From positions 248,001 to 312,000 of the forward strand of contig NZ_BJFL01000001.1 in assembly GCF_005405885.1 (NCBI RefSeq): a stretch of 64,000 nucleotides of DNA, given 5' to 3'. Source of the DNA: Gandjariella thermophila (GTDB taxonomy: Bacteria; Actinomycetota; Actinomycetes; Mycobacteriales; Pseudonocardiaceae). Shown in pieces: positions 1 to 64,000 of this stretch. The notes beneath the pieces are model-generated. The model saw only the letters and a program-made list of their open reading frames with translations. It ran no database searches and was not told the origin of the DNA. The position numbers and the translations under genes are program-made. Position 1 is the stretch's first letter. Each line of letters begins with the position of its first letter.

Positions 1-82
1 GACCGGCGGTCATGGCCAGCGCCGCGACGATCCGGACGGCGCGCCCGGCGAAACCGGACCTCTGGCTGCGTGTTTTTTCCAT
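1..82 (-). CDS. Start of a secreted protein, cut by the window edge
   Basis: Only the first 27 codons are visible. The ATG at 82-80 is preceded by a GGAAGGGA ribosome binding site. The peptide begins MEKTRSQRSG, has several arginines, then a hydrophobic stretch (VRIVAALAMTAG). This is the charged-then-hydrophobic start of a Sec signal peptide or membrane anchor. The mature protein lies outside the window, so its function cannot be judged. Confidence 0.6.
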   Translation of the reverse strand, partial: MEKTRSQRSGFAGRAVRIVAALAMTAG

Positions 83-489
83 CGTTGCTTCCCTTCCGTA
101 GATCCCGGGAGTACGACGTCACGTCGATCGGTGACCGACCAACGACAAACACAAATGTTCCCGTCGCCACAGTTCTGCGTTTGGGGAACACTCATTCGTG
201 ACGCTCGCCCGTTTCATTCAGCGGGCAAGCAGCAACCGCTGATCGATGTGAACTAACAGCATCCCCTCCTCCCCACGTGTTCGACGTTTCTCGGGGGCGG
301 AGGATGCCTGTAGGGCCGAAGGTCAGCCGCGGCCCCGGGACCATAGTCCCGGACGCGCGGAATCGCGTCTTCCTTTTCGGTCGGCGTGCGTTTTTGAACT
401 CGTCAAGAAATTGACCGGGATCCCCATTCCGGCGTGTTCGAGGGGGCGCCCTGGGGGGCGATCGGGGCGCGGCGCGTACGCTCGGCACC
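83..489. other. Intergenic region with two palindromes and a weak hairpin
   Basis: I find no supportable gene in these 407 bases. They hold two adjacent palindromes just upstream of the minus-strand secreted gene: CGACGT-C-ACGTCG (114-126) and TCGGT-G-ACCGA (128-138), which could be operators. At 204-230 lies an imperfect hairpin containing CATTCAGCGGGC (216-227), the same 12-mer found in the large inverted repeat at 2314-2376. A TACGCT hexamer at 476-481, 8 bases before the next GTG, could be the -10 of a leaderless transcript. Confidence 0.5.
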
Positions 490-801
490 GTGGCGGCCAA
501 GGCGGAGGACCCGTACCACGTGCAGGTGCCGACGGCGGAGCTGCGGCGCCTGGCGTTGGCGCTCGACGTGGTCGACCGGCACGCCGACCTCAACCACCGC
601 TACCGCAGGATGATCGCGGACTCGCGGGCGGTCCTGTCCGCCGATCATGTCCGGCTGACCCAGGCACGCGGCCTGGCGAAGCGGCTCATGGTGCTGGCGA
701 AGGCGGCCGGTCCCGCGCTGCGCGAAGACGTGCCGAAGCCCGACCGGGACGCGTTGGAGGCCGGTCTCCGACAGGCGGACGAACTCGTCTTCGGCCGCTG
801 A
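490..801 (+). CDS. Small hypothetical protein
   Basis: 103 residues from a GTG start. I do not recognise the family. The protein is soluble, mainly helical by composition, with no signal peptide or membrane segment, and a strongly charged middle (DRHADLNHRYRRM). No clear Shine-Dalgarno precedes the GTG, but a TACGCT -10-like hexamer 8 bases upstream suggests leaderless expression. It ends 8 bases before the convergent DUF397 gene. Codon use is GC-rich at third positions, which supports real coding. Confidence 0.6.
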   Translation: MAAKAEDPYHVQVPTAELRRLALALDVVDRHADLNHRYRRMIADSRAVLSADHVRLTQARGLAKRLMVLAKAAGPALREDVPKPDRDALEAGLRQADELVFGR

Positions 802-809
802 CGCCCTGC

Positions 810-1052
810 CTACCGTTCCAGTTGTCCGGCCCTGGCGGCGGCGATCAGCCCGTGCCAGGCACCGACCGGGAAGACCAGCGCCGGCCCCTCCGGGTTCTTC
901 GAGTCGCGGACGGCGGCCGCCGGTCCAGCGAAGGCCACCTCGACGCAGCTCGTGTTGTTGCCCCCGCCGCTGTGGCTCTCTTGCGCCACCGAGGTCCAGA
1001 CCAGTCCGCAGTGGACATCGCACCGCCTCTTCAGTCCGGGCTCACAGCTCAC
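810..1052 (-). CDS. DUF397 domain protein
   Basis: 80 residues with the DUF397 signature: a Ser-Gly-Gly-Gly-Asn-Asn-Cys-Val-Glu-Val type segment, then VRDSKNPEGPALVF, then a WHGLIAAARAGQ tail. DUF397 proteins are small actinobacterial partners of XRE/DUF5753 regulators, and the two are often encoded in tandem. Here the GTG start at 1052 overlaps the stop of the regulator by 11 bases, so translation is probably coupled. The start could instead be a few codons downstream, because the N-terminal stretch is not typical of the family. Molecular role unknown. Confidence 0.85.
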   Translation of the reverse strand: MSCEPGLKRRCDVHCGLVWTSVAQESHSGGGNNTSCVEVAFAGPAAAVRDSKNPEGPALVFPVGAWHGLIAAARAGQLER

Positions 1053-1884
1053 GGATGACCTGCCTCAGCAACGCGACCGACTCCGCCGGACCGAGCGCCC
1101 GAGAACACAGGTGATCAAAGGTCAGCATACATGCGGTGACCTGCGCCTCCTTCTCCAAGTGTAAGCCGCCCGCCGGGTGGTCGATGAACACGACATCGGG
1201 GTCCTTGGGGTCTGCGAATCGCAGGACGATGAAACTGCCCTCCAAGCCCTCGTGCGGGCTCGTCGAGGACGCCAGCACCCGGAGGGTGACATTGCTCAGC
1301 TCGGACATCTCCACCAGGTGAGCCAGTTGCGTTCGCATCAGGGTCGTTCCGCCTATGGGACGGTGAAGGACGCTTTCGTCGATCAGGGCTTGTAACTCCA
1401 GCGGCGGGTTGTCGCGGAGTCGCGCCTGGCGGCGCATCCGCACGGCTATCTGGTTGTCGACGTCCTGCCGAGACCGGCGTTGCAGCCGATACGAAGCGAT
1501 AACAGCTCTTGCGTATTCCTCGGTCTGCAAAAGCCCCGGCACGTACCCGAGCTGGTACTCGTATACCGCACTCGCCTCGGCCTCCATACTGACGTAGCCC
1601 TTGTCGTTGAGGCCGTAGGCGTGCCGCCATCCGCGTTCGCGGGCGCGGACGGCCATGTCGATGATCTCCGGCCACTGGTCGCCGGGGACGCCGTAGAGGT
1701 CCAACATGGACTTAACCGCGTGCACGTCCACGCCGTTGACCGCGCGCTCGATGCGGCTGAGCTTGGCGGTGGAGAAGTGCAGCAGCGGCGCGGCCTCCTC
1801 AATGGACAGTCGCGCCTGCTCGCGGAGCCGGCGCAGCAGCCGGGCGAGCTGGCGGCGCTTGAAGGTGGGCCTGGATTCGGTCAC
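1042..1884 (-). CDS. XRE-family regulator with DUF5753 domain
   Basis: 280 residues. An N-terminal helix-turn-helix (about residues 10-70: LRRLREQARLSIEEAAPLL, then STAKLSRIERA) is followed by a DUF5753 ligand or interaction domain (GLLQTEEYARAVI, MRRQARL, ALIDESVLHRP). This is the large Streptomyces/Pseudonocardiaceae family paired with DUF397 proteins. I chose GTG 1884 because GGGGAGG lies 6 bases before it. An ATG two codons earlier (1890) abuts the GGAGG and is a poor start. The promoter region toward 1935 carries inverted repeats that look like an autoregulatory operator. DNA target genes are unknown. Confidence 0.9.
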   Translation of the reverse strand: MTESRPTFKRRQLARLLRRLREQARLSIEEAAPLLHFSTAKLSRIERAVNGVDVHAVKSMLDLYGVPGDQWPEIIDMAVRARERGWRHAYGLNDKGYVSMEAEASAVYEYQLGYVPGLLQTEEYARAVIASYRLQRRSRQDVDNQIAVRMRRQARLRDNPPLELQALIDESVLHRPIGGTTLMRTQLAHLVEMSELSNVTLRVLASSTSPHEGLEGSFIVLRFADPKDPDVVFIDHPAGGLHLEKEAQVTACMLTFDHLCSRALGPAESVALLRQVIREL

Positions 1885-1923
1885 CGGCATCCTCCCCGTG
1901 TCGGTGAGGAGAATGATCACCCG

Positions 1924-1949
1924 GTAAGGCCGGAATGTGTACCTTACAC
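1924..1949. promoter_or_regulatory. Inverted repeats between XRE gene and divergent ORF, likely operator
   Basis: GTAAGG (1924-1929) and CCTTAC (1942-1947) form an inverted repeat with a 12-base spacer. Overlapping it, GTGTA-CCT-TACAC (1937-1949) is a second inverted repeat. The site sits 40-65 bases upstream of the XRE start and overlaps the start codon of the divergent gene at 1935. Position and symmetry fit an operator of the XRE regulator. Confidence 0.45.
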
Positions 1950-2309
1950 TTCCGCGACGATCAGCGCGGTCCTTACCCGCTGACGCTGCGGCACATGTCA
2001 CGTTGGGACTACTGGCATCACATCGACTACCACCGCAAACTGCCTCGTGGCGAGCGGGTTCTGGAGTACACCGAGATCGTGCAGGACCACGGCTGGTGCC
2101 TGCGCCGGACCGGAATGACCCGGGAACAGTGGCTAACCGTTTACACCCGATCGTGTGCGGAGGGTTTCCTCGGTCGGGTCAGCGCGGCGCCCGGTGTGTG
2201 GGTCGTCATCGTGTGGCGGACACCCCGCGACGCCCGGCGTCACGTGGTGTGCTCCATCGAGCTGCCGTGGCGAACGCACCGCTCCGACGCGGAACGCACC
2301 AAGCCGTGA
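1935..2309 (+). CDS. Hypothetical protein, divergent from XRE regulator
   Basis: 124 residues, Trp- and His-rich (SRWDYWHHIDYHRK), without signal peptide or membrane segments and without a family I recognise. It contains a TTA leucine codon at residue 4, rare in such GC-rich genomes, and uses more A/T-ending codons than its neighbours. That suggests transfer or bldA-type translational control. The ATG at 1935 has only a weak AAGG upstream. An internal ATG at 1995 is an alternative. It is divergent from the XRE gene and ends just before a large inverted repeat. Real coding is likely but not certain. Confidence 0.5.
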   Translation: MCTLHFRDDQRGPYPLTLRHMSRWDYWHHIDYHRKLPRGERVLEYTEIVQDHGWCLRRTGMTREQWLTVYTRSCAEGFLGRVSAAPGVWVVIVWRTPRDARRHVVCSIELPWRTHRSDAERTKP

Positions 2310-2313
2310 ATCC

Positions 2314-2376
2314 GCATTCAGCGGGCTCGACGGGCATTCGGGCGCACCACGAAACGCCATTGAGCCCGCTGAATGC
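2314..2376. terminator. Long perfect inverted repeat between convergent genes
   Basis: GCATTCAGCGGGCTC (2314-2328) and its exact reverse complement (2362-2376) flank a 33-base loop. It lies between the stop of the gene at 2309 and the stop of hemH at 2414, so a two-way terminator role is likely. The core 12-mer CATTCAGCGGGC recurs at 216-227, so it may also be a dispersed palindromic repeat. Confidence 0.6.
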
Positions 2377-2413
2377 GAGGTAAAGGGACGGGTTACGCGC
2401 GGTCAGGGCCTGG

Positions 2414-3457
2414 TCAGGGCCGCACTGGGCGGCGGGCCGGTTCGCAGCAGCCGGGGGCGCAGGGTTCGCCGTTGGCGGTGCAACCGGCGGCGGGGAACTC
2501 GGACAGCTTGCGCGGTGCCAGCCCGTCAACATGTTCCCGGACCAGTTCCACCACCATCCGCGCGAACCTCGGGTCCGGGCCGGGGGTGGCGGCGCGGGCG
2601 AAACCCATGCCCAGCTTCTCGGCGTGCTCCCGCGCCTCGGTGTCCAGGTCCCACACCACCTCGAGGTGGTCGGAGACGAACCCGACCGGGCTGACCACGA
2701 CCCGCGACACCCCGGCGGCGTGCAGCGCGTCCAGGTGGTCCACGATGTCCGGCTCCAGCCACGGGATGTGCGGCGGGCCGGACCGGGACTGCCACACCAC
2801 GTCGTGGTCGGGCACGCCGACGGCCTCGGCGACCAGCCGGGCCGCCTCGGCGATCTGCCGGGAGTACCGGTTGCCGCCCTCCTCCGGCGGCCCCGAGGCG
2901 TTGTCCGCGGACACCGGCACCGAGTGCGCGGTGAACACCAGCCGCGCCGGGCCGTCCAGCCCGGCGAGCGCCGTGCGCACCGCGTCCGCGTTGGCCTCGA
3001 CGAACAGCGGGTGGTCGAAGAACTGGCGCAGCTTCACCAGTTCCGGCGCGGTCTCTCCGACCGCGGTCCTGGCCCGGGCGATGTCCTCGTCGTACTGCCG
3101 GCAGGCCGAGTACCCGCCGTAGGCGCTGGTCGGGAACACCAGGGCGCGGCGGACGCCGGCCTCGGCCATCTCCCCGACGGTGTCCTCGATCATGGGGTGC
3201 CAGTTGCGGTTTCCGAAGTACACCGGGAGATCCGCCATGCCGGCCGCGCCCAGTTCCCGGCGGATCGCCGCGATCAGGTCCCGGTTGAGCCGGTTGATCG
3301 GGGACACCCCGCCGAAGTGCAGGTAGTGCTCGGCCACCTCATCCAGCCGCTGCGGCGGCACTCCCCTCCCCCGGGTGACGTTCTCCAGGAAGGGCCGGAC
3401 GTCCTGCGGCCCCTCCGGGCCGCCGAAGGACAGCAGCAGCAACGCGTCAACGGTCAC
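2414..3457 (-). CDS. hemH: Ferrochelatase (coproporphyrin III type)
   Basis: 347 residues, normal length. It inserts Fe2+ into a porphyrin at the end of haem synthesis. In Actinobacteria the substrate is normally coproporphyrin III (gene also called cpfC). The N-terminus reads [22 protein letters not shown], the family signature. The catalytic His lies in [10 protein letters not shown], and a [17 protein letters not shown] segment carries the conserved Glu. The C-terminus has a cysteine cluster (C-x6-C-x3-CC), matching the [2Fe-2S] ligands known from actinobacterial ferrochelatases. Starts at GTG 3457, 49 bases after gabT. In mycobacteria this gene follows inhA directly; here the gab module separates them. 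Confidence 0.95.
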
Positions 3458-3506
3458 CGGCTCATCCTCGCCCGCGCCCGCGCGGCGGAGCGACCCGGGT
3501 CCGTGG

Positions 3507-4838
3507 TCATGCGCAGCCCTCGGCGAACGCCTCCTCCACCACGTCGAACCCCTCGGCGAGCACGGGTTCCGAGATCACCAGCGGCGGCAGGAAGCGGAGC
3601 ACGTTGCCGTAGGTGCCGGCGGTGAGCACGAGCACGCCGCGGGCGTGGCAGGCCGCGGCGATGCGGCGGGTCAGCTCGGCGTCGGGCTCGGTGGTGCCCG
3701 GCCGGACCAGTTCGACGGCCAGCATGGCTCCGCGCCCGCGTACGTCGCCGACCTGCGGGTGGCGCTCCAGCAGGCCGGTCAGCCGGGGCCGGACCAGCCG
3801 CTCGATCCGCCGGGCCGCGCCGGCCAGGTCGCGCTCGCGCATGATCCCGATGCTGGCCAGGGCGGCGGCGCAGGCAATCGGGTTGCCGCCGTAGGTGCCG
3901 CCGAGACCGCCCGGGTGCACCGCGTCCATGATCTCCGCGCGGCCGGTGACCGCGGACAGCGGCAGGCCACCGGCGATGCCCTTGGCGGTGGCCACCAGGT
4001 CCGGCGCCACGCCCTCGTGCTCGCAGGCGAACCAGGAGCCGGTGCGGCAGAACCCGGTCTGCACCTCGTCGGCGACCAGCAGCGCGCCGTGCTCGGCGCA
4101 CCAGCGGGCCAGTTCGGGCAGGAACCCGGGGGCCGGGACGACGAACCCGCCCTCGCCCTGGATGGGCTCGACCAGCACCGCGGCCACGTTGCCCGCGCCG
4201 ACCTGCGCCTCGACGTGATCCAGCGCGCGGCGGGCGGCCTGCCCGCCGGTCAGCCCGGCCGGGTCGCGGAACGGGTAGGACATCGGCGCCCGGTACACCT
4301 CTGGGGCGAACGGTCCGAAGCCCTGCTTGTACGGCATGTTCTTCGCGGTCAGCGCCATGGTCAGGTTGCTGCGGCCGTGGTAGGCGTGGTCGAAGGCGAC
4401 GACGGCGGTGCGGCCGGTGGCGTGCCGGGCGATCTTGACGGCGTTCTCCACCGCCTCCGCGCCCGAGTTGAACAGCGCGGAGCGCTTCTCGTAGTCGCCG
4501 GGCGTCAGCGCGGCCAACTCCTCGCACACCGCCACGTACGGCTCGTACGGGCTGACCATGAAGCAGCTGTGGGTGAACCGGCCGGCCTGCTCGCGCACCG
4601 CGCCGGTGACGGCGGGCGCGGCGGCGCCGACGTTGGTCACCGCGATACCGGAGCCGAGGTCGATCAGGGTGTTGCCGTCGACGTCGTGCAGCAGGCCGTC
4701 TGCGGCGTGGTCGACGTAGGCGGGCAGCACACTGCTCACCCCGCGGGCGACGGCACGGTCCCGGCGGGCGTGCAGTTCCTTCGACCGCGGCCCGGGCAGC
4801 TCGGTCACCAGTCGACGGGCGGTGCCAACGGTGGTCAC
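3507..4838 (-). CDS. gabT: 4-aminobutyrate aminotransferase
   Basis: 443 residues. This class-III PLP aminotransferase converts GABA plus 2-oxoglutarate to succinate semialdehyde plus glutamate. Visible motifs are [17 protein letters not shown] (cofactor binding), [25 protein letters not shown], the Asp of [15 protein letters not shown], and the PLP lysine in [17 protein letters not shown]. The GTG start overlaps the stop of gabP in a GTGA tetranucleotide, so the two are translationally coupled. No succinate-semialdehyde dehydrogenase (gabD) lies nearby, so that step must be encoded elsewhere. Confidence 0.93.
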
Positions 4839-6241
4839 GCGGACTCCTTCGCGCTCGTGTCGGCGGTGACCAGGGCGGCGCCGCTCGCCCGTTGCCTGAT
4901 CATCGCCACGGCCAGCACGATCACCGCGACCAGCACGCTGAGCAGCAGCTGGGGGCGGCTGTCGCCGTCGAAGAGCATGCCGACCAGCAGTCCCGCCATG
5001 GCCACGATGGAAAGCCACGTCAGGTACGGGTAGGCCCACATCCGCAGGGTCAGCCGATCCGGCGTGGCCCGTTCCAGCTCGCGGCGCATGCGGAGCTGGG
5101 AGACGGCGATGACCAGCCAGACGAACAGGGCCACCGCGCCGGAGGAGTTGACCAGGAACAGGAACACCCCGTCCGGCGAGACATAGTTGAAGATCACCGT
5201 GACGAAGCCGACCACGGTGGAGGCGAGCACCGGCACGGTGGGCACGCCCCGACCGGACAGCCGTCGCCAGGCCGACGGCGCGTCGCCCCGGGTGGCCAGC
5301 GAGAACAGCATCCGGGATGCGGTGTACAGGCCGGAGTTGAGGCAGGACAGCACCGAGGTGAGCACGATGGCGTCCATCACGGTGGCCGCCGCGGGCAGGC
5401 CGATGTGGTCGAGCACGGCCACGTACGGGCTCTTCGCCACGCTCGCGTCGTTCCACGGCAGCAGGGTCACCACCACGGCGATCGAGCCGAGGTAGAAGAC
5501 CAGGATGCGCCACACCACGGAGCGGACCGCGGCGCGCACGGCGTGCACCGGGTCGGCGGACTCGCCGGCCGCGACGGTGGCGATCTCCGCACCGAAGAAG
5601 GAGAACACCACGACGAGCATGGCCTGCAGCACCGGTCCGGCGCCGTTCGGCAGGAAACCGCCGTGGCCGGTGAGGTTGGCGGCACCGGGGGCGGTGAAGC
5701 CGGGCAGCAGGCCGAGCACCGCGACCACGCCGACGATGAGGAACACGGTGATCGCGGCGACCTTGATGGAGGCGAACCAGAACTCGAACTCGCCGTAGGA
5801 GCGGACGGAGAACAGGTTGGTCGCGGTGAGGATGACCATCAGCACCAGCGCCCACGTCCACTGCGGCACCACGGGTAGCCAGCGGTGCGCGATCGCCGCG
5901 CCGGCGGTGGCCTCGACGCCGATCACCACGACCCAGAACCACCAGTACAGCCAGCCGATGGTGAACCCGGCCCAGCGGCCGATGGCGCGCTCGGCGTAGG
6001 CGGAGAACGAGCCGGTGTCCGGGTTGGCCGCGGCCATCTCGCCGAGCATGCGCATCACCAGCACGACCAGCGCGCCGGCGACCGCGTAGGAGATCAGCAC
6101 GCCCGGACCGGCCTGGCCGATCGCCGCGCCGCTGCCGACGAACAGGCCGGCGCCGATCACGCCGGCGATGGCGATCATGCTGAGGTGGCGCTTGCCGAGG
6201 GTGCTGGCCAACCGTGGGGCGCTGTCGGTGTGCCTGCTCAT
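4835..6241 (-). CDS. gabP: Amino-acid permease, probably GABA permease
   Basis: 468 residues with about 12 membrane segments, an APC-superfamily amino-acid/proton symporter. The N-terminus is typical: LGKRHLSMIAIAGVIGAGLFVGSG with the GxG substrate loop, then ISYAVAGALVVLVMRMLGEMA and PDTGSFSAYA. The specific call of GABA uptake rests on coupling to gabT (4-base overlap) and the divergent PucR regulator. A related amino acid such as beta-alanine or proline is possible. The ATG at 6241 follows a CAGGAGACGACC ribosome binding site. Confidence 0.88.
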   Translation of the reverse strand: MSRHTDSAPRLASTLGKRHLSMIAIAGVIGAGLFVGSGAAIGQAGPGVLISYAVAGALVVLVMRMLGEMAAANPDTGSFSAYAERAIGRWAGFTIGWLYWWFWVVVIGVEATAGAAIAHRWLPVVPQWTWALVLMVILTATNLFSVRSYGEFEFWFASIKVAAITVFLIVGVVAVLGLLPGFTAPGAANLTGHGGFLPNGAGPVLQAMLVVVFSFFGAEIATVAAGESADPVHAVRAAVRSVVWRILVFYLGSIAVVVTLLPWNDASVAKSPYVAVLDHIGLPAAATVMDAIVLTSVLSCLNSGLYTASRMLFSLATRGDAPSAWRRLSGRGVPTVPVLASTVVGFVTVIFNYVSPDGVFLFLVNSSGAVALFVWLVIAVSQLRMRRELERATPDRLTLRMWAYPYLTWLSIVAMAGLLVGMLFDGDSRPQLLLSVLVAVIVLAVAMIRQRASGAALVTADTSAKESA

Positions 6242-6337
6242 GGTCGTCTCCTGAGTTCCAGCGTGGGTGCGGGTCGTCGCGGCGCCGTGGTTTCCGCAAA
6301 GAGTGGGTGCCGCAGCTCACGTCGCCAAGTAGCCTTT

Positions 6338-6380
6338 CTGGCCAACTCGGCATCGGTGTCTCGCCGATCTGGCAAACCCG
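6338..6380. promoter_or_regulatory. Direct repeats in the gabP/pucR intergenic region
   Basis: CTGGCCAACTCG (6338-6349) and CTGGCAAACCCG (6369-6380) match at 10 of 12 bases with a 31-base period, about three helical turns. A short inverted repeat ATCGG...CCGAT lies between them. The position between divergent gabP and the PucR gene fits a regulator binding site. I infer this from position and repetition only. Confidence 0.35.
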
Positions 6381-6405
6381 ATTCCTGCTACACCGAGGTG
6401 TCGTG

Positions 6406-7929
6406 ATGGGACCGACGCTGGCGACGCTGGTCGACACACCAGGGCTTGACCTGCGGGTCTGCGCGGCGGCCGGGGCGTTGCGCCGCCGGGTCCACTGGGT
6501 GCACGTCAGCGAGCTGGCCGACCCGACCCCGTTCCTGGAGGGCGGGGAGCTGCTGCTGACCACCGGCATCGGCCCCGGTGACGACCCGGCCGGGCAGGCG
6601 GAGTACGTGCGGCGGCTGTGCGCGGCCGGGGTGAGCGCCCTCGGCTACGGCACCGGGCTGCCCGCGCCGGTGGTGCCGGCCGGGTTGCTGGCAGCCGCCG
6701 AGGAGCACGGCCTGCCGGTCGTCGAGGTGCCCAAGCGGACCCCGTTTATCGCCATCAGCAAGGCGGTGGCCAGGGCGGTGGCCAGCGAGGAGTTCGCCGC
6801 GGTGACCGCCGCCTACCGGGCCCAGCAGTCGCTGACCGCGGCGGCGTTGCGGCCGGACGCGCCCGCGGCGGTGGTGCACCGGCTGGCCGCCGCGCTGCGG
6901 GTGTGGGCGGTGCTGCTGGACGCGGCGGGCGGCGTCCGGTGCGCCGAGCCGCGCGACGGGGTGGACCGGGTGGGCGGGCTGCGCGCGGAGATCGCCCGGC
7001 TGCGCGGCCACCGCGCCCCGGCGAGCGCGTCGTTCGCGGTGGCCGGCGACGAGGTGGTGCTGCAGTCGCTGGGCGCCGAGGGCCGGGTGCGCGGGTTCCT
7101 CGCGGTCGGCCGGCCGGATCGGCTGTCCCCCACCGACCGGCACGTGCTGAACACCGCGGTGTCCCTGCTGACCGTCGCGGCCGAGCGGTCCCGGGCACTC
7201 GACGCGGCGCACCGCGAGCTGCGGCGCGGCGTGCTGCGGCTGGCGCTGGCCGGGGAGGTGGCCGCCGCCCGCGCCACCGCGGCCGGCGAGCTACCGGCGG
7301 AGCCGCTGGTGGTAGCGCACGTGGCCGGGACGAGGGAGGCGCTGGCGGACGCGGCGGACGCGCTGGACACCCACGCGGCGCGGGCGGGGGAGCCAGTGTT
7401 CCACGCCCCGCTGGACGCCGACGCACCGCTGGTGGTGCTGGTCGCCGCCGAGGGCGCGCTGCGGCCGTGGCTGGCCGAGCTGCCGGAGCAGGTGCGCGGT
7501 CTCCGGGTCGGCTGCGCGGAACCCGCGGCGCTGACCGAACTGGCCCGCGCGCACCGGCAGGCCGGGCAGGCGCTGGCCGCGGCCCACCGGTGCGGGCGCG
7601 CCGCGCTGGGTTTCGCGGAGATCGCGGCGGGCGGGGTGCTGCCCCTGGTGGACGAGACGGCCGGCCGGGCGTTCGCCGCGGCGCTGCTCGACCCGCTGCT
7701 GCGGCACGACGGGTCCGGCCGGGGCGAGCTGGTCGACTCGCTGCGGGCCTGGCTGGCCCACCACGGCCAGTGGGACCCGGCCGCCGCCGCGCTGGGCGTG
7801 CACCGGCACACGCTGCGCAACCGGATCACCCGGGCGGCGGCCCTGCTCGACCGCGACCTCGGCTCGGCCGACGTGCGCGCCGAGCTGTGGTTCGCGCTGC
7901 GCCTGCTGGGCGCCGGCGAGCCGCCGTAG
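6406..7929 (+). CDS. PucR-family transcriptional regulator, likely GabR-like
   Basis: 507 residues. The N-terminal PucR domain (LATLVDTPGLDLRVCAAAGALRRRVHWVHVSELADPTPFLEGGELLLTTG) is followed by a central regulatory part and a C-terminal HTH_30 domain (LVDSLRAWLAHHGQWDPAAAALGVHRHTLRNRITRAAALL). ATG 6406 is chosen because GAGG lies 7 bases before it. The gene is divergent from gabP-gabT. In Corynebacterium a PucR-type GabR activates GABA catabolism, so it probably controls gabP-gabT. Its stop lies two bases from the stop of inhA. Confidence 0.88.
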   Translation: MGPTLATLVDTPGLDLRVCAAAGALRRRVHWVHVSELADPTPFLEGGELLLTTGIGPGDDPAGQAEYVRRLCAAGVSALGYGTGLPAPVVPAGLLAAAEEHGLPVVEVPKRTPFIAISKAVARAVASEEFAAVTAAYRAQQSLTAAALRPDAPAAVVHRLAAALRVWAVLLDAAGGVRCAEPRDGVDRVGGLRAEIARLRGHRAPASASFAVAGDEVVLQSLGAEGRVRGFLAVGRPDRLSPTDRHVLNTAVSLLTVAAERSRALDAAHRELRRGVLRLALAGEVAAARATAAGELPAEPLVVAHVAGTREALADAADALDTHAARAGEPVFHAPLDADAPLVVLVAAEGALRPWLAELPEQVRGLRVGCAEPAALTELARAHRQAGQALAAAHRCGRAALGFAEIAAGGVLPLVDETAGRAFAAALLDPLLRHDGSGRGELVDSLRAWLAHHGQWDPAAAALGVHRHTLRNRITRAAALLDRDLGSADVRAELWFALRLLGAGEPP

Positions 7930-7931
7930 CG

Positions 7932-8699
7932 TTACATGCCCAGGGCGTGCACGCCGCCGTCGACCCAGACCATGGAGCCGGTGGTGGCGGGGAACCAGTC
8001 GGACAGCAGCGCGCAGCACGACCTGGCTACCGGGGTGGCGTCGTCCACGTCCCAGCCCAACGGCGCCTTCTTGCCCCACTGGCTTTCCAGCTCGGCGAAC
8101 CCGGGGATGGACCTGGCGGCCATGGTGCGCACCGGTCCCGCGGCGACCAGGTTGACCCGGATGCCCTGCGGACCCAACTCGCGGGCAAGGTAGCGGGAGG
8201 TGGACTCCAGCGCGGCCTTGGCCACGCCCATCCAGTTGTAGGCGGGCCAGGCGATCCGCGCGTCGAAGTCCAAGCCCACGATCGATCCGCCGCTGCCCAT
8301 CAGCGGCAGGCATGCGGTGGCCAGCGACTTCAGCGAGTAGGCCGAGACGTGCACTGCGGTGGCCACGTCCTCCCACGGTGCGTCCAGGAAGTCCTCGCCC
8401 AGGCAGGACGGCGGCGCGAAGCCGATCGAGTGCAGCACACCGTCCAGCCCGTCAACGTGCTCGCGGACCCGGTCGGCCAGCGAGGCGAGGTGGTCGTTGT
8501 TGGTGACGTCCAGTTCCACCACCGGGGCTGGTTCGGGCAGCCGCTGCGCGATCCGCTCCACCAGCGACAGCCGGCCGAACCCGGTGAGCACCAGCTTCGC
8601 GCCCTGCTCCTGCGCGGTCCTGGCGACGTGGAAGGCGATCGACCTGTCGGTGATCACACCGGTCACGAGCAGCCGCTTGCCCTGCAGCAGTCCGGTCAC
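7932..8699 (-). CDS. inhA: Enoyl-ACP reductase (NADH), InhA/FabI type
   Basis: 255 residues. It reduces the trans-2-enoyl-ACP double bond in type-II fatty acid synthesis and closely resembles mycobacterial InhA ([25 protein letters not shown]). The atypical short-chain dehydrogenase active site is present: Tyr154 and Lys161 in [12 protein letters not shown], with the glycine-rich NADH loop at the N-terminus. GTG 8699 begins 38 bases after fabG and the two form the conserved fabG-inhA operon. The reading frame stays open upstream through fabG, but that is a shadow and not a fusion. Confidence 0.95.
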
Positions 8700-8737
8700 T
8701 GTTCTGTTCCCTCCGAAGTGGACGGTGGCGGTCTGGT

Positions 8738-9463
<726 letters not shown>

Positions 9464-9683
9464 TCAGCACGTCGATCGAGCGCGAGGCTATCCGCTACCG
9501 GCCGGTACCCAAGCACCGCATCGCCGCACGCCACACCGCCGCGTGCACATCTTCCTCGGTGCTGGAACCGCCGCGTTGTCGGGGTGTTGCCGCCGTCCTA
9601 AGCGACGGTAAGGAACGCGCCCGCCGCCTTGTCCCGACCCCGGCCGCTGCGCACGGTGATGAACACCACCAAGGGAGGTCGGT

Positions 9684-11006
9684 ATGGCGGTGCAGCAAGC
9701 CGTGACGACGGCGGGGCGACAACGCGTCGTCGGCAACATTCTCCGCGGATCCGTCGGCAATCTCATCGAGTGGTACGACTGGTACGCCTACACGGCGTTC
9801 GCCGTGTACTTCGCGCACGTGTTCTTCCCGAGCGGGAGCCAGACCGCGCAGTTGCTGAACACGGCCGGGGTCTTCGCGGTCGGTTTCTTCATGCGCCCGC
9901 TGGGCGGGTGGCTGCTCGGTCGGTACGCGGACCGGCATGGCCGCCGGGCCGCGCTGACGCTGTCGGTGACGTTGATGGCGGCCGGCTCGATGGTGATCAC
10001 GATGACCCCGTCGTACCGCACCATCGGTGTCGCGGCTCCGCTGCTGCTGGTGGCCGCGCGGCTGCTGCAGGGCATCTCGGTGGGTGGCGAGTACTCGACG
10101 TCGGCGACCTACCTGTCCGAGGCGGCGTCCCCGACCCGCCGCGGGTACTACTCCAGCTTCCAGTACGTCACCCTGACCTCGGGTCAACTGCTCGCCCTCG
10201 CGGTGCAGATCGTGCTGCAGCACACCCTGGCCCCGGCGGAGCTGGCCGACTGGGGGTGGCGGGTCGCGTTCGCGCTGGGTGCGCTGTTCGCGCTCGTGGT
10301 GATGTACCTGCGGGCCACCATGGACGAGTCGGAGAGCTTCGAGAGGGAGGCGGCGCGCCGGCAGCACGCTTCGTCCCGCGGCACCCTGCGTGCGCTGCTG
10401 CGACACCCCCGGGAGTGCCTGCTGGTCGTCGGGTTGACCCTGGGCGGCACGGTGGCGTTCTACACCTACACCACGTACCTGCAGAAATACATGATCAATA
10501 CCAGTGGGATCGGCAAGAACACCGCGGCCTGGATCAACTTCTTCGCGTTGCTGGTGTTCGTGCTGCTGCAACCGCTGGCGGGCGCGGTGTCCGACCGGAT
10601 CGGTCGGCGACCGCTGCTGCTCGGCTTCGGCATCGTCGGCGCGGTGGTCACGGTTCCGCTGCTGACCGCGCTGGGCGCCACCCGGGACGCGTTCGTCGCG
10701 TTCGGACTCATGCTCGCCGCGCTGGTCGTGGTCACCGGCTACACCTCGATCAACGCGGTGGTGAAGGCCGAGCTGTTCCCCACCCGGATCCGCGCGCTCG
10801 GCGTCGGCCTGCCGTACGCGATCACCGTGGCCCTCTTTGGCGGCACCGCCGAGTACGTGGCGCTGTGGCTGAAGCAGGCCGGCCACGAGTCCTTGTTCTT
10901 CTGGTACGTGACCGGCTGCATCCTCGTCTCGCTGCTCGTCTACGTGGCCATGCGGGAAACCTCGAAGGGTTCTCCGCTGGCCGAGGACACCACTACGGTG
11001 GACTGA
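9684..11006 (+). CDS. MHS-family MFS transporter, KgtP-like dicarboxylate symporter
   Basis: 440 residues, about 12 membrane segments. Metabolite:H+ symporter family signatures are clear: GNLIEWYDWYAYTAFAVYFAHVFFP, GWLLGRYADRHGRRAAL, LQGISVGGEYSTSATYLSEAA, and NAVVKAELFPTRIRALGVGLPYA. The closest remembered group is the 2-oxoglutarate permease KgtP, but citrate, shikimate or betaine carriers share this scaffold. The ATG follows GGGAGGTCGGT. It lies upstream of and parallel to the response regulator, kinase and TAXI protein, so uptake is probably controlled by that sensor. Confidence 0.85.
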   Translation: MAVQQAVTTAGRQRVVGNILRGSVGNLIEWYDWYAYTAFAVYFAHVFFPSGSQTAQLLNTAGVFAVGFFMRPLGGWLLGRYADRHGRRAALTLSVTLMAAGSMVITMTPSYRTIGVAAPLLLVAARLLQGISVGGEYSTSATYLSEAASPTRRGYYSSFQYVTLTSGQLLALAVQIVLQHTLAPAELADWGWRVAFALGALFALVVMYLRATMDESESFEREAARRQHASSRGTLRALLRHPRECLLVVGLTLGGTVAFYTYTTYLQKYMINTSGIGKNTAAWINFFALLVFVLLQPLAGAVSDRIGRRPLLLGFGIVGAVVTVPLLTALGATRDAFVAFGLMLAALVVVTGYTSINAVVKAELFPTRIRALGVGLPYAITVALFGGTAEYVALWLKQAGHESLFFWYVTGCILVSLLVYVAMRETSKGSPLAEDTTTVD

Positions 11007-11140
11007 CTGCCCGGAACCGGACGACCACGCGTTGACCAGCGCGGGAACGTGCCGCGGCGGCGTCGGTGAGACGGTCGGTGCCCGCCGCGGCCGGCGGGAG
11101 CGACGCGCGGTCCGGAGCCGGGTGCGGAGGAGTGAGTGCC

Positions 11141-11800
11141 GTGCGTGTGCTGGTGGTCGAGGACGACGACGGGGTCGCCGGGGCCGTGGTCGAGGGTCTG
11201 CGGGCGTACGGCCACGCCTCGGTGCGGGCCCGGCGCGGCACCGACCTGTTCACCCGGCATCACGAGGTGGACGCGGTGCTGCTCGACCTGGGCCTGCCGG
11301 ACATCGACGGGTTGGACGCGCTGCGCAAGCTGCGCCGGGTGGCCGCGGTGCCGGTGTTGGTGCTCACCGCGCGCGGCGACGAGCGGTCCGTGGTGCGGGG
11401 ACTGCGCCTGGGCGCCGACGACTACCTGGTCAAGCCGGTGCGGCTGGCCGAGTTGCTGGCCCGCCTGGAGGCGGTGAGCCGGCGCGCGGCCGGTCACGCA
11501 GCGCCGCCGCCGAACGTGGTCCGGGTGTCCGGGGTGGAGATCGACCTGGCCGCCCGGCGGGTCACCGTGGATGGCCGGGAGGTCGTGCTCACCACCAAGG
11601 AGTTCGACGTGCTCGCCGCGCTGGCCCGCCGGTCGGGGACCGCGGTGAGTCGCCAGCAGTTGCTCGACGAGGTGTGGGGCGACGCCTACCTGGCCGTGTC
11701 CCGATCGCTCGACGTGCACATGGCCCAGCTCCGCGGCAAGCTCGGCCGACCGGGCGTGGTGACGACCATCCGCGGCTTCGGCTACCGGCTCGGCGACTGA
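11141..11800 (+). CDS. OmpR-family response regulator
   Basis: 219 residues. The receiver domain has the acidic pair after VRVLVVEDDDG, phospho-acceptor Asp49 in LLDLGLPD, and the conserved lysine in DDYLVKPVRLAELLARL. A winged-helix output domain follows (LTTKEFDVLAALARRSGTAVSRQQLLDEVWG...RSLDVHMAQLR). Of several in-frame GTGs I choose 11141, placed about 8 bases after GGAGGAG. It is 88 bases upstream of the kinase. Likely targets are its own operon and the upstream dicarboxylate transporter. Confidence 0.9.
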   Translation: MRVLVVEDDDGVAGAVVEGLRAYGHASVRARRGTDLFTRHHEVDAVLLDLGLPDIDGLDALRKLRRVAAVPVLVLTARGDERSVVRGLRLGADDYLVKPVRLAELLARLEAVSRRAAGHAAPPPNVVRVSGVEIDLAARRVTVDGREVVLTTKEFDVLAALARRSGTAVSRQQLLDEVWGDAYLAVSRSLDVHMAQLRGKLGRPGVVTTIRGFGYRLGD

Positions 11801-11888
11801 CCGCCCGGCCATGGACGCATCCCCGGTGACGGGCCGAGCGACCGGCCGCAACGAAGCCCCGCGCGGGGGCGGGCGCTGAGGGCGTGCC

Positions 11889-13307
11889 GTGCGGACTCGC
11901 CTGCTCCTGGTGCTGCTGGGGTTCGCCACCGCGGCGGTGGCCGGGTTCGTCTGGCCGCTGCTCATGGTGACCGCCGAAAAGCGCACCCAGCAGCTGGTCA
12001 TCTCCCGCACCGCGGACCTGGACCGGTTCGCCGTGCTCGCCCAGCAGGCCGCCACCAGCGGGGACGCCGGCCAGCTCCGGGACGAGGTGACCCGGTACGC
12101 CGAGCTGTACGGCGAGCCGGTGGTCGTGGTGGACGCCCGCCGCCATCCGGTGGTGGAGTCCGGCGGGATGCGCGCCGACGATCCCGCGCTGGCCCCGCTG
12201 GTGGACGGGGCGCTGCGCAACCAGCCCGCTCGGCCGATCTCCGCGGTGCGCCCGTGGTCGACCGGCGACGTGCTGCTCGCCCGGCCGGCGGGCACCGGGA
12301 CCCGGGTGGACGGCGCGGTGGTGCTGCGCGCCTCGGTGCGGGCGGCCGCCGCGGACGTGGCGCGCGGCTGGGCCGAGGTGCTGGCCGGCGCGGTCGTCGC
12401 GGCCGCCGTGTTCGCGGGTCTGGCGGTGGCGCTGGCGAGGTGGGTGCTGCGCCCGCTGGCCGAGCTGGGCCGTGCGGTGCACGCGGTGGCCGCCGGCCAG
12501 CGCGGCACGCACGTCACCGGCCGCGGCGGTCCCCGCGAGCTGCGCGTGCTGGCCAGCTCGTTCAACCGCATGTCGGACGCGGTCGCGGCGGCCGCGGACC
12601 AGCAGCGGCGCCTCGTGGCCGACGCCTCCCACCAGCTGCGCAACCCGATGGCCGCGCTGCGGCTGCGGGTGGACACGCTGGCCGGCCGGATCGACCCGGC
12701 CGGTCGGGACGCCTACGCGTCCACGGTGGCCGAGGTGGAACGCCTGGAGTCGCTGCTGGACGGCCTGCTGGCGCTGGCCTCCGCGGAGACCACGGCGACC
12801 GCGCTGGCCGCGGGCGGCGAGCCCGGTGCGGCACCGCGCTGCGACGCCCGCGCCGTGGTCCGGGAGCGGGTGGACGCGTGGCGGGCGGCCGCCGAGCGGG
12901 CCGGGTTGCGGATCGACGGGCCGCCGGCGGACCCGGACGCGGTGCCGGTCGGCTGCCCGGACGCGGAGCTGGCGCAGGTCCTCGACGTGCTGCTGGACAA
13001 CGCGGTCAAGTACGCCGAGGGCGGCACCGGCGTGCTCGTCCGGTGCGCGGCCGCGGAGGGCCGGGCCACCATCTCGGTCACCGACGACGGACCGGGCTTG
13101 CCCGCCGAGGAGCTGCCGCTGGCCACCCGGCGGTTCTGGCGGTCGGGCCGGCACCGTGGCGCCCGCGGCACCGGCCTCGGCCTGGCCATCGCCGAGCAAC
13201 TGGTCACCGCCCGCGGCGGCACCCTGTCGGTGGCCAGCGTCGACCCGCACGGGCTGGTCGTGCGGGTCGGTCTACCGCTGGTCACGAACCCGGAGGTGGC
13301 TGGCTGA
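11889..13307 (+). CDS. Membrane sensor histidine kinase
   Basis: 472 residues. It has two membrane segments (about 5-27 and 160-183) enclosing a roughly 130-residue extracytoplasmic domain, then HAMP, then the dimerisation helix with His248 in DASHQLRNPMAALRL. The ATPase core has the N-box in LDVLLDNAVKYAEGG, DDGPGLP, and GTGLGLAIAEQL. GTG 11889 follows GAGGG by 6 bases. Its stop overlaps the start of the TAXI protein by one base (TGATG), so sensor and binding protein are tightly coupled. Confidence 0.9.
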   Translation: MRTRLLLVLLGFATAAVAGFVWPLLMVTAEKRTQQLVISRTADLDRFAVLAQQAATSGDAGQLRDEVTRYAELYGEPVVVVDARRHPVVESGGMRADDPALAPLVDGALRNQPARPISAVRPWSTGDVLLARPAGTGTRVDGAVVLRASVRAAAADVARGWAEVLAGAVVAAAVFAGLAVALARWVLRPLAELGRAVHAVAAGQRGTHVTGRGGPRELRVLASSFNRMSDAVAAAADQQRRLVADASHQLRNPMAALRLRVDTLAGRIDPAGRDAYASTVAEVERLESLLDGLLALASAETTATALAAGGEPGAAPRCDARAVVRERVDAWRAAAERAGLRIDGPPADPDAVPVGCPDAELAQVLDVLLDNAVKYAEGGTGVLVRCAAAEGRATISVTDDGPGLPAEELPLATRRFWRSGRHRGARGTGLGLAIAEQLVTARGGTLSVASVDPHGLVVRVGLPLVTNPEVAG

Positions 13308-14338
13308 TGCGAACACCGCGATCGGCGCGGCGCGCCTGGGCGGCCACGGGAACGCGGGCAACGGGTGCCACCCGGCGTGCCGTGCTGCGCGCCGCGCTGG
13401 CCGGGGCCACCGCCTCCGCGTTCGGAACCGCGGCCGGCTGCGCGGCCGGCAGCTACCGCGGTCCCGATCGCCCGCTGATGGTGGCGGCCGGTGAACCGGG
13501 CGGCTTCTACCTGGCCTTCGCCGAGCAGTTGGCCACGGCGGTGTCCGTGGCCGAGCCGCGGCTGCACGCGCAGGCCGCGGCCACCGAGGGCAGCCAGGAC
13601 AACATCGCCATGCTCCGCGACGGCCGCGCCGATCTGGCGCTGGTGCTGGCGGACAGCGCGGTCGCCGCCTTCCACGGTCAGGCGCCGTTCGGTGCTCCGA
13701 CACGGCTGCGCGCGCTGGGCCGGGTGTACGAGAACTACCTTCAGCTCGTGGTGCGCGCGGACGGGCAGCTGCGCACCGTGGCGGACCTCGCCGGGCACAC
13801 CGCCGCGCTGGGCGCGGCCGGGTCGGGTGCGGCGGTGTGCGGTGACCGGATGGTCGCCGTGCTGGGTCTGCGTCCCGGGGTGGACCTGAGCGTGGTCCAC
13901 CTCCCGCTGGCCGACGCGGTCGGCGGGTTGGTCGCCGGGCGGATCGACGCGCTGCTGTGGTCCGGCGGTGTGCCCACGCCGGCGCTGGCCGAGCTGGACG
14001 AGCGGGTCGGCATCCACCTGCTGCCGCTGAACACCGTGCTGCCCGAGCTGCGTGCCCGGTACGGCCGGGTCTACGAGCAGGTGCCGGTGCCGTCCGGGGC
14101 GTACCGGCTGGTGCGTGAGCTGCCCACGGTCGGCGTGGCGAACCTGCTGCTCTGCCGGCCCGAGCTGGCCGACGACCTCGCCGCCGCGGTGGTCCGGGTG
14201 CTGGTCCGGGACGCGGGGCGGCTGGTCCCGCAGCAGGCCCTGGGCACCCAGTTCCTGGACGCGCGGACGCTGATCGGCACCGGAGACATCCCGCTGCATC
14301 CGGGCGCGGCCGCCGCCTACCGGGAGCTGCACGGCTGA
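13307..14338 (+). CDS. TAXI-family solute-binding lipoprotein
   Basis: 343 residues. A twin-arginine-like N-terminus (R23-R24) leads into a hydrophobic stretch and a lipobox ending at Cys45 (GTAAGC), so it is an exported lipoprotein. The mature part is a TAXI-type binding protein: AAGEPGGFYLAFAEQLATAV, QAAATEGSQDNIAMLRDGRADLALVLADSA. TAXI proteins normally serve TRAP transporters, but no TRAP permease gene is present. Co-translation with the kinase suggests it works as a ligand sensor for it. Ligand unknown; characterised TAXI proteins bind amino acids or organic acids. Confidence 0.85.
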   Translation: MRTPRSARRAWAATGTRATGATRRAVLRAALAGATASAFGTAAGCAAGSYRGPDRPLMVAAGEPGGFYLAFAEQLATAVSVAEPRLHAQAAATEGSQDNIAMLRDGRADLALVLADSAVAAFHGQAPFGAPTRLRALGRVYENYLQLVVRADGQLRTVADLAGHTAALGAAGSGAAVCGDRMVAVLGLRPGVDLSVVHLPLADAVGGLVAGRIDALLWSGGVPTPALAELDERVGIHLLPLNTVLPELRARYGRVYEQVPVPSGAYRLVRELPTVGVANLLLCRPELADDLAAAVVRVLVRDAGRLVPQQALGTQFLDARTLIGTGDIPLHPGAAAAYRELHG

Positions 14339-14355
14339 CCGACATGAGATCGGTC
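14337..14355. terminator. Hairpin between convergent TAXI and DUF58 genes
   Basis: GACCGA and TCGGTC flank a 7-base loop, directly at the TAXI stop and 18 bases before the DUF58 stop. There is no U-tract, so its strength is uncertain. Confidence 0.35.
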
Positions 14356-14372
14356 GGTCGACAACCACTCGT

Positions 14373-15320
14373 TCAGGCGACGCCGCCGCCGGACCAGCGC
14401 CGCTTGCGAGCCACCACGAACCGCACCATGTCGGCGATCCAGTCCGAGTCGGTGCGCAGCGTCAGGTGGGCGCTGCCGGTGCGGCGCAGCGCGGTGGCCA
14501 CCTGGGCGCGGTGCTCGGCGGCGGCCGCGGCGAACTCCCGGCGCAGCAGCGGGGAGGCGTGCACCTCGCGTTGCCGCCCGGTCTCCGGGTCGGCGAGTAT
14601 CAGCGTGCCCACTTCGGGCAGATCCACGTCGCGCGGGTCGAGCACCTCGACGGCGAGCAGGTCGTGCCGGGCGGACAGCGCGCGCAGCGGGCGCTGCCAG
14701 TCCATCGGGCCGAGGAAGTCGGAGACCACCACGGCCAGCCCGCGGCGCCGCGGGGGCCGGCGCAACTGCTCCAGGGCGGCGCCCAGGTCGCCCCGGGTGC
14801 CCTCGGGAGCGCGCGGGGTTTCGGCGATCCGGCGGATCAGGCCGCGGGCGTGTGCCAGCCCGCCCCGGGCGGGGATACGCACCACACGCTCACCGGTGGA
14901 GACCAGGGCACCGATCCGGTTGCCGCCGCCGCGGGTGAGGTGGGCGACGGCGGCGACGGCGGCCACCGCGAGGTCCCGCTTCTCGCAGGCGGCGGTGCCG
15001 AAGTCCAGGCTGGGCGACAGGTCGGCGACCACCCACGTCTCCAGCTCGCGGTCGGCCACCGTCTCCCGGATGTGTGGCACCGTGGTGCGCGCGGTGACCG
15101 CCCAGTCCATCCGGCGCACGTCGTCGCCGGGCTGGTAGGTGCGGGCCTCGCCGGGTTCCGAGCCGGGGCCGGGAACCAGGCCGAGGTGGTTGCCTTGCAG
15201 CAGGCCGTCCAGCCGGCGGCGCACCTCCAGTTCCAGGGTGCGCAGCGCGGCCGCCATCCGCGGCCCGCGCAGCGTCGGCGGCGCCCAGGACGGGCGCTGC
15301 GGCGCGCCGTCCGGAGTCAC
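14373..15320 (-). CDS. DUF58 domain protein, MoxR partner
   Basis: 315 residues, soluble. The DUF58 region contains the typical EARTYQPGDDVRRMDWAVTART followed by a von Willebrand-like metal-site segment (WVVADLSPSLDFG). It is encoded immediately after a MoxR ATPase with a 4-base overlap (GTGA). Such pairs act as AAA+ chaperone systems that mature or insert metal into other proteins. The VWA-domain partner usually encoded next in mycobacteria is absent here. Confidence 0.88.
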   Translation of the reverse strand: MTPDGAPQRPSWAPPTLRGPRMAAALRTLELEVRRRLDGLLQGNHLGLVPGPGSEPGEARTYQPGDDVRRMDWAVTARTTVPHIRETVADRELETWVVADLSPSLDFGTAACEKRDLAVAAVAAVAHLTRGGGNRIGALVSTGERVVRIPARGGLAHARGLIRRIAETPRAPEGTRGDLGAALEQLRRPPRRRGLAVVVSDFLGPMDWQRPLRALSARHDLLAVEVLDPRDVDLPEVGTLILADPETGRQREVHASPLLRREFAAAAAEHRAQVATALRRTGSAHLTLRTDSDWIADMVRFVVARKRRWSGGGVA

Positions 15321-16408
15321 TGGCCGGTCGCCCCCGCGGGCGCCGGCGCGCCGACCGGGTGGCCGCCCATCGACGGCCGGGCGGACACCTGCGGCAGCGG
15401 CACGGTCTGCAGCACCCGGGTGATGATGTGGTCCACCGGCACGCCGTCGGCGAGCGCGTCATAGGACAGCACGATCCGGTGCCGCAGCACGTCCGGCACC
15501 ACGTCGACCACGTCCTGCGGCAGCACGTAGTCCCGGCCGCGGACCAGGGCCAGCGCCCGCGCCGAGGCGACCACGCCGAGGCTGGCGCGGGGCGAGGCGC
15601 CGTAGGCGACCCAGCTCGATACGTCGGACAGCCCGTGGTCGGCGGGCGAGCGGGTGGCCAGCACCAGCCGGACCACGTAGTCCACCAGGGCGTGGTGCAC
15701 GAACACCCGGGAGGCGACGCCCTGTAGCCGGGTCAGCTCCTCCGGGGTGAGCACCTGCTGCGGTTCCGGCGGCTGCACGCCCATCCGGTAGATGATCTCC
15801 CGCTCCTCCTCGGCGGTCGGGTACTCCACGATGATCTTGAAGAGGAAGCGGTCGCGCTGCGCCTCGGGCAGCGGGTAGACGCCCTCGTTCTCGATCGGGT
15901 TCTGGGTGGCGAGCACGAGGAACGGGCTGGGCATCGCGAAGGTCTGGCCGCCGATGGACACGTGCCGCTCGGCCATCACCTCCAGCATGGCCGACTGCAC
16001 CTTGGCCGGGGCGCGGTTGATCTCGTCGGCGAGCACGAAGTTGGCCACCACCGGGCCCAGTTCGACGTCGAAGGTCTCGCTGCCCTGCCGGTAGATGCGG
16101 GTGCCGAGAATGTCCGCGGGCACCAGGTCCGGGGTGAACTGCACCCGCGAGAACGAGCCGCCGACCACCCGGGCGAAGGTCTCCACCGCGAGGGTCTTGG
16201 CCACGCCGGGCACGCCCTCCAGCAGCAGGTGGCCCTTGGCGAGCAGGCCCACCAGCATGCGTTCGACCAGCCGGTCCTGGCCCACGATCACCCGTTTGAC
16301 CTCGAACACGGTGCGCTCCAGAAGCTGGGCGTCGTGAGCGGGCGTGGTGGGCGCCGCGGTGTTTCCCGTGCTGCTCGCCGAGGCCTCGGCGTGCCCGGGC
16401 TCGGTCAC
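15317..16408 (-). CDS. moxR: MoxR-family AAA+ ATPase
   Basis: 363 residues. Walker A is in LLLEGVPGVAKTLAVETFA, Walker B in NFVLADEINRAPAKVQSAMLEVMAE, sensor 1 in LATQNPIENEGVYPLPEAQRDRF, and the C-terminal lid follows. MoxR ATPases are chaperone-like partners of VWA/DUF58 proteins. The first 30 residues are a low-complexity acidic/Ser/Thr extension. In M. tuberculosis the orthologous gene (moxR1) sits between ripA and DUF58, and the same order is kept here apart from an inserted MobA gene. Confidence 0.92.
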   Translation of the reverse strand: MTEPGHAEASASSTGNTAAPTTPAHDAQLLERTVFEVKRVIVGQDRLVERMLVGLLAKGHLLLEGVPGVAKTLAVETFARVVGGSFSRVQFTPDLVPADILGTRIYRQGSETFDVELGPVVANFVLADEINRAPAKVQSAMLEVMAERHVSIGGQTFAMPSPFLVLATQNPIENEGVYPLPEAQRDRFLFKIIVEYPTAEEEREIIYRMGVQPPEPQQVLTPEELTRLQGVASRVFVHHALVDYVVRLVLATRSPADHGLSDVSSWVAYGASPRASLGVVASARALALVRGRDYVLPQDVVDVVPDVLRHRIVLSYDALADGVPVDHIITRVLQTVPLPQVSARPSMGGHPVGAPAPAGATGQ

Positions 16409-16536
16409 TGGCGAACCTCCTCCGACGGCCGCGGCCGCCGCCGGTGCGGCGGGCGGCGCGGTGCTCTTGGACGATCAAGGGCACACGGGCCCCGTGGCCC
16501 CAGCGAACCTCGCCCCGGGTGTAACCCCTGTGAAGC

Positions 16537-17139
16537 TCAGCCGGCCGAACCCTGCCGGGCGTGCTCGTGTCGGGCACGGGCCGCGGCCAGGTCGTCCGGG
16601 GTGTCCACGTCCTCGGTCTCGTCCGGTCGGGCGGGCACCTCGACGCCGGGCAGCGGGCCGAGCACAGCGCGCAGCGCCGCCCCGGCCGGGTCGGCCCGCA
16701 GGGCCGCCCGCAACGCGGCCGCCCGCCACACGCCGGTCAGCCACTGCCGGCGGCTGGAGGCGTCCACCAGCAGCGCCCCGGCCGCGTCCGGCGCGTCGGC
16801 CAGGGCCGCACGCAGCCGCCACACGGTCGCCGCGGTCACCCCCGGCTGGTCGGCGGCCAGCAGCACGACCGACGGGCATGCCCCCGGCACGGCGGCCAGA
16901 CCGGCGGCGAGTGCGGCCACCGGCCCACCGCCGGGGGGATCCTCCCGGGTCCAGCGCGGCTCGACGCCGTCGACCGGTTGCCTCGGGCCGACCGCCACTA
17001 CCGGATCGGCGCCGGCCACCGCGGCCAGGGCGTGGTCCAGCAGGGCGCGGCCGCCCACACGCAGCCGGGTCTTGTCCCCGCCGCCGAGCCGGCTGGACCG
17101 CCCGCCGGCGAGCACCACGGCCGCCCACCGCTCCGGCAT
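16537..17139 (-). CDS. MobA-like nucleotidyltransferase
   Basis: 200 residues. The glycosyltransferase-A-like NTP transferase start is clear (WAAVVLAGGRSSRLGGGDKTRLRVGGRALL), followed by VVLLAADQPGVT with the metal-binding Asp. In molybdenum cofactor synthesis MobA attaches GMP to molybdopterin. The family also includes cytidylyltransferases for other cofactors, so the exact substrate is uncertain. ATG 17139 is preferred over ATG 17151 because a G-rich GGGGTGGGCG precedes it. The gene sits between moxR and the NlpC/P60 gene, an apparent insertion in a conserved block. Confidence 0.8.
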   Translation of the reverse strand: MPERWAAVVLAGGRSSRLGGGDKTRLRVGGRALLDHALAAVAGADPVVAVGPRQPVDGVEPRWTREDPPGGGPVAALAAGLAAVPGACPSVVLLAADQPGVTAATVWRLRAALADAPDAAGALLVDASSRRQWLTGVWRAAALRAALRADPAGAALRAVLGPLPGVEVPARPDETEDVDTPDDLAAARARHEHARQGSAG

Positions 17140-17190
17140 CGCCCACCCCATCCCGTGGTCGTGCTCGATCGTGGGCGCCGGCCGGGCCCG

Positions 17191-18468
17191 CTACAGCAGG
17201 CGGGTGACGAACGGCATGATGCCGCGGTAGCGGACCGAGGTCACCCGGACCACGGAACCGGACTCCGGCGCCTCCACCATCTTGCCGTCCCCGAGGTAGA
17301 GGGCGACGTGGTGGATGCCCGCGTCGCCGCCCCAGAACAGCATGTCGCCGGGCTCGGCGTCGGCCAGCGGCACGTGCGGACCCGCCGCGTACTGGTACCC
17401 GCTGTAGTGCGGCAGCATGATTCCGACGCCGGCGAACGCGTAGACCATCAGCCCGGAGCAGTCGAAACCGACCTTGGCGAAGTCGCCGAAGGAGTCGGCC
17501 ACCCCACCGTCGTGGATGCCCAGGGTGGGGCCGTTGGCATTGCCACCGCCCCAGGCGTAGGGCACGCCGAGCTGGGAGAGGGCGCGGTCGATCACGACGC
17601 GCACCGCCCCCTCCGTCGGCACGGGCAGCGCCGGCAGCCGGCGCAGCGCGGCCCGCTCGGCGCGGCGGGCCGCCACCCACTGCTGGTACTGCCGGCGCTG
17701 CGCCTGCAGGCCGGCGACCCTGGCCTGCGCGTCGTCCAGCCGGCGGGCCAGCTCGGCGCGGCGGGCGGCCAGCCCGGCGGCGCGGGCGCGGGCGGCGAGC
17801 TGGGCCTGTACCGCGGCGTCCCGGGCGGCGGCCGCGTCCCGCGCGGCGCGTTCCGCGGCCTCCGCGGCGGTGCGCGCCTGCTGGGCCGCCTGGCGGGCCG
17901 CGGAGTCCTTGTTGGCCTTGTCCACCTGGGCGCGGCGCAACGCGTCCATGCCGTCGAGCGCGTCGGCGCCGACCGCGCCCAGTAGCTGTTCCCGGGCCAG
18001 CAGGTCCTCCGGGCCACGCGCGCCGAGGTACGCGGTGATCGAGCCGATGGTGCTGCCCTGCCGGTAGCTGCCGGCGATGAACTCGTCCACCCGGCCGCGG
18101 GCCCGGTCGATCGCCCGGCCGGCGGCGTCCGCGTCCGCCCGGGCCGCGGCCTCCGCCTCGGCGGCCCGCCCGGCGGCCTGCTCCGCGGCGTACTGGTCGA
18201 CCAGGGCCTTGTTGGCGTTCTCCCTGGCCGCCTCGGCCCGGTCGTCGGTGTCCGCGAGCGCGGCGTCGGCCTCGGCGAGCTGGCTGGTCAGGTCACCGAC
18301 CCGCGCGGCCGCGGCCCGTGCCTCGGCTCGGCTGGCGTCGAGCTGCGCATCGCTGGGGTTGTGCGGGGGTGGTGGTGCCGCCGGGGCGGTTCCGGCCGCG
18401 CCGAGCACCATGGCCATCGCGGCCACTCCCACCGTCAGGCACCGAGCCAGGCATCGTCGCGCCGACAC
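17191..18468 (-). CDS. Secreted NlpC/P60 peptidoglycan hydrolase, RipA-like
   Basis: 425 residues. A signal peptide ends near APAAPPPP. A long Ala/Arg-rich coiled coil follows (about 40-290), then a C-terminal NlpC/P60 domain. The catalytic Cys is in FDCSGLMVYAF and the His in GIHHVALYLGDG. Such enzymes cut between D-Glu and meso-DAP in peptide stems and act in daughter-cell separation. The coiled coil probably keeps the enzyme inhibited or docked to division partners. GTG 18468 follows GGGAGG by 7 bases. The place between moxR and acn matches ripA/ripB of mycobacteria; only one copy is present here. Confidence 0.9.
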   Translation of the reverse strand: MSARRCLARCLTVGVAAMAMVLGAAGTAPAAPPPPHNPSDAQLDASRAEARAAAARVGDLTSQLAEADAALADTDDRAEAARENANKALVDQYAAEQAAGRAAEAEAAARADADAAGRAIDRARGRVDEFIAGSYRQGSTIGSITAYLGARGPEDLLAREQLLGAVGADALDGMDALRRAQVDKANKDSAARQAAQQARTAAEAAERAARDAAAARDAAVQAQLAARARAAGLAARRAELARRLDDAQARVAGLQAQRRQYQQWVAARRAERAALRRLPALPVPTEGAVRVVIDRALSQLGVPYAWGGGNANGPTLGIHDGGVADSFGDFAKVGFDCSGLMVYAFAGVGIMLPHYSGYQYAAGPHVPLADAEPGDMLFWGGDAGIHHVALYLGDGKMVEAPESGSVVRVTSVRYRGIMPFVTRLL

Positions 18469-18665
18469 GGTCCACCTCCCACCGGGACACACCGACGACT
18501 GCGCCGTTCGGCCCAGCGATAGCCACCGAACGGAGTCAGTCGGATACGGTGCGAAGCGTGCCAGCGGGGTGCGGATGCCGCCACTCGTGGCCGCGCGCGG
18601 TCAGCCGCTCGGGTCACACGCCGCGGCGGCGGGCCGCCGCCCGCCGCCGCGGCGCATCGACGGGG

Positions 18666-20204
18666 TCAGTGGACCTTGCGCTCGTGGCCGGCCCAGTACG
18701 GTTCGCGCAGCTTGAACTTCTGGATCTTGCCGGTGGCGGTGCGCGGGATGGAGTCGCGGAACTCCACCGAGGTGGGCGCCTTGTACCCGGCCAGCCGCTG
18801 CTTGCAGTGCGCGATGATCTCCTGCTCGGTGACCTCCGCGCCCTCCGCCTTGACCACCAGCGCCTTGATCGTCTCGCCCCACTTCTCGTCGGGCACGCCG
18901 ATCACCGCGACCTCGCCCACCGCGGGATGGCTGAACACACAGTCCTCCACCTCGATCGAGGACACGTTCTCCCCGCCTGTGATAATCACGTCCTTCTTCC
19001 GGTCGGTGATGTTGAGGTAGCCCTCGTCGTCGATCCAGCCGCCGTCCCCGGTGTGGAACCAGCCGCCCTCCAGCACCTCCTCGGTGGCCTCCGGGTTGTT
19101 CCAGTAGCCGGCCAGCACGACGTTCGCCCGGGCCAGCACCTCCCCCGAGTCGGAGACGTCCAACCGGACCCCGAGCGCGGGGCTGCCGGCGCGGGAGAGC
19201 TTGCGGGCGCGTTCCTCGGCGGGCAGGTCGACGTCCTCCGGCCGGGTGCGGTTGAAGGTGAGCAGCGGCGCGGTCTCGGTGAGCCCGTAGATCTGCTGGA
19301 ACTCCCAGCCGAGTTCCTCCTCGACCCTGGCGATGGTGCGGGTGGGCGGCGGAGCGCCCGCGCACACCACGCGCACCTGGTCCCGGCCGGGTACCGCGCC
19401 GTCCAGGTTGGCCGCCGCGTCGACCACCGCGTTCCACACCGCGGGCGCGCCGCACATCAGCGTCACGCCGTGCGCGTCCACCCGGCGCAGGATCTCCGCG
19501 CCGTCCACCTTGCGCAGCACCACCTGTGGCACGCCGAGCCCGGCCAGACCGTACGGCATGCCCCAGCCGTTGCAGTGGAACATCGGCAGCGTGTGCAGGT
19601 AGACGTCGCGTTCCCAGACGCGGGTGTGCATCGCGAAGGTCACCGCGTTCACCCAGATGTTGCGGTGGGTCATCTGCACGCCCTTGGGCCGGGCGGTGGT
19701 GCCCGAGGTGTAGTTGATCGTGGCGGTGGCGTCCTCGTCCGGCTCCGACCAGGGCCGTGGCTCCACGTCAAAACGCATCAGGTCGTTCTCGGTCTGCTCG
19801 CCGAGCACGAACCGGTGCTTGGCGCCCACCTCGCGCAGCGGCTCGTCCAGTTCCGGGTCGACCAGCACCACCGAGGCGCCGCTGTGCCCGACGATGTAGG
19901 AGACCTCGTCCGGCTTGAGCCGGAAGTTGATCGGCACGCATACCCGGCCGCTGGCCGGCGCGGCGTAGAGCAGTTCGAGCAGCCGGGTCGAGTTGTGGCT
20001 GATCACCGCGACCCGCTCGCCCTCTCCGACGCCGAGCGCGTCGAACCCGGCCTGCCAGGCGCGCACCCGCCGGCCGAGTTCGCGGTAGGTGGTGGTGGGC
20101 ACCGGTTGGGCTGGCTGGTCGGGCTCGTCGATGACGGCCGTGCGGTCCGCGAACACGGTCTCGGCACGGTGCAGGAAGTCGGCAACGGTGAGTGGTACGC
20201 GCAT
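18666..20204 (-). CDS. AMP-forming acyl-CoA synthetase
   Basis: 512 residues. It activates a carboxylic acid as acyl-AMP and then acyl-CoA. Motifs: P-loop INYTSGTTARPKGVQMTH, FQQIYGLTETAPLL, WFHTGDGGWIDDEGYLNITDRKKDVI, and the C-terminal catalytic lysine in PRTATGKIQKFKL. It resembles medium/long-chain fatty acyl-CoA ligases more than acetyl-CoA synthetase. The exact acid is unknown. ATG 20204 lies 8 bases after GGAGGTG. The sirtuin gene directly upstream, on the same strand, may encode the deacylase for its active-site lysine. Confidence 0.9.
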   Translation of the reverse strand: MRVPLTVADFLHRAETVFADRTAVIDEPDQPAQPVPTTTYRELGRRVRAWQAGFDALGVGEGERVAVISHNSTRLLELLYAAPASGRVCVPINFRLKPDEVSYIVGHSGASVVLVDPELDEPLREVGAKHRFVLGEQTENDLMRFDVEPRPWSEPDEDATATINYTSGTTARPKGVQMTHRNIWVNAVTFAMHTRVWERDVYLHTLPMFHCNGWGMPYGLAGLGVPQVVLRKVDGAEILRRVDAHGVTLMCGAPAVWNAVVDAAANLDGAVPGRDQVRVVCAGAPPPTRTIARVEEELGWEFQQIYGLTETAPLLTFNRTRPEDVDLPAEERARKLSRAGSPALGVRLDVSDSGEVLARANVVLAGYWNNPEATEEVLEGGWFHTGDGGWIDDEGYLNITDRKKDVIITGGENVSSIEVEDCVFSHPAVGEVAVIGVPDEKWGETIKALVVKAEGAEVTEQEIIAHCKQRLAGYKAPTSVEFRDSIPRTATGKIQKFKLREPYWAGHERKVH

Positions 20205-20259
20205 GCCGGTCACCTCCGAAAACGGCTTGGTGGTTGGCGGGGAAGCTAGTGCTGGGCGA

Positions 20260-21072
20260 TCAGGTCCACGTCGCGGGGTCACCCCAGGTGTGCAGCGGGG
20301 CACGGTCCGGTGGCTGCTCCCGGGCGGGCGCGCGGACCAGCGCCGGTAGCACCTCGACCAGTGCGCCGCGGACCACCTCGGCGGCCATGTCGTCGTATGG
20401 TGTCGGTTCGGCGTTGCAGATGACCACCTGAGCGCCGGCGCGCGCGGCCAGGCCGACCAGCCCGGCGGCCGGGTACACCGACAGCGAGGTGCCCGCGGCG
20501 AGGAACAGCTCGCAGTCCAGCGTCGCGGTGCGCGCCCTGCGCAGCACCTCGTCGTCCAGCGGCTGTCCGAACGAGACGGTGGTGGAGCGGAGAACTCCGC
20601 CGCACACCGGGCATTCGGGGTCTTCCTCGCCGGCCGCGACCCGCTCCAGCGCGTCCCGCATCGACCCGGGCGACCCGCAGTCCGCGCACACCGTGCCGTA
20701 CATGTTGCCGTGCAGCTCGATCACCAGGTCCGGGTCAGACCCGGCGCGCTGGTGCAGCCGGTCGATGTTCTGCGTGAGCAGCGCCCGCAGCCGGCCGGAG
20801 CGTTCCAGGTCGACCAGGGCGCGGTGCGCCTCGTTGGGCTCGGCCCGCCACACCGGGTGTGCCGCCCTGCGCCGCCAGGCGTCCCGCCGCACCTCCGGGT
20901 CGTTCAGGTAAGCGTCCAGCGTGAACTGCTGTGCCGCCGCCGGCTCGCGGGTCCAGATCCCGTTCGGCCCGCGGAAGTCGGGGATGCCAGAGTCGGTGGA
21001 TATCCCGGCCCCGGTCAGCACGGTGATCCGGCGCGCCGCCCCGACCAGTTCCGCCGCCCGGTCCAACTCCAC
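20260..21072 (-). CDS. Sir2-family NAD-dependent protein deacylase
   Basis: 270 residues. Motifs: RITVLTGAGISTDSGIPDFRG (NAD binding), LLTQNIDRLHQRAG, the catalytic His in IELHGNMYG, a four-cysteine zinc site (CADC...CPVCGG), and AAGTSLSVYPAAGLV. It removes acyl groups from lysines, consuming NAD+. I prefer GTG 21072, because CGAGGTGG lies at proper spacing before it. The ATG six codons earlier (21090) sits too close to GGGG. It is 55 bases upstream of and parallel to the acyl-CoA synthetase, so the pair probably forms one operon. Confidence 0.9.
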   Translation of the reverse strand: MELDRAAELVGAARRITVLTGAGISTDSGIPDFRGPNGIWTREPAAAQQFTLDAYLNDPEVRRDAWRRRAAHPVWRAEPNEAHRALVDLERSGRLRALLTQNIDRLHQRAGSDPDLVIELHGNMYGTVCADCGSPGSMRDALERVAAGEEDPECPVCGGVLRSTTVSFGQPLDDEVLRRARTATLDCELFLAAGTSLSVYPAAGLVGLAARAGAQVVICNAEPTPYDDMAAEVVRGALVEVLPALVRAPAREQPPDRAPLHTWGDPATWT

Positions 21073-21288
21073 TGCACCACCTCGTGCCATTCCCCTACGC
21101 TGCCACGCGAATCACCGCCAGGCGACCCCCGCCGCCGACAAAGCACCTTCCCCGCGGCGGGTTCCGCGGCGTGTTCGGCGAGCACCCACACTCTCCCTGC
21201 GGCACGGCGCCCGGCCGGCGCCGGCGAGGGCGGCACGGGCGCGGGCCACGGCGCCGGTTCGACGGTTCCCGGTAGGCGGACACCTCCC

Positions 21289-21318
21289 TTGAACCGAATT
21301 ACAGGACAAGCGTACTGT
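21289..21318 (+). promoter_or_regulatory. acn promoter with overlapping AcnR operator
   Basis: TTGAAC (21289-21294), an 18-base spacer and TACTGT (21313-21318) form a vegetative promoter for aconitase, about 95 bases before its start. CAGGACAAGCGTACTG (21302-21317) matches the AcnR consensus I remember from Corynebacterium glutamicum, CAGNACNNNCGTACTG, at every fixed position, and covers the -10. Binding would block RNA polymerase. The rest of the gene-free stretch 21073-21413 shows nothing else I can name. Confidence 0.75.
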
Positions 21319-21413
21319 TAACCCGAAAGGGGTCGACCCACCTACCCGAACGGGGTGCGCGAGACTCGACCCTGTTCCGGACTGACTTGCGCTGTCGCGA
21401 GATGGAGTTGGAC

Positions 21414-24170
<2,757 letters not shown>

Positions 24171-24187
24171 CGAACCGGGAGAGCAAC

Positions 24188-24217
24188 GGGGGCCGTCCGA
24201 TCGGTCGGGCGGCCCCC
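24188..24217. terminator. Strong hairpin between convergent acn and DUF385 genes
   Basis: GGGGGCCG (24188-24195) pairs with CGGCCCCC (24210-24217). An outer GAACC/GGTTC pair (24172-24176, 24218-24222) extends it. It lies between two stop codons and can serve both directions. Confidence 0.7.
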
Positions 24218-24225
24218 GGTTCGTG

Positions 24226-24705
24226 TCACACCGGGTCGACCGGTTCCAGCAGGAAGACGCGCAGCCGGCGGCCGCCGGCCCGGACCACGTACTCGTCGTA
24301 CGCCGGCCAGGCCCGGGTGAGCAGTGGCCACAGGTCCTCGCGCTCGGTGTCGGTGAGCAGCCGGGCCCGCACCGCGAGGTCCCGGCCGTCCACGGTGACC
24401 GTGGCCGCCGGGTTGGCGAGCAGGTTGGCCGACCAGCCGGGATGCTCGGCGCCACCCCAGTTCGACCCGACCACCAGGTAGCCGCCCGCGTGCCGCACGT
24501 ACAGCACCGGGGTGGTGCGCGGCTGCCCGCTGCGCCGCCCCACGGTGTGCAGCAGCAGGGTGCGCACCCCGGCGAGGGCACCCAGCCCCAGCCGGCCGCG
24601 GGTGGCCCGGTGCAGCACCGTGTCCACCGGCACCATCGCCCGACCTACCAGGGAAAACACCGGGTGTCCGCCGAGCGTGTCGGCAAGCCTCCGCATCGGG
24701 TTCAC
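24226..24705 (-). CDS. F420-binding nitroreductase-family protein (DUF385/Ddn-like)
   Basis: 159 residues. The flavin/deazaflavin split-barrel fold is indicated by LLLHTVGRRSGQPRTTPVLYVRHAGGYLVVGSNWGGAEHPGWSANLLANP, the signature of the DUF385 nitroreductase group related to mycobacterial Ddn. These proteins use reduced F420, and substrates range from quinones to xenobiotics. GTG 24705 follows GGTGG; an ATG three codons later is an alternative. It is convergent with acn and 78 bases downstream of the ergothioneine operon, parallel to it. Confidence 0.85.
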   Translation of the reverse strand: MNPMRRLADTLGGHPVFSLVGRAMVPVDTVLHRATRGRLGLGALAGVRTLLLHTVGRRSGQPRTTPVLYVRHAGGYLVVGSNWGGAEHPGWSANLLANPAATVTVDGRDLAVRARLLTDTEREDLWPLLTRAWPAYDEYVVRAGGRRLRVFLLEPVDPV

Positions 24706-24783
24706 CGCGCCACCGTAAAGAAGCAGCCGATGTCCCGGCGCACCCACCCCGAGTAGTACGGCTCGATCCGCAGGCGACCTGGC

Positions 24784-26568
24784 TCAGTCCTCCGCTCGGG
24801 CCAGCGACACGGCGAACCGGCCGGCCGGGTCGGTCCACCACCGGGTCAGCGCGAACCCGGCCTCGGCCAGTTCGGTGTCCACCCGTTCCCGGCGAAACTT
24901 CGCGGACACCTCGGTGCGCATCTCCTCACCCTCGGCGAAGCGCAGGTCCAGGTCCAGGGCGGCCAGCCGGACCCGCGTCTCCCCGCGGGCCCGCAGCCGC
25001 ATCTCGATCCACTCGTCCTCGGCATTCCACCGCGCCACGTGGTCGAAGTCGTCCACCGGGAAGTCGCCGTCCAGTTCCCGGTTGAGCACGTGCAGCACGT
25101 TCCGGTTGAACTCCGCGGTGACGCCACGGGCGTCGTCGTAGGCGGCCACCAGCACCCCCGGGTCCTTGACCAGGTCGGTGCCCAGCAGCAGCCACTCCCC
25201 CGCGTCCAGCACGTCGCGCACCGCGCCGAGGAACTTGGCGCGCTCGGTGGGCAGCAGGTTGCCGATGGTGCCACCGAGGAAGGCCACCAGCCGGGGCTGG
25301 GCGGCCGGCAGCAGCTCGAGGTGCTGGGTGAAGTCGCCGACCACGCCGTGCACGGTCAGCCCGGGGTAGTCGGCGGCGATCAGCCCGGCCGCCTCACGCA
25401 GCGCGGAGGCGGACACATCCAGCGGCACGAACGTCTCCAGGCTGCCATGCCCGCGCAGCGCGTCCAGCAGTAGCCGGGTCTTCTCCGAGGAGCCCGAGCC
25501 GAGCTCGACCAGGGTGCGCGCGCCGGTCAGCGCGGCGATCTCGGCCGCGTACGCCTCCAGCACCGCCCGCTCCGCCCGGGTCGGGTAGTACTCGGGCAGT
25601 TCGGTGATCCGCTCGAACAGCTCGCTGCCGCGCGCGTCGTAGAACCAGCGCGGCGGCAGCCACTTCGGGTCGGCGGTCAGCCCGACCAGGGCGTCGCCGC
25701 GCAGTGCGCGCCGCGCGTCCTCCTCGGTGAGGTGCACGTCCACCACGGGTTCGGTCACGGTCATGGTTCCCCAGTCCTCGTCGGTGTCGCTCGGCCCGCC
25801 CCAGCCGATGTGGTCGCCACGCACGGGCAGCGCGGTGATGCTCGGTTCGCCGGACACGCCGGCCACCACCAGGTGACCGTCGGGCACGGCGCGCCATCTC
25901 GGGTCGTCGTCGCAGGGTTCCGAGCTGACCAGCACCGCGTCCGCGGTGCGCAGCACGGACAGCGCGTGCCCCGCCGCGGTACCGACCAGCACGCGCCCGT
26001 TGGTGAGCAGCAGGTTCAGCCGGGAGCCGGGCGCCGCGTCGGCGACCTCGGCCACCAGGCCGGCCACCGCCCGCGCTGGGTCCTCGCCGGCGCGCAGCCG
26101 GCGCCGCAGCAGCGCCCACAGCACCGCCGAGTCGGTCGGTGCGTCCAGCGTGAGCAGGTCGGTGACCGGCAGCGCGGTGGCCGGGCCGGCCAGCGCGTCC
26201 GGCCAGCCGGCCACCTTGCCGTTGTGGCTGAACAGCCACTCGCCGTCGGTGAACGGCGCGCAGGCGGTCTCCACCACCGGCATGCCCACGGTGGCCGAGC
26301 GCACCGCGCCGACCACGCCGGTGGCCCGCGCCGAGCGGGCCAGCCCGGGCAGGTTGGTGTCCGTCCACATCGGAACGGCACGGCGATAGCGCAGCGGGAT
26401 GTCCTGGCCCTGCGGGTACCAGCCGACGCCGAACCCGTCGGCGTTGACCGTGCCACCGCCGCGCATGTCGACCGGCGCCCACGACTGGCGCAGCAGCGAG
26501 TGCGGCGGGTCCAGCAGCAGTTCGGCCACGGACACCGGCGGGCCGAGGTAGCCGAGGTGGCGGCACAT
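24784..26568 (-). CDS. egtCD: EgtC-EgtD fusion: amidohydrolase plus histidine methyltransferase
   Basis: One uninterrupted 594-residue frame. Residues 1-268 are EgtC, a class-II glutamine-amidotransferase-like hydrolase with the N-terminal nucleophile Cys2 (MCRHLGYLGPP) and GGGTVNADGFGVGWY. It removes glutamate from the EgtB product. Residues 269-594 are EgtD, the SAM-dependent enzyme that trimethylates histidine to hercynine (LTADPKWLPPRWFYDARGSELFERI, VELGSGSSEKTRLLL, FLGGTIGNL). Usually these are separate overlapping genes. Here no stop separates them. An ATG at 25764 with GGGGA four bases before it could still start free EgtD (326 residues). It begins 15 bases after egtB. Confidence 0.88.
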   Translation of the reverse strand: MCRHLGYLGPPVSVAELLLDPPHSLLRQSWAPVDMRGGGTVNADGFGVGWYPQGQDIPLRYRRAVPMWTDTNLPGLARSARATGVVGAVRSATVGMPVVETACAPFTDGEWLFSHNGKVAGWPDALAGPATALPVTDLLTLDAPTDSAVLWALLRRRLRAGEDPARAVAGLVAEVADAAPGSRLNLLLTNGRVLVGTAAGHALSVLRTADAVLVSSEPCDDDPRWRAVPDGHLVVAGVSGEPSITALPVRGDHIGWGGPSDTDEDWGTMTVTEPVVDVHLTEEDARRALRGDALVGLTADPKWLPPRWFYDARGSELFERITELPEYYPTRAERAVLEAYAAEIAALTGARTLVELGSGSSEKTRLLLDALRGHGSLETFVPLDVSASALREAAGLIAADYPGLTVHGVVGDFTQHLELLPAAQPRLVAFLGGTIGNLLPTERAKFLGAVRDVLDAGEWLLLGTDLVKDPGVLVAAYDDARGVTAEFNRNVLHVLNRELDGDFPVDDFDHVARWNAEDEWIEMRLRARGETRVRLAALDLDLRFAEGEEMRTEVSAKFRRERVDTELAEAGFALTRWWTDPAGRFAVSLARAED

Positions 26569-26583
26569 CGCGGTGGCCCCGGC

Positions 26584-27924
26584 TCAGCCCAGCTCGTCCG
26601 GCCGCGCGTCGCGGGCGGTGCGGAACCCGGCGAAGATCTGCCGCCGGATCGGGTAGTCCCAGTTGCGGAACGTGCCCCGGCACGCCGCCGCGTCGGTACC
26701 GAAGGACCCGCCGCGCAGCACCCGGTACTCGTCGCCGAAGAACACCTCGGAGTACTCCCGGTACGGGAATGCGACGAAGCCCGGGTAGCCGTGGAACTCG
26801 CTGCTGGTCCACTCCCACACGTCGCCGATGAGCTGGTGCACGCCCAGCGGCGAGGCGCCGGAAGGGTAGGCGCCGACCGGGGCCGGCTGCAGGTGCCGCT
26901 GGCCCAGGTTGGCGTGCTCCGGGGTGGGGTCGGCGTCGCCCCACGGGTAGCGGCGGGACCGCCCGGTGGCCGGGTCGAACCGGGCCGCCTTCTCCCACTC
27001 GGCCTCGGTGGGCAGCCGCCGGCCGGCCCACGCGGCGTACGCCTCGGCCTCGTAGCAGCACACGTGCACCACGGGCTCGTCCGGCGGCACCGGCTCGGTC
27101 ATCCCGAACCGCCGGCGCAGCCACCGCTCCCCCTCGCGGGTCCAGAACCGGGGCGCGGTCAGGTCGGCGCGCTGCCGGTACGCCCAGCCTGCCTCGCTCC
27201 ACCACCGCGGGTGGTCGTAGCCGCCGTCGGCGATGAACCGCTGGTACTGCCGGTTGGTGACCGGGACGGTGTCGATGAAGAACGGGTCCACGTGCACGGT
27301 GTGCGCCGGGCGCTCGTTGTCCAGCGCCCACGGCTCGGTCGAGGTGCCCATGGTGAACGCCCCGCCGGGCACCAGCACCTCGGCGGGCAGCGGGCCGGCC
27401 GATGCGGCGGGCGGCGGTGGCGCCTCCAGGACGGGCGCTCCGGCGCGGAGCTGGTGGGTGGCCAGCATGGTCTCGTCGTGCTGCTGCTCATGCTGGACGA
27501 TCATGCCGAACGCGAAGGCGTGCTCGGTCAGCCGGCGGCCTTCCAGCGGCACCCGCTCAAGCACGTCGAGCACCTTGTCGCGGACCTGGCCGACGTAGCC
27601 ACGGGCCTCGGTGGGGCCGAGCAGCGGCAGTTGCGGCCGCTGCGCCCTGGGATGCTGGAAGGCGTCGTAGAGCTCGTCGATGTCGGTGCGCAGCGGCTCC
27701 CGGCCGCCGACGTCCCGCACCAGCCAGATCTCCTCCTGGTTGCCGATGTGCGCCAGGTCCCACACCAGCGGCGACATCAGTCTGGAGTGCTGGCGGACCA
27801 GGTCGTCGTCGTCCACCGAGTCGGTGAGCAGGGCGCTGCGCTGCCGGGTGCGGCGCAGTTGCTGGGCCACGTGCTCGCGCAACTGCTCGGTGCCCAGCTG
27901 CTCGAACGGATGGTTGGCGGTCAC
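26584..27924 (-). CDS. egtB: Hercynine sulfoxide synthase EgtB
   Basis: 446 residues. It joins hercynine and gamma-glutamylcysteine with O2 using non-haem iron. An N-terminal DinB-like domain carries the iron ligands (HIGNQEEIWL and the H-x3-H motif in IVQHEQQHDETML). The C-terminal FGE-sulfatase/C-type lectin fold has VPGGAFTMGTS, PVTNRQYQRFI, RLPTEAEWEKAARF, GDVWEWTSSEF and RVLRGGSFGT. GTG 27924 lies about 8 bases after GGGAG. Second gene of the operon, 76 bases after egtA. Confidence 0.95.
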   Translation of the reverse strand: MTANHPFEQLGTEQLREHVAQQLRRTRQRSALLTDSVDDDDLVRQHSRLMSPLVWDLAHIGNQEEIWLVRDVGGREPLRTDIDELYDAFQHPRAQRPQLPLLGPTEARGYVGQVRDKVLDVLERVPLEGRRLTEHAFAFGMIVQHEQQHDETMLATHQLRAGAPVLEAPPPPAASAGPLPAEVLVPGGAFTMGTSTEPWALDNERPAHTVHVDPFFIDTVPVTNRQYQRFIADGGYDHPRWWSEAGWAYRQRADLTAPRFWTREGERWLRRRFGMTEPVPPDEPVVHVCCYEAEAYAAWAGRRLPTEAEWEKAARFDPATGRSRRYPWGDADPTPEHANLGQRHLQPAPVGAYPSGASPLGVHQLIGDVWEWTSSEFHGYPGFVAFPYREYSEVFFGDEYRVLRGGSFGTDAAACRGTFRNWDYPIRRQIFAGFRTARDARPDELG

Positions 27925-28000
27925 CGCGCTGTCTCCCTTCCCCCGGGTTCGCATGCGGCGGCTGGGTTCGATGTCGTGGTGCGACGGACGCATCCGGGAG

Positions 28001-29287
28001 CTACCTCCTCTCCGAAAGCCGGCGCGGCGGCGTCCCCGGCGGCGCGGGCCGGCTCGGCGGGTGCCGGCCGTCGCCGGCGAGCCGCCGCTGCAGTGCCTCG
28101 GCCACCACGGCCCGCAGGTCGCCGGGCAGGTCGGTGCCGTCCAGCACGCCGCAGCCGAGGTCGACCACGTCGCGTGCGGCCCGGGCCAGGCACGGGTCGG
28201 TCAGGCCCAGCCGGGCGGCCTCCAACCAGCGGCCGAGCACCGGTTCGGTCACCTCGCGGACCCGGCCCACCGCGTGGACCGAGCCGAGCAGCGACACCAG
28301 CAGCACCACCGGCGCCACCCACTCCCCGGGCGGTTGCGCGTCCAGGTAGCGGACCTCCAGGTAGCCCCGCGGCCGGACCGGCGTGAACATCGTGCTGACG
28401 TGGTAGTCCAGGTCATCGGTGGTCGGTGGCCGGGGCAGCGCGCCGGCGATCCAGTCGGCGAAGGTCACCCCGGGCGGCGCGTTCCAGCAGCCACCCGGGC
28501 GGCGCACGCAGACCAGCGGGGTGTCCAGCACGCGGCGCGCCCAGCTCCCCGCGGGGTCGTCGGTGACCTCGCTGGGCAGCGTGCGCGGCGGATCGGTGCC
28601 GAGCAGCACCCGGGTCCGCGCCGAGGCCCACGCGGTGCCGTTGCCGTACTGCTCGGCCGAGTTGGCGAACAGTGCGATGAGCACCGGGCCCAGGGCGTGC
28701 AGCGCGGCCCACCGGTCGGCCAGCCGCGCGCGTTCCCCCACGTCCAGGCAGACCTGCAGGCCGGCGGTGCTGCACATCATGGCGATGCCGTCCGGGCCGA
28801 TCCGCTGGAACGCCGACTCCATCGCGTCGTAGCGGGGGATGCGCAGCAGCCGCCGGGGCGGCCGGTAGGGATCGCACCCGCGAATGCCCATCACCAGGCC
28901 GTGGGCGGCCAGCAACTCGGTGAGCGCGGCGATGTCAGCCGACGTGGCGGCCAGCAGTTCGGTGAGGGAGGAGTGCGGCGGGGTGGAAATCTCGACCTGG
29001 CCACCGGGTTCGACGGTGACCAGGGAGCCGTGTGCCAGCGGAAGATGCCGGCTGTCCGGAGCGAGTGAGGGAGGTGCGTGATGGCCAAGTGCTCGGGTCA
29101 GGGTCTCGGCGTCGAGGGGCCGTGCCGGGTCGTCCGCGTGGTGCACGGTCCACTCCAGCTCGACGCCGACCAGTCTGGGCGGGCCGTGCTTGAAGCACAC
29201 CGAAGCCACGTACGCCTCGGCGGCGGCCCGGTCACGCAGGTTCGCCGGACACGGACCGGCGTCACCCGCCTCACTCAGAGTAGTCAA
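28001..29287 (-). CDS. egtA: Glutamate-cysteine ligase EgtA
   Basis: 428 residues. This GCS2-type ATP-dependent ligase makes gamma-glutamylcysteine for EgtB. Motifs: VGVELEWTVHHADDPARPLD, VTVEPGGQVEISTPPHSSL, YDAMESAFQRIGPDGIAMMCSTAGLQVCLDVG and YLEVRYLDAQPPGEW. I prefer TTG 29287 because GGGGG lies about 8 bases upstream. GTG 29296, directly after GGGG, is the alternative. First gene of egtA-egtB-egtCD. Histidine methylation and glutamate removal are in the fusion gene; the PLP C-S lyase EgtE is not in the window. Confidence 0.92.
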   Translation of the reverse strand: MTTLSEAGDAGPCPANLRDRAAAEAYVASVCFKHGPPRLVGVELEWTVHHADDPARPLDAETLTRALGHHAPPSLAPDSRHLPLAHGSLVTVEPGGQVEISTPPHSSLTELLAATSADIAALTELLAAHGLVMGIRGCDPYRPPRRLLRIPRYDAMESAFQRIGPDGIAMMCSTAGLQVCLDVGERARLADRWAALHALGPVLIALFANSAEQYGNGTAWASARTRVLLGTDPPRTLPSEVTDDPAGSWARRVLDTPLVCVRRPGGCWNAPPGVTFADWIAGALPRPPTTDDLDYHVSTMFTPVRPRGYLEVRYLDAQPPGEWVAPVVLLVSLLGSVHAVGRVREVTEPVLGRWLEAARLGLTDPCLARAARDVVDLGCGVLDGTDLPGDLRAVVAEALQRRLAGDGRHPPSRPAPPGTPPRRLSERR

Positions 29288-29483
29288 ACTCGCCACCCCC
29301 TGTGATCGGGTTTTCGACGCTACACGCGAAAGCGGCACGCCGCACGCCCCGGACGGCATGAATCGCGGACGCAAACAGCACTCCGTGCGCGTAGCGGATC
29401 ACCAAAGCAGTCGGGTGGGTGAGGGGTCCCCGGTGATCAGCCTGGCCACCGGCCCGGTGCTCGGCCTCCGACCGGAACTTAAT

Positions 29484-29513
29484 TTCAGCTTACACTGAAG
29501 TAATCAATATAAT
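29484..29513 (+). promoter_or_regulatory. AT-rich promoter with inverted repeat before the TetR gene
   Basis: A perfect TATAAT (29508-29513) sits in an unusually AT-rich patch (about 29475-29530) and is preceded by the inverted repeat TTCAG-N6-CTGAA (29484-29499) at the -35 position. It lies between divergent egtA and the AcnR-like gene and could serve either. No convincing -35 hexamer is visible, so an activator may be needed. The stretch 29288-29597 holds no gene. Confidence 0.5.
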
Positions 29514-29597
29514 TGGTCATACTGATGGCCGGCGACCGCAGCTGGAGTACGTACGTACGGATTGCACGGCACCGTGGGCTGCTGTCACGATCGACTG

Positions 29598-30194
29598 GTG
29601 CCCAGGGTCAGCCAGGACCATCTCGCCGCCCGCCGACGCCAGATCCTCGACGGCTCGCGCGCCTGCTTCGCGCGCTTCGGCTACGAGGGCGCCACGGTAC
29701 GGCGGCTGGAAGAGGCTACCGGACTCTCCCGCGGCGCCATCTTCCACCACTTCCGGGACAAGGAGTCGCTGTTCCTGGCGCTCGCCGAGGACGACGCGCA
29801 CCGGATGGCCGAGGTGGTCGCCGAGCAGGGCCTGGTGCAGGTGATGCGCGACCTGATCTCCGCTCCCCCGGGCCGGGAGGGCGGCGAGCACCCGGCCGAC
29901 TGGCTGGGCACCCGGCTCGAGGTGTCCCGCCGGCTGCGCACCGACCCGGACTTCCGCGCCCGCTGGGCGGAGCGCTCGGAGCAGTTGACCAACGCCACGC
30001 GGGAACGGCTGAAGCGGCAGCGCGACGCCGGCAACCTGCGCGACGACGTGGACGTCGAGGTGCTCACCTCGTTCCTCGAACTCGTGCTTGAGGGACTGGT
30101 ATCACACCTGGCCATGGGCCTGCCCGCGGACGACCTGGAACCCGTGCTCGACCTGGTCGAGGAGAGCGTCCGGCGGCACCGGCGGCACGGCTGA
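29598..30194 (+). CDS. acnR: TetR-family regulator, AcnR-like
   Basis: 198 residues. The HTH is near the N-terminus (ILDGSRACFARFGYEGATVRRLEEATGLSRGAIFHHFRDKESLFLAL). The start VPRVSQDHLAARRRQILDG and the HTH closely match AcnR, the repressor of aconitase in corynebacteria and mycobacteria. GTG 29598 is chosen from that resemblance; the ribosome binding site is weak. AcnR is normally encoded right next to acn. Here the DUF385 gene and the egt operon lie between them (5.4 kb), but an AcnR-type operator remains on the acn promoter. AcnR responds to citrate and metal in Corynebacterium. Confidence 0.82.
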   Translation: MPRVSQDHLAARRRQILDGSRACFARFGYEGATVRRLEEATGLSRGAIFHHFRDKESLFLALAEDDAHRMAEVVAEQGLVQVMRDLISAPPGREGGEHPADWLGTRLEVSRRLRTDPDFRARWAERSEQLTNATRERLKRQRDAGNLRDDVDVEVLTSFLELVLEGLVSHLAMGLPADDLEPVLDLVEESVRRHRRHG

Positions 30195-30288
30195 TACCAA
30201 CACCGGCCACCCGGGGGCTACCGATTGGTAACCGGGTTGGCGCAGGATGGGCGTCCCCTCGCCGGGGTCACACGAGAGGAGCCCTTCC

Positions 30289-31383
30289 GTGCGCCTGCGC
30301 CCCCCGCTCGCCCTTGGCGCCGCCCTGCTCGCACTGGTCACCACGGTGACCGGCAGCGCGATCGCGGCGGCGCCCGCCGCGTCGCTGCCCCCGGTGCGGC
30401 ACGTCTTCGTGATCAACCTCGAGAACAAGGACTACGACACTACGTGGGGACCGAACTCCCCCGCGCCGTATCTCAGCCGCACGCTGCGCGCCCAGGGTCA
30501 GTTACTCACCCAGTACTACGGCGTGGCGCACGAGAGCCTCGGCAACTACCTCGCACAGATCAGCGGCCAGGGGCCGAACCTGGCCACCCAGTCGGACTGC
30601 CAGATCTACGCCAACTTCGGGCAGGCCGGCACCGCCGCTGACGGCCAGGCCGTGGGCCAGGGTTGCGTCTACCCGGCGTCGGTGCGCACGCTGGCCGACC
30701 AGTTCGCCGCGCGCGGGCTGCGGCTTCGGGCCTACCTGGAAGACATGGGCACGCCGTGCCGGCACCCCGCGATCGGCGCGGTGGACGGCACGCAGAAGGC
30801 CAAGGTCGGCGACCAGTACGCGGCGCGGCACAACCCGTTCGTCTACTTCCACTCGATGATCGACTCGCCGGCGTGCGCGGCGAACGACGTGCCGCTCACC
30901 GCGCTGCCCGGTGACCTGGCCAGCGAGTCGAGCACGCCGAACCTGGCCTACATCACGCCGAACCTCTGCCACGACGCGCACGACGCGCCCTGCGTGGACG
31001 GCGAGCCGGGCGGGCTGGCGTCCGCGGACGCCTGGTTGCGCACCTGGGTGCCGCGGATCACCTCCTCCCCCGCGTTCCGGCACGACGGCCTACTGGTGAT
31101 CACCTTCGACGAGTCCGACGGACCGCAGAGCGACTCGTCGGCCTGCTGCGGCGAGGGCCCCGGCCCGAACACGCCGCTGCCGGGCATCACCGGACTCGGC
31201 GGTGGCCGCATCGGCGCCCTGGTGATCTCCCCGTTCGTGGCGCCGAACAGCTGGAACGACACCGCCTACAACCACTACGGCCTGCTGCGCACCATCGAGG
31301 ACCTCTACGGCCTTGACCACCTCGGTTACGCCGGTTCGCCCTCGGTGCGCTCGTTCGGCCTGGACGTCTTCGCCGCCCACTGA
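30289..31383 (+). CDS. Secreted phosphoesterase (PF04185, acid-phosphatase-like)
   Basis: 364 residues with a Sec signal peptide (LRPPLALGAALLALVTTVTGSAIAAAPA). The mature enzyme has the PF04185 pattern: VRHVFVINLENKDYDTTWG with the metal-binding Glu/Asn, HESLGNYLAQISGQ, and DGLLVITFDESDGPQ. It resembles bacterial acid phosphatases of this family more than phospholipase C. GTG 30289 lies 8 bases after GGAG. It is followed after 16 bases by a second PF04185 enzyme, so both are probably co-transcribed and act on extracellular phosphate esters. Confidence 0.88.
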   Translation: MRLRPPLALGAALLALVTTVTGSAIAAAPAASLPPVRHVFVINLENKDYDTTWGPNSPAPYLSRTLRAQGQLLTQYYGVAHESLGNYLAQISGQGPNLATQSDCQIYANFGQAGTAADGQAVGQGCVYPASVRTLADQFAARGLRLRAYLEDMGTPCRHPAIGAVDGTQKAKVGDQYAARHNPFVYFHSMIDSPACAANDVPLTALPGDLASESSTPNLAYITPNLCHDAHDAPCVDGEPGGLASADAWLRTWVPRITSSPAFRHDGLLVITFDESDGPQSDSSACCGEGPGPNTPLPGITGLGGGRIGALVISPFVAPNSWNDTAYNHYGLLRTIEDLYGLDHLGYAGSPSVRSFGLDVFAAH

Positions 31384-31399
31384 CCCCGAGGTAAGCGAC

Positions 31400-32665
31400 G
31401 TGGAACTCAACCGCAGACAGTTCGTGGCCGGAGCGGCCGGCGTGGCCGCCGGGGCGCTCGCCGGCGTACCGGGGGCCGCCGAGGCCGACACGGCGTTGCC
31501 CGCGCCGGCGAAGTCGGGCATCGACCACATCGTCGTGGTGATGATGGAGAACCGGTCCTTCGACCACTACCTGGGCTGGCTGCCCGGGGCCGACGGTCGC
31601 CAGGCCGGCCTGAGCTACCTGGACCGGGACGGCGTCCGGCACGCCACGCACCACCTGACCACCTACACCGGATGCAGCTTCGCCGACCCGGACCACTCCT
31701 ACGAGGGCGGCCGGGTGGAACTCAACGGCGGCCGCTGCGACGGCTGGCTGTGGGCGGGCAGCAACGACGAGTTCTGCATCGGCTACTACACCGACGCCGA
31801 CCTCGCCTTCTACGGCCGCGCGGCGCGGGACTGGACGGTGTGCGACCGGTACTTCTCCGCGGTCATGGCGGAGACCTACCCGAACCGGTTCTTCCAGCAC
31901 TCGGCGCAGACCGATCGGCTGCACAACTCCTACGACATCGCCACCATGCCGACCATCTGGGACCGGCTGGCCGCGCACGGGGTGAGCCGCCGCTACTACT
32001 TCACGGATGTGCCGTTCACCGCGCTGTGGGGCACCAGGCACCTCGACGTCACCGGCACCTTCGCCGAGTTCCTCGCCGCGGCGGCCACCGGGACGCTGCC
32101 CGCGGTGTCCTTTGTGGACCCTCGGTTCCTAGCCGAGGATCAGGGGCTGTCCGGCGACGACCATCCGCACGCGGACATCCGGGTCGGTCAGTACTTCCTG
32201 AACACCGTCTACCAGGCGGTGGTGACCAGCCCGAACTGGCCGCGTACCGTGCTGGTGATCAACTACGACGAGTGGGGCGGGTTCTTCGACCACGTGGCCC
32301 CGGCCACGGCGCCGGACCCCCGGCCGGACCTGGACACCGGGCTGCGCGGTTTCCGCACCCCGTGCCTGGTGATCTCGCCGCTGGCCCGGCGCGGCCACGT
32401 CGCGCACAACACCTACGACCACACCTCGGTGCTGAAGATGATCGAGTGGCGGTACGGGTTGGAACCGCTGACCGTGCGCGACGCGGCCGCCCGCAACCTG
32501 GCCGAGGTGCTGGACTTCTCCTCGGCGGGCGACCTCACCGCGCCGCGCTACACCGTGCCCGCCGTGGTGTCCGGCGGCTGCGTGGTGCCGGAGCACACCC
32601 ACGGCGGCGAGGGCTGGGACGAACTGCGCGGCCTCGCCACCTCGCTGGGTTTCCCGAAGGGCTGA
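31400..32665 (+). CDS. Tat-exported phospholipase C-type enzyme (PF04185)
   Basis: 421 residues. A twin-arginine signal (ELNRRQFVAGAAGVAAGALAG) is followed by the phosphatidylcholine-phospholipase C pattern: IDHIVVVMMENRSFDHYLGWLPGADG, AVMAETYPNRFFQHSAQTD, DDHPHADIRVGQYFLN, and VLVINYDEWGGFFDHVAP. It is shorter than the Pseudomonas-type haemolytic PLCs because it lacks the C-terminal DUF756 repeats. GTG 31400 is 8 bases after GAGG. It should release phosphorylated head groups or phosphate from lipids outside the cell. The substrate is not decidable from sequence. Confidence 0.9.
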   Translation: MELNRRQFVAGAAGVAAGALAGVPGAAEADTALPAPAKSGIDHIVVVMMENRSFDHYLGWLPGADGRQAGLSYLDRDGVRHATHHLTTYTGCSFADPDHSYEGGRVELNGGRCDGWLWAGSNDEFCIGYYTDADLAFYGRAARDWTVCDRYFSAVMAETYPNRFFQHSAQTDRLHNSYDIATMPTIWDRLAAHGVSRRYYFTDVPFTALWGTRHLDVTGTFAEFLAAAATGTLPAVSFVDPRFLAEDQGLSGDDHPHADIRVGQYFLNTVYQAVVTSPNWPRTVLVINYDEWGGFFDHVAPATAPDPRPDLDTGLRGFRTPCLVISPLARRGHVAHNTYDHTSVLKMIEWRYGLEPLTVRDAAARNLAEVLDFSSAGDLTAPRYTVPAVVSGGCVVPEHTHGGEGWDELRGLATSLGFPKG

Positions 32666-32805
32666 GCCGCGGCGGCGGGTGGTGGTTTCCATCGGGCCGC
32701 CGGCACCCCGAACGGGCGGCTTCGGGCCACTGAACCCGGTGATAACCGCCACCCGGTCGTGGGACGCCCGGCCACCGCGGCGCGGTGATGGGGCACCCTG
32801 GTTGC

Positions 32806-32848
32806 GGGGAGGTGGCCGCCGCACCGCCGCCGCGGCGGACACCTCCCC
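32806..32848. terminator. Strong bidirectional terminator hairpin
   Basis: GGGGAGGTG (32806-32814) pairs with CACCTCCCC (32840-32848). After one mismatch, CCGCCG (32816-32821) pairs with CGGCGG (32833-32838). It lies between the convergent phospholipase and POT transporter genes. No U-tract is seen, as is common in GC-rich actinobacteria. Confidence 0.7.
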
Positions 32849-32867
32849 ACCCTCATTCCCGGGCGGT

Positions 32868-34349
32868 TCAGTCGACGCCCTGCATCTTCCGGTGGATAGC
32901 CGGCGCGATCAGGTACAGCGCCACGCCGAGCACCAGCACGACGCCACCGACCACGCCGAAGTACCCGGCCTCGGTCGCCGGCGTGTAGAGCTTCACCACC
33001 TGCGCGGACAGCCCCTGCGCCGCGGCGTCCGAGGTGAACCACAGGCCCATGGTCTGCGCGGCGAACGCCGCGGGCGCGAGCTTGGTGGTCGCCGAGAGGC
33101 CGACCGGGGACAGGCACAGCTCGCCCAGGGTGACCAGGACGAAACTCACCGTCAGCCACAGCGGGTTGGCCTTCACCCCGGTACCGGCCACCACCGCGGG
33201 GACGACCAGCACCAGGTAGGACAGCCCGGCGAGCAGCAGGCCGTAGGCGAACTTCCGCGGCGTGGTCGGCTGCCGGGTGCCCAGCTTCATCCACAGCGCG
33301 GCGAACGCCGGGGCCAGCACGATGATCACCACCGGGTTGACCGACTGGAACCAGGACGACGGGATCGCGAAGCCGAACGCGTTGAGGTCGGTGCGCTGGT
33401 CCGCGTACTGGGCCAGCACGCTGGCGCCCTGCTCCTGGATGAACCAGAAGGCCACCGAGGCGACGAACAGCGGGATGTAGGCGACCACCCGGGACCGCTC
33501 CACCGCGGTGGTGCGCCCGCTGCGCAGCATCACCGCGAAGTAGCCGAGCGGGACCAGCACGGACAGCGCGGTGATGACGTTGATCACCAGGTCGGCGGTG
33601 AGCACGCCGGTCACGGCCAGCACCACGACCAGGACCACCAGCGCGGCCACCCCGGCACCGGCGATCAGCGAGAAGCGGCCGCGCTCCGCGGGCGTGAGCG
33701 GGTTGGTCGGCAGCCGCCCGGCGTCGCCGAGGTGACGCTGGCCCAGCACGTACTGGATCAGGCCGATCGCCATGCCCACCGCGGCCACGCTGAAGCCCGC
33801 GTGGTAGTTGACCTTCTGGCCGAGCGTGCCGACGATGAACGGGGCGAGGAACGCCCCGGTGTTCACCCCCATGTAGAAGATGCTGAATCCGGCGTCCCTG
33901 CGGGTGTCCTGCTTGTCGTACAGGCCGCCGACGGTGTTCGAGATGTTCGTCTTGAGCAGCCCGGTGCCCAGCACCAGCAGCACCATCGACGCATACAGCG
34001 CGCCCCGGCCGGCCGGCACCGCCAGGCAGATGTGCGCGAACATGATCAGAATTCCGCCGTACAGGATGGACCGGCGGGAGCCGAGCAGCCGGTCGGCGAC
34101 CCAGCCGCCGACGATCCCGCTCATGTACAGCGCCGCTCCGTACACCGCGACCAGGGCCTTGGCCGTGCCGGACGGAATACCCAGGCCGCCCTTCACCACC
34201 TGGTCGTACATGTAGTACAGCAGGATCGACTTCATGCCGTAGTACGACAGGCGTTCCCACATCTCGGTGAAGAACAGCGTGGACAGTCCTCGTGGGTGTC
34301 CGAAGAAGCCCTTCTGCGGCGCCGTCGGGGTGCTCGCGGTCGCGGTCAC
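32868..34349 (-). CDS. POT-family peptide transporter
   Basis: 493 residues, about 14 membrane segments. Proton-coupled oligopeptide symporter (DtpT type). Signatures: the ExxER-like FFTEMWERLSYYGMKSILLYYM, GGWVADRLLGSRRSILYGG, GTGLLKTNISNTVGGLY and FSIFYMGVNTGAFLAPFIVG. GTG 34349 lies 7 bases after GGGAGG. It is a single transcription unit facing the phosphoesterase genes. Likely imports di- and tripeptides; specificity is unknown. Confidence 0.92.
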   Translation of the reverse strand: MTATASTPTAPQKGFFGHPRGLSTLFFTEMWERLSYYGMKSILLYYMYDQVVKGGLGIPSGTAKALVAVYGAALYMSGIVGGWVADRLLGSRRSILYGGILIMFAHICLAVPAGRGALYASMVLLVLGTGLLKTNISNTVGGLYDKQDTRRDAGFSIFYMGVNTGAFLAPFIVGTLGQKVNYHAGFSVAAVGMAIGLIQYVLGQRHLGDAGRLPTNPLTPAERGRFSLIAGAGVAALVVLVVVLAVTGVLTADLVINVITALSVLVPLGYFAVMLRSGRTTAVERSRVVAYIPLFVASVAFWFIQEQGASVLAQYADQRTDLNAFGFAIPSSWFQSVNPVVIIVLAPAFAALWMKLGTRQPTTPRKFAYGLLLAGLSYLVLVVPAVVAGTGVKANPLWLTVSFVLVTLGELCLSPVGLSATTKLAPAAFAAQTMGLWFTSDAAAQGLSAQVVKLYTPATEAGYFGVVGGVVLVLGVALYLIAPAIHRKMQGVD

Positions 34350-34582
34350 CGTCCGTCCTCCCATGCGTCGTTGCGTGTCGCGGCGGCCGGTACGGCGGAC
34401 CGGCCAGATCACCCCGGGTTGCCGGGGATGGTCCATACCATGCCAGTCGCCGGTGCGGCGGATTCAGCCCGTCCCCACCGTGCGGCGGCGCGTGGAAAGC
34501 CGCTGACCGGGCGGGGACGGGCTCCCCTGGGCGGAGCCGGGCGCCGGTGGCGACGGTCGGTCCGGGGTGGTGGACTGGGCGC

Positions 34583-35146
34583 GTGGACCTGCTCAGCGCA
34601 CACGAACGCGCCATGACCGAGTTCGATCGGCGGGTGCGGGCCGTGCCGCCCGACGGTTGGGACGCGCCCACACCCTGTTCCGACTGGTCGGTCCGGGACC
34701 TGGTCAACCATCTGGTGTCCGAGCAGCGGTGGGCGCCGTGGCTGCTGTACGGCGCGACCCTCGAGGAGGTCGGCGGGCGCTTCGACGGTGACGTGCTCGG
34801 CGACGACCCGACGGCGGCGTGGGCCGAGGCGGCCACGGCCGCGCGGGAGGCCTTCACCAAGCCCGGGGCGCTGTCCCGCCGGGTGCACACCTCCGGCGGC
34901 GTGATCCCCGCCGAGGAGTACGGGTGGCAGATGACCGTCGACCTCGCCGTGCACGCCTGGGACCTGGCCAAGGGAATCCGCGGCGACGACCGGATCGACC
35001 CGGAGCTGGCCGCGGCGGCGCTGGACGTGGTGCGGCCGCAGGTCGCCCAGTGGCAGGGCCTCGGCATCTTCGACCCGCCGGTGAACGTGCCCGAGCACGC
35101 CGACGCGCAGACCCGGCTGCTCGGCCTGCTGGGCCGCCGCCGCTGA
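34583..35146 (+). CDS. TIGR03086-type metal-binding protein (DinB/maleylpyruvate isomerase fold)
   Basis: 187 residues. The four-helix DinB-like fold is indicated by the conserved TPCSDWSVRDLVNHLVSEQRW near the N-terminus and by VDLAVHAWDLAKGIRGDDRIDPELAA. The histidines in these motifs are the usual metal ligands. Members of the family act with mycothiol in isomerase or transferase reactions, but most, including TIGR03086 proteins, have no known substrate. GTG 34583 is chosen as the first in-frame start before the conserved region; the ribosome binding site is weak. Confidence 0.8.
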   Translation: MDLLSAHERAMTEFDRRVRAVPPDGWDAPTPCSDWSVRDLVNHLVSEQRWAPWLLYGATLEEVGGRFDGDVLGDDPTAAWAEAATAAREAFTKPGALSRRVHTSGGVIPAEEYGWQMTVDLAVHAWDLAKGIRGDDRIDPELAAAALDVVRPQVAQWQGLGIFDPPVNVPEHADAQTRLLGLLGRRR

Positions 35147-35188
35147 GCACGACGTCGAAGCCCGTGGCCGGCCCCGGCCCGGGTCCGG

Positions 35189-36031
35189 TCAGCCGCCAAG
35201 CGACGGCCGCACCAGCATGACGTGCCGGCGAACCACCTCGCGGAGCACGTCGTCCGGGTCGGCGGCCCACACGTCCGCGTTGAACACCTCGACCTCGACG
35301 TCGCCGGCGTAACCGGCCGCGGTCACCAGCCGGCCCAACCGGGCCAGGTCGACGTGCCCGTCCCCGGGTAGCCCACGGCCGAGCAGCACGTCCGCGGGCA
35401 GCGGTGTGATCCAGTCACACACCTGGTAACTGGCAATCCGGCCGGCGGCCCTGGCGACCTGCTCGTCCAGCCGCGGATCCCACCACACGTGCAGCGCGTC
35501 CACCACCACCCCGACCACCCCGGCATCGAACGGCTCGGCCCAGTCCAGCGCTTGCTCCACAGTGGACAGCACGCCGCGGTCCGCGCAGAACACCGGGTGC
35601 ATGGGCTCCAACGCCAGCCGCACGCCGCGCTCGGCCGCGTAGCCGGCCAGTTCGGCCAGCGCGTCCACCACCCTGGCACGGGCACCGGCAAGGTCACGGT
35701 CCCCGGCCGGCAGCCCGCCGACGACCAGCACCAGGCAGGCGGCGGCCAGCTCGGCGGCCTCGTCGACGGCGCGGCGGTTGTCCCGCAGCGCGGCCCGGCG
35801 GCCGGCCGGATCGGCCACGGTGAGAAAGCCACCCCGGCACAGTGAGGACACTCGCAGGCCGGCGTCGGCGACCAGCTTCCTGGTCCGGGCCAGACCGTGC
35901 TCGGCGACCGGTTCCCGCCACAGCCCGATCGCCGGGATGCCGTGCCGGGCGCAGCCGTCCACCGCGCGGGCCACATCGCAGCGCTTGATGGTGGCCTGGT
36001 TCAGCGACAGTCGCGACAGCTCCGCGTTCAT
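35189..36031 (-). CDS. Sugar-phosphate isomerase/epimerase-like TIM barrel
   Basis: 280 residues. AP-endonuclease-2 type TIM barrel: LNQATIKRCDVARAVDGCARHGIPAIGLWR, LALEPMHPVFCADRGVL with a metal-ligand Glu, VVDALHVWWDPRL, and a C-terminal VEVEVFNADVW with a second Glu. This family includes xylose-isomerase-like epimerases and 3-keto-glycoside enzymes. It is last of the minus-strand sugar cluster, 42 bases after DUF993, so it probably acts on a keto sugar or lactone made by the upstream enzymes. Confidence 0.85.
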   Translation of the reverse strand: MNAELSRLSLNQATIKRCDVARAVDGCARHGIPAIGLWREPVAEHGLARTRKLVADAGLRVSSLCRGGFLTVADPAGRRAALRDNRRAVDEAAELAAACLVLVVGGLPAGDRDLAGARARVVDALAELAGYAAERGVRLALEPMHPVFCADRGVLSTVEQALDWAEPFDAGVVGVVVDALHVWWDPRLDEQVARAAGRIASYQVCDWITPLPADVLLGRGLPGDGHVDLARLGRLVTAAGYAGDVEVEVFNADVWAADPDDVLREVVRRHVMLVRPSLGG

Positions 36032-36073
36032 GCGCTCACCGTCCTTCCCGGTGGCGAACGCTGATCGGCGGTG

Positions 36074-37234
36074 TCATCCGGTCACCCCGAACGGCGCGAG
36101 CAGCGCCCGCCACCGGTGCGCGGCCAGGTCCGGGTCCGGCAGCAGCCCGGCGGCGTCGGCCAGCCGCAGCGTCTCGGCCAGGTGCGGCAGGCCGCGGGCC
36201 GACTGCATGCCGCCCACCATGGCGAAGGCCTGCTGGTGGCCGGCGAGCCAGGCGAGGAACACCACCCCGGTCTTGTAGTGGAAGGTGGGCGTGGCGAAGA
36301 CGTGCCGGGACAGCGGCACGGTCGGCGCCAGCAGCTCGGCGAACCGGGCGCCGTCCCCCGTGTCGAGGGCGGCGAGCGCGGCGGACGCCGCCGGGGCGAT
36401 CGGGTCGAAGATGCCGAGCAGCGCGTCGCTGTGCCCGGCCTCGTCGCCGGCGATCAGCTCCGGGTAGTGGAAGTCGTCGCCGGTGTAGCAGCGCACCCCC
36501 GGGGGCAGCGCGCGGCGTAGGCCGATTTCGTGCGCGGCGTCCAGCAGGGACACCTTGACCCCGTCGACCTGCCCGGCGTGCTCGGCGATCAGGGCGAGGA
36601 ACTGCTCGGTGGCCGCCGCCACGTCGGCGCTGCCCCAGTAGCCGGTGAGCAGCGGGTCGAATGCGGCGCCCAGCCAGTGCAGGATCACCGGCCGGTCCGC
36701 CTCCCGTAGCAGCTCGCCGTAGACGTGGTGGTAGTCCTCCGCCCCCCGGGCCACGGCGGCGAGGTGGCGGCTGCACATGAGGATCGGCTGGGCCCCGGCC
36801 TCCTGTACCACGGCCAACTGCTCGCGGTAGGCGGCGAGCACCTCATCGAGCGTGCGGGCGGTGGTGGGCGCCTGGTCGGTGCCGACGCCGGCGGCGATCC
36901 GGCCGCCGCAGGCATCGGCCTCCGTGGCGCTGCGCCGGATCAGCTCGGCCGCGGCCGACCAGTCCAGGCCCATGCCGCGCTGCGCGGTGTCCATCGCCTC
37001 GGCCACGCCCAGCCCGTAGGACCACAGGTGCCGGCGGAAGGCGAGGGTGGCCTCCCAGTCGAGCACGGCGGGCGCACCGGGCGTGTTGTCCGCGAACGGG
37101 TCGGCGACCACGTGCGCGGCGGCGAACGCCACCCGGGACCCGGGCGGCCCCACCGGTCGCGGCCATTCCCGCGGCGCGCCAAGCGTGTGCCGGACCAGCT
37201 TCCCGTCCGGCTGCGGCAGCAGCACCGCCGTCAT
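36074..37234 (-). CDS. DUF993 family protein, aldolase-like TIM barrel
   Basis: 386 residues. The DUF993 family is related to dihydrodipicolinate-synthase-like class-I aldolases. Visible features are FAAAHVVADPFADNTPGAPAVLDWEATLAFRRHLWSYGLGVAEAMDTAQRG and VDGVKVSLLDAAHE, where the lysine sits where a Schiff-base lysine would be expected. The ATG overlaps the stop of the oxidoreductase gene in ATGA, so the two are coupled. Substrate unknown; context suggests cleavage of an oxidised sugar. Confidence 0.82.
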   Translation of the reverse strand: MTAVLLPQPDGKLVRHTLGAPREWPRPVGPPGSRVAFAAAHVVADPFADNTPGAPAVLDWEATLAFRRHLWSYGLGVAEAMDTAQRGMGLDWSAAAELIRRSATEADACGGRIAAGVGTDQAPTTARTLDEVLAAYREQLAVVQEAGAQPILMCSRHLAAVARGAEDYHHVYGELLREADRPVILHWLGAAFDPLLTGYWGSADVAAATEQFLALIAEHAGQVDGVKVSLLDAAHEIGLRRALPPGVRCYTGDDFHYPELIAGDEAGHSDALLGIFDPIAPAASAALAALDTGDGARFAELLAPTVPLSRHVFATPTFHYKTGVVFLAWLAGHQQAFAMVGGMQSARGLPHLAETLRLADAAGLLPDPDLAAHRWRALLAPFGVTG

Positions 37235-38394
37235 GCGCCCAGCTCCGGGATCTCCACCCGGCGACCCTCCGCAGAGGAGGTCAGCGCCAGCCGGGCCAGG
37301 CGCACGCCGCGGGCGCCGGCGAGCAGGTCGTGCCGCAGCGGCGGCCGTTCCTCGCCTTCGGTCGCGATGTGCCGGAGGAACTCCTCCCACTGGACCTTGA
37401 AACCGTTGTCGAAGGCGGTGTTGTCCGGCACCGGCTGCCACTGGTCGCGGAAGTTCTCTCCGGTCGGCGCGTCGGGGTTCCACACCGGCATCGGGGTCGC
37501 GGAGCGGTGTTGCGCCACGCAGTGGTGCAGGCCGGCCACCGCGCTGCCGGACACTCCGTCCACCTGGAACTCCACCAGTTCGTCCCGATGCACCCGCACG
37601 CACCAGGACGAGTTGAACTGGGCGATCACCCCGCCGTCCAGCTCGAAGATGGCGTACGCGGCGTCGTCCGCGGTGGCGACGTACGGCCGCCCCTGTTCGT
37701 CCCAGCGTCGCGGGATGTGCGTCACCGCCTTCGCGGTGACCGCGCGTACCGGTCCGATCAGCCCCTCCAGCAGGTAGTTCCAGTGGGCGAACATGTCCAG
37801 CACGATGCCCCCGCCGTCCTCGGCGCGGTAGTTCCAGCTCGGCCGCTGCGCCGGCTGCCAGTCACCCTCGAACACCCAGTAGCCGAACTCGCCGCGCACG
37901 CTGAGCACGCGGCCGAAGAAGTCGCCGTCCAGGAGCCGGCGCAGCTTGCGCACCCCCGGCAGGTAGAGCTTGTCTGCCACCACCCCGGCGGCGACACCGG
38001 CCTCGCGTGCCAGCCGGGCCAGCTCGACGGCCTCGTCAACGCTCTCCGCGACCGGCTTCTCGGTGTAGACCTGCCTGCCGGCGGCGATCGCCCGGCGCAG
38101 CGCGTCCGCCCGCGCCGAGGTGACCTGCGCGTCGAAGTAGACGTGGACGTCCGGGTCGGACAGTGCGGCGTCCAGGTCCGTGGTCCACCGGGCCAGCCCG
38201 TGCCGCTCGGCAATGTCCTTCAGCTTGCCGACGCTGCGGCCGACCAGTAGCGGCTCGGGCACCAGCACGCTGCCGTCCGGGCAGACCACCCCGCCCTGGT
38301 CGCGGATCGCGAGCACCGAACGAACGAGGTGCTGCCGGTATCCCATGCGCCCGGTCACCCCGTTCATCGCGATCCCGACCGTCCGCACGGCCAT
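37231..38394 (-). CDS. Gfo/Idh/MocA-family oxidoreductase
   Basis: 387 residues. An N-terminal Rossmann domain binds NAD(P) (VGIAMNGVTGRMGYRQHLVRSVLAI), with the catalytic lysine in the EKPVAESVDEA motif. The C-terminal alpha/beta domain includes WNYRAEDGGGIVLDMFAHWNYLLEGLIG. These enzymes oxidise sugar or inositol hydroxyls. First gene of the cluster, transcribed from a promoter under the LacI-type operator at 38441-38454. The specific sugar is unknown. Confidence 0.88.
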   Translation of the reverse strand: MAVRTVGIAMNGVTGRMGYRQHLVRSVLAIRDQGGVVCPDGSVLVPEPLLVGRSVGKLKDIAERHGLARWTTDLDAALSDPDVHVYFDAQVTSARADALRRAIAAGRQVYTEKPVAESVDEAVELARLAREAGVAAGVVADKLYLPGVRKLRRLLDGDFFGRVLSVRGEFGYWVFEGDWQPAQRPSWNYRAEDGGGIVLDMFAHWNYLLEGLIGPVRAVTAKAVTHIPRRWDEQGRPYVATADDAAYAIFELDGGVIAQFNSSWCVRVHRDELVEFQVDGVSGSAVAGLHHCVAQHRSATPMPVWNPDAPTGENFRDQWQPVPDNTAFDNGFKVQWEEFLRHIATEGEERPPLRHDLLAGARGVRLARLALTSSAEGRRVEIPELGA

Positions 38395-38440
38395 ACCGAA
38401 CCTCCTTCGCCCGAACCGGAAAGGCGGCCCGGAAAATGTG

Positions 38441-38454
38441 GGAAAGCGCTTTCC
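38441..38454. promoter_or_regulatory. LacI-family operator
   Basis: GGAAAGCGCTTTCC is a perfect 14-base palindrome with the central CG step typical of LacI-family operators. It lies between the divergent oxidoreductase (start 38394) and the LacI gene (start 38528), 47 and 74 bases from the starts. It can control both. Confidence 0.85.
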
Positions 38455-38527
38455 ACGCTAACGGGCGCGCGTCGCAACCGTCAACCCGCCGAATCGCTAC
38501 CCTCTGGAAGGGAAGAGGGGAGGGCTC

Positions 38528-39568
38528 GTGGGCGCACGGCAGGTCACGCTGGCCGAGGTCGCCGACGCCGCCGGCGTCTCGCTGGCCACGGCGTCCCGGG
38601 TGCTCAACGGCAGCAGCCGGCAGGTCAGTGATGCGCTGCGGGACCGCGTGGTGGCCACCGCCCGGGAGCTGGGCTACCTGCCCAACGCCAGCGCGCAGGC
38701 ATTGGCCCGCAACTCGAGCGTGCTCGTCGGCCTGGTGGTGCACGACATCGCCGACCCGTACTTCTCCTCCATCGCCGCCGGGGTGACCCGGGTGGCCGAG
38801 GCGGCCGGCCTGGTCGTGGTGCTGGGCACCACCAGCCGGGCCGCCGACCGGGAGCTGGAGCTGCTGAGCACGCTGCGCGGGCACCGCGCCCGTGCCGTGG
38901 TGCTGGCCGGCAGCCGCACCACCGACCGCGCCGCCACCGCGCGGCTGGCCCGGGAGATCCAGACGTTCACCGGCCAGGGCGGCCGGGTGGCCTGCATCTC
39001 CCAGGCCAGGCTGCCGGCGGATACCGTGGTGCCGGGCAACCGGGCCGGCGCGCGGGCGCTGGCCCGCGAGCTGGCCGGGCTGGGCCACCGGAGGTTCGCC
39101 GTGCTGGCCGGCCCTACCGAGCTGATCACCGCCCGCGACCGGGTCGCCGGCTTCCGCGCCGGGCTCGCCGAGGCCGGCATCGAACTGCCCGACTCGGCGG
39201 TCTTCCCGGGCGCGTTCACCCGGGACGGCGGCTACCGGGCCGCACTCGACATGCTCGCCGCGCACACCGGCGCCACCTGCGTGTTCGCCGTCAACGACGT
39301 GATGGCGATGGGCGCCGTGGCCGCGCTGCGCGGCCACGGCGTGCGGGTACCGGAGGACGTGTCGGTGGCCGGCTTCGACGACATCCCCACGCTGCGTGAC
39401 CTTGCGCCGGCGCTCTCCACCGTCCGGTTGCCCCTGGAGGAGCTGGGCGAGCGGGCGGCGCGGCTCGCACTGGGCGACCTGCCGCCGCGCCAGCCCCGCA
39501 CCGTCCGGGTCGCCGGCGAGGTGGTGCTGCGGGAGAGCACCGCCCCGCCGAGCGGGGCGGGGCTGTGA
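38528..39568 (+). CDS. LacI-family transcriptional regulator
   Basis: 346 residues. The N-terminal HTH and hinge helix are complete (VTLAEVADAAGVSLATASRVLNGSSRQVSDALRDRVVATARELGYLPNASAQALA). A periplasmic-binding-protein-like effector domain follows, with the VAGFDDIPTLRDLAPALSTV segment. GTG 38528 follows GGGGAGGGCTC. It should repress the divergent Gfo/Idh/MocA-DUF993-isomerase operon through the palindrome at 38441, and be released by a sugar derivative. Confidence 0.93.
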   Translation: MGARQVTLAEVADAAGVSLATASRVLNGSSRQVSDALRDRVVATARELGYLPNASAQALARNSSVLVGLVVHDIADPYFSSIAAGVTRVAEAAGLVVVLGTTSRAADRELELLSTLRGHRARAVVLAGSRTTDRAATARLAREIQTFTGQGGRVACISQARLPADTVVPGNRAGARALARELAGLGHRRFAVLAGPTELITARDRVAGFRAGLAEAGIELPDSAVFPGAFTRDGGYRAALDMLAAHTGATCVFAVNDVMAMGAVAALRGHGVRVPEDVSVAGFDDIPTLRDLAPALSTVRLPLEELGERAARLALGDLPPRQPRTVRVAGEVVLRESTAPPSGAGL

Positions 39569-39571
39569 TAA

Positions 39572-39587
39572 CCCGCAAGACCGCGGG
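39572..39587 (+). terminator. Short hairpin after LacI gene
   Basis: CCCGC and GCGGG flank a 6-base loop four bases after the LacI stop. Weak stem without a U-tract. Confidence 0.3.
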
Positions 39588-39662
39588 CGAAACGTGATTC
39601 TTCCGGGCGACCGAGTGACGTTGCCGTGCGCAAACGGTTCTCCCGGCGGTCCGTCCACCCCG

Positions 39663-39808
39663 TACACTGGGCGGCGGAACAGCTCATTGCCTTGTCGAGG
39701 AGTGACGCTTCCAGTGCCCGATGCGCAGCCGGCTGGCTGTAGTACCGAGCCGGGTGAGAGTCCCGGCTGCCATACCGACCCGGATGCCGGCACCGAGCGG
39801 GGTGCGTG
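39663..39808 (+). promoter_or_regulatory. Structured leader of the CNNM transporter operon
   Basis: About 130 bases precede the first CNNM gene. A TACACT -10-like hexamer is at 39663-39668. A strong hairpin GCCGGG-TGAGAGT-CCCGGC lies at 39749-39767 with further GC-rich complementary blocks. The size and structure fit a cis-regulatory leader. I cannot match it to a riboswitch class: it lacks the cobalamin GCCACTG box and the manganese-riboswitch core. Confidence 0.35.
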
Positions 39809-39812
39809 GTGA
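39714..39812 (+). CDS. Possible 32-residue leader peptide
   Basis: GTG 39714, 11 bases after GAGGAG, opens a 32-codon frame (PDAQPAGCSTEPGESPGCHT...) whose TGA overlaps the GTG of the CNNM gene in a GTGA tetranucleotide. Such coupling argues for translation. The peptide is rich in Pro, Gly, Ser and Thr with two cysteines. It shares bases with the leader hairpin, so it might be an upstream reading frame that governs access to the transporter start, or only chance. Confidence 0.3.
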   Translation: MPDAQPAGCSTEPGESPGCHTDPDAGTERGAW

Positions 39813-41200
39813 CGGGCACTCTGCTGGATTTGCTCGGCCTCCTCGCGGTGGCGATCCTCACCTTCGGCACCGCGGTGTTCGTCGCGGCCGAGTTCGCCCT
39901 GACCACGCTGGACCGCAGCCAAGTCGAGCAACACCTGCGGCAGGCCGGTGACCGGAGGGCCCGGCGCGTCCTGCACGCCCACCGCACACTGTCCTTCCAG
40001 CTTTCCGGCGCCCAGCTGGGAATCACCATCACCACGCTGGTCACCGGTTTCATCGCCGAGCCGGCCATCGCCGGGCTGCTCCGCCCCGTGCTGGCCGCGG
40101 TCCGCCTGCCCACCGCCGTCGCCGACCCGATCGCGGTGGCGCTGGCCATGCTGGTGGCCACCACCGTGTCCATGGTGTTCGGCGAGCTGGTGGCCAAGAA
40201 CCTGGCCATCGCCCGGCCGCTGCGCACCGCCCGGGCCGTGGTCGGCTTCCAGTGCGCGTTCTCCTCGACGTTCCGCTGGCTCACCCGCGGGCTGAACGGC
40301 TCGGCGAACTGGCTGGTGCGCCGGCTGGGCGTGGAGCCGGCCGAGGAGCTGCGCTCCGCCCGGTCGCCGCAGGAGCTGGGGTCGCTGGTCCGGTCCAGCG
40401 CCGCGCAGGGCACCCTGGACCCGGGCACGGCCACCCTGCTGGACCGGTCGCTGCGCTTCGGCGACCGCACCGCCGGCGAGCTGATGACGCCGCGGGTGCA
40501 GACGGTCTCGTTGCGTGCCGACGCCACCGTGCTCGACCTGCTGGACGTGGCGCGGCGCACCGGCTTCTCCCGGTTCCCCGTGCACGACGGGGACCTCGAC
40601 GACGTGCGCGGCGTGGTGCACGTCAAGCAGGCGTTCGGCGTGCCCGCCGCGCAGCGGGCGACCACCCGGGTGGCCTCGCTGACCCGGCCGGTGCCCACGG
40701 TGCCGGAGACGCTGGAGGGTGACGCGCTGCTGGACCGGCTACGCGGCTCCGGTCTGCAGTTCGCCCTGGTCGTCGACGAGTACGGCGGTACGGCCGGCGT
40801 GGTCACCCTGGAGGACCTGGTCGAGGAGATCGTCGGCGACGTGCGGGACGAACACGACCGCCGCGAGGTCGCCCCGGTGCGCCCGCTGGGCTGGCAGAGC
40901 TGGCTGGTGTCCGGGCTGCTGCGGGGTGACGAGGTGGCCGAGGCCACCGGGTTCCGGATGCCCGAGGGAGGGTACGAGACCCTGGCCGGCCTGGTGCTGG
41001 AGGAGCTGGGCCGCATCCCCGACGTGGGCGACGAGGTCCGGGTCGACGGGTGGCGGATCACCGTGATGCGGATGGACCGGCACCGCGTCGCCGAGCTACG
41101 GCTGGCCCGGGTGCCGGACACGCCGTCGCCCACCGACACGACACCGCCGCCCCGGCCGGCCGAGCCGGTCGGGGCGGGGCGCGCGGAGGTGTCCCGATGA
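39809..41200 (+). CDS. CNNM/CorC-type transporter with CBS pair and CorC_HlyC domain
   Basis: 463 residues. The N-terminal CNNM (DUF21) domain has about three to four membrane segments (VFVAAEFALTTLDRSQVEQ, AQLGITITTLVTGFIAEPAI, VFGELVAKNLAIARP). A CBS pair follows (GELMTPRVQTVSLRADATVLDLL... FALVVDEYGGTAGVVTLEDLVEEIVGD), then a C-terminal CorC_HlyC transporter-associated domain. The family handles Mg2+ or other divalent cations. I choose GTG 39809, 6 bases after GGGG, though GTG 39806 is equally possible. Coupled to the next gene by ATGA. Confidence 0.9.
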   Translation: MTGTLLDLLGLLAVAILTFGTAVFVAAEFALTTLDRSQVEQHLRQAGDRRARRVLHAHRTLSFQLSGAQLGITITTLVTGFIAEPAIAGLLRPVLAAVRLPTAVADPIAVALAMLVATTVSMVFGELVAKNLAIARPLRTARAVVGFQCAFSSTFRWLTRGLNGSANWLVRRLGVEPAEELRSARSPQELGSLVRSSAAQGTLDPGTATLLDRSLRFGDRTAGELMTPRVQTVSLRADATVLDLLDVARRTGFSRFPVHDGDLDDVRGVVHVKQAFGVPAAQRATTRVASLTRPVPTVPETLEGDALLDRLRGSGLQFALVVDEYGGTAGVVTLEDLVEEIVGDVRDEHDRREVAPVRPLGWQSWLVSGLLRGDEVAEATGFRMPEGGYETLAGLVLEELGRIPDVGDEVRVDGWRITVMRMDRHRVAELRLARVPDTPSPTDTTPPPRPAEPVGAGRAEVSR

Positions 41201-42246
41201 GCACCGGCGTCGCGCTGCTGCTGTCCGTGCTGCTGCTCGCCGGCAACGCGTTCTTCGTGGGCGCCGAGTTCGCGCTGATCAGCGCCCGGCGGGACCGGCT
41301 GGAGGCGATGGCCGACCGGGGTGTGGTGCGGGCCAGGGCGGTGCTGCGGGCCGGCAGCCGCATCTCGCTGATGCTGGCCGGCGCCCAGTTCGGCATCACG
41401 CTGTGCTCGCTGGGACTCGGCGCGCTGGCCGAGCCGGCCGTGGCACACGCGCTGGAGTCGCTGTTCGGGCCGCTGGCCGTGCCCCGTGCCGCGCTGCACG
41501 CGGTGGCCTTCCCGATCGCGCTGGCCATCGTGGTGGTGCTGCACATCGTGCTGGGCGAGATGGTGCCGAAGAACCTCGCGATCGCCGGGCCGGAACGCAC
41601 CGCCGTGCTGCTGGTCCCGCTCCACCGGGAGTTCGTCCGGCTGGTGCGGCCGCTGATCGGGCTGTTCAACCTGATGGCCAACGGCACCCTGCGGCTGGTA
41701 GGCGTGCGCCCGAAGGACGAGCTGGACGCCGCCTACACCCCGGACGAGTTGGCCTCGCTGATCGCCGAGTCCCGCCGGGAGGGCCTGCTGGACGACTCGG
41801 AGCACCGGCGGCTCACCCAGACCCTGTCCTCGGCCGAGCGGACCGTGGCTGACGTGCTGGTCCCCTTGGACCGGGTGACCATGGTGCCGCCCACGCCCAC
41901 GCTGGGCGACGTGGAGGCGGCGGTCGCGGCGACCGGGTTCTCCCGGTTCCCGGTCCGTTCGGCGGACGGCCGGCTGGCCGGGTACCTGCACATCAAGGAT
42001 GTGCTGGACCTGGCGGGCGAGGACCCGGCGACGCCGGTGCCACGCGGCCGCATCCGCGGGCTCCCGGAGCTGCCGGTGGACGCCAGGCTGGACGACGCCC
42101 TGGCCGCGCTCCGCCGCGCCCGCAGCCACCTGGCCAGGGCCGTTTCCGCGGACGGCGCGGTGCGCGGCGTGGTGGCCCTGGAGGACCTGGTCGAGGAGTA
42201 CGTGGGCACCGTCCGGGACGGCACCCACGTGGCCAACCCGGTCTGA
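41197..42246 (+). CDS. Second CNNM/CBS transporter, lacking the CorC_HlyC domain
   Basis: 349 residues. Its CNNM domain (FFVGAEFALISARRDRLEAM, AQFGITLCSLGLGALAEPAV, VLGEMVPKNLAIAGPERTA) and CBS pair resemble the preceding protein, but it ends right after the second CBS motif (VVALEDLVEEYVGTV). The start ATG overlaps the previous stop (ATGA). The two proteins probably form a heterodimer. The same long-plus-short pair exists in mycobacteria (Rv1842c/Rv1841c, from memory). Confidence 0.9.
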   Translation: MSTGVALLLSVLLLAGNAFFVGAEFALISARRDRLEAMADRGVVRARAVLRAGSRISLMLAGAQFGITLCSLGLGALAEPAVAHALESLFGPLAVPRAALHAVAFPIALAIVVVLHIVLGEMVPKNLAIAGPERTAVLLVPLHREFVRLVRPLIGLFNLMANGTLRLVGVRPKDELDAAYTPDELASLIAESRREGLLDDSEHRRLTQTLSSAERTVADVLVPLDRVTMVPPTPTLGDVEAAVAATGFSRFPVRSADGRLAGYLHIKDVLDLAGEDPATPVPRGRIRGLPELPVDARLDDALAALRRARSHLARAVSADGAVRGVVALEDLVEEYVGTVRDGTHVANPV

Positions 42247-42345
42247 CCGACCTCCCGCACTCTCATCCGATCCGGGCATGTCGTGACAACGGAGCGTGAT
42301 CGGTATATCGGATTGTCACCGAATCCGTACCGTTTGTTGCTTAAC

Positions 42346-42373
42346 TTGAACTTGATCGTCGGCCTGTTAGCGT
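42346..42373 (+). promoter_or_regulatory. Putative vegetative promoter of the substrate-binding protein gene
   Basis: TTGAAC (42346-42351), a 16-base spacer and TAGCGT (42368-42373) fit a SigA-type promoter. The patch is less GC-rich than its surroundings and lies about 100 bases before the start codon at 42472. Confidence 0.45.
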
Positions 42374-42471
42374 GGCACACCAACCGGGCTACTCGTGTCG
42401 GGGTGAGGCAGGCCCGGCGCCGACTACGGTGAGTAACCAGTGGCCGTAACCGGGCGCTGAAGGGAATGTCG

Positions 42472-43692
42472 ATGGCTCGACACCGCACGCGCGAGACGCG
42501 GGTGCAGCGCGGCATCGCGCGCTGGCCGCTGCTCGTGCTCGGGATGGTCGTCCTGATCGTGCTGGGATGGCTGGGCTACACCTGGATCGGCGGCGTGCTG
42601 CAGCGCCGCGCCGCCGCCCAGGCGGAGAGTTGCCCGGCCGGCGAGGAAGCGGTGCACGTGGCCGCCGCACCGGGCATCGCCGAGGCCATCCAGCAGGCCG
42701 GCAACGCGTGGAACCGGCAGCGCCCGGTGGTCCTGGACCACTGCATGCACGTCGAGGTGCAGTCCATCGATCCGCAGACCACGTTCGCCGGGCTGACCCA
42801 GACCTGGGACGACGCCAGGCTCGGGCCGAAGCCGCAGGCGTGGGTGCCGGACTCCACGGTGTGGGTCAACCGGCTCATCGCGCAGAACGCCGGGCTGGTC
42901 GGCGCCCCGGCGCGCGGGCTGGCCACCAGCCCGGTGCTGCTGGCCGTGCCGCAACCCGGCGAGCAGGCGCTGCTGGGTGGCAACGGGTTCGGCTGGAGCG
43001 ACCTGCCCGCGCTCACCTCGGCACCGGACGGGTGGGCCCGCTACGGCAGGCCAGAATGGGGCCGGTTCGTGGTGGCCGTGCCCGACCCGGCGGGCAACGC
43101 CGCCAGCGCGCTGGCGCTGCAGTCCACGGTGGCCGGCACGACGGCGCAGAGCACCGGCCCGGTCACCGCGCAGGTGCTGGACCAGCAGCCCGCCAGGGAC
43201 CTGCTGGCCAGGCTCAGCGGCGCGCAGCCGGCCAGGGTGCCGGCCACCACCGTGGGCGCGCTCGGCGCGCTGGACCGGGTGGACATGCCCTCGGGCGCCT
43301 TCACCGCCGTGCCGGTCTTCGAGGTCGACCTGTATCGGCACAACCTCAGCAAGGACGGCACCTCGCCCACCCGGCCGCTGTCCGGCGTCAGCCCCGGCGG
43401 CGCGACCCCGGCGGCCGACTTCCCGCTGCTTCCGCTGGCCGCGCCCTGGGCGGACGATGCCCAGCAACGGGCGGCCCAGCAGTTCCGCGACTTCCTCACG
43501 GAGCCCGCCCAGCAACGCCTGTTCGCCCGGGCCGGGCTGCGCGTCCCGGCATCGGCGGAGCATCCGGATCCCTCCCCTGGCATCCGCTGGGCGCCCACCG
43601 CGCAGCCGCTGGCGCCCGCCGACGCCGCCACCACCCAGCAGCTCACCGCCGCCTGGACCGCCGGCCTGCGCGCTGCCGTTCAGGGCCGGTAG
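42472..43692 (+). CDS. Membrane-anchored substrate-binding-domain protein
   Basis: 406 residues. One N-terminal transmembrane anchor (WPLLVLGMVVLIVLGWLGYTWIGG, about 20-43) is followed by an extracytoplasmic domain resembling bacterial extracellular solute-binding proteins (VHVAAAPGIAEAIQQAGNAWNRQRP; PQAWVPDSTVWVNRLI; FPLLPLAAPWADDAQQRAAQQFRDFLTEPAQQRLFA). In related actinobacterial proteins this domain is often joined to a VWA domain, which is missing here. No transporter genes flank it, so a role other than uptake is plausible. ATG 42472 is preferred, 6 bases after AAGGGA. Confidence 0.75.
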   Translation: MARHRTRETRVQRGIARWPLLVLGMVVLIVLGWLGYTWIGGVLQRRAAAQAESCPAGEEAVHVAAAPGIAEAIQQAGNAWNRQRPVVLDHCMHVEVQSIDPQTTFAGLTQTWDDARLGPKPQAWVPDSTVWVNRLIAQNAGLVGAPARGLATSPVLLAVPQPGEQALLGGNGFGWSDLPALTSAPDGWARYGRPEWGRFVVAVPDPAGNAASALALQSTVAGTTAQSTGPVTAQVLDQQPARDLLARLSGAQPARVPATTVGALGALDRVDMPSGAFTAVPVFEVDLYRHNLSKDGTSPTRPLSGVSPGGATPAADFPLLPLAAPWADDAQQRAAQQFRDFLTEPAQQRLFARAGLRVPASAEHPDPSPGIRWAPTAQPLAPADAATTQQLTAAWTAGLRAAVQGR

Positions 43693-43786
43693 GACCATCA
43701 CCGGGCCGGGGGATCCTGCCGCCCTGGGGTGTGCGGGCATCGTTACGGCCCGCGGCCCGGCCACCGCCGGCCGTTAACGTGCCGAC

Positions 43787-44833
43787 GTGGTAGGAGCGGA
43801 TCCGGATGACGGCGGCCGGCTGGGTCGGCTTGCCCGGCGGGGCGCGATGCTCCTGGCCGGCACCGCGGCGACGCTGGCCGGACTCGTCGCCGGCGCCACG
43901 CCGGTGCGCGCCGAGGTGCCGACCTGCCAGCTCGGCGCCTACCTCGCCGACCTGTACGGCGTCGACACGCGCAACCAGACCATCAACGCCGACGTGTGGT
44001 TCTGGAGCGTGTGTGCCCGACCTGAGCTCGAACCGATCGAACATTTCGAGTTCATCAACGCCACCGAACATCGGCAGGTCTACCGGGCGAGTGTGCCGCG
44101 AGGCTCGCAGTACTGGACGTACGTCAAGTTCGTCGGCACCTTCCGGCAGAACTTCGACCTGCGGGACTATCCGTTCGACCAGCAGACCGTGAACATCATT
44201 GTCGAGGACACGCGCGACGAGAACGAGTTCGTCTACACACCGGATGTCGCCAACTCGACGTACAACCACGACATCAAACTCTCCGATTTCGGCATCACCG
44301 GATTCCGGGTGGCCACCCGCGACCACCGGTACCAGACAACCTTCGGCGACCCGCGGCTGGCGCACGGAACCGGAAGCAGCTACACCCAGTTCGTCCTCGA
44401 CGTAGCGCTCAGCAGGACGGACGTCAGCATCTTCGTCAGGCAGACCTGGCCGGTGTTTGTCTCCTTCCTGGTCGCCATGGTCAGCTATCTGCTGTGGTCC
44501 GCGGAGGCCACCCCGGTGCTCACCGCGCGGGTGGGCCTGCTCGGTGCCGCCCTGTTCGCCGTCGTGCTGAACCTGGTGAATCTGCGCGCCGCGGGGGATC
44601 TGATCGGCACGTTCGCCGGAACGACCCTTGTCGACCAGGTGCACCTGATCACCCTGGGGTACGTGCTGGTCGGGGTGGCGACCACCGCGCTGACCTGGTG
44701 GCTGGCCAACCGCCCGGACGGAGCGCGGCCCCGCGGCCGGGCGCGGCGCACCAACGACCTGATCGGCATCGTCGCCAGCGTGGTCTACGTGGCCCTGGTC
44801 GCCGGCGCCGTCGCGTACGCCGTCGTCACGTGA
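43787..44833 (+). CDS. Prokaryotic pentameric ligand-gated ion channel homologue (Cys-loop family)
   Basis: 348 residues. A signal peptide (AMLLAGTAATLAGLVAGATPVRAE) precedes an extracellular beta-sandwich with the Pro-loop signature FDLRDYPFDQQTVNIIVED, the hallmark of the Cys-loop superfamily without its cysteines. Four membrane segments follow: TWPVFVSFLVAMVSYLLW, ARVGLLGAALFAVVLNLVNL, HLITLGYVLVGVATTALTWWLA and LIGIVASVVYVALVAGAVAYAVV. M2 lacks the classical charged ring of GLIC/ELIC. GTG 43787 has no Shine-Dalgarno but a TAACGT -10-like hexamer just upstream, so a leaderless transcript is plausible. A GGAG further on leads only into a wrong frame. ATG 43847 is an alternative start. Confidence 0.78.
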   Translation: MVGADPDDGGRLGRLARRGAMLLAGTAATLAGLVAGATPVRAEVPTCQLGAYLADLYGVDTRNQTINADVWFWSVCARPELEPIEHFEFINATEHRQVYRASVPRGSQYWTYVKFVGTFRQNFDLRDYPFDQQTVNIIVEDTRDENEFVYTPDVANSTYNHDIKLSDFGITGFRVATRDHRYQTTFGDPRLAHGTGSSYTQFVLDVALSRTDVSIFVRQTWPVFVSFLVAMVSYLLWSAEATPVLTARVGLLGAALFAVVLNLVNLRAAGDLIGTFAGTTLVDQVHLITLGYVLVGVATTALTWWLANRPDGARPRGRARRTNDLIGIVASVVYVALVAGAVAYAVVT

Positions 44834-44859
44834 GCCGGCCGCGCGGGGGCGCAGCGGCG

Positions 44860-45024
44860 ATGACTTCCCGCCGCGGCGGTGATCTTATCTCCGAGCACAC
44901 ACCCGGAGAAGCGGCCGTACCGCCCAGCATGCCGCGCGGAAACACCATGCCGCCGGCTATCGGTGACCCAGCGATCAACCTCGCCGAGGAGCTCATCGCC
45001 GCGCGTGAAGAGGAGCGCTGGTGA
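44860..45024 (+). pseudogene. Remnant of a toxin-antitoxin antitoxin gene
   Basis: A 54-codon frame whose last part (GDPAINLAEELIAAREEERW) looks like the C-terminal toxin-binding tail of a Phd/VapB-type antitoxin. Its TGA overlaps the natural GTG of the PIN toxin frame. The N-terminal DNA-binding half is not recognisable and there is no room for it before the channel gene stop, so the antitoxin appears truncated. Confidence 0.5.
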
Positions 45025-45430
45025 TCTACTCGACCCCACCGCGATGATCAAACTGGTCCGGGAGGAGGAGCACAGCCGCGAACTCGCCGAATGGCTCGAT
45101 GCTCGCCCGCAGGCGGAACTGGTGTCTTCGGCGCTCGTCGAGGTGGAAGTGTCCCGCGCTCTGCACCGGTCGATGCCACAGGCGCTACCACGGGTGCCGA
45201 CCACGCTCGCCAAGCTGTACCGGCTCTCGATCGGCCCGGTCGTCCGAGCCACCGCGGCGGCCTATCCGGACCAGCGCCTGCGCTCGCTGGACGCCATTCA
45301 CGTCGCCACGGCGCAGATTCTGGCCGATGACCAAGCCGCGAACCTGGAGGCCTTCGTCAGCTATGACAAGCGCCTGCTGGCCAGCGCTGCCGCCGCAGGT
45401 CTCCCCACGGCCAGCCCGGGCGCCGACTGA
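45021..45430 (+). pseudogene. VapC-type PIN-domain toxin with frameshift near the start
   Basis: From 45030 on, the frame encodes an intact PIN domain: LDPTAMIKLVREEEHS, LVSSALVEVEVSRAL, RSLDAIHVATAQIL, AFVSYDKRLLASAAAAGLP. All four acidic active-site residues are visible. The expected start GTG-ATC-TAC, overlapping the antitoxin stop, is out of frame by one base with this body. Restoring one C after TAC would give V-I-Y-L-D-P. It is therefore either a decayed toxin or a base-call error. An in-frame ATG at the Met of DPTAMIK would lack the first Asp. Confidence 0.65.
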
Positions 45431-45441
45431 CTCCCGCCGGC

Positions 45442-45481
45442 GGGTGGCACGCCGCAGAGAAGGGGACAGACCGTGCCACCC
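45442..45481. terminator. Bidirectional terminator hairpin
   Basis: GGGTGGCACG (45442-45451) pairs perfectly with CGTGCCACCC (45472-45481) around a 20-base loop, between the convergent PIN gene and gcvP stops. Confidence 0.65.
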
Positions 45482-45498
45482 ACCCGGCCGCGGTACGG

Positions 45499-48405
45499 TC
45501 AGCTCTGGTAGGCGCTGATCGGGGGGCAGGAGCAAACCAGGTTGCGGTCGCCGCGGGCCCCGTCAATGCGGCGGACGGGGGGCCACACCTTCGGGCCGTG
45601 GCTGCCGGCCGGGAAGGCGGCCTGCTCCCGGGTGTACGGGTGGTGCCACTCGCCGGCCAGGCAGGCCGCGGTGTGCGGGGCGCCGCGCAGCGGGTTGTCC
45701 TCCACCGGCCACTCGCCGGAGGCGACCCGCTCGATCTCCCGGCGGATGGCGATCATGGCGTCGCAGAAGCGGTCCAGCTCGGCGAGGTCCTCGCTCTCGG
45801 TAGGCTCGACCATGAGGGTGCCGGCCACCGGGAAGGACATGGTCGGCGCGTGCAGACCGTAGTCGGCCAGCCGCTTGGCCACGTCGTCGACGGTGACACC
45901 GGTGCGCTTGGTGATCGGCCGCAGGTCGAGGATGCACTCGTGGGCGACGAACCCGCGCGCGAGACCCGCTTGCGGGGTCGAGCCATGGTCATGGCCGGTG
46001 TAGAGCACCGGGTAGTGCTCGTCCAGCCGGCGGGCCACGTAGTTGGCGGCGGCCACCGCGGTCAGCGTGGCGCGGCGCAGCCCGTCGGGGCCCATCATCC
46101 GCACGTACGCCCAGGAGATCGGCAGGATCGACGCGCTGCCCCACGGTGCTGCGGCGACCGGGCCCACCCCGGTCTTCGGGCCGGCCTCCGGCTGCAGCGG
46201 GTGGTTCGGCAGGAACGCGGCGAGGTGGCCGCGCACGCCGATCGGGCCGATGCCGGGGCCACCGCCGCCGTGCGGGATGCAGAACGTCTTGTGCAGGTTC
46301 AGGTGGGACACGTCGGCGCCGAACTCGCCGAACCGGGCCAGGCCGATCAGCGCGTTGAGGTTGGCGCCGTCCACGTACACCTGGCCGCCCGCCTCGTGCA
46401 CCAGCCGGCACACCTCCACCACGGTGTCCTCGTACACGCCGTGCGTGGACGGGTAGGTGATCATGATCGCCGACAGGTCGTCGGCGTGCCGCGTGACCAG
46501 CTCCCGCAGGTGGTCGAGTTCGATGTTGCCCGAGGAGTCGCAGCGGACCACGACCACCCGCATGCCGGCCATCACCGCGCTGGCCGCGTTGGTGCCGTGC
46601 GCACTGGCCGGGATCAGGCACACGTCCCGCTCAGCCTGGCCGCGGTCGCGGTGGTAGGCGCGGATCGCCAGCAGGCCGGCCAGCTCGCCCTGGCTGCCCG
46701 CGTTGGGTTGCAGGCTCACCGCGTCGTAGCCGGTGATCTCGGCCAGCCACCGCTCCAGGTCGGCGACCACCCGCAGCAGCCCCTCGGCGTCCTCGGCCGG
46801 CGCGAACGGGTGCAGTTCGGCGAACTCCGGCCAGGTGATCGGCTCCATCTCGGCGGTGGCGTTGAGCTTCATGGTGCACGAGCCGAGCGGGATCATGCTG
46901 CGGTCCAGCGCCACATCCTTGTCGGCCAGCGCGCGCAGGTAGCGCAGCAGCGCGGTTTCCGAGCGGTGGCGGTGGAACACCGGATGGGTGAGGTAGTCGG
47001 AGGTGCGGCGCAGGCCCTCGGGCAGCGCGTCCGGCACGCCCGGGTCCAGGTGGTCCGGGTCGGCGTCCACCCCGAAGGCCCGCCACACCAGCCGCAGGTG
47101 CTCCCGGGTGGTGGTCTCGTCGCAGGCCACGCCGACGTGGTCGGCGTCCACCCGGCGCAGGTTCACCCCGAGGTCTCGGGCGGCGGCGACCACGTCGTGT
47201 GCCCGGCCGGGCACGCGGGCGAGCACGGTGTCGAAGAACGCGTCGTGCACCACCTCGACGCCGCCGGAGCGAAGCCCCGCGGCGAGCACCGCGGCCATCC
47301 GGTGCACCCTGGTGGCGATGCCGCGCAGCCCGTCCGGGCCGTGGTAGACGGCGTACATGGCGGCGATCACCGCGAGCAGCACCTGCGCGGTGCAGATGTT
47401 GCTGGTCGCCTTCTCCCGCCGGATGTGCTGCTCGCGGGTCTGCAGGGCGAGCCGGTACGCGAGGTTGCCGTCGGCGTCCACCGACACCCCGACCAGCCGG
47501 CCGGGCAACTGCCGCTCCAGACCGGTGCGTACCGCGAGGTAGCCGGCGTGCGGGCCGCCGAAGCCCATAGGCACACCGAACCGCTGGGTGGTGCCGACGG
47601 CGACGTCCGCACCGAACTCGCCGGGGGCGCGCAGCAGGGTGAGCGCCAGCAGGTCGGCGGCGACGATCGCCATCGCACCGCGCTCGTGCGCCGCCGCGAC
47701 CAGCGCGGCGTGGTCGCGGACCGTGCCGCTGGCGCCCGGGTAGGACAGCAGCACGCCGAAGAACTCGCCGTCCGGCAGGCCGCCGGTCAGGTCGGTCACC
47801 ACGATCTCGATGCCCAGCGGCTCGGCTCGGGTCTCGAGCACCGCGATGGTCTGCGGCAGGGTGTCCGCGTCGACCACGAACCGCGGGGTCTTCGCCCGGC
47901 CGGCGCGGCGCACCAGCGTCATCGCCTCGGCCGCCGCGGTGGCCTCATCCAGCATCGACGCGTTGGCCAGTGGCAGCGCGGTGAGATCGGCGACCATGGT
48001 CTGGAAGTTGAGCAGCGCCTCCAGCCGACCCTGGGAGATCTCCGGCTGGTACGGGGTGTACGCGGTGTACCAGGCCGGGTTCTCCAGCACGTTGCGGCGG
48101 ATCACCGGCGGGGTGACCGTGCCGTAGTAGCCGAGCCCGATCATCTGGGTCATCGGCCGGTTCCGCCCAGCCAGCGCGCGCAGCTCGGCCAGCACCTCCG
48201 CCTCGGTGGCCGGCGCCGGAAGGTCCATGGCCGGGTCGCCGTCCCGGATCGCGGCGGGCACGGCCCGCTGGGCGAGTTCCTCCAGCGAGCCCACCCCGAT
48301 CACGTCCAGCATCCTGGCCAGCTCGGGCGGGCGCGGGCCGACGTGGCGATCCGCGAACGGGACACCATGCTCGAGGGCGGCGAGGGGAATCCGGTCCGTG
48401 GTCAT
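45499..48405 (-). CDS. gcvP: Glycine dehydrogenase (decarboxylating), P protein
   Basis: 968 residues, the full-length single-chain form. It decarboxylates glycine with PLP and passes the aminomethyl group to the lipoyl arm of GcvH. The PLP lysine is Lys706 in [17 protein letters not shown]. Other signatures are [40 protein letters not shown] near the N-terminus and [16 protein letters not shown] at the start of the second half. ATG 48405 lies 7 bases after GGAGG. Expression is controlled by the tandem glycine riboswitch upstream. gcvH is 2.6 kb away on the same strand; gcvT is not in the window. Confidence 0.97.
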
Positions 48406-48465
48406 CGGGACACCTCCGGCGTGTCGGGGACGGGCCTGGCGGACACGCGGGTCCGCGCCTGTCCT

Positions 48466-48705
48466 CCCCCTCTGTCGGTGCCCGCAGGCGCCTGAGAGCT
48501 TCACCCGGCCGCGACAACGTGGCCACCGCCGGGCTTGCACCGTCGGCGGGGTCGTTGCGCCGATGTCGCCCATGAGCGCACCCTGCGCGTGACCCTCTTT
48601 CCAGAGGCGTCTCGCCCGCGCGGTCCTTGCCGCCTGAGAGGTTCCGGGGAGGGTTTGCTCCTTCGGCGCCGCGCGGACCGGGGGTCCGCCCGAACTCTCC
48701 CGCAC
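48466..48705 (-). promoter_or_regulatory. Tandem glycine riboswitch upstream of gcvP
   Basis: Read on the minus strand from 48705: GCGGGAGAG opens the first aptamer, then GCCGAAGGAGCAAACC and CCTCTCAGGC, the strongly conserved glycine-aptamer core. A linker with GCCTCTGGAAAGAGGG leads to a second aptamer with GGTGCAAGCCC, GAAGCTCTCAGGCG and ACAGAGGGG. A hairpin GCGGAC-CCGCGT-GTCCGC lies just 3' as expression platform, before the gcvP ribosome binding site. Glycine binding is expected to switch gcvP on. Confidence 0.92.
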
Positions 48706-48770
48706 GGGGTCAGCGACTGCAGCCGAAGCCTACCCCGAAAGGGGCAGCCCACGGGACCGGCGTGGAACGA

Positions 48771-49334
48771 TCAACCGGTGCGGCGGGTGCGGCGCCGCCG
48801 GGACAGCTCGTCCTCCACCGGGGTCAGCTCGGCGCCGTCCGCCCGTTCCGCGGGGAACTCGTGGATCGTGCCGCTGATCTCCCGCATCGCACCGCTGACC
48901 GCGATGCCGAACACACCCTGGCCGCCCTGCAGCAGGTCGACGACCTCCTCCGGCGAGGTGCACTCGTACACGGTGGTGCCGTCGCTGAACAACGTGATCT
49001 TGGCGAGGTCCTGGACGCCACGGCGGCGCAGGTGGTCCACCGCGATCCGGATGTTGTGCAGCGACACCCCGGTGTCCAGCAGCCGCTTGACCACCTTGAG
49101 CACCAGGATGTCCTTGAACGAGTACAGCCGCTGGCTGCCGGACCCGCTCGCGCTGCGGATGGACGGCGCGACCAGCCCGGTGCGCGCCCAGTAGTCCAGT
49201 TGCCGGTAGGTGATTCCGGCGATCTGGCAGGCAGCCGGGCCGCGGTAACCGACGAGTTCGTCCGGCAGCGACGCGTCCGGGAACAGCGCACCCTGTTCAC
49301 CAGCGCCGGCCGGAACAGATGCCTCCTCGACCAC
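48771..49334 (-). CDS. MerR-family regulator (Rv1830 type)
   Basis: 187 residues. The winged HTH reads YRGPAACQIAGITYRQLDYWARTGLVAPSIR, followed by SGSQRLYSFKDILVLKVVKRLLDTGVSLHNIRIAVDHLRRRGV and a C-terminal region ending in Arg-rich residues. It is very like mycobacterial Rv1830, not FtsR (Rv1828). GTG 49334 lies 6 bases after GGGGAGG. It sits between gcvP and the bifunctional nuclease, the conserved position. Target genes and ligand are unknown. Confidence 0.88.
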   Translation of the reverse strand: MVEEASVPAGAGEQGALFPDASLPDELVGYRGPAACQIAGITYRQLDYWARTGLVAPSIRSASGSGSQRLYSFKDILVLKVVKRLLDTGVSLHNIRIAVDHLRRRGVQDLAKITLFSDGTTVYECTSPEEVVDLLQGGQGVFGIAVSGAMREISGTIHEFPAERADGAELTPVEDELSRRRRTRRTG

Positions 49335-49608
49335 GCCTGCCTCCCCTCGTCCGGCTGCTGACCGGCGACAGTGGCCGGTGGTCCCGGACCTGCCGAACCG
49401 TCGGCCACAAAGCACACGCCAGGTGGGGAATCACACCGGCGCGATTCACTCAACACCGACGGTAGGACCGCCGACGTGGCGGGTCAACGCGACGCGCGGG
49501 CCGTGGCCCGGCCGGTACCTCGCAACACGCTCCCGGCGCAAGCATCATCACCCGATGGCGCCGTGTCGCGGGCCGGACGCAACCGCTGCCCGAGTCCGGC
49601 GCGTGGCG

Positions 49609-50082
49609 TCAGGTGTCGGCGCCGCGGAAGTCCTCCGGGGAGACCTGCTCCAGGAACTCCCGGAACTTCTCCACCTCGTCCTCCTGCTCGTCCGGGATGA
49701 CCAGGCCGGCCTCGGCGAGCACCGCCTCCTCGGCGTGGATGGGCACGCCGGTGCGGAGGGCGAGGGCGACGGAGTCGCTGGGCCGGGCGGACACCCGGAC
49801 GCCCCCATCGAAGATCAGCTCGGCGAAGAAGGTGCCCTCCTGCAGGTCGATGATCCGTACCTGGCGCAGTTCTCGCCCGAGCGCGGATATCACGTCCTTG
49901 AGCAGGTCGTGGGTGAGCGGCCGGGCGGGCCGCACGCCCTGCTGCTCGAGGGCGATGGCGGTCGCCTCCACCGAGCCGATCCAGATCGGTAGGTAGCGGT
50001 CACCATCGGTCTCGCGCAGCAACAGGATCGGCTGGTTTGCGGGCAGTTCCACCCGCACACCGACGACGCGCATCTCGCTCAT
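49609..50082 (-). CDS. Bifunctional nuclease-family protein (DUF151)
   Basis: 157 residues. Single BFN/DUF151 domain: VVGVRVELPANQPILLLRETDGDRYLPIWIGSVEATAIALEQQGV and VSARPSDSVALALRTGVPIHAEEAVL. It is the Rv1829 counterpart. Plant and some bacterial relatives cut DNA and RNA; the role in actinobacteria is unclear. The last residues form an acidic tail. Downstream is the Rv1830-type MerR gene. Confidence 0.9.
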   Translation of the reverse strand: MSEMRVVGVRVELPANQPILLLRETDGDRYLPIWIGSVEATAIALEQQGVRPARPLTHDLLKDVISALGRELRQVRIIDLQEGTFFAELIFDGGVRVSARPSDSVALALRTGVPIHAEEAVLAEAGLVIPDEQEDEVEKFREFLEQVSPEDFRGADT

Positions 50083-50416
50083 CGGGTATCGCCTCCTCAG
50101 CGCGCTGAACCGTGGCGTCCCCGTGGCAACGAGGATCCCCCACCGACGTCCTCGACGCTACCCGCCATGTGGGCTGGACGCCGCCCACTTGCCGCCTGGT
50201 CGGGCCGGGTACGTCGAGGCGGCGGAGGGAGCTTCGGCCAACCGGCCGCGCGCGCCCCGTCCGGCGGCCCGGTCACGCCGGCCCCGCGGCACACCGGGGC
50301 CGGCCGGCGGCAAGCCTCCGCGCTACCGGGGCGGAGGCTCGCGCCGTGACCGTCGTGGAGTTGGGGCGGAGCCGGCCGGGCGCCGAACCGCTGCGGGAGA
50401 AGCCCCGCCGTTGCCA
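50083..50416. other. Gene-free gap where ftsR is expected
   Basis: 334 bases of very GC-rich sequence without supportable coding on either strand. In mycobacteria and corynebacteria the MerR-type division regulator FtsR (about 250 residues) lies between garA and the bifunctional nuclease gene. No trace of its HTH (LEAEGLV-type motif) is readable here. Confidence 0.55.
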
Positions 50417-50872
50417 CTAGGCCCCCTGGCCCCTGGAAACCGGGCCGGTCAGGAACACCAGACGGAACTTGCCGATCTGCACCTCGTCGCCGTTGGCCAG
50501 CACCGAGGTGTCGACCGGCTCACGGTTGACGTAGGTGCCGTTGAGGCTGCCCACGTCGATCACCACGAACTCGCCGCCCTCCCGGCGGAACTCCGCGTGC
50601 CGGCGGGAAACCGTGACGTCGTCGAGGAAGATGTCGCTGTCCGGATGGCGCCCCGCGGTGGTGGTGTCGCGGTCGAGAAGGAATCGGGAACCGGCGTTCG
50701 GGCCGCGCTTCACCACGAGCAGAGCGGACCCAGCGGGAAGCGCCTCCACACCGGCGACGGTCGGCTCGGCCGTCTCGGTGCCCTCCGCGTCGGCCAACAT
50801 GTCCGGCCGGAACACGGAGGTGCTCTCCACGGCCCGCTCCGGCGGAACACCGGGCCCGTCGTTCGTGCTCAC
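50417..50872 (-). CDS. garA: FHA-domain metabolic regulator GarA/OdhI
   Basis: 151 residues. The FHA domain has AGRHPDSDIFLDDVTVSRRHAEF and VIDVGSLNGTYVNREPV, the phosphothreonine-binding loops. The N-terminal phosphorylation motif reads ESTSVFRPDML, where mycobacterial GarA has ETTSVFR. Unphosphorylated GarA inhibits 2-oxoglutarate dehydrogenase and NAD-glutamate dehydrogenase; PknB/PknG phosphorylation makes it bind itself. GTG 50872 follows GGGGAG by about 6 bases. It is 113 bases downstream of gcvH. Confidence 0.93.
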   Translation of the reverse strand: MSTNDGPGVPPERAVESTSVFRPDMLADAEGTETAEPTVAGVEALPAGSALLVVKRGPNAGSRFLLDRDTTTAGRHPDSDIFLDDVTVSRRHAEFRREGGEFVVIDVGSLNGTYVNREPVDTSVLANGDEVQIGKFRLVFLTGPVSRGQGA

Positions 50873-50985
50873 CTGGGCTCCCCTCCTGGTGGTGGATCCT
50901 TCGGGACCGTCCAAACCTACCCTGCTGGAAACGCTGCGTGACGAGCGGCTCCCCCACCTGCCGAACAGCCGTCGAAAGATCGACA

Positions 50986-51369
50986 TCACGGCTGCTCCGT
51001 CTGCTCCTGGTAGGCGTTCGCGCCCATGAGCGTGTCCACCGCGGCCGGGTCGGCGAGCCGCAGCTCGACCATCCAGCCCTCGCCGTACGGGTCGGAGTTG
51101 ACCAGTTCCGGGGCCTGTTCCAGGGCGTCGTTGCGGGCGACCACCTCGCCGGTGAGCGGCGCGTAGACGTCGGAGACGCTCTTGGTGGACTCGACCTCGC
51201 CCATCGAGTCGCCGGCGGTGACCTGCTGGCCCACCTCGGGCAGCTGGACGAAGACGACGTCACCGAGCTGGCTCTGGGCGTAGTCGGTGATGCCGATGCG
51301 CACGGAGTCCGCGCCGGTGCGCTGCACCCATTCGTGGTCCTGGGTGTACTTGAGGTTCTCGGGAACCAC
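50986..51369 (-). CDS. gcvH: Glycine cleavage system H protein
   Basis: 127 residues. Carrier of the lipoyl arm; the modified lysine is Lys63 in GEVESTKSVSDVYAP. Start motif LKYTQDHEWV and DYAQSQLGDVVFVQLPEVG are typical. The GTG start at 51369 follows AAGGAG. The neighbour garA on the same strand matches the mycobacterial gcvH-garA order, but the DUF881-Sbp-DUF881 genes usual between it and the phosphatidyltransferase are missing. Confidence 0.96.
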   Translation of the reverse strand: MVPENLKYTQDHEWVQRTGADSVRIGITDYAQSQLGDVVFVQLPEVGQQVTAGDSMGEVESTKSVSDVYAPLTGEVVARNDALEQAPELVNSDPYGEGWMVELRLADPAAVDTLMGANAYQEQTEQP

Positions 51370-51480
51370 CTACGAGCTCTCCTTCTCCCTGGTCACCTGC
51401 ATGAACAGCCAGCCGGCTGAGCGTACGAACGCCTTCGGTCCGCTGGCAAGGCAATGATCCGTGGCACCGCGCGCGCCCGT

Positions 51481-52113
51481 TCAGGCGCGTCCCACCTCCG
51501 CCGGCCGTCGTCGACGGCCGCCGCGCACCGCGATGACCACCTGGTACAGGTACAGCACGCCGGACCACACGTAGAGGGCGCCTCCCCAGACGGCGAAGCC
51601 GTAGCCGACCGGCCGGGCGATCGCGGCCGCGGTGGAGCCGCCCTGGGCGAGCAGCAGCAGGGGGAAGGCGTACAGCAGGGTGAAGGTGGCGGCCTTGCCG
51701 AGGTAGTGCACCTCGGGCGGGGCGTACCCGGCGCGGCGCAGCAGCGGCAGGCACAGCAGCAGTACCAGGTCCCTGCCGACCAGGATGGCGGCGAACCACC
51801 AGGGCACGATGTGCCGGACCACGAAGGCGACCAGGGTGCAGAAGGTGTAGAGGCGGTCGGCGGCCGGGTCGAGCAGTTCCCCGAACCGGCTCACCTGGTC
51901 GAAGGCGCGGGCGAGCTTGCCGTCCAGCCAGTCGGTGACGCCGCTGGCGACCAACAGCAGCAGAGCCCAGCCGTCGGCGCGGGGACCGAGCAGCAACCAC
52001 AGGAAAACCGGCACGCCGGCCAGCCGCAGCAGGCTGAGCGCGTTGGGCACGGTGAGAAGCCGCCCGGCCCGGTCGCGCGGACCGGGCGTTCGGGCACTGC
52101 CCGCCTGCGCCAC
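51481..52113 (-). CDS. CDP-alcohol phosphatidyltransferase
   Basis: 210 residues, about six membrane segments. The family active site is complete: D-x2-DG-x2-AR-x8-G-x3-D-x3-D in DWLDGKLARAFDQVSRFGELLDPAADR. It transfers a phosphatidyl group from CDP-diacylglycerol to an alcohol such as glycerol phosphate. It matches the position of mycobacterial pgsA2, whose true product is uncertain, so I give no symbol. GTG 52113 lies 5-6 bases after GAGGAGG. Confidence 0.9.
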   Translation of the reverse strand: MAQAGSARTPGPRDRAGRLLTVPNALSLLRLAGVPVFLWLLLGPRADGWALLLLVASGVTDWLDGKLARAFDQVSRFGELLDPAADRLYTFCTLVAFVVRHIVPWWFAAILVGRDLVLLLCLPLLRRAGYAPPEVHYLGKAATFTLLYAFPLLLLAQGGSTAAAIARPVGYGFAVWGGALYVWSGVLYLYQVVIAVRGGRRRRPAEVGRA

Positions 52114-52312
52114 CTGGCCTCCTCGCCGCTGCTGCACCACCGCGGTGGTGGTGTGGTGCGGATGAGCAGCGGGCGGGTGCCGCGTCCCCCTCCCGCGCAG
52201 GACCAGCGTGCCACACCCGGTCAGCGGGCCTGCGGGTCGCTCCGGCGTTGACCGGGCGGGCTTCGTCACACGGGGCTGCGGTGCCCCGGCGGAGTCCACG
52301 CCCGGGGGTGGC

Positions 52313-52564
52313 TCAGCGGGACCGGGTGGAGGTCCAGCCGCGGCGTTGCAGGTCCGCCCCGGTCAACCGCTGCGGGCGGCCCCGGTCGTCCACGCCGACC
52401 CACCGGGCACGGCCGTGTGTGCCCTCCAGCACGAACGGATGTCCCTTGCTCCACACCACGCTGCACGGAGCCGTCGGGAGGGGGGTCGACGACCGCGGCG
52501 CGCCGCTCGCCGTCCGCCCCTCGGACTGCTCCGCCTCCGACTCGCTCGGTGCTTCTGCGCTCAT
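52313..52564 (-). CDS. Small conserved-looking hypothetical protein
   Basis: 83 residues. An acidic, disordered N-terminal third (SAEAPSESEAEQSEG) is followed by a compact C-terminal part, VVWSKGHPFVLEGTHGRARWVGVDDRGRPQRLTGADLQRRGW, that looks like a folded small domain. I do not know its function. ATG 52564 is preferred over ATG 52582 because GGAGG lies 11 bases before it. A SigF-like motif (52593-52617) precedes it, and it lies next to the stress island. Confidence 0.6.
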   Translation of the reverse strand: MSAEAPSESEAEQSEGRTASGAPRSSTPLPTAPCSVVWSKGHPFVLEGTHGRARWVGVDDRGRPQRLTGADLQRRGWTSTRSR

Positions 52565-52912
52565 CTCCTGCGGTACCTCCATGAGGACTGTCGTTCCCGG
52601 ATTCCGCGCCGTTAACCGGTGTCCAGATTGTGGCCGGGGCGTGGGCGATGACCGCTCCGAACGGGGTCGCGTCGCGCCTACCGGACGGATCGGTTCGGTG
52701 AGCTGCCACCGGGGTGCCGTGCGGCCGGAGGGTGCGACCGTCCGCCGCATGCCACTCACCGCCTGTCACCGGCCGAACGGCGCGGTCTCATGATCGGTAG
52801 CGCCGATCATGGGGTGGGCACGAGCTGTGCGCGCCCAGGAACGCCGACGCCGACCCGCCGTGCCCCGTGGCGGGCGTGGTGGGCCGGCGTCGGCACGCGG
52901 AGGCATTGCGGG
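52565..52912. other. Intergenic region with SigF-like motif and terminator
   Basis: No gene is supportable here. Read on the minus strand it holds GGTTAA-N13-GGGAAC (52617-52593), close to SigB/SigF promoters, about 30 bases before the small protein at 52564. At 52843-52894 GCCGACGCCG pairs perfectly with CGGCGTCGGC, with an inner CCCGCC/GGCGGG stem, forming a likely terminator 19 bases after the stop of the DJ-1/PfpI gene. Confidence 0.5.
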
Positions 52913-53494
52913 TCAGGCCCTCGCTCCGGCGGAGCGCCGCTGCCCGGCGTGCACACCCTCGGCGATCTCCTCGACCATCTTGGCGCAGAACGCGTCGAGG
53001 TCGTCCGGCTTGCGGCTGGAGACCAGACCCTTGTCCGTGACGACCTCCTGGTCCACCCAGTTGGCGCCCGCGTTGCGCAGGTCGGTCCGCAGGGTCGGCC
53101 AGGAGGTGAGGGTCCGGCCGCGCACGACGTCGGCATCGGTCAGCACCCAGCCGCCGTGGCAGATCACCGAAACGGGCTTGCCGGCGTCGAAGAACCGCCT
53201 GACGAACCGGACGGCGTTGGCGTCACCTCGGACGAAGTCGCCGTTCGCCACCCCGCCGGGCAGGACCAGCGCGTCATAGTCGTCCGGGTTGGCCGCGTCG
53301 ACGGTGGTGTCCACCCGCTTCTCGTCGCCCTTGTCCAGGTGGTTGAACGCACGGATGGTGCCCCCCGACAGGGAGACCAGCTCGGGCCGGCCACCCGCTT
53401 GCCGCACGGCCTCCCACGGCCGGTCCAGCTCGACTTGCTCGACGCCGTCGGTGGCCACGAAGGCGACTCGCTTGCCTTCGATCCGCTGTGCCAT
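52913..53494 (-). CDS. DJ-1/PfpI-family protein (stress protein, glutamine-amidotransferase fold)
   Basis: 193 residues. The nucleophile elbow is PVSVICHGGWVLTDADVVRGRTLTSWPTLRTDLRNAG with the reactive Cys, and the acidic residue before it lies in GVEQVELDRPWEAV. Such proteins (general stress protein 18, YhbO, PfpI) act as deglycases, chaperones or proteases, with the activity debated. The ATG follows GAGGAGACAGCCG. A 14-base direct repeat lies upstream at 53527-53558. Its position beside the SigF locus suggests stress control. Confidence 0.9.
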   Translation of the reverse strand: MAQRIEGKRVAFVATDGVEQVELDRPWEAVRQAGGRPELVSLSGGTIRAFNHLDKGDEKRVDTTVDAANPDDYDALVLPGGVANGDFVRGDANAVRFVRRFFDAGKPVSVICHGGWVLTDADVVRGRTLTSWPTLRTDLRNAGANWVDQEVVTDKGLVSSRKPDDLDAFCAKMVEEIAEGVHAGQRRSAGARA

Positions 53495-53526
53495 CGGCTG
53501 TCTCCTCGAACGTTAGAACCTGCACG

Positions 53527-53558
53527 CCGCGCGGGAGGTGTTGCCCGCGCGGGAGGTG
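53527..53558. repeat. 14-base direct repeat upstream of PfpI gene
   Basis: CCGCGCGGGAGGTG occurs at 53527-53540 and 53545-53558, an 18-base period. It lies 33-64 bases upstream of the PfpI start in the gene-free stretch 53495-53861. It could be a regulator site or simply a GC-rich duplication. Confidence 0.45.
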
Positions 53559-53714
53559 GGCCCCGCGGCAGCCGCCACGGGACTCGGGACGGACCGTCCC
53601 GACGGGCCGGGGGTTGCCCCGCGCGGCGCCGCTCAAACGGGCGCGGCGGGCCACGCGCGCCCGGGTTCATGCGGATCCGCGGCCAGATCAGGTGCATATC
53701 CGGGGGGCGGCGCG

Positions 53715-53740
53715 GGTATGAGGGGAGCCGACACCGGGTA
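53715..53740 (+). promoter_or_regulatory. SigF-type promoter of the rsbW-sigF operon
   Basis: GGTAT (53715-53719), a 16-base spacer and GGGTA (53736-53740) match the mycobacterial SigF consensus GGWWT-N16/17-GGGTAY except for the last base (A). It lies about 120 bases before rsbW, which would make the operon autoregulated. The rest of 53495-53861 contains no gene. Confidence 0.5.
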
Positions 53741-53861
53741 ATCGGAGATCACGGACCGGTCGCTGGGGGCGCGTCGGGCGTCCCGGAGGAGCCAACCGAC
53801 CGCGATACGGTCGGGCCGACGGGAGTGAGTACATGCGGTTCCACGAGGTAGAGAGGCGACC

Positions 53862-54299
53862 GTGAGCGAGGCGGAGTCAACGATCAACGAGCCCATCTCC
53901 GACGACGTGTCCTTCGACGTCGAGGTTCGGGTGGCGGCCACGCCGCAGCACCTCTCGGCGATCCGGGCGGTGGCCGCGGATCTGGCCATGCGGGCCGACT
54001 TCGACCTCGACGCGATCGCCGACCTCAAGCTCGCCGTGGACGAGGCATGCTCGACGCTGGTCATGCACGCCGCCTCGGGGACGGAGCTGAGCTGCGCCTT
54101 CCGGTGCACGCCGGACGAGATCGCGGTCCGTGCCGTGGTGCCGTCGGCGGACGGCACTCCGCCGCGCCGGGACACGTTCAGCTGGCGGGTGCTGAGCACC
54201 CTCGCCGACTTCGTGACCGCTTCGGTGTCCCGGGACGGGACACCGACCAGGGTTCGCATCGATCTGGTCAAGAAGCGCACCACGGTGGTGAATGCGTGA
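53862..54299 (+). CDS. rsbW: Anti-sigma factor RsbW/UsfX
   Basis: 145 residues. HATPase_c_2 serine-kinase fold of the RsbW family: AATPQHLSAIRAVAADLAMRADFDLDAIADLKLAVDEACSTLVMHA. It should bind SigF and phosphorylate STAS antagonists. The N-box position that normally carries the Mg-binding Asn (EACTN-type) reads EACSTLV, so kinase activity may be weak, as debated for mycobacterial UsfX. GTG 53862; its stop overlaps the sigF start in GTGA, the usual anti-sigma/sigma arrangement. Confidence 0.9.
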   Translation: MSEAESTINEPISDDVSFDVEVRVAATPQHLSAIRAVAADLAMRADFDLDAIADLKLAVDEACSTLVMHAASGTELSCAFRCTPDEIAVRAVVPSADGTPPRRDTFSWRVLSTLADFVTASVSRDGTPTRVRIDLVKKRTTVVNA

Positions 54300-55099
54300 C
54301 GGGATCGGAGGAGCGACTTCGGGACGGCGCCACCGGCCAGGAGGGTGACGACCAGTCGGCGGAACTGTTCGCCGAGCTGCGCGCGCTGGAGCCGGACAGC
54401 GCCCGCTACGGCGAGCTGCGGGATGAGCTGGTCACCCGGTTCCTGCCGGTGGCGCACCGGCTGGCCCGGCGGTTCCGCAACCGGGGCGAGTCGATGGAGG
54501 ACCTGGAGCAGGTCGCCACGCTCGGCCTGATCAACGCGGTGGACCGGTTCGACCCGGAGCGGGGCACGGACTTCCTGTCCTTCGCCGTTCCGACCGTTCT
54601 CGGCGAGCTGCGCCGGCACTTCCGGGACGCCACCTGGTCGATGCGGGTGCCTCGGCGGTTGAAGGAGCTGCACCTGGCGATCAGCGGGGCGGTCGGCGAG
54701 CTGTCCCAGCGGCTGGGCAGGGCGCCGACGCCGAGCGAGATCGCCGCGCATCTCGATCTGCCCAGGGAGGACGTGTTCGCCGGCCTGGAGGTCAGCCTGG
54801 CCCAGCGAAGCGCGTCGCTGGACGAGGCGCTGCAGCAGGGCGAGCAGGAGGGCCTGTCGCTGGGCGACACGATCGGCTCGGACGATCCGCACCTGGCCGC
54901 GGTGGACGAGCGGGAGTCGCTGCATCCGCTGCTGGAGTGCCTGCCGGAGCGGGAGCGGAAGATCCTGGTGCTGCGGTTCGTGCACAACCTCACCCAGACG
55001 CAGATCGCCGAGCAGGTGGGCGTCTCCCAGATGCACGTGTCCCGGCTGCTGAGCAAGACCCTGGAAAGGCTGCGCCAGGGTCTCGGCCGGGAACGGTAA
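54296..55099 (+). CDS. sigF: RNA polymerase sigma factor SigF/SigB type
   Basis: 267 residues. Region 2 (RFLPVAHRLARRFRNRGESMEDLEQVATLGLINAVDRFDPERGTDFLSFAVPTVLGELRRHFRD), region 3 (APTPSEIAAHLDLPREDVFAGLE) and region 4 (RERKILVLRFVHNLTQTQIAEQVGVSQMHVSRLLSKTLERLR) are complete. Group-3 stress/development sigma factor. Translationally coupled to rsbW. Matching promoter motifs (GTTT/GGTAT plus GGGTA-like) occur before rsbW, whiB and the second RsbW-like gene in this island. Confidence 0.95.
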   Translation: MTGSEERLRDGATGQEGDDQSAELFAELRALEPDSARYGELRDELVTRFLPVAHRLARRFRNRGESMEDLEQVATLGLINAVDRFDPERGTDFLSFAVPTVLGELRRHFRDATWSMRVPRRLKELHLAISGAVGELSQRLGRAPTPSEIAAHLDLPREDVFAGLEVSLAQRSASLDEALQQGEQEGLSLGDTIGSDDPHLAAVDERESLHPLLECLPERERKILVLRFVHNLTQTQIAEQVGVSQMHVSRLLSKTLERLRQGLGRER

Positions 55100-55254
55100 G
55101 CCCCGGCAGGAGTTCGCACCGCGCCCGCGGTGTGGGACCTCACTAGGGTTAGGAATGTGACCGGTGACGATGACGGAGTGCGACCAGTCGGTCCACCGGT
55201 CGTGCCGTAGCCGGGAGGTGTCCCGGCCAGACTGGCGGAGGGGTGGGCAGGCTG

Positions 55255-55587
55255 ATGATCAGCTTCTCCACAGAACACCAGGAGCAGGGCGTCGTCGTGC
55301 TCTCCGTGATCGGCGAGGTCGACCTGCACACCGGGCCGGAGCTGCGCTCCGCGGTGCGCGCGGCGCTCACCGACCCCCAAACCAGGCAGGTCAGGGTGGA
55401 CCTCGCCGGGGTGTCGTTCATGGACTCCACCGGGGTCAGCGCGCTGGTCGGCGGCCACGGCGAGGCCCAGGAGCGGGGCATCACGCTGGTGGTGGCCAAC
55501 CCGCAGCCGCACGTGTCCAAGGTGCTGCGGATCGTGGGGCTGGACAAGGTGCTCGGGGTCACCTCGGACAGCGCGGGCGGTGGCTGA
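55255..55587 (+). CDS. STAS anti-anti-sigma factor (RsbV-like)
   Basis: 110 residues. Single STAS domain: VIGEVDLHTGPELRSAVRAAL and the phosphorylation loop FMDSTGVSALVGG with Ser58. When unphosphorylated it should capture RsbW and free SigF. ATG 55255 is chosen; GTG 55243 abuts the GGAGG and is less likely. It lies 155 bases downstream of sigF and is probably in the same unit, convergent with a PP2C-like gene 13 bases away. Confidence 0.92.
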   Translation: MISFSTEHQEQGVVVLSVIGEVDLHTGPELRSAVRAALTDPQTRQVRVDLAGVSFMDSTGVSALVGGHGEAQERGITLVVANPQPHVSKVLRIVGLDKVLGVTSDSAGGG

Positions 55588-55600
55588 CCGGCGCGGCGGC

Positions 55601-56764
55601 TCACCCGCCGTTCTTGCCGAGCCAGTCCAGGCAGACCACGGCGGCGTCGTCGTCGAGACCACCACCGCCATAGAACACCAGCAGGTCGCTGATCATGCCG
55701 CGGACCACCTCGGCGGGCGGCAGCAGGCGGGTGGACCGGATCACTCGGGGCACGCCCTGCTCGGCGTAGCGCCGCCCGTTCCGGTTGGCGTCGACCACGC
55801 CGTCGCTGAGCAGCACCAGCCGGTCCCCCGGCTCGAGTCCGAACCGCTCCGCTGTGTAGACGGTGCCGTCGAACATGCCCAGCGGCAGTTGCTGGTCGAG
55901 GCGCAGCCGCCGCAGCTCGGTGCCGCGCAGCAGCCACACCGCGGGCGAGCCCGCGTCCACCGCGGACACCCGGCCGGAGCTCAGGTCCAGTTCGAGCAGC
56001 AACGTGGACACGTGCTGGGCGCCGTTGTCGTACGCCCACACCGCCTGGTCGGCCATGGCCATCTGCTCCGCCGGCGGCAGCCCGGCGCGGCGGGCGTTGC
56101 GCAGCGCCGAGACGGCCAGCGAGGTGAGCAGTGCGGCCGCCACCCCCTCGCCGAACCCGTTGGTGACGGACAGCGTGAGCCGCCCATCCTCGACGGCCCA
56201 GTCGAAGCTGTCGCCGCGCACCGAGTACGCCGGCTCGAGCTGGCCGGCGAGCCGGAACTCGGGGCCGTCCAGCCCGCGGCCGGGCAGCAGCTGCCACTCC
56301 ATCTCGGCAGCCAGCGTGAGCCGCTGCCGCCGGCGGGCCCGGTGGAACCGGTCGGTGGCGGTCTCCGCGGCGGCGAACGCGTGACCCAGCGCGGTGGCCA
56401 ACCCCGCCAGCTCGTCGATCTCGGCGGCGGGCAGCGGCACGGCGGTGTGCACGGTGAGCACGCCGATGCGGTTGCCCCGGACGCTCACCGGCAGGTACAA
56501 GACCGGGTGACCATCATCAGCGCGGCGCAGGATCTCCTGCCGGGTGAACGACTCTCCCGCGGCCGTGGCCACCACCGGCAACGCGGGCCCGGACTCGTCG
56601 AGCGCGGGCTCCAGCGTGTTCTGGTGGTAATCGGCGAGGTGCAGCTCAACCGAGGTGGCGCCGTACTGGGCGCGGATTTGCTCGGCCAGCGCTTCGCCAA
56701 GATTATGCGGGGCCGCGTCGAGCATGGCACGCTCGACGGCGACACGGCGATCGATGGGGTGCAA
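55601..56764 (-). CDS. GAF plus SpoIIE-type PP2C protein with altered metal site
   Basis: 387 residues. A GAF-like sensory domain (about 10-150) precedes a SpoIIE/PP2C domain. The first metal motif is kept as RGDSFDWAVEDGRL, and LLSDGVVDANRNGRRY and LDDDAAVVCLDW are present. The second motif, usually GDVxGHG, reads TNGFGEG, losing the metal-binding Asp. Activity may be lost or changed; it may act as a binding partner. TTG 56764 is chosen because GAGGAGGACCG precedes it at good spacing. Divergent from the MarR gene. Confidence 0.82.
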   Translation of the reverse strand: MHPIDRRVAVERAMLDAAPHNLGEALAEQIRAQYGATSVELHLADYHQNTLEPALDESGPALPVVATAAGESFTRQEILRRADDGHPVLYLPVSVRGNRIGVLTVHTAVPLPAAEIDELAGLATALGHAFAAAETATDRFHRARRRQRLTLAAEMEWQLLPGRGLDGPEFRLAGQLEPAYSVRGDSFDWAVEDGRLTLSVTNGFGEGVAAALLTSLAVSALRNARRAGLPPAEQMAMADQAVWAYDNGAQHVSTLLLELDLSSGRVSAVDAGSPAVWLLRGTELRRLRLDQQLPLGMFDGTVYTAERFGLEPGDRLVLLSDGVVDANRNGRRYAEQGVPRVIRSTRLLPPAEVVRGMISDLLVFYGGGGLDDDAAVVCLDWLGKNGG

Positions 56765-56871
56765 CGGTCCTCCTCGCGTCACGCCTGGCGAATGCGGGAT
56801 ACGGCTGGACCGGCCGCCGCATCGGTTGGTACGGCTCAGGCGACGCCGAACGGGCACAGGCGGAGTGATGT

Positions 56872-57348
56872 ATGACGCTGGTACGGGACTCCAACCAGCA
56901 GCCGGCCGAGGTGGCCGTCTCCGTCGAGGCGGCAGCCGAGTCTCTGGTGATCATCTGGGACCGCTGCCTGGACCGCGTCCGGCCCCGGGTGTCCGCCTCG
57001 CAACTGCGCGCCCTGCTGGTCGTCGACCGGCACCAGTCGATCAATTTGGGTGGGTTGGCGGACGAGTTGGGCGCGATCCCGTCGTCCGCCAGCCGGCTGT
57101 GTGACCGGCTGGAGGCCGCCGGCCTGATGGCCCGGCGGACCAGTCCCGACGACCGGCGGGAGGTCGCGCTCAGCCTGACCGCGGCGGGCAGCCGGCTGCT
57201 GGCGGACCTGCGCGAGGCGCGCCGCTCGGAATTGGCGCAGGTCCTGGCCGCGATGCCGCCGGCGGCCCGGTCCGCGCTGGTCACCGGTCTGCGGGGGTTC
57301 CACGACGCGGCGGCCGGCCGGTTCGCGGAGGAGGAGCGGCCGGCATGA
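56872..57348 (+). CDS. MarR-family regulator
   Basis: 158 residues. Winged helix in the middle: SQLRALLVVDRHQSINLGGLADELGAIPSSASRLCDRLEAAGLMARRTSPDDRREVALSLTAAGSRLL. The DDRR wing is complete. ATG 56872 follows GGCGGAGTGATGT. It is divergent from the altered PP2C protein (107 bases shared promoter region), which suggests it may control that gene or itself. The ligand is unknown. Confidence 0.9.
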   Translation: MTLVRDSNQQPAEVAVSVEAAAESLVIIWDRCLDRVRPRVSASQLRALLVVDRHQSINLGGLADELGAIPSSASRLCDRLEAAGLMARRTSPDDRREVALSLTAAGSRLLADLREARRSELAQVLAAMPPAARSALVTGLRGFHDAAAGRFAEEERPA

Positions 57349-57510
57349 CGGCCTGCCCCGCGTGCAGCGGCCGCGTCGGGTGCGGTGGCTTGCGTCGAGG
57401 CAACTGCTCCCGCCGGGCGGCAGGCGACGCGGCACGGCGGACAGCTCCGCAGGTGCTCCCGCCGCGGCGGCGGGCAGGGGCGTCGCATGGTCGCCGCCCG
57501 CGGGCCCGCG

Positions 57511-57819
57511 TCAGCCGGCCGCCAGCCTAACCCGCTGGCGGTGCCGCCGCGCCGCGATCAAGGCGCGCCGCTCGCCTTCGCCCATGCCGCCCCAGATTCC
57601 GTACGGCTCCTGCACGGCCAGCGCGTGCTCCCGGCATTTCTCGAGCACGGGGCAGGAGAAGCAGATGGCCTTCGCCCTGGCCTCGCGCCGTTCCCGAGCG
57701 GGGCCCCGCTCGCCGTCGGGGTGGAAGAACAACGTGCTGTCGAAGCCGCGGCAGGCCCCGTAGAGTTGCCAGTCCCACCGTTCCGCCACGGGCTGCGGCA
57801 GGCGGGTCACGTCAGACAT
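57511..57819 (-). CDS. WhiB-family iron-sulfur regulator (WhiB3/WhiD-like)
   Basis: 102 residues. The four cluster cysteines are in ACRGFDSTLFF and in CFSCPVLEKC (C-x2-C-x5-C), with HALAVQEPYGIWGGMGEGER as the GVWGG-type beta turn and a basic C-terminal tail for DNA binding. The [4Fe-4S] protein binds SigA region 4 and senses redox or NO. Sequence is closest to the WhiB3/WhiD group. A good SigF-type promoter (57865-57890) lies 46 bases upstream, tying it to the stress island. Confidence 0.92.
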   Translation of the reverse strand: MSDVTRLPQPVAERWDWQLYGACRGFDSTLFFHPDGERGPARERREARAKAICFSCPVLEKCREHALAVQEPYGIWGGMGEGERRALIAARRHRQRVRLAAG

Positions 57820-57864
57820 GTCGGCGCTCCAAACCGGTTGTCCACGCTGGGGTTCTCCCGCTTG

Positions 57865-57890
57865 CTACCCGGCGCCGCCACCGGCAAAAC
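57865..57890 (-). promoter_or_regulatory. SigF-type promoter of the whiB gene
   Basis: On the minus strand GTTTTG (57890-57885), a 14-base spacer and GGGTAG (57870-57865) match the GTTT-N15-17-GGGTA pattern of SigB/SigF promoters. The predicted start lies about 40 bases before whiB, a normal leader length. It is part of the gene-free stretch 57820-58194. Confidence 0.6.
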
Positions 57891-57941
57891 GTGAACGCCG
57901 GGCACCTTCGACGCCGTGCCATTCCGCCCGCGACCGGCGGC

Positions 57942-57966
57942 GTTTACCGGGGGACCGTCCGGGAAA
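57942..57966 (+). promoter_or_regulatory. SigF/SigB-type promoter toward the second RsbW-like gene
   Basis: GTTTAC (57942-57947), 13 bases, GGGAAA (57961-57966) fits the SigB consensus GTTTAA-N12-14-GGGWAW. It points to the kinase gene at 58195, leaving a long leader of about 220 bases in which I see no other gene. Confidence 0.5.
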
Positions 57967-58194
57967 CATCTGGGAGATACGGCGGGAGGGTGCTGCCAGG
58001 AAGTACCGTGCCAGCGGCACGGAAGGACAACACGATCGCGGGGTGGGGAACGCGCGAATGGTGGCCGCGGAACAATGCGGGCCGGTCGGCCGTGCGACGA
58101 TCGCTGGCGGGCAGCCGAGGTGGCCCTTCCTACCGTGGAAAGGCAGCCGTGCCGGTGGCCACGCGGTGTGGCCACGTTACTGCCGGTGAGGACG

Positions 58195-58605
58195 ATGGAC
58201 GAGCCCGTGGCGGAGAGCAGCACCACGCTGGCCGTTGACCCACGCTCGTGCGCCCGGGCGCGCCGGTTCGTCGAGCAGGTCCTCGGCGAGTGGGACGCGC
58301 CGGACGGGATCATCGGCGATGCCTGCCTGGTGGCGACCGAACTCGTGTCGAACGCGATCGGGCACGCCGTGGGGCCGATCAACCTGCGGCTGGCCTGCTC
58401 GCCGCGGAGCTTCACGGTGGAGGTCTTCGACGGCAGCCCGGTGCTGCCGGTCGTGCGCGCGCAGGACGTGCGCAGCGAGCGCGGCCGTGGCCTGCTCCTG
58501 GTGTCCCGGGTCTCCAGCGAGTGGGGCACCCGCCAGGTGGGGCGGTCTAAGGCCGTGTGGGCTCGGCTGGATCTGCCCGCGCGGCCCGACTCCCCTGGCC
58601 GTTAG
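58195..58605 (+). CDS. RsbW-like ATP-binding protein (HATPase_c_2)
   Basis: 136 residues. Small serine-kinase fold: CARARRFVEQVLGEWDAPDGIIGDACLVATELVSNAIGHAVGPINLRL with the N-box Asn intact (ELVSNAIGHA), then VEVFDGSPVLP and RGRGLLLVSRVSSEWGTR as G-box. Such proteins phosphorylate STAS antagonists or bind sigma factors. ATG 58195 is preferred; GTG 58186 is possible. Its 3' end overlaps the convergent PP2C gene by 59 bases. Confidence 0.88.
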   Translation: MDEPVAESSTTLAVDPRSCARARRFVEQVLGEWDAPDGIIGDACLVATELVSNAIGHAVGPINLRLACSPRSFTVEVFDGSPVLPVVRAQDVRSERGRGLLLVSRVSSEWGTRQVGRSKAVWARLDLPARPDSPGR

Positions 58606-60115
58606 CGCTGGCCGTGCCCGGCGGGGTTTCGGTGTGCCGGCACAGCAGCACGCAGACGTCGTCCTCGTGCCGCCGGGTGTTCACCATCTCGTCCACCAGC
58701 CGCTCCGCGGTGGTGGTCACGTCCCCGTCGCCGAGCGCGCCGAGGGCGCGGGCCAGCCGGTCGAGGCCGGCGTCGATGTCGCTGTCCCTGCGTTCCACCA
58801 GGCCGTCGGTGAACAGCAGCAGCGTGCTGCCCGCCGGCAGTTCGGTCTCGTGCTGCACCGGGGCGAACTCCACCGGCAGGCCCAGCATGGCGGCCTGCGG
58901 CTGGTCCAGGAACGTCACCGTGCCCTCGCTCCGGCGCAGCGCGGGCGGCAGGTGACCGGCGCCGGCCCAGCGCAGCCGGCGGCTGGGGATGTCCAACTCG
59001 GCGACCACCGCGGTGGCGAACAGCCCCTGCGCCTGGGTGCTCAGCATGCGGTCGAGCAGGGCGAGCGTGGTGGCCGGGTCGTGCCCCTCCATGACGTAGG
59101 CGCGCAGCGCGTTCTGCAACTGGCCCATCAGCACGGTCGCCTCGATGCCGTGCCCGGTGACGTCGCCGACGGCCATCACGAGCCGGTCCTCGGAGCGGCG
59201 GAACGCGTCGTACCAGTCACCGCCGACGTTGGCGCCCTGGGTGGCCGGCCGGTAGTGCGCGGCAAGAGCGAGGCCGTCGGATGCGGGCAGCCGGGGCAGC
59301 AGCGCCTGCTGCAGCGCCTCGGCGAGGTCCCGTTCCTGCTCGTACTCCCAGGCGTTGCGTAAGGTGACCGCCACCCGGGCGGCCACGTGCTTGGCCAGTT
59401 CGGTGTCCTCGGCGGTGAACGGTTCCCGCTCCCGGGCCAGCTCCAGCACGCCCAGCGGGACGCGGCCGATGGTCAGCGGGACGAACAGCCGCAGCGTCCC
59501 CTCGCCGACGACGTCCCGGTTGCGCAGCGCGGTGGTCGCCGCCCCGGCCGGCCGGTCCCGCGGATCGACCGCGCCCACGCCGAGGCGCAGCCGCCCGTCG
59601 TCGCCCATCACCCAGGCCGACACCGATGTGGCCACGCCGCGCTCGATGAGCAGTTCGGACAGCCCGACGAGGATCCGGTCACCGTCCAGTGAGGCGGAGG
59701 TGGCCCGGTTGACCTCGTCGAGGAACGCGAGCTGGCCGCGCTGCGCCTCCAGCTCGGCGTGCAGCGCCAGCAGCCCCACGTTGGTCTGGGCCAGTTCGGT
59801 CTGGTGCCAGGCCAGCGCGTCCCGCTGCTCGCGGACCACGTCCAGCAGCGGCTCCAGGACCAGGTCGTCGTCGGGTGCGGCGGCCTCGGCGGATTCGCCG
59901 GCGGTGATGCTCGGTGGCTCGTCGGCGTCCTCGATCCGCACCCGGATGGACCCGCCGCCGGCGGCGACGATGCGGCGCAGTTCCCGGGCGACGCCGGCGA
60001 TCAGCGCCGCCCGGGCCTCCGGCTCCAGCGGCAGCTCGGTCACGAGCCGCACGAGGGCGCCGCGGACCCGGAGCGCATCCTGCCGGGTCATCACCCGGTC
60101 ACTGAGGATCACCAT
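58547..60115 (-). CDS. PP2C-type phosphatase with GAF domain, RsbU-like
   Basis: 522 residues. N-terminal part (ALVRLVTELPLEPEARAALIAGVARELRRIV, an ATPase/HisKA-like remnant), a coiled coil (about 90-130), a GAF domain (LAFLDEVNRATSASLDGDRILVGL... LAKHVAARVAVTLRNAWEYEQERDLAEALQQALLP), and a SpoIIE PP2C domain with complete metal motifs (GGDWYDAF, AVGDVTGHGIEATVL, LLFTDGLVERR). It should dephosphorylate STAS antagonists and so release SigF. The ATG at 60115 overlaps the stop of the upstream gene by 7 bases. Likely output enzyme switched by RsbT. Confidence 0.92.
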   Translation of the reverse strand: MVILSDRVMTRQDALRVRGALVRLVTELPLEPEARAALIAGVARELRRIVAAGGGSIRVRIEDADEPPSITAGESAEAAAPDDDLVLEPLLDVVREQRDALAWHQTELAQTNVGLLALHAELEAQRGQLAFLDEVNRATSASLDGDRILVGLSELLIERGVATSVSAWVMGDDGRLRLGVGAVDPRDRPAGAATTALRNRDVVGEGTLRLFVPLTIGRVPLGVLELAREREPFTAEDTELAKHVAARVAVTLRNAWEYEQERDLAEALQQALLPRLPASDGLALAAHYRPATQGANVGGDWYDAFRRSEDRLVMAVGDVTGHGIEATVLMGQLQNALRAYVMEGHDPATTLALLDRMLSTQAQGLFATAVVAELDIPSRRLRWAGAGHLPPALRRSEGTVTFLDQPQAAMLGLPVEFAPVQHETELPAGSTLLLFTDGLVERRDSDIDAGLDRLARALGALGDGDVTTTAERLVDEMVNTRRHEDDVCVLLCRHTETPPGTASANGQGSRAARADPAEPTRP

Positions 60116-61113
60116 GTGCCGGTACTCCTCGCCGTCGACGCCACCAGCACACAGGCGTCGTCCCGTTTCCGGTAGCCCTGCCACAGCAGCCACCCGGCGA
60201 CCGCGCCGACGTGCCGGCCGACCAGTTCCGGCCACGCGCGCAGGGACCATCGGTCCGTGAGGCCGTCGGTGTGCAGCACGAGGAGGCTGCCCTTCCGCCA
60301 AGGATGCACCGCCTCGGTGGGGAACCGGGAGCCGGCCGGGCCACCGACGATGCCGGGACGGCTCACCAGTCGCTGCTCACCAGCCTCGGTCACCAGCCGG
60401 GCGCTCACGTTGCCGATGCCGGCGAAGCGCAGCACCCCCTCGTCCGGGGTGAGCTGGGCGACCGCCACGGCGGCGCCCCGGGTGCCGGCGAGGGCCCGGT
60501 GCATCGCGCCCAGCAGCCCGGCCGGCGGCAGTCGCCGGCGGTGGACCGCCACGTCCAGGGCGGTCCTGCTGGCGTGCGCGGCGGGGCGCCCGTGGCCGAG
60601 ACCGTCACAGACCACCAGGGTGGTGTGCGCGCGGTCGCGCAGCACCAGCCAGGCGTCGCCGGTGTCCCGCTCGCCGGGGCTGGCGGCGGTCAGCGCGGCG
60701 ACGTCCCCGGGGCGGGGCGTGGGCGCGGCCGCCGGCCACCACCGGGCCAGCACCGCGGTGCCCTGGCCGACGCGCGAGTAGAGGTCGAACTCGTCGGCGG
60801 CGCGGCGCACCGCGCCCAGCCCGGCGCCCAACCCGCCCCGGGTGGAGTAGCCGTCGCGCAGGCAGTCCTCCGGGCGGCGCATCCCCGGACCCCGGTCCAC
60901 GGCGACCATGTCCAGGCAGCCTCCGGCCGCGTCGCCGAGCAGCGCGCCGTCCTCGGCGTGCGCGATGAGGTTGGTGGCCAGTTCGGTGGCGGCCAGGGCG
61001 ACCCGGTCCACCTGCGCATCGTCCAACCCGGCCGCCCGGCCCGCGCGGGCGGCCAGCAGCCGCGCGTGCACCACGTGCGCCCGCTGCCGAATGCCGAGAT
61101 CGAACCGCCTCAT
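60109..61113 (-). CDS. Fusion of RsbT-like ATPase and RsbX-like PP2C phosphatase
   Basis: 334 residues. The N-terminal half is an RsbT-type kinase fold (VALAATELATNLIAHAEDGALL with the N-box Asn, VDRGPGM, YSTRGGLGAGLGAVRRAADEFDLYSRVGQGT). The C-terminal half is a SpoIIE/PP2C-like domain (LVVCDGLGHGRPAAHASR, LLVLHTDGLTDRW, DDACVLVA) like RsbX, which resets the stressosome by dephosphorylating RsbR/RsbS. ATG 61113 lies 7 bases after GAGGGG and 11 bases after rsbT. Confidence 0.88.
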   Translation of the reverse strand: MRRFDLGIRQRAHVVHARLLAARAGRAAGLDDAQVDRVALAATELATNLIAHAEDGALLGDAAGGCLDMVAVDRGPGMRRPEDCLRDGYSTRGGLGAGLGAVRRAADEFDLYSRVGQGTAVLARWWPAAAPTPRPGDVAALTAASPGERDTGDAWLVLRDRAHTTLVVCDGLGHGRPAAHASRTALDVAVHRRRLPPAGLLGAMHRALAGTRGAAVAVAQLTPDEGVLRFAGIGNVSARLVTEAGEQRLVSRPGIVGGPAGSRFPTEAVHPWRKGSLLVLHTDGLTDRWSLRAWPELVGRHVGAVAGWLLWQGYRKRDDACVLVASTARSTGTW

Positions 61114-61124
61114 CGAACGGCCCC

Positions 61125-61550
61125 TCACCGACCCCGCCGGTTCGGCGCGTGGAAGCCGATCCGCACGGTGGTGCCTCGGCCGGGCTCGGTGTCGATGTGG
61201 AACTCGTGCACCAGCCGCCGAGCGCCACCCAGACCGAGCCCGAGCGCGGAGTTGGTGGTGAAACCGTCGGTGAGCGCCTTGTCCACGTCGTCGATGCCGG
61301 GACCGCGGTCGGCGAAGACCAACCGGATGGTGGTGCCGCGCTCGTCGCCCTCGGTGGACACGGTCACCTCGCCGCCGCCGCCGTGCACCAGCGTGTTGCG
61401 CGCCAGCTCGCTGGCCGCGGTGACCAGTTTGGTCTGGTCCACAAGGGACAGTCCGGCGGCCACCGCGTGCTCGCGGACCACCTTCCGGATCCGGACGATG
61501 TCCAGATCCGAGCCGACGTGGATGGCCTGTGCCGACACCGGGCCGCTCAT
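61125..61550 (-). CDS. rsbT: Stressosome switch kinase RsbT
   Basis: 141 residues. Complete GHKL fold: DIVRIRKVVREHAVAAGLSLVDQTKLVTAASELARNTLVHGGGGEV with the N-box Asn, FADRGPGIDDVDKALTDGFTTNSALGLGLGGARRLVHEFHID as G1/G2 boxes. RsbT is held by RsbR-RsbS, phosphorylates them under stress, then leaves to activate the RsbU-type phosphatase. ATG 61550 is chosen (GGTGG 6 bases upstream); an earlier ATG at 61646 would overlap rsbS. Part of rsbR-rsbS-rsbT. Confidence 0.92.
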   Translation of the reverse strand: MSGPVSAQAIHVGSDLDIVRIRKVVREHAVAAGLSLVDQTKLVTAASELARNTLVHGGGGEVTVSTEGDERGTTIRLVFADRGPGIDDVDKALTDGFTTNSALGLGLGGARRLVHEFHIDTEPGRGTTVRIGFHAPNRRGR

Positions 61551-61626
61551 CGCAGCCACCCCGCCGATTCCCGCCGCAGGACGGCGTCCCGGCGACCACG
61601 GTCGCCGCGGTTGGACCCCGGCCCGC

Positions 61627-62004
61627 TCATGGTCGCTCCCGATCACGCACCTCGTCGCGAGCCCGGAGTTCGCGCAGGCCGGCGTCGACCGTCAGGGCGG
61701 TGCACAGCCCGCCGAGGTCGAGGCCGAGCTCGGCCATGGTGATGGCGACCGCGGGGCGGATGCCGACCACGACGGTGACCGCGTCCATGGTCGCCGTGAC
61801 GGCGGCCATGTCGTGCACCACGCGCGCCAGGAAGGAGTCGATGATCTCAACCGCGGAGAGATCCAGCAGCACCCCGCGCGGCGCCACGCTGGCGACCCGG
61901 TCCGCGATGTCGTCCTGGAGCCGGATCGCGTCCTCGTCGCCCATGTCGCTGTGCAGGCTGACGAGGAGCACATCGTCGAGCCGGATCACGGGTTGGGTGG
62001 TCAC
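61627..62004 (-). CDS. rsbS: Stressosome scaffold protein RsbS
   Basis: 125 residues, single STAS domain: VLLVSLHSDMGDEDAIRLQDDIADRVAS, then LLDLSAVEIIDSFLARVVHDMAAVTATM. Ser57 corresponds to the RsbT-phosphorylated Ser59 of B. subtilis RsbS. GTG 62004 lies 6 bases after GGGAGG. The C-terminus is charged (ARDEVRDRERP). It forms the mixed stressosome shell with RsbR encoded just upstream. Confidence 0.93.
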   Translation of the reverse strand: MTTQPVIRLDDVLLVSLHSDMGDEDAIRLQDDIADRVASVAPRGVLLDLSAVEIIDSFLARVVHDMAAVTATMDAVTVVVGIRPAVAITMAELGLDLGGLCTALTVDAGLRELRARDEVRDRERP

Positions 62005-62149
62005 GACCGCCTCCCTTGCCGCGACGTCGCGCGCCCCGCTCCCGGGTCGGCAGGGCTGCGCCCCGCCACCCCTGGGGTGGGCCTGACGGCAGGGCGCGCG
62101 CCGTGATCACCTCGGGCATCGCGGCTTGACACACGCATCAGGGAGCCAC

Positions 62150-62974
62150 CTAGTGGTTGTCCGCCGCCGCGACGACCAGCCCGATCTGCCGCAGCCCATA
62201 GGCCAACGCGTCGGCGAGCGTGGCCCGGGTGGTGACGTCACCGAGGTCGATGCCCAGCTGCACCATGGTCTGCGCGATCTGTGGCCGGATTCCGCTGATC
62301 ACACACTTCGCGCCCATCAGCCGGGCGGCCATCACGGTGCGCAGCAGGTGCTGGGCGACTGCGGTGTCCACCGTGGACACGCCGGTGATGTCCAGGATGG
62401 CCACCCTGGCCTGCTGGTCCACGATCGCCTGCAGCAGCCCCTCCATGGTGGCCTGGGTGCGCGCGCTGTCCAGCGTGCCGATCAGCGGCACCGCCAGGAT
62501 GCCGTCCCACATCCGGATCACCGGCGTGGACAGCTCCAGCAACTGCTGCCTTTCCTCGACGAGGTCGGCGCTCTCCCCACCGACCAACTCCATGGCCACC
62601 AGGCGCAGCGTGTCCAGCGCGGTGGACAGCCGCAGCGCCCCGGGCAGCGCGTCGTCGCCGTCCCGGCTGCTGGTCCACAGCTCCACCACCGGCGGCTTGA
62701 GGTCGTGCAGGGTGACCGCGGTCTGGGCGGCCGTCTCGCCCCGGCGGATGCGGTCCATGGCGATCTCGCCGAGCAGGTCCCGTATCGCGTCGAACCCGGC
62801 AGCCGTGGGATCCTCGGGCCTGCCGGCGAGGACGACCTCGGCCACGCCGTTCAGCACCGCCCGGCAGTCCCCGCCGGTCCGCCCGGCGAAGAACGTCCGC
62901 CGTTGCCAGGCGTCGACGATCTCGTCCCCATGGTGATCGAGGAACTCGGCCACGCTGACGTTGATGTCCTGCAC
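62150..62974 (-). CDS. rsbR: Stressosome sensor protein RsbR
   Basis: 274 residues. An N-terminal RsbRD-type helical sensory domain (about 1-150, QDINVSVAEFLDHHGDEIVDAWQRRTFF) is not a globin-like haem domain as in RsbRA; no proximal His pattern is apparent. A STAS domain follows: MWDGILAVPLIGTLDSARTQATMEGLLQAI and VAILDITGVSTVDTAVAQHLLRTVMAARLMGAKCVISGIRP, with the Thr in VDT matching Thr171 of RsbRA. GTG 62974 lies 6-7 bases after GAGAGG. Signal sensed unknown. Confidence 0.9.
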   Translation of the reverse strand: MQDINVSVAEFLDHHGDEIVDAWQRRTFFAGRTGGDCRAVLNGVAEVVLAGRPEDPTAAGFDAIRDLLGEIAMDRIRRGETAAQTAVTLHDLKPPVVELWTSSRDGDDALPGALRLSTALDTLRLVAMELVGGESADLVEERQQLLELSTPVIRMWDGILAVPLIGTLDSARTQATMEGLLQAIVDQQARVAILDITGVSTVDTAVAQHLLRTVMAARLMGAKCVISGIRPQIAQTMVQLGIDLGDVTTRATLADALAYGLRQIGLVVAAADNH

Positions 62975-63251
62975 ACCGCACCTCTCCGCCGCTTCGGCTG
63001 GTCGCGACAGCCCTCCCCGCCGACCGGGACGGCTTCGGCGGCACCGGCACACGCGGCGCCCGTAGATCATTGCCCTGGAACAAACTAATGCCGTCGCGGC
63101 GGCCATCTCAAGCCATGCGGACGGCTGTTGAGGAGTCAAGCGGCACGCCGCCGGTGACGACGAAACGGCCCCGCGGTCTCTAGGCTTGGCCCACGGGCCC
63201 GTGGCGCCGGGCAGCACCACGGGACACCATACGTGTGTGGGGAGACCGCCG

Positions 63252-63617
63252 ATGACGTCCGACGACCGCCCGGCGGAGGCGACGTCGCAACCCTCCGCCG
63301 TTCACTGGCGCACCGAGGGTGACCGGGGGCTGATCACGCTCGCCGGTGAGATCGACTACAGCAACGCCGGGCAGCTGGACACCGCCGTGCGCGAGGTGCT
63401 CGCCGCCGGGATCCACCGGCTGACCGTCGACTTCAGCGCGGTGTCCTTCGTGGACTCCGCCTGCCTGAGCGCGTTGGTGCGCGCCCGGGAGGCGACCCAG
63501 GAGGCCGGTGTGGAGCTGGTGCTCGCCGCGGTGGGCCGGCCGACCCGGCGGGTGCTCGACATGACCGGGCTGACGTCCCTGTTCCGCATCGAGGAGCGCG
63601 CCGGCGGCGGGGGCTGA
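63252..63617 (+). CDS. Second STAS anti-anti-sigma factor
   Basis: 121 residues. STAS domain with LITLAGEIDYSNAGQLDTAVREVL and FVDSACLSALVRAREATQ; Ser69 is the expected phosphorylation site. ATG 63252 follows GGGGAG by 8 bases. It is divergent from rsbR. With the STAS protein at 55255 it gives the island two candidate antagonists for the two RsbW-like kinases; pairing cannot be told from sequence. Confidence 0.9.
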   Translation: MTSDDRPAEATSQPSAVHWRTEGDRGLITLAGEIDYSNAGQLDTAVREVLAAGIHRLTVDFSAVSFVDSACLSALVRAREATQEAGVELVLAAVGRPTRRVLDMTGLTSLFRIEERAGGGG

Positions 63618-63634
63618 CCCCGCGCCGGCCACGG

Positions 63635-64000
63635 TCACCGGGGGTGCGCCGGGGCCAGCGGCAGCCGGTCCAGGTCGGCGCCGATGTCCGGCAGCGCCTC
63701 GTACACCGCGTCGGCGCCGGCGCCGACGAGTTCGTCGGCGGAGAACCCGCCGGTGCGTACCGCGAGCGCGGGCAGGCCGAGCCGCCGCGCTGCCAGGCAG
63801 TCCCACACCGAGTCGCCCACCACGACGGCCCGCCCGCCGTCCACCCGCTCCAGCGCCGCGGCCACCAGGTCGGGCGCCGGCTTGGTGCGCTCCGCGTCCT
63901 CGGCGGTGGTCCACGCGTCCGCCAGGCTCCGGCCGTCCAGCAGGTCCAGGTAGCGGTCGACGTGTTCGGGTTTGCCGGAGCTGGCCAGCACCAGCCGGTA
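63635..64000 (-). CDS. HAD-superfamily hydrolase, N-terminus beyond the window
   Basis: C-terminal 121 residues of a phosphoglycolate-phosphatase-like HAD enzyme. Motif II is in LVLASSGKPEHVDRYL, motif III lysine in ERTKPAPDLVAAALERV, and motif IV in VVVGDSVWDCLAARRLGLPALAVRTGG. Motif I (DxDxT) and the cap start lie outside. Unconnected in strand with the STAS gene 17 bases away. Confidence 0.88.
   Translation of the reverse strand, partial: YRLVLASSGKPEHVDRYLDLLDGRSLADAWTTAEDAERTKPAPDLVAAALERVDGGRAVVVGDSVWDCLAARRLGLPALAVRTGGFSADELVGAGADAVYEALPDIGADLDRLPLAPAHPR

Follow-up and report, generated by a model that had tools for sequence, protein, structure and literature searches.

Does an open reading frame in the genome of the actinomycete Gandjariella thermophila encode a genuine pentameric ligand-gated ion channel (pLGIC), akin to the receptors by which nerve cells respond to glycine or acetylcholine, and if so, which ions would its pore pass? 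We address this question for a stretch of 64,000 nucleotides (the window, to which the coordinates listed below refer), in which an intact forward-strand frame at 43787-44833 starts with GTG and runs for 348 codons without an internal stop. The gene is single-copy in its own genome (6.1 Mb, 131 contigs). It comprises the following features.

43787..44833, + strand: gene for a pLGIC-like (Pro-loop) channel subunit, 348 residues, GTG start
43775..43780, + strand: TAACGT, a -10-like word that ends 6 nt ahead of the GTG; candidate leaderless start
43841..43912, + strand: hydrophobic part of the signal peptide, residues about 19-42, by hydropathy; possible cleavage after VRA, by inspection only
43913..44413, + strand: extracellular domain, compact form, residues 43-209
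43925..43927, + strand: Cys47, first of a pair that is not the Cys-loop pair
44012..44014, + strand: Cys76, second of the pair, just ahead of the shortened stretch
44168..44179, + strand: YPFD Pro-loop motif, residues 128-131, from the sequence
44414..44416, + strand: Arg210, pre-M1, present in 26/26 aligned proteins
44432..44503, + strand: M1 with Pro222, about residues 216-239, by alignment and hydropathy, ends approximate
44522..44590, + strand: M2 pore helix, about residues 246-268, by alignments, ends approximate; key positions Ala247 (-1'), Arg248 (0') and Phe257 (9')
44636..44707, + strand: M3, about residues 284-307, by hydropathy, ends approximate
44750..44824, + strand: M4, about residues 322-346, by hydropathy, ends approximate

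Hydropathy analysis places an N-terminal signal-type hydrophobic segment at residues 19-38, followed by four further segments at about 221-241, 241-273, 285-303 and 322-348. The M3-M4 loop contains six Lys/Arg residues versus one acid, which is the charge that a cytoplasmic loop should carry, and therefore the long domain should face outside and the M3-M4 loop inside. The signal peptide, outer domain, YPFD Pro-loop and four membrane segments listed in the earlier note on this DNA are thus all present in the frame, as judged by sequence and hydropathy. Its description of a ‘full Cys-loop receptor plan’ goes too far, because the pair of cysteines that would flank the Pro-loop is absent (Cys47 and Cys76 are the sole cysteines of the protein) and the outer domain lacks about 20 residues.

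Kinship with known channels emerges most clearly from profile searches. Using phmmer, the window protein alone reaches GLIC (the Gloeobacter proton-gated channel, for example PDB 3eam) only at an E value of 0.0027, over residues 78-180, and no pLGIC model in Pfam or NCBIfam, including PF02931 and PF02932, matches it; we treat the PF02931/PF02932 miss as a limit of the models and not as a defining trait. A match to DUF3681 (E 0.001, below the cut-off of that model) was taken as chance. By comparison with PDB sequences, a six-row profile consisting of the window protein and five relatives, all six of them short, finds 244 distinct sequences up to an E value of 1; the best 60 of them lie between 2.6e-19 and 3e-14 and are GLIC or GLIC-based by name. 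The first of these is 4x5t, which joins the GLIC outer domain to the membrane domain of GlyR alpha1 (E 2.6e-19), and GLIC chains within the same best 60 of 244 fall at about 1.1e-15 to 3e-14. When the window protein is left out and the profile is built from four relatives, 4x5t again ranks first in the PDB (E 4.9e-21), and chains of ELIC, GluCl and glycine receptors appear among the best 60 of 237 matches listed. When individual relatives are compared with the two Pfam pLGIC models, one relative fused to a type I periplasmic binding domain (PBP-I) matches Neur_chan_memb at E 1.1e-9, a cyanobacterial fused relative stays below the cut-off, one Azospirillum relative matches Neur_chan_LBD with 29.0 bits against a cut-off of 26, and four proteins (L026, L027, L023 and L031) match neither model.

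The conserved residues of the superfamily can also be traced. According to Jaiteh et al. (PMC4795631), pLGICs contain a beta6-beta7 loop motif [F/Y]PxD (P 100%, D 93%), a pre-M1 Arg (94%) that pairs with the Pro-loop Asp in known structures, an aromatic beta9 residue (W 71%, F 16%, Y 11%), a proline in M1 (77%), R/K at 0' (79%) and L (75%) or F (13%) at 9' of M2, and a proline in the M2-M3 loop (88%, with G in 3%). All of these residues are found in the window protein except the M2-M3 proline, whose column holds Gly274, the published minority residue. The YPFD sequence at 128-131 matches the Pro-loop pattern, Arg210 is the pre-M1 Arg, Phe168 shares a column with the Trp of many relatives in an alignment read by eye, Pro222 is the M1 proline (Gly or Thr in four short relatives), and M2 has Arg248 at 0' and Phe257 at 9'. 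Across our alignment of 26 proteins, Pro129 and Asp131 are as invariant as Arg210 (26/26), and Trp73 is present in 25. Like GLIC and 4x5t, the window protein has an outer domain, four membrane segments, a Pro-loop and a pre-M1 Arg, and the profile aligns with them from about Asn91 to M4, with the first strands aligning weakly. It departs from them in a stretch between strand 2 and the Pro-loop that is shorter by about 20 residues, in its cysteine pair, in Phe at 9' and in Gly replacing the M2-M3 Pro. Because plasmid-borne relatives are 45-50% identical to the window protein and the six-row profile reaches E values of 2.6e-19 to 3e-14, the resemblance is more than chance. Sequence comparison therefore identifies the window protein as a real, rare member of the pLGIC superfamily, and this central proposal of the earlier note is borne out by the profile matches to GLIC and 4x5t together with the conserved residues.

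AlphaFold monomer models of the protein have low confidence, with a mean pLDDT of 39.9 for the window protein plus part of L002 (two-row alignment) and 45.3 for the window protein without its signal peptide (one-row alignment). Both consist of beta strands followed by four long helices. In a Foldseek search, the best match of the model with pLDDT 45.3 was at E 0.052 (TM about 0.2), short of the E 0.001 threshold. Of the 50 rows listed for this low-confidence model, 45 are pLGICs by title, two have unclear titles and three (6o58, 1xvs and 1xq4) are not pLGICs by title, and at a TM of about 0.2 the pLGIC rows carry no proof of fold.

The closest relatives that we found are two Streptomyces plasmid proteins, WP_263280302.1 and WP_329460756.1, both annotated as hypothetical, which are 45-50% identical to the window protein over about three quarters of its length (47% and 45% in the alignment). 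They have the same size and plan and share the cysteine pair and Ala-Arg motif but, unlike the window protein, are plasmid-borne and do not have the three additional residues with which M2 ends in the window protein alone (1/26 aligned). In a tree of the 26 proteins, these three form a group with support of 99/99, and 14 fused forms, including those of the window’s own taxonomic family, form another group at 100/99. The alignment omits near-copies or further copies (L005, L007, L008, L037, L043 and the other Azospirillum matches), repeats of the same gene (L001, L017, L018, L030, L033 and L044), fragments or unresolved frames (L019, L021, L025 and L039), the doubtful L011 and L013, the distant or weak L040 and L041, and the weak Neur_chan_memb matches L062 and L063; L038 was retained despite a very long branch. 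In L011 and L013, a small secreted protein matches the N-terminal third only and was not counted as a channel relative; its likeness to the window protein’s first hairpin extends to the word PTC and is probably due to chance. L040, from a genome of the same class, is a distant and different pLGIC-like protein that contains NFPLD and whose N-terminal part is hydrophobic.

Longer relatives (L003-L010, L012, L014-L016, L034-L037 and the cyanobacterial L002 and L042) carry the PBP-I domain before the channel part (Peripla_BP_6 in the two tested). These proteins correspond to the PBP-I-fused bacterial ART-LGICs of Tasneem et al. 2004, whose channel part is homologous to the window protein and also compact, whereas their frames of about 780 codons or more and their separate clade set them apart. 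Azospirillum megaplasmids encode pLGIC-like proteins, two of which were aligned from eight records, that like the window protein are short and unfused with Arg at 0' and Phe at 9', but are only 25-26% identical to it and have no cysteine pair; one of the two, which exceeds the Neur_chan_LBD cut-off, has Asp at -2'. Matches to the channel are sparse, with counts that include the window’s own genome: 14 of 249 genomes at the level of the family (two of which look like chance), 4 of 298 for the order, 12 of 394 for the class and 6 of 396 for the phylum. Neur_chan_memb scored above its cut-off in none of 246 genomes of the phylum and none of 14 control genomes. The class and phylum counts and this Pfam result agree with the earlier statement that such channels are rare in bacteria. 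A scan of plasmids matched ten records, two from Streptomyces and eight from Azospirillum.

The outer domain of the window protein is unusual in two respects. First, the part before the Pro-loop is about 20 residues shorter than in GLIC. In the 4x5t match, 34 residues of the GLIC part (43-76) stand opposite 13 profile positions (79-91), with a weak first-strand anchor of 6.9 bits, and by hand count an Azospirillum protein has 46 residues between points that the Pfam model places about 70 positions apart. The columns of Trp73 and Asn91 are 15 to 19 residues apart in all 26 aligned proteins, and the compact form is therefore common to the aligned relatives. The missing stretch would presumably take in strand 3 together with some of loop A. 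In known receptors, the stretch between strand 2 and the Pro-loop contributes to the ligand site, and the usual ligand site may be altered in the shortened domain. Second, Cys47 and Cys76 are both present in only five of the 26 proteins, namely the window protein, the two Streptomyces plasmid proteins and two same-class proteins of one genus, which form a clade with moderate support only (80/69 in the 26-protein tree). In both low-confidence AlphaFold models, Cys47 is at the start of strand 1 and Cys76 at the end of strand 2, making a cross-strand disulfide plausible.

Which ions might pass? In Tasneem et al. (PMC549065), E-[RK] before M2 denotes cation channels and A-[RK] denotes anion channels. 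The window protein reads Ala247-Arg248, with no acid at -1' or -2', and in the six-row profile Arg248 aligns with the Arg of the GlyR PARVGL stretch in 4x5t. Because Ala-Arg precedes M2 and no acid occupies -1' or -2', anions are the ions that would most likely cross the open pore. The claim that M2 is without the usual charged ring therefore holds for the acid, which is missing at -1' and -2', but not for basic charge, as Arg248 sits at 0'. Arg occupies 0' in 16 of the 26 aligned proteins, including 11 of 12 short forms, and is missing in 9 of the 14 fused forms; strict Ala-Arg is found in four of the 26. Nine aligned fused forms from the window’s own family have Pro, Gly, Ala or a gap at 0', and never Arg. 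A 0' Arg is common to most of the superfamily, and it is solely the missing acid that points to anions.

A channel that is cation-selective or non-selective, with an A-R motif that is not decisive in bacteria, is unlikely but not negligible. The characterised bacterial pLGICs, GLIC and ELIC, are cation or non-selective channels. Moreover, the mouth of the pore varies among relatives. Acids occur at -1' in three of the 26 proteins (L002 and L042, from one cyanobacterial genome, and L038) and as Asp at -2' in three others, all short forms (L020, L022 and L029), so that a neutral mouth is not general to the clade; among short relatives, one has Asp at -1'. The window protein itself has Glu240 in its M1-M2 loop. 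PMC4795631 likewise describes the positions preceding 0' as more variable in prokaryotes, with R/K at 0' itself widespread. By contrast, the window protein and the four other cysteine-pair proteins all have Arg at 0' and no acid at -1' or -2', and the best PDB match of the profile, 4x5t, has the membrane domain of GlyR. Because the five cysteine-pair proteins keep a neutral mouth, the -2' Asp of other short relatives leaves the odds on an anion pore unchanged.

The genomic setting bears on how the channel gene arrived and whether it is still in use. It lies in one further feature, to which no strand is assigned.

43693..45498, no strand: putative acquired insert with the channel and PIN-domain genes, about 1.8 kb, ends approximate

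The channel gene has a GC content of 0.677 (GC3 0.894) and the PIN gene 0.693 (GC3 0.82), versus 0.73-0.76 (GC3 0.94-0.97) for two CNNM genes, a solute-binding gene and gcvP; the names CNNM, gcvP and MerR are Pfam-based. Downstream of the channel gene, 44860-45430 holds a 54-residue frame and the PIN-domain (VapC-like) gene (PF01850, E 3.7e-11) with a candidate start. Upstream, two adjoining CNNM/CBS membrane protein genes at 39806-42246 are side by side in 5/5 related neighbourhoods, where the CNNM-CNNM-solute-binding order is kept with varying spacing, and gcvP (glycine cleavage P-protein), which adjoins the insert at 45499-48405, is inside the fetched stretch in four of the five. Neither the channel nor the PIN gene was detected in any of the five (tblastn, E 1e-6). 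Because of this absence and their lower GC, the channel and PIN genes were most likely inserted as a segment of about 1.8 kb. In one neighbourhood (L058), about 141 bases separate the stop codon of the solute-binding gene from the last aligned gcvP codon, and in another (L060, 5600-6960) this interval holds other, coding-looking DNA and may be a variable site. A link between gcvP and a glycine-receptor-like pore is tempting, but in four of five relatives gcvP is present in this region and the channel is not. A phage or defence origin was rejected on our searches: the phage scan and five scans of contigs from viruses contain no channel relative, PADLOC has no match for the channel, solute-binding, PIN or 54-residue proteins, and PHROGs has none for the channel, PIN or 54-residue proteins.

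Acquisition raises the prospect that the protein is a relic freed from selection, or a non-conducting receptor that signals by conformational change only. A single copy, a patchy spread, the doubtful start of the accompanying PIN gene and the three additional M2 residues would all suit such a history. However, the frame is open over all 348 codons, GC3 is 0.89, the coupling residues are intact and identity to the plasmid relatives is 45-50%, and we regard a relic or non-conducting receptor as quite improbable.

The gene upstream, at 42466-43692, ends 94 bp before the channel gene and encodes a solute-binding protein (SBP_bac_11, E 4.9e-12). Its homologues are found in 31 of 41 genomes searched, the own genome included, and it follows the two CNNM genes with the channel missing in 5/5 fetched neighbourhoods; this synteny indicates that the solute-binding gene itself is ancestral. 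Hence, although this domain match, the PBP-II operon neighbourhoods and PBP-I fusions that PMC549065 describes for other bacteria, the fused PBP-I forms within the window’s own family and two substrate-binding genes near an Azospirillum relative could all suggest that the channel is half of a two-gene chemoreceptor, the synteny rejects a PBP-II operon at this locus, no solute-binding gene is annotated within 7 kb of either Streptomyces plasmid relative (in an incomplete gene table), and such a pairing here is very improbable. The operon model may hold elsewhere, for example in Azospirillum sp. B510, where L028 (1528-10585, plasmid pAB510b) contains that relative near the two substrate-binding genes in a run that also holds a TPR protein, an alanine racemase and an MFS gene.

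For translation of the channel gene, no Shine-Dalgarno-like word precedes the GTG and a -35/-10 scan found no promoter. A -10-like element placed as TAACGT is precedes just 7 of 1917 GTG/ATG codons of the + strand, and a leaderless message is plausible. Among relatives, TACGGT ends 7 nt before the ATG of the closest (L026), GGAGG stands 9 nt ahead of the start in L027, and neither a -10-like word nor GGAGG is present in L031 and L032, whose starts we chose ourselves.

We therefore favour, with a probability of roughly 0.68, the reading that the gene product is a subunit of a Cys-less, most likely anion-passing pentameric ligand-gated ion channel; the pentamer, its gating, its ligand, its anion selectivity and the disulfide are features that we infer rather than observe. 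In a possible mechanism, the signal peptide would export the subunit, and a pentamer would form in the cell membrane, its beta-sandwich domains facing outward. Binding of a small molecule or ion on the outside would then cause movement that passes via Asp131 of the Pro-loop to Arg210 and the M2-M3 loop. Finally, the pore would open at the ring of Phe257 (9'), acting as a hydrophobic gate, and the anion-type mouth at Arg248 would let anions through.

More broadly, human neurotransmitter receptors are modelled structurally on bacterial pLGICs. The group described here has been little noticed; the window protein is not recognised by Pfam or NCBIfam, and the two Streptomyces relatives carry no functional annotation. 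We know of no characterised anion-selective bacterial pLGIC, and the literature titles and abstract openings listed in our searches contain none. An actinobacterial clade that moves horizontally and whose pentameric channels are minimal, stapled by a disulfide, selective for chloride and gated via a site other than the usual one is an idea that we put forward tentatively and consider doubtful as a whole. If the clade is anion-selective, it would provide a small homopentamer for the question of how a chloride pore works, as well as a test case from nature for how small an outer domain can still support gating. A chloride-selective clade, if real, would by pore type be the bacterial counterpart of the glycine and GABA receptors.
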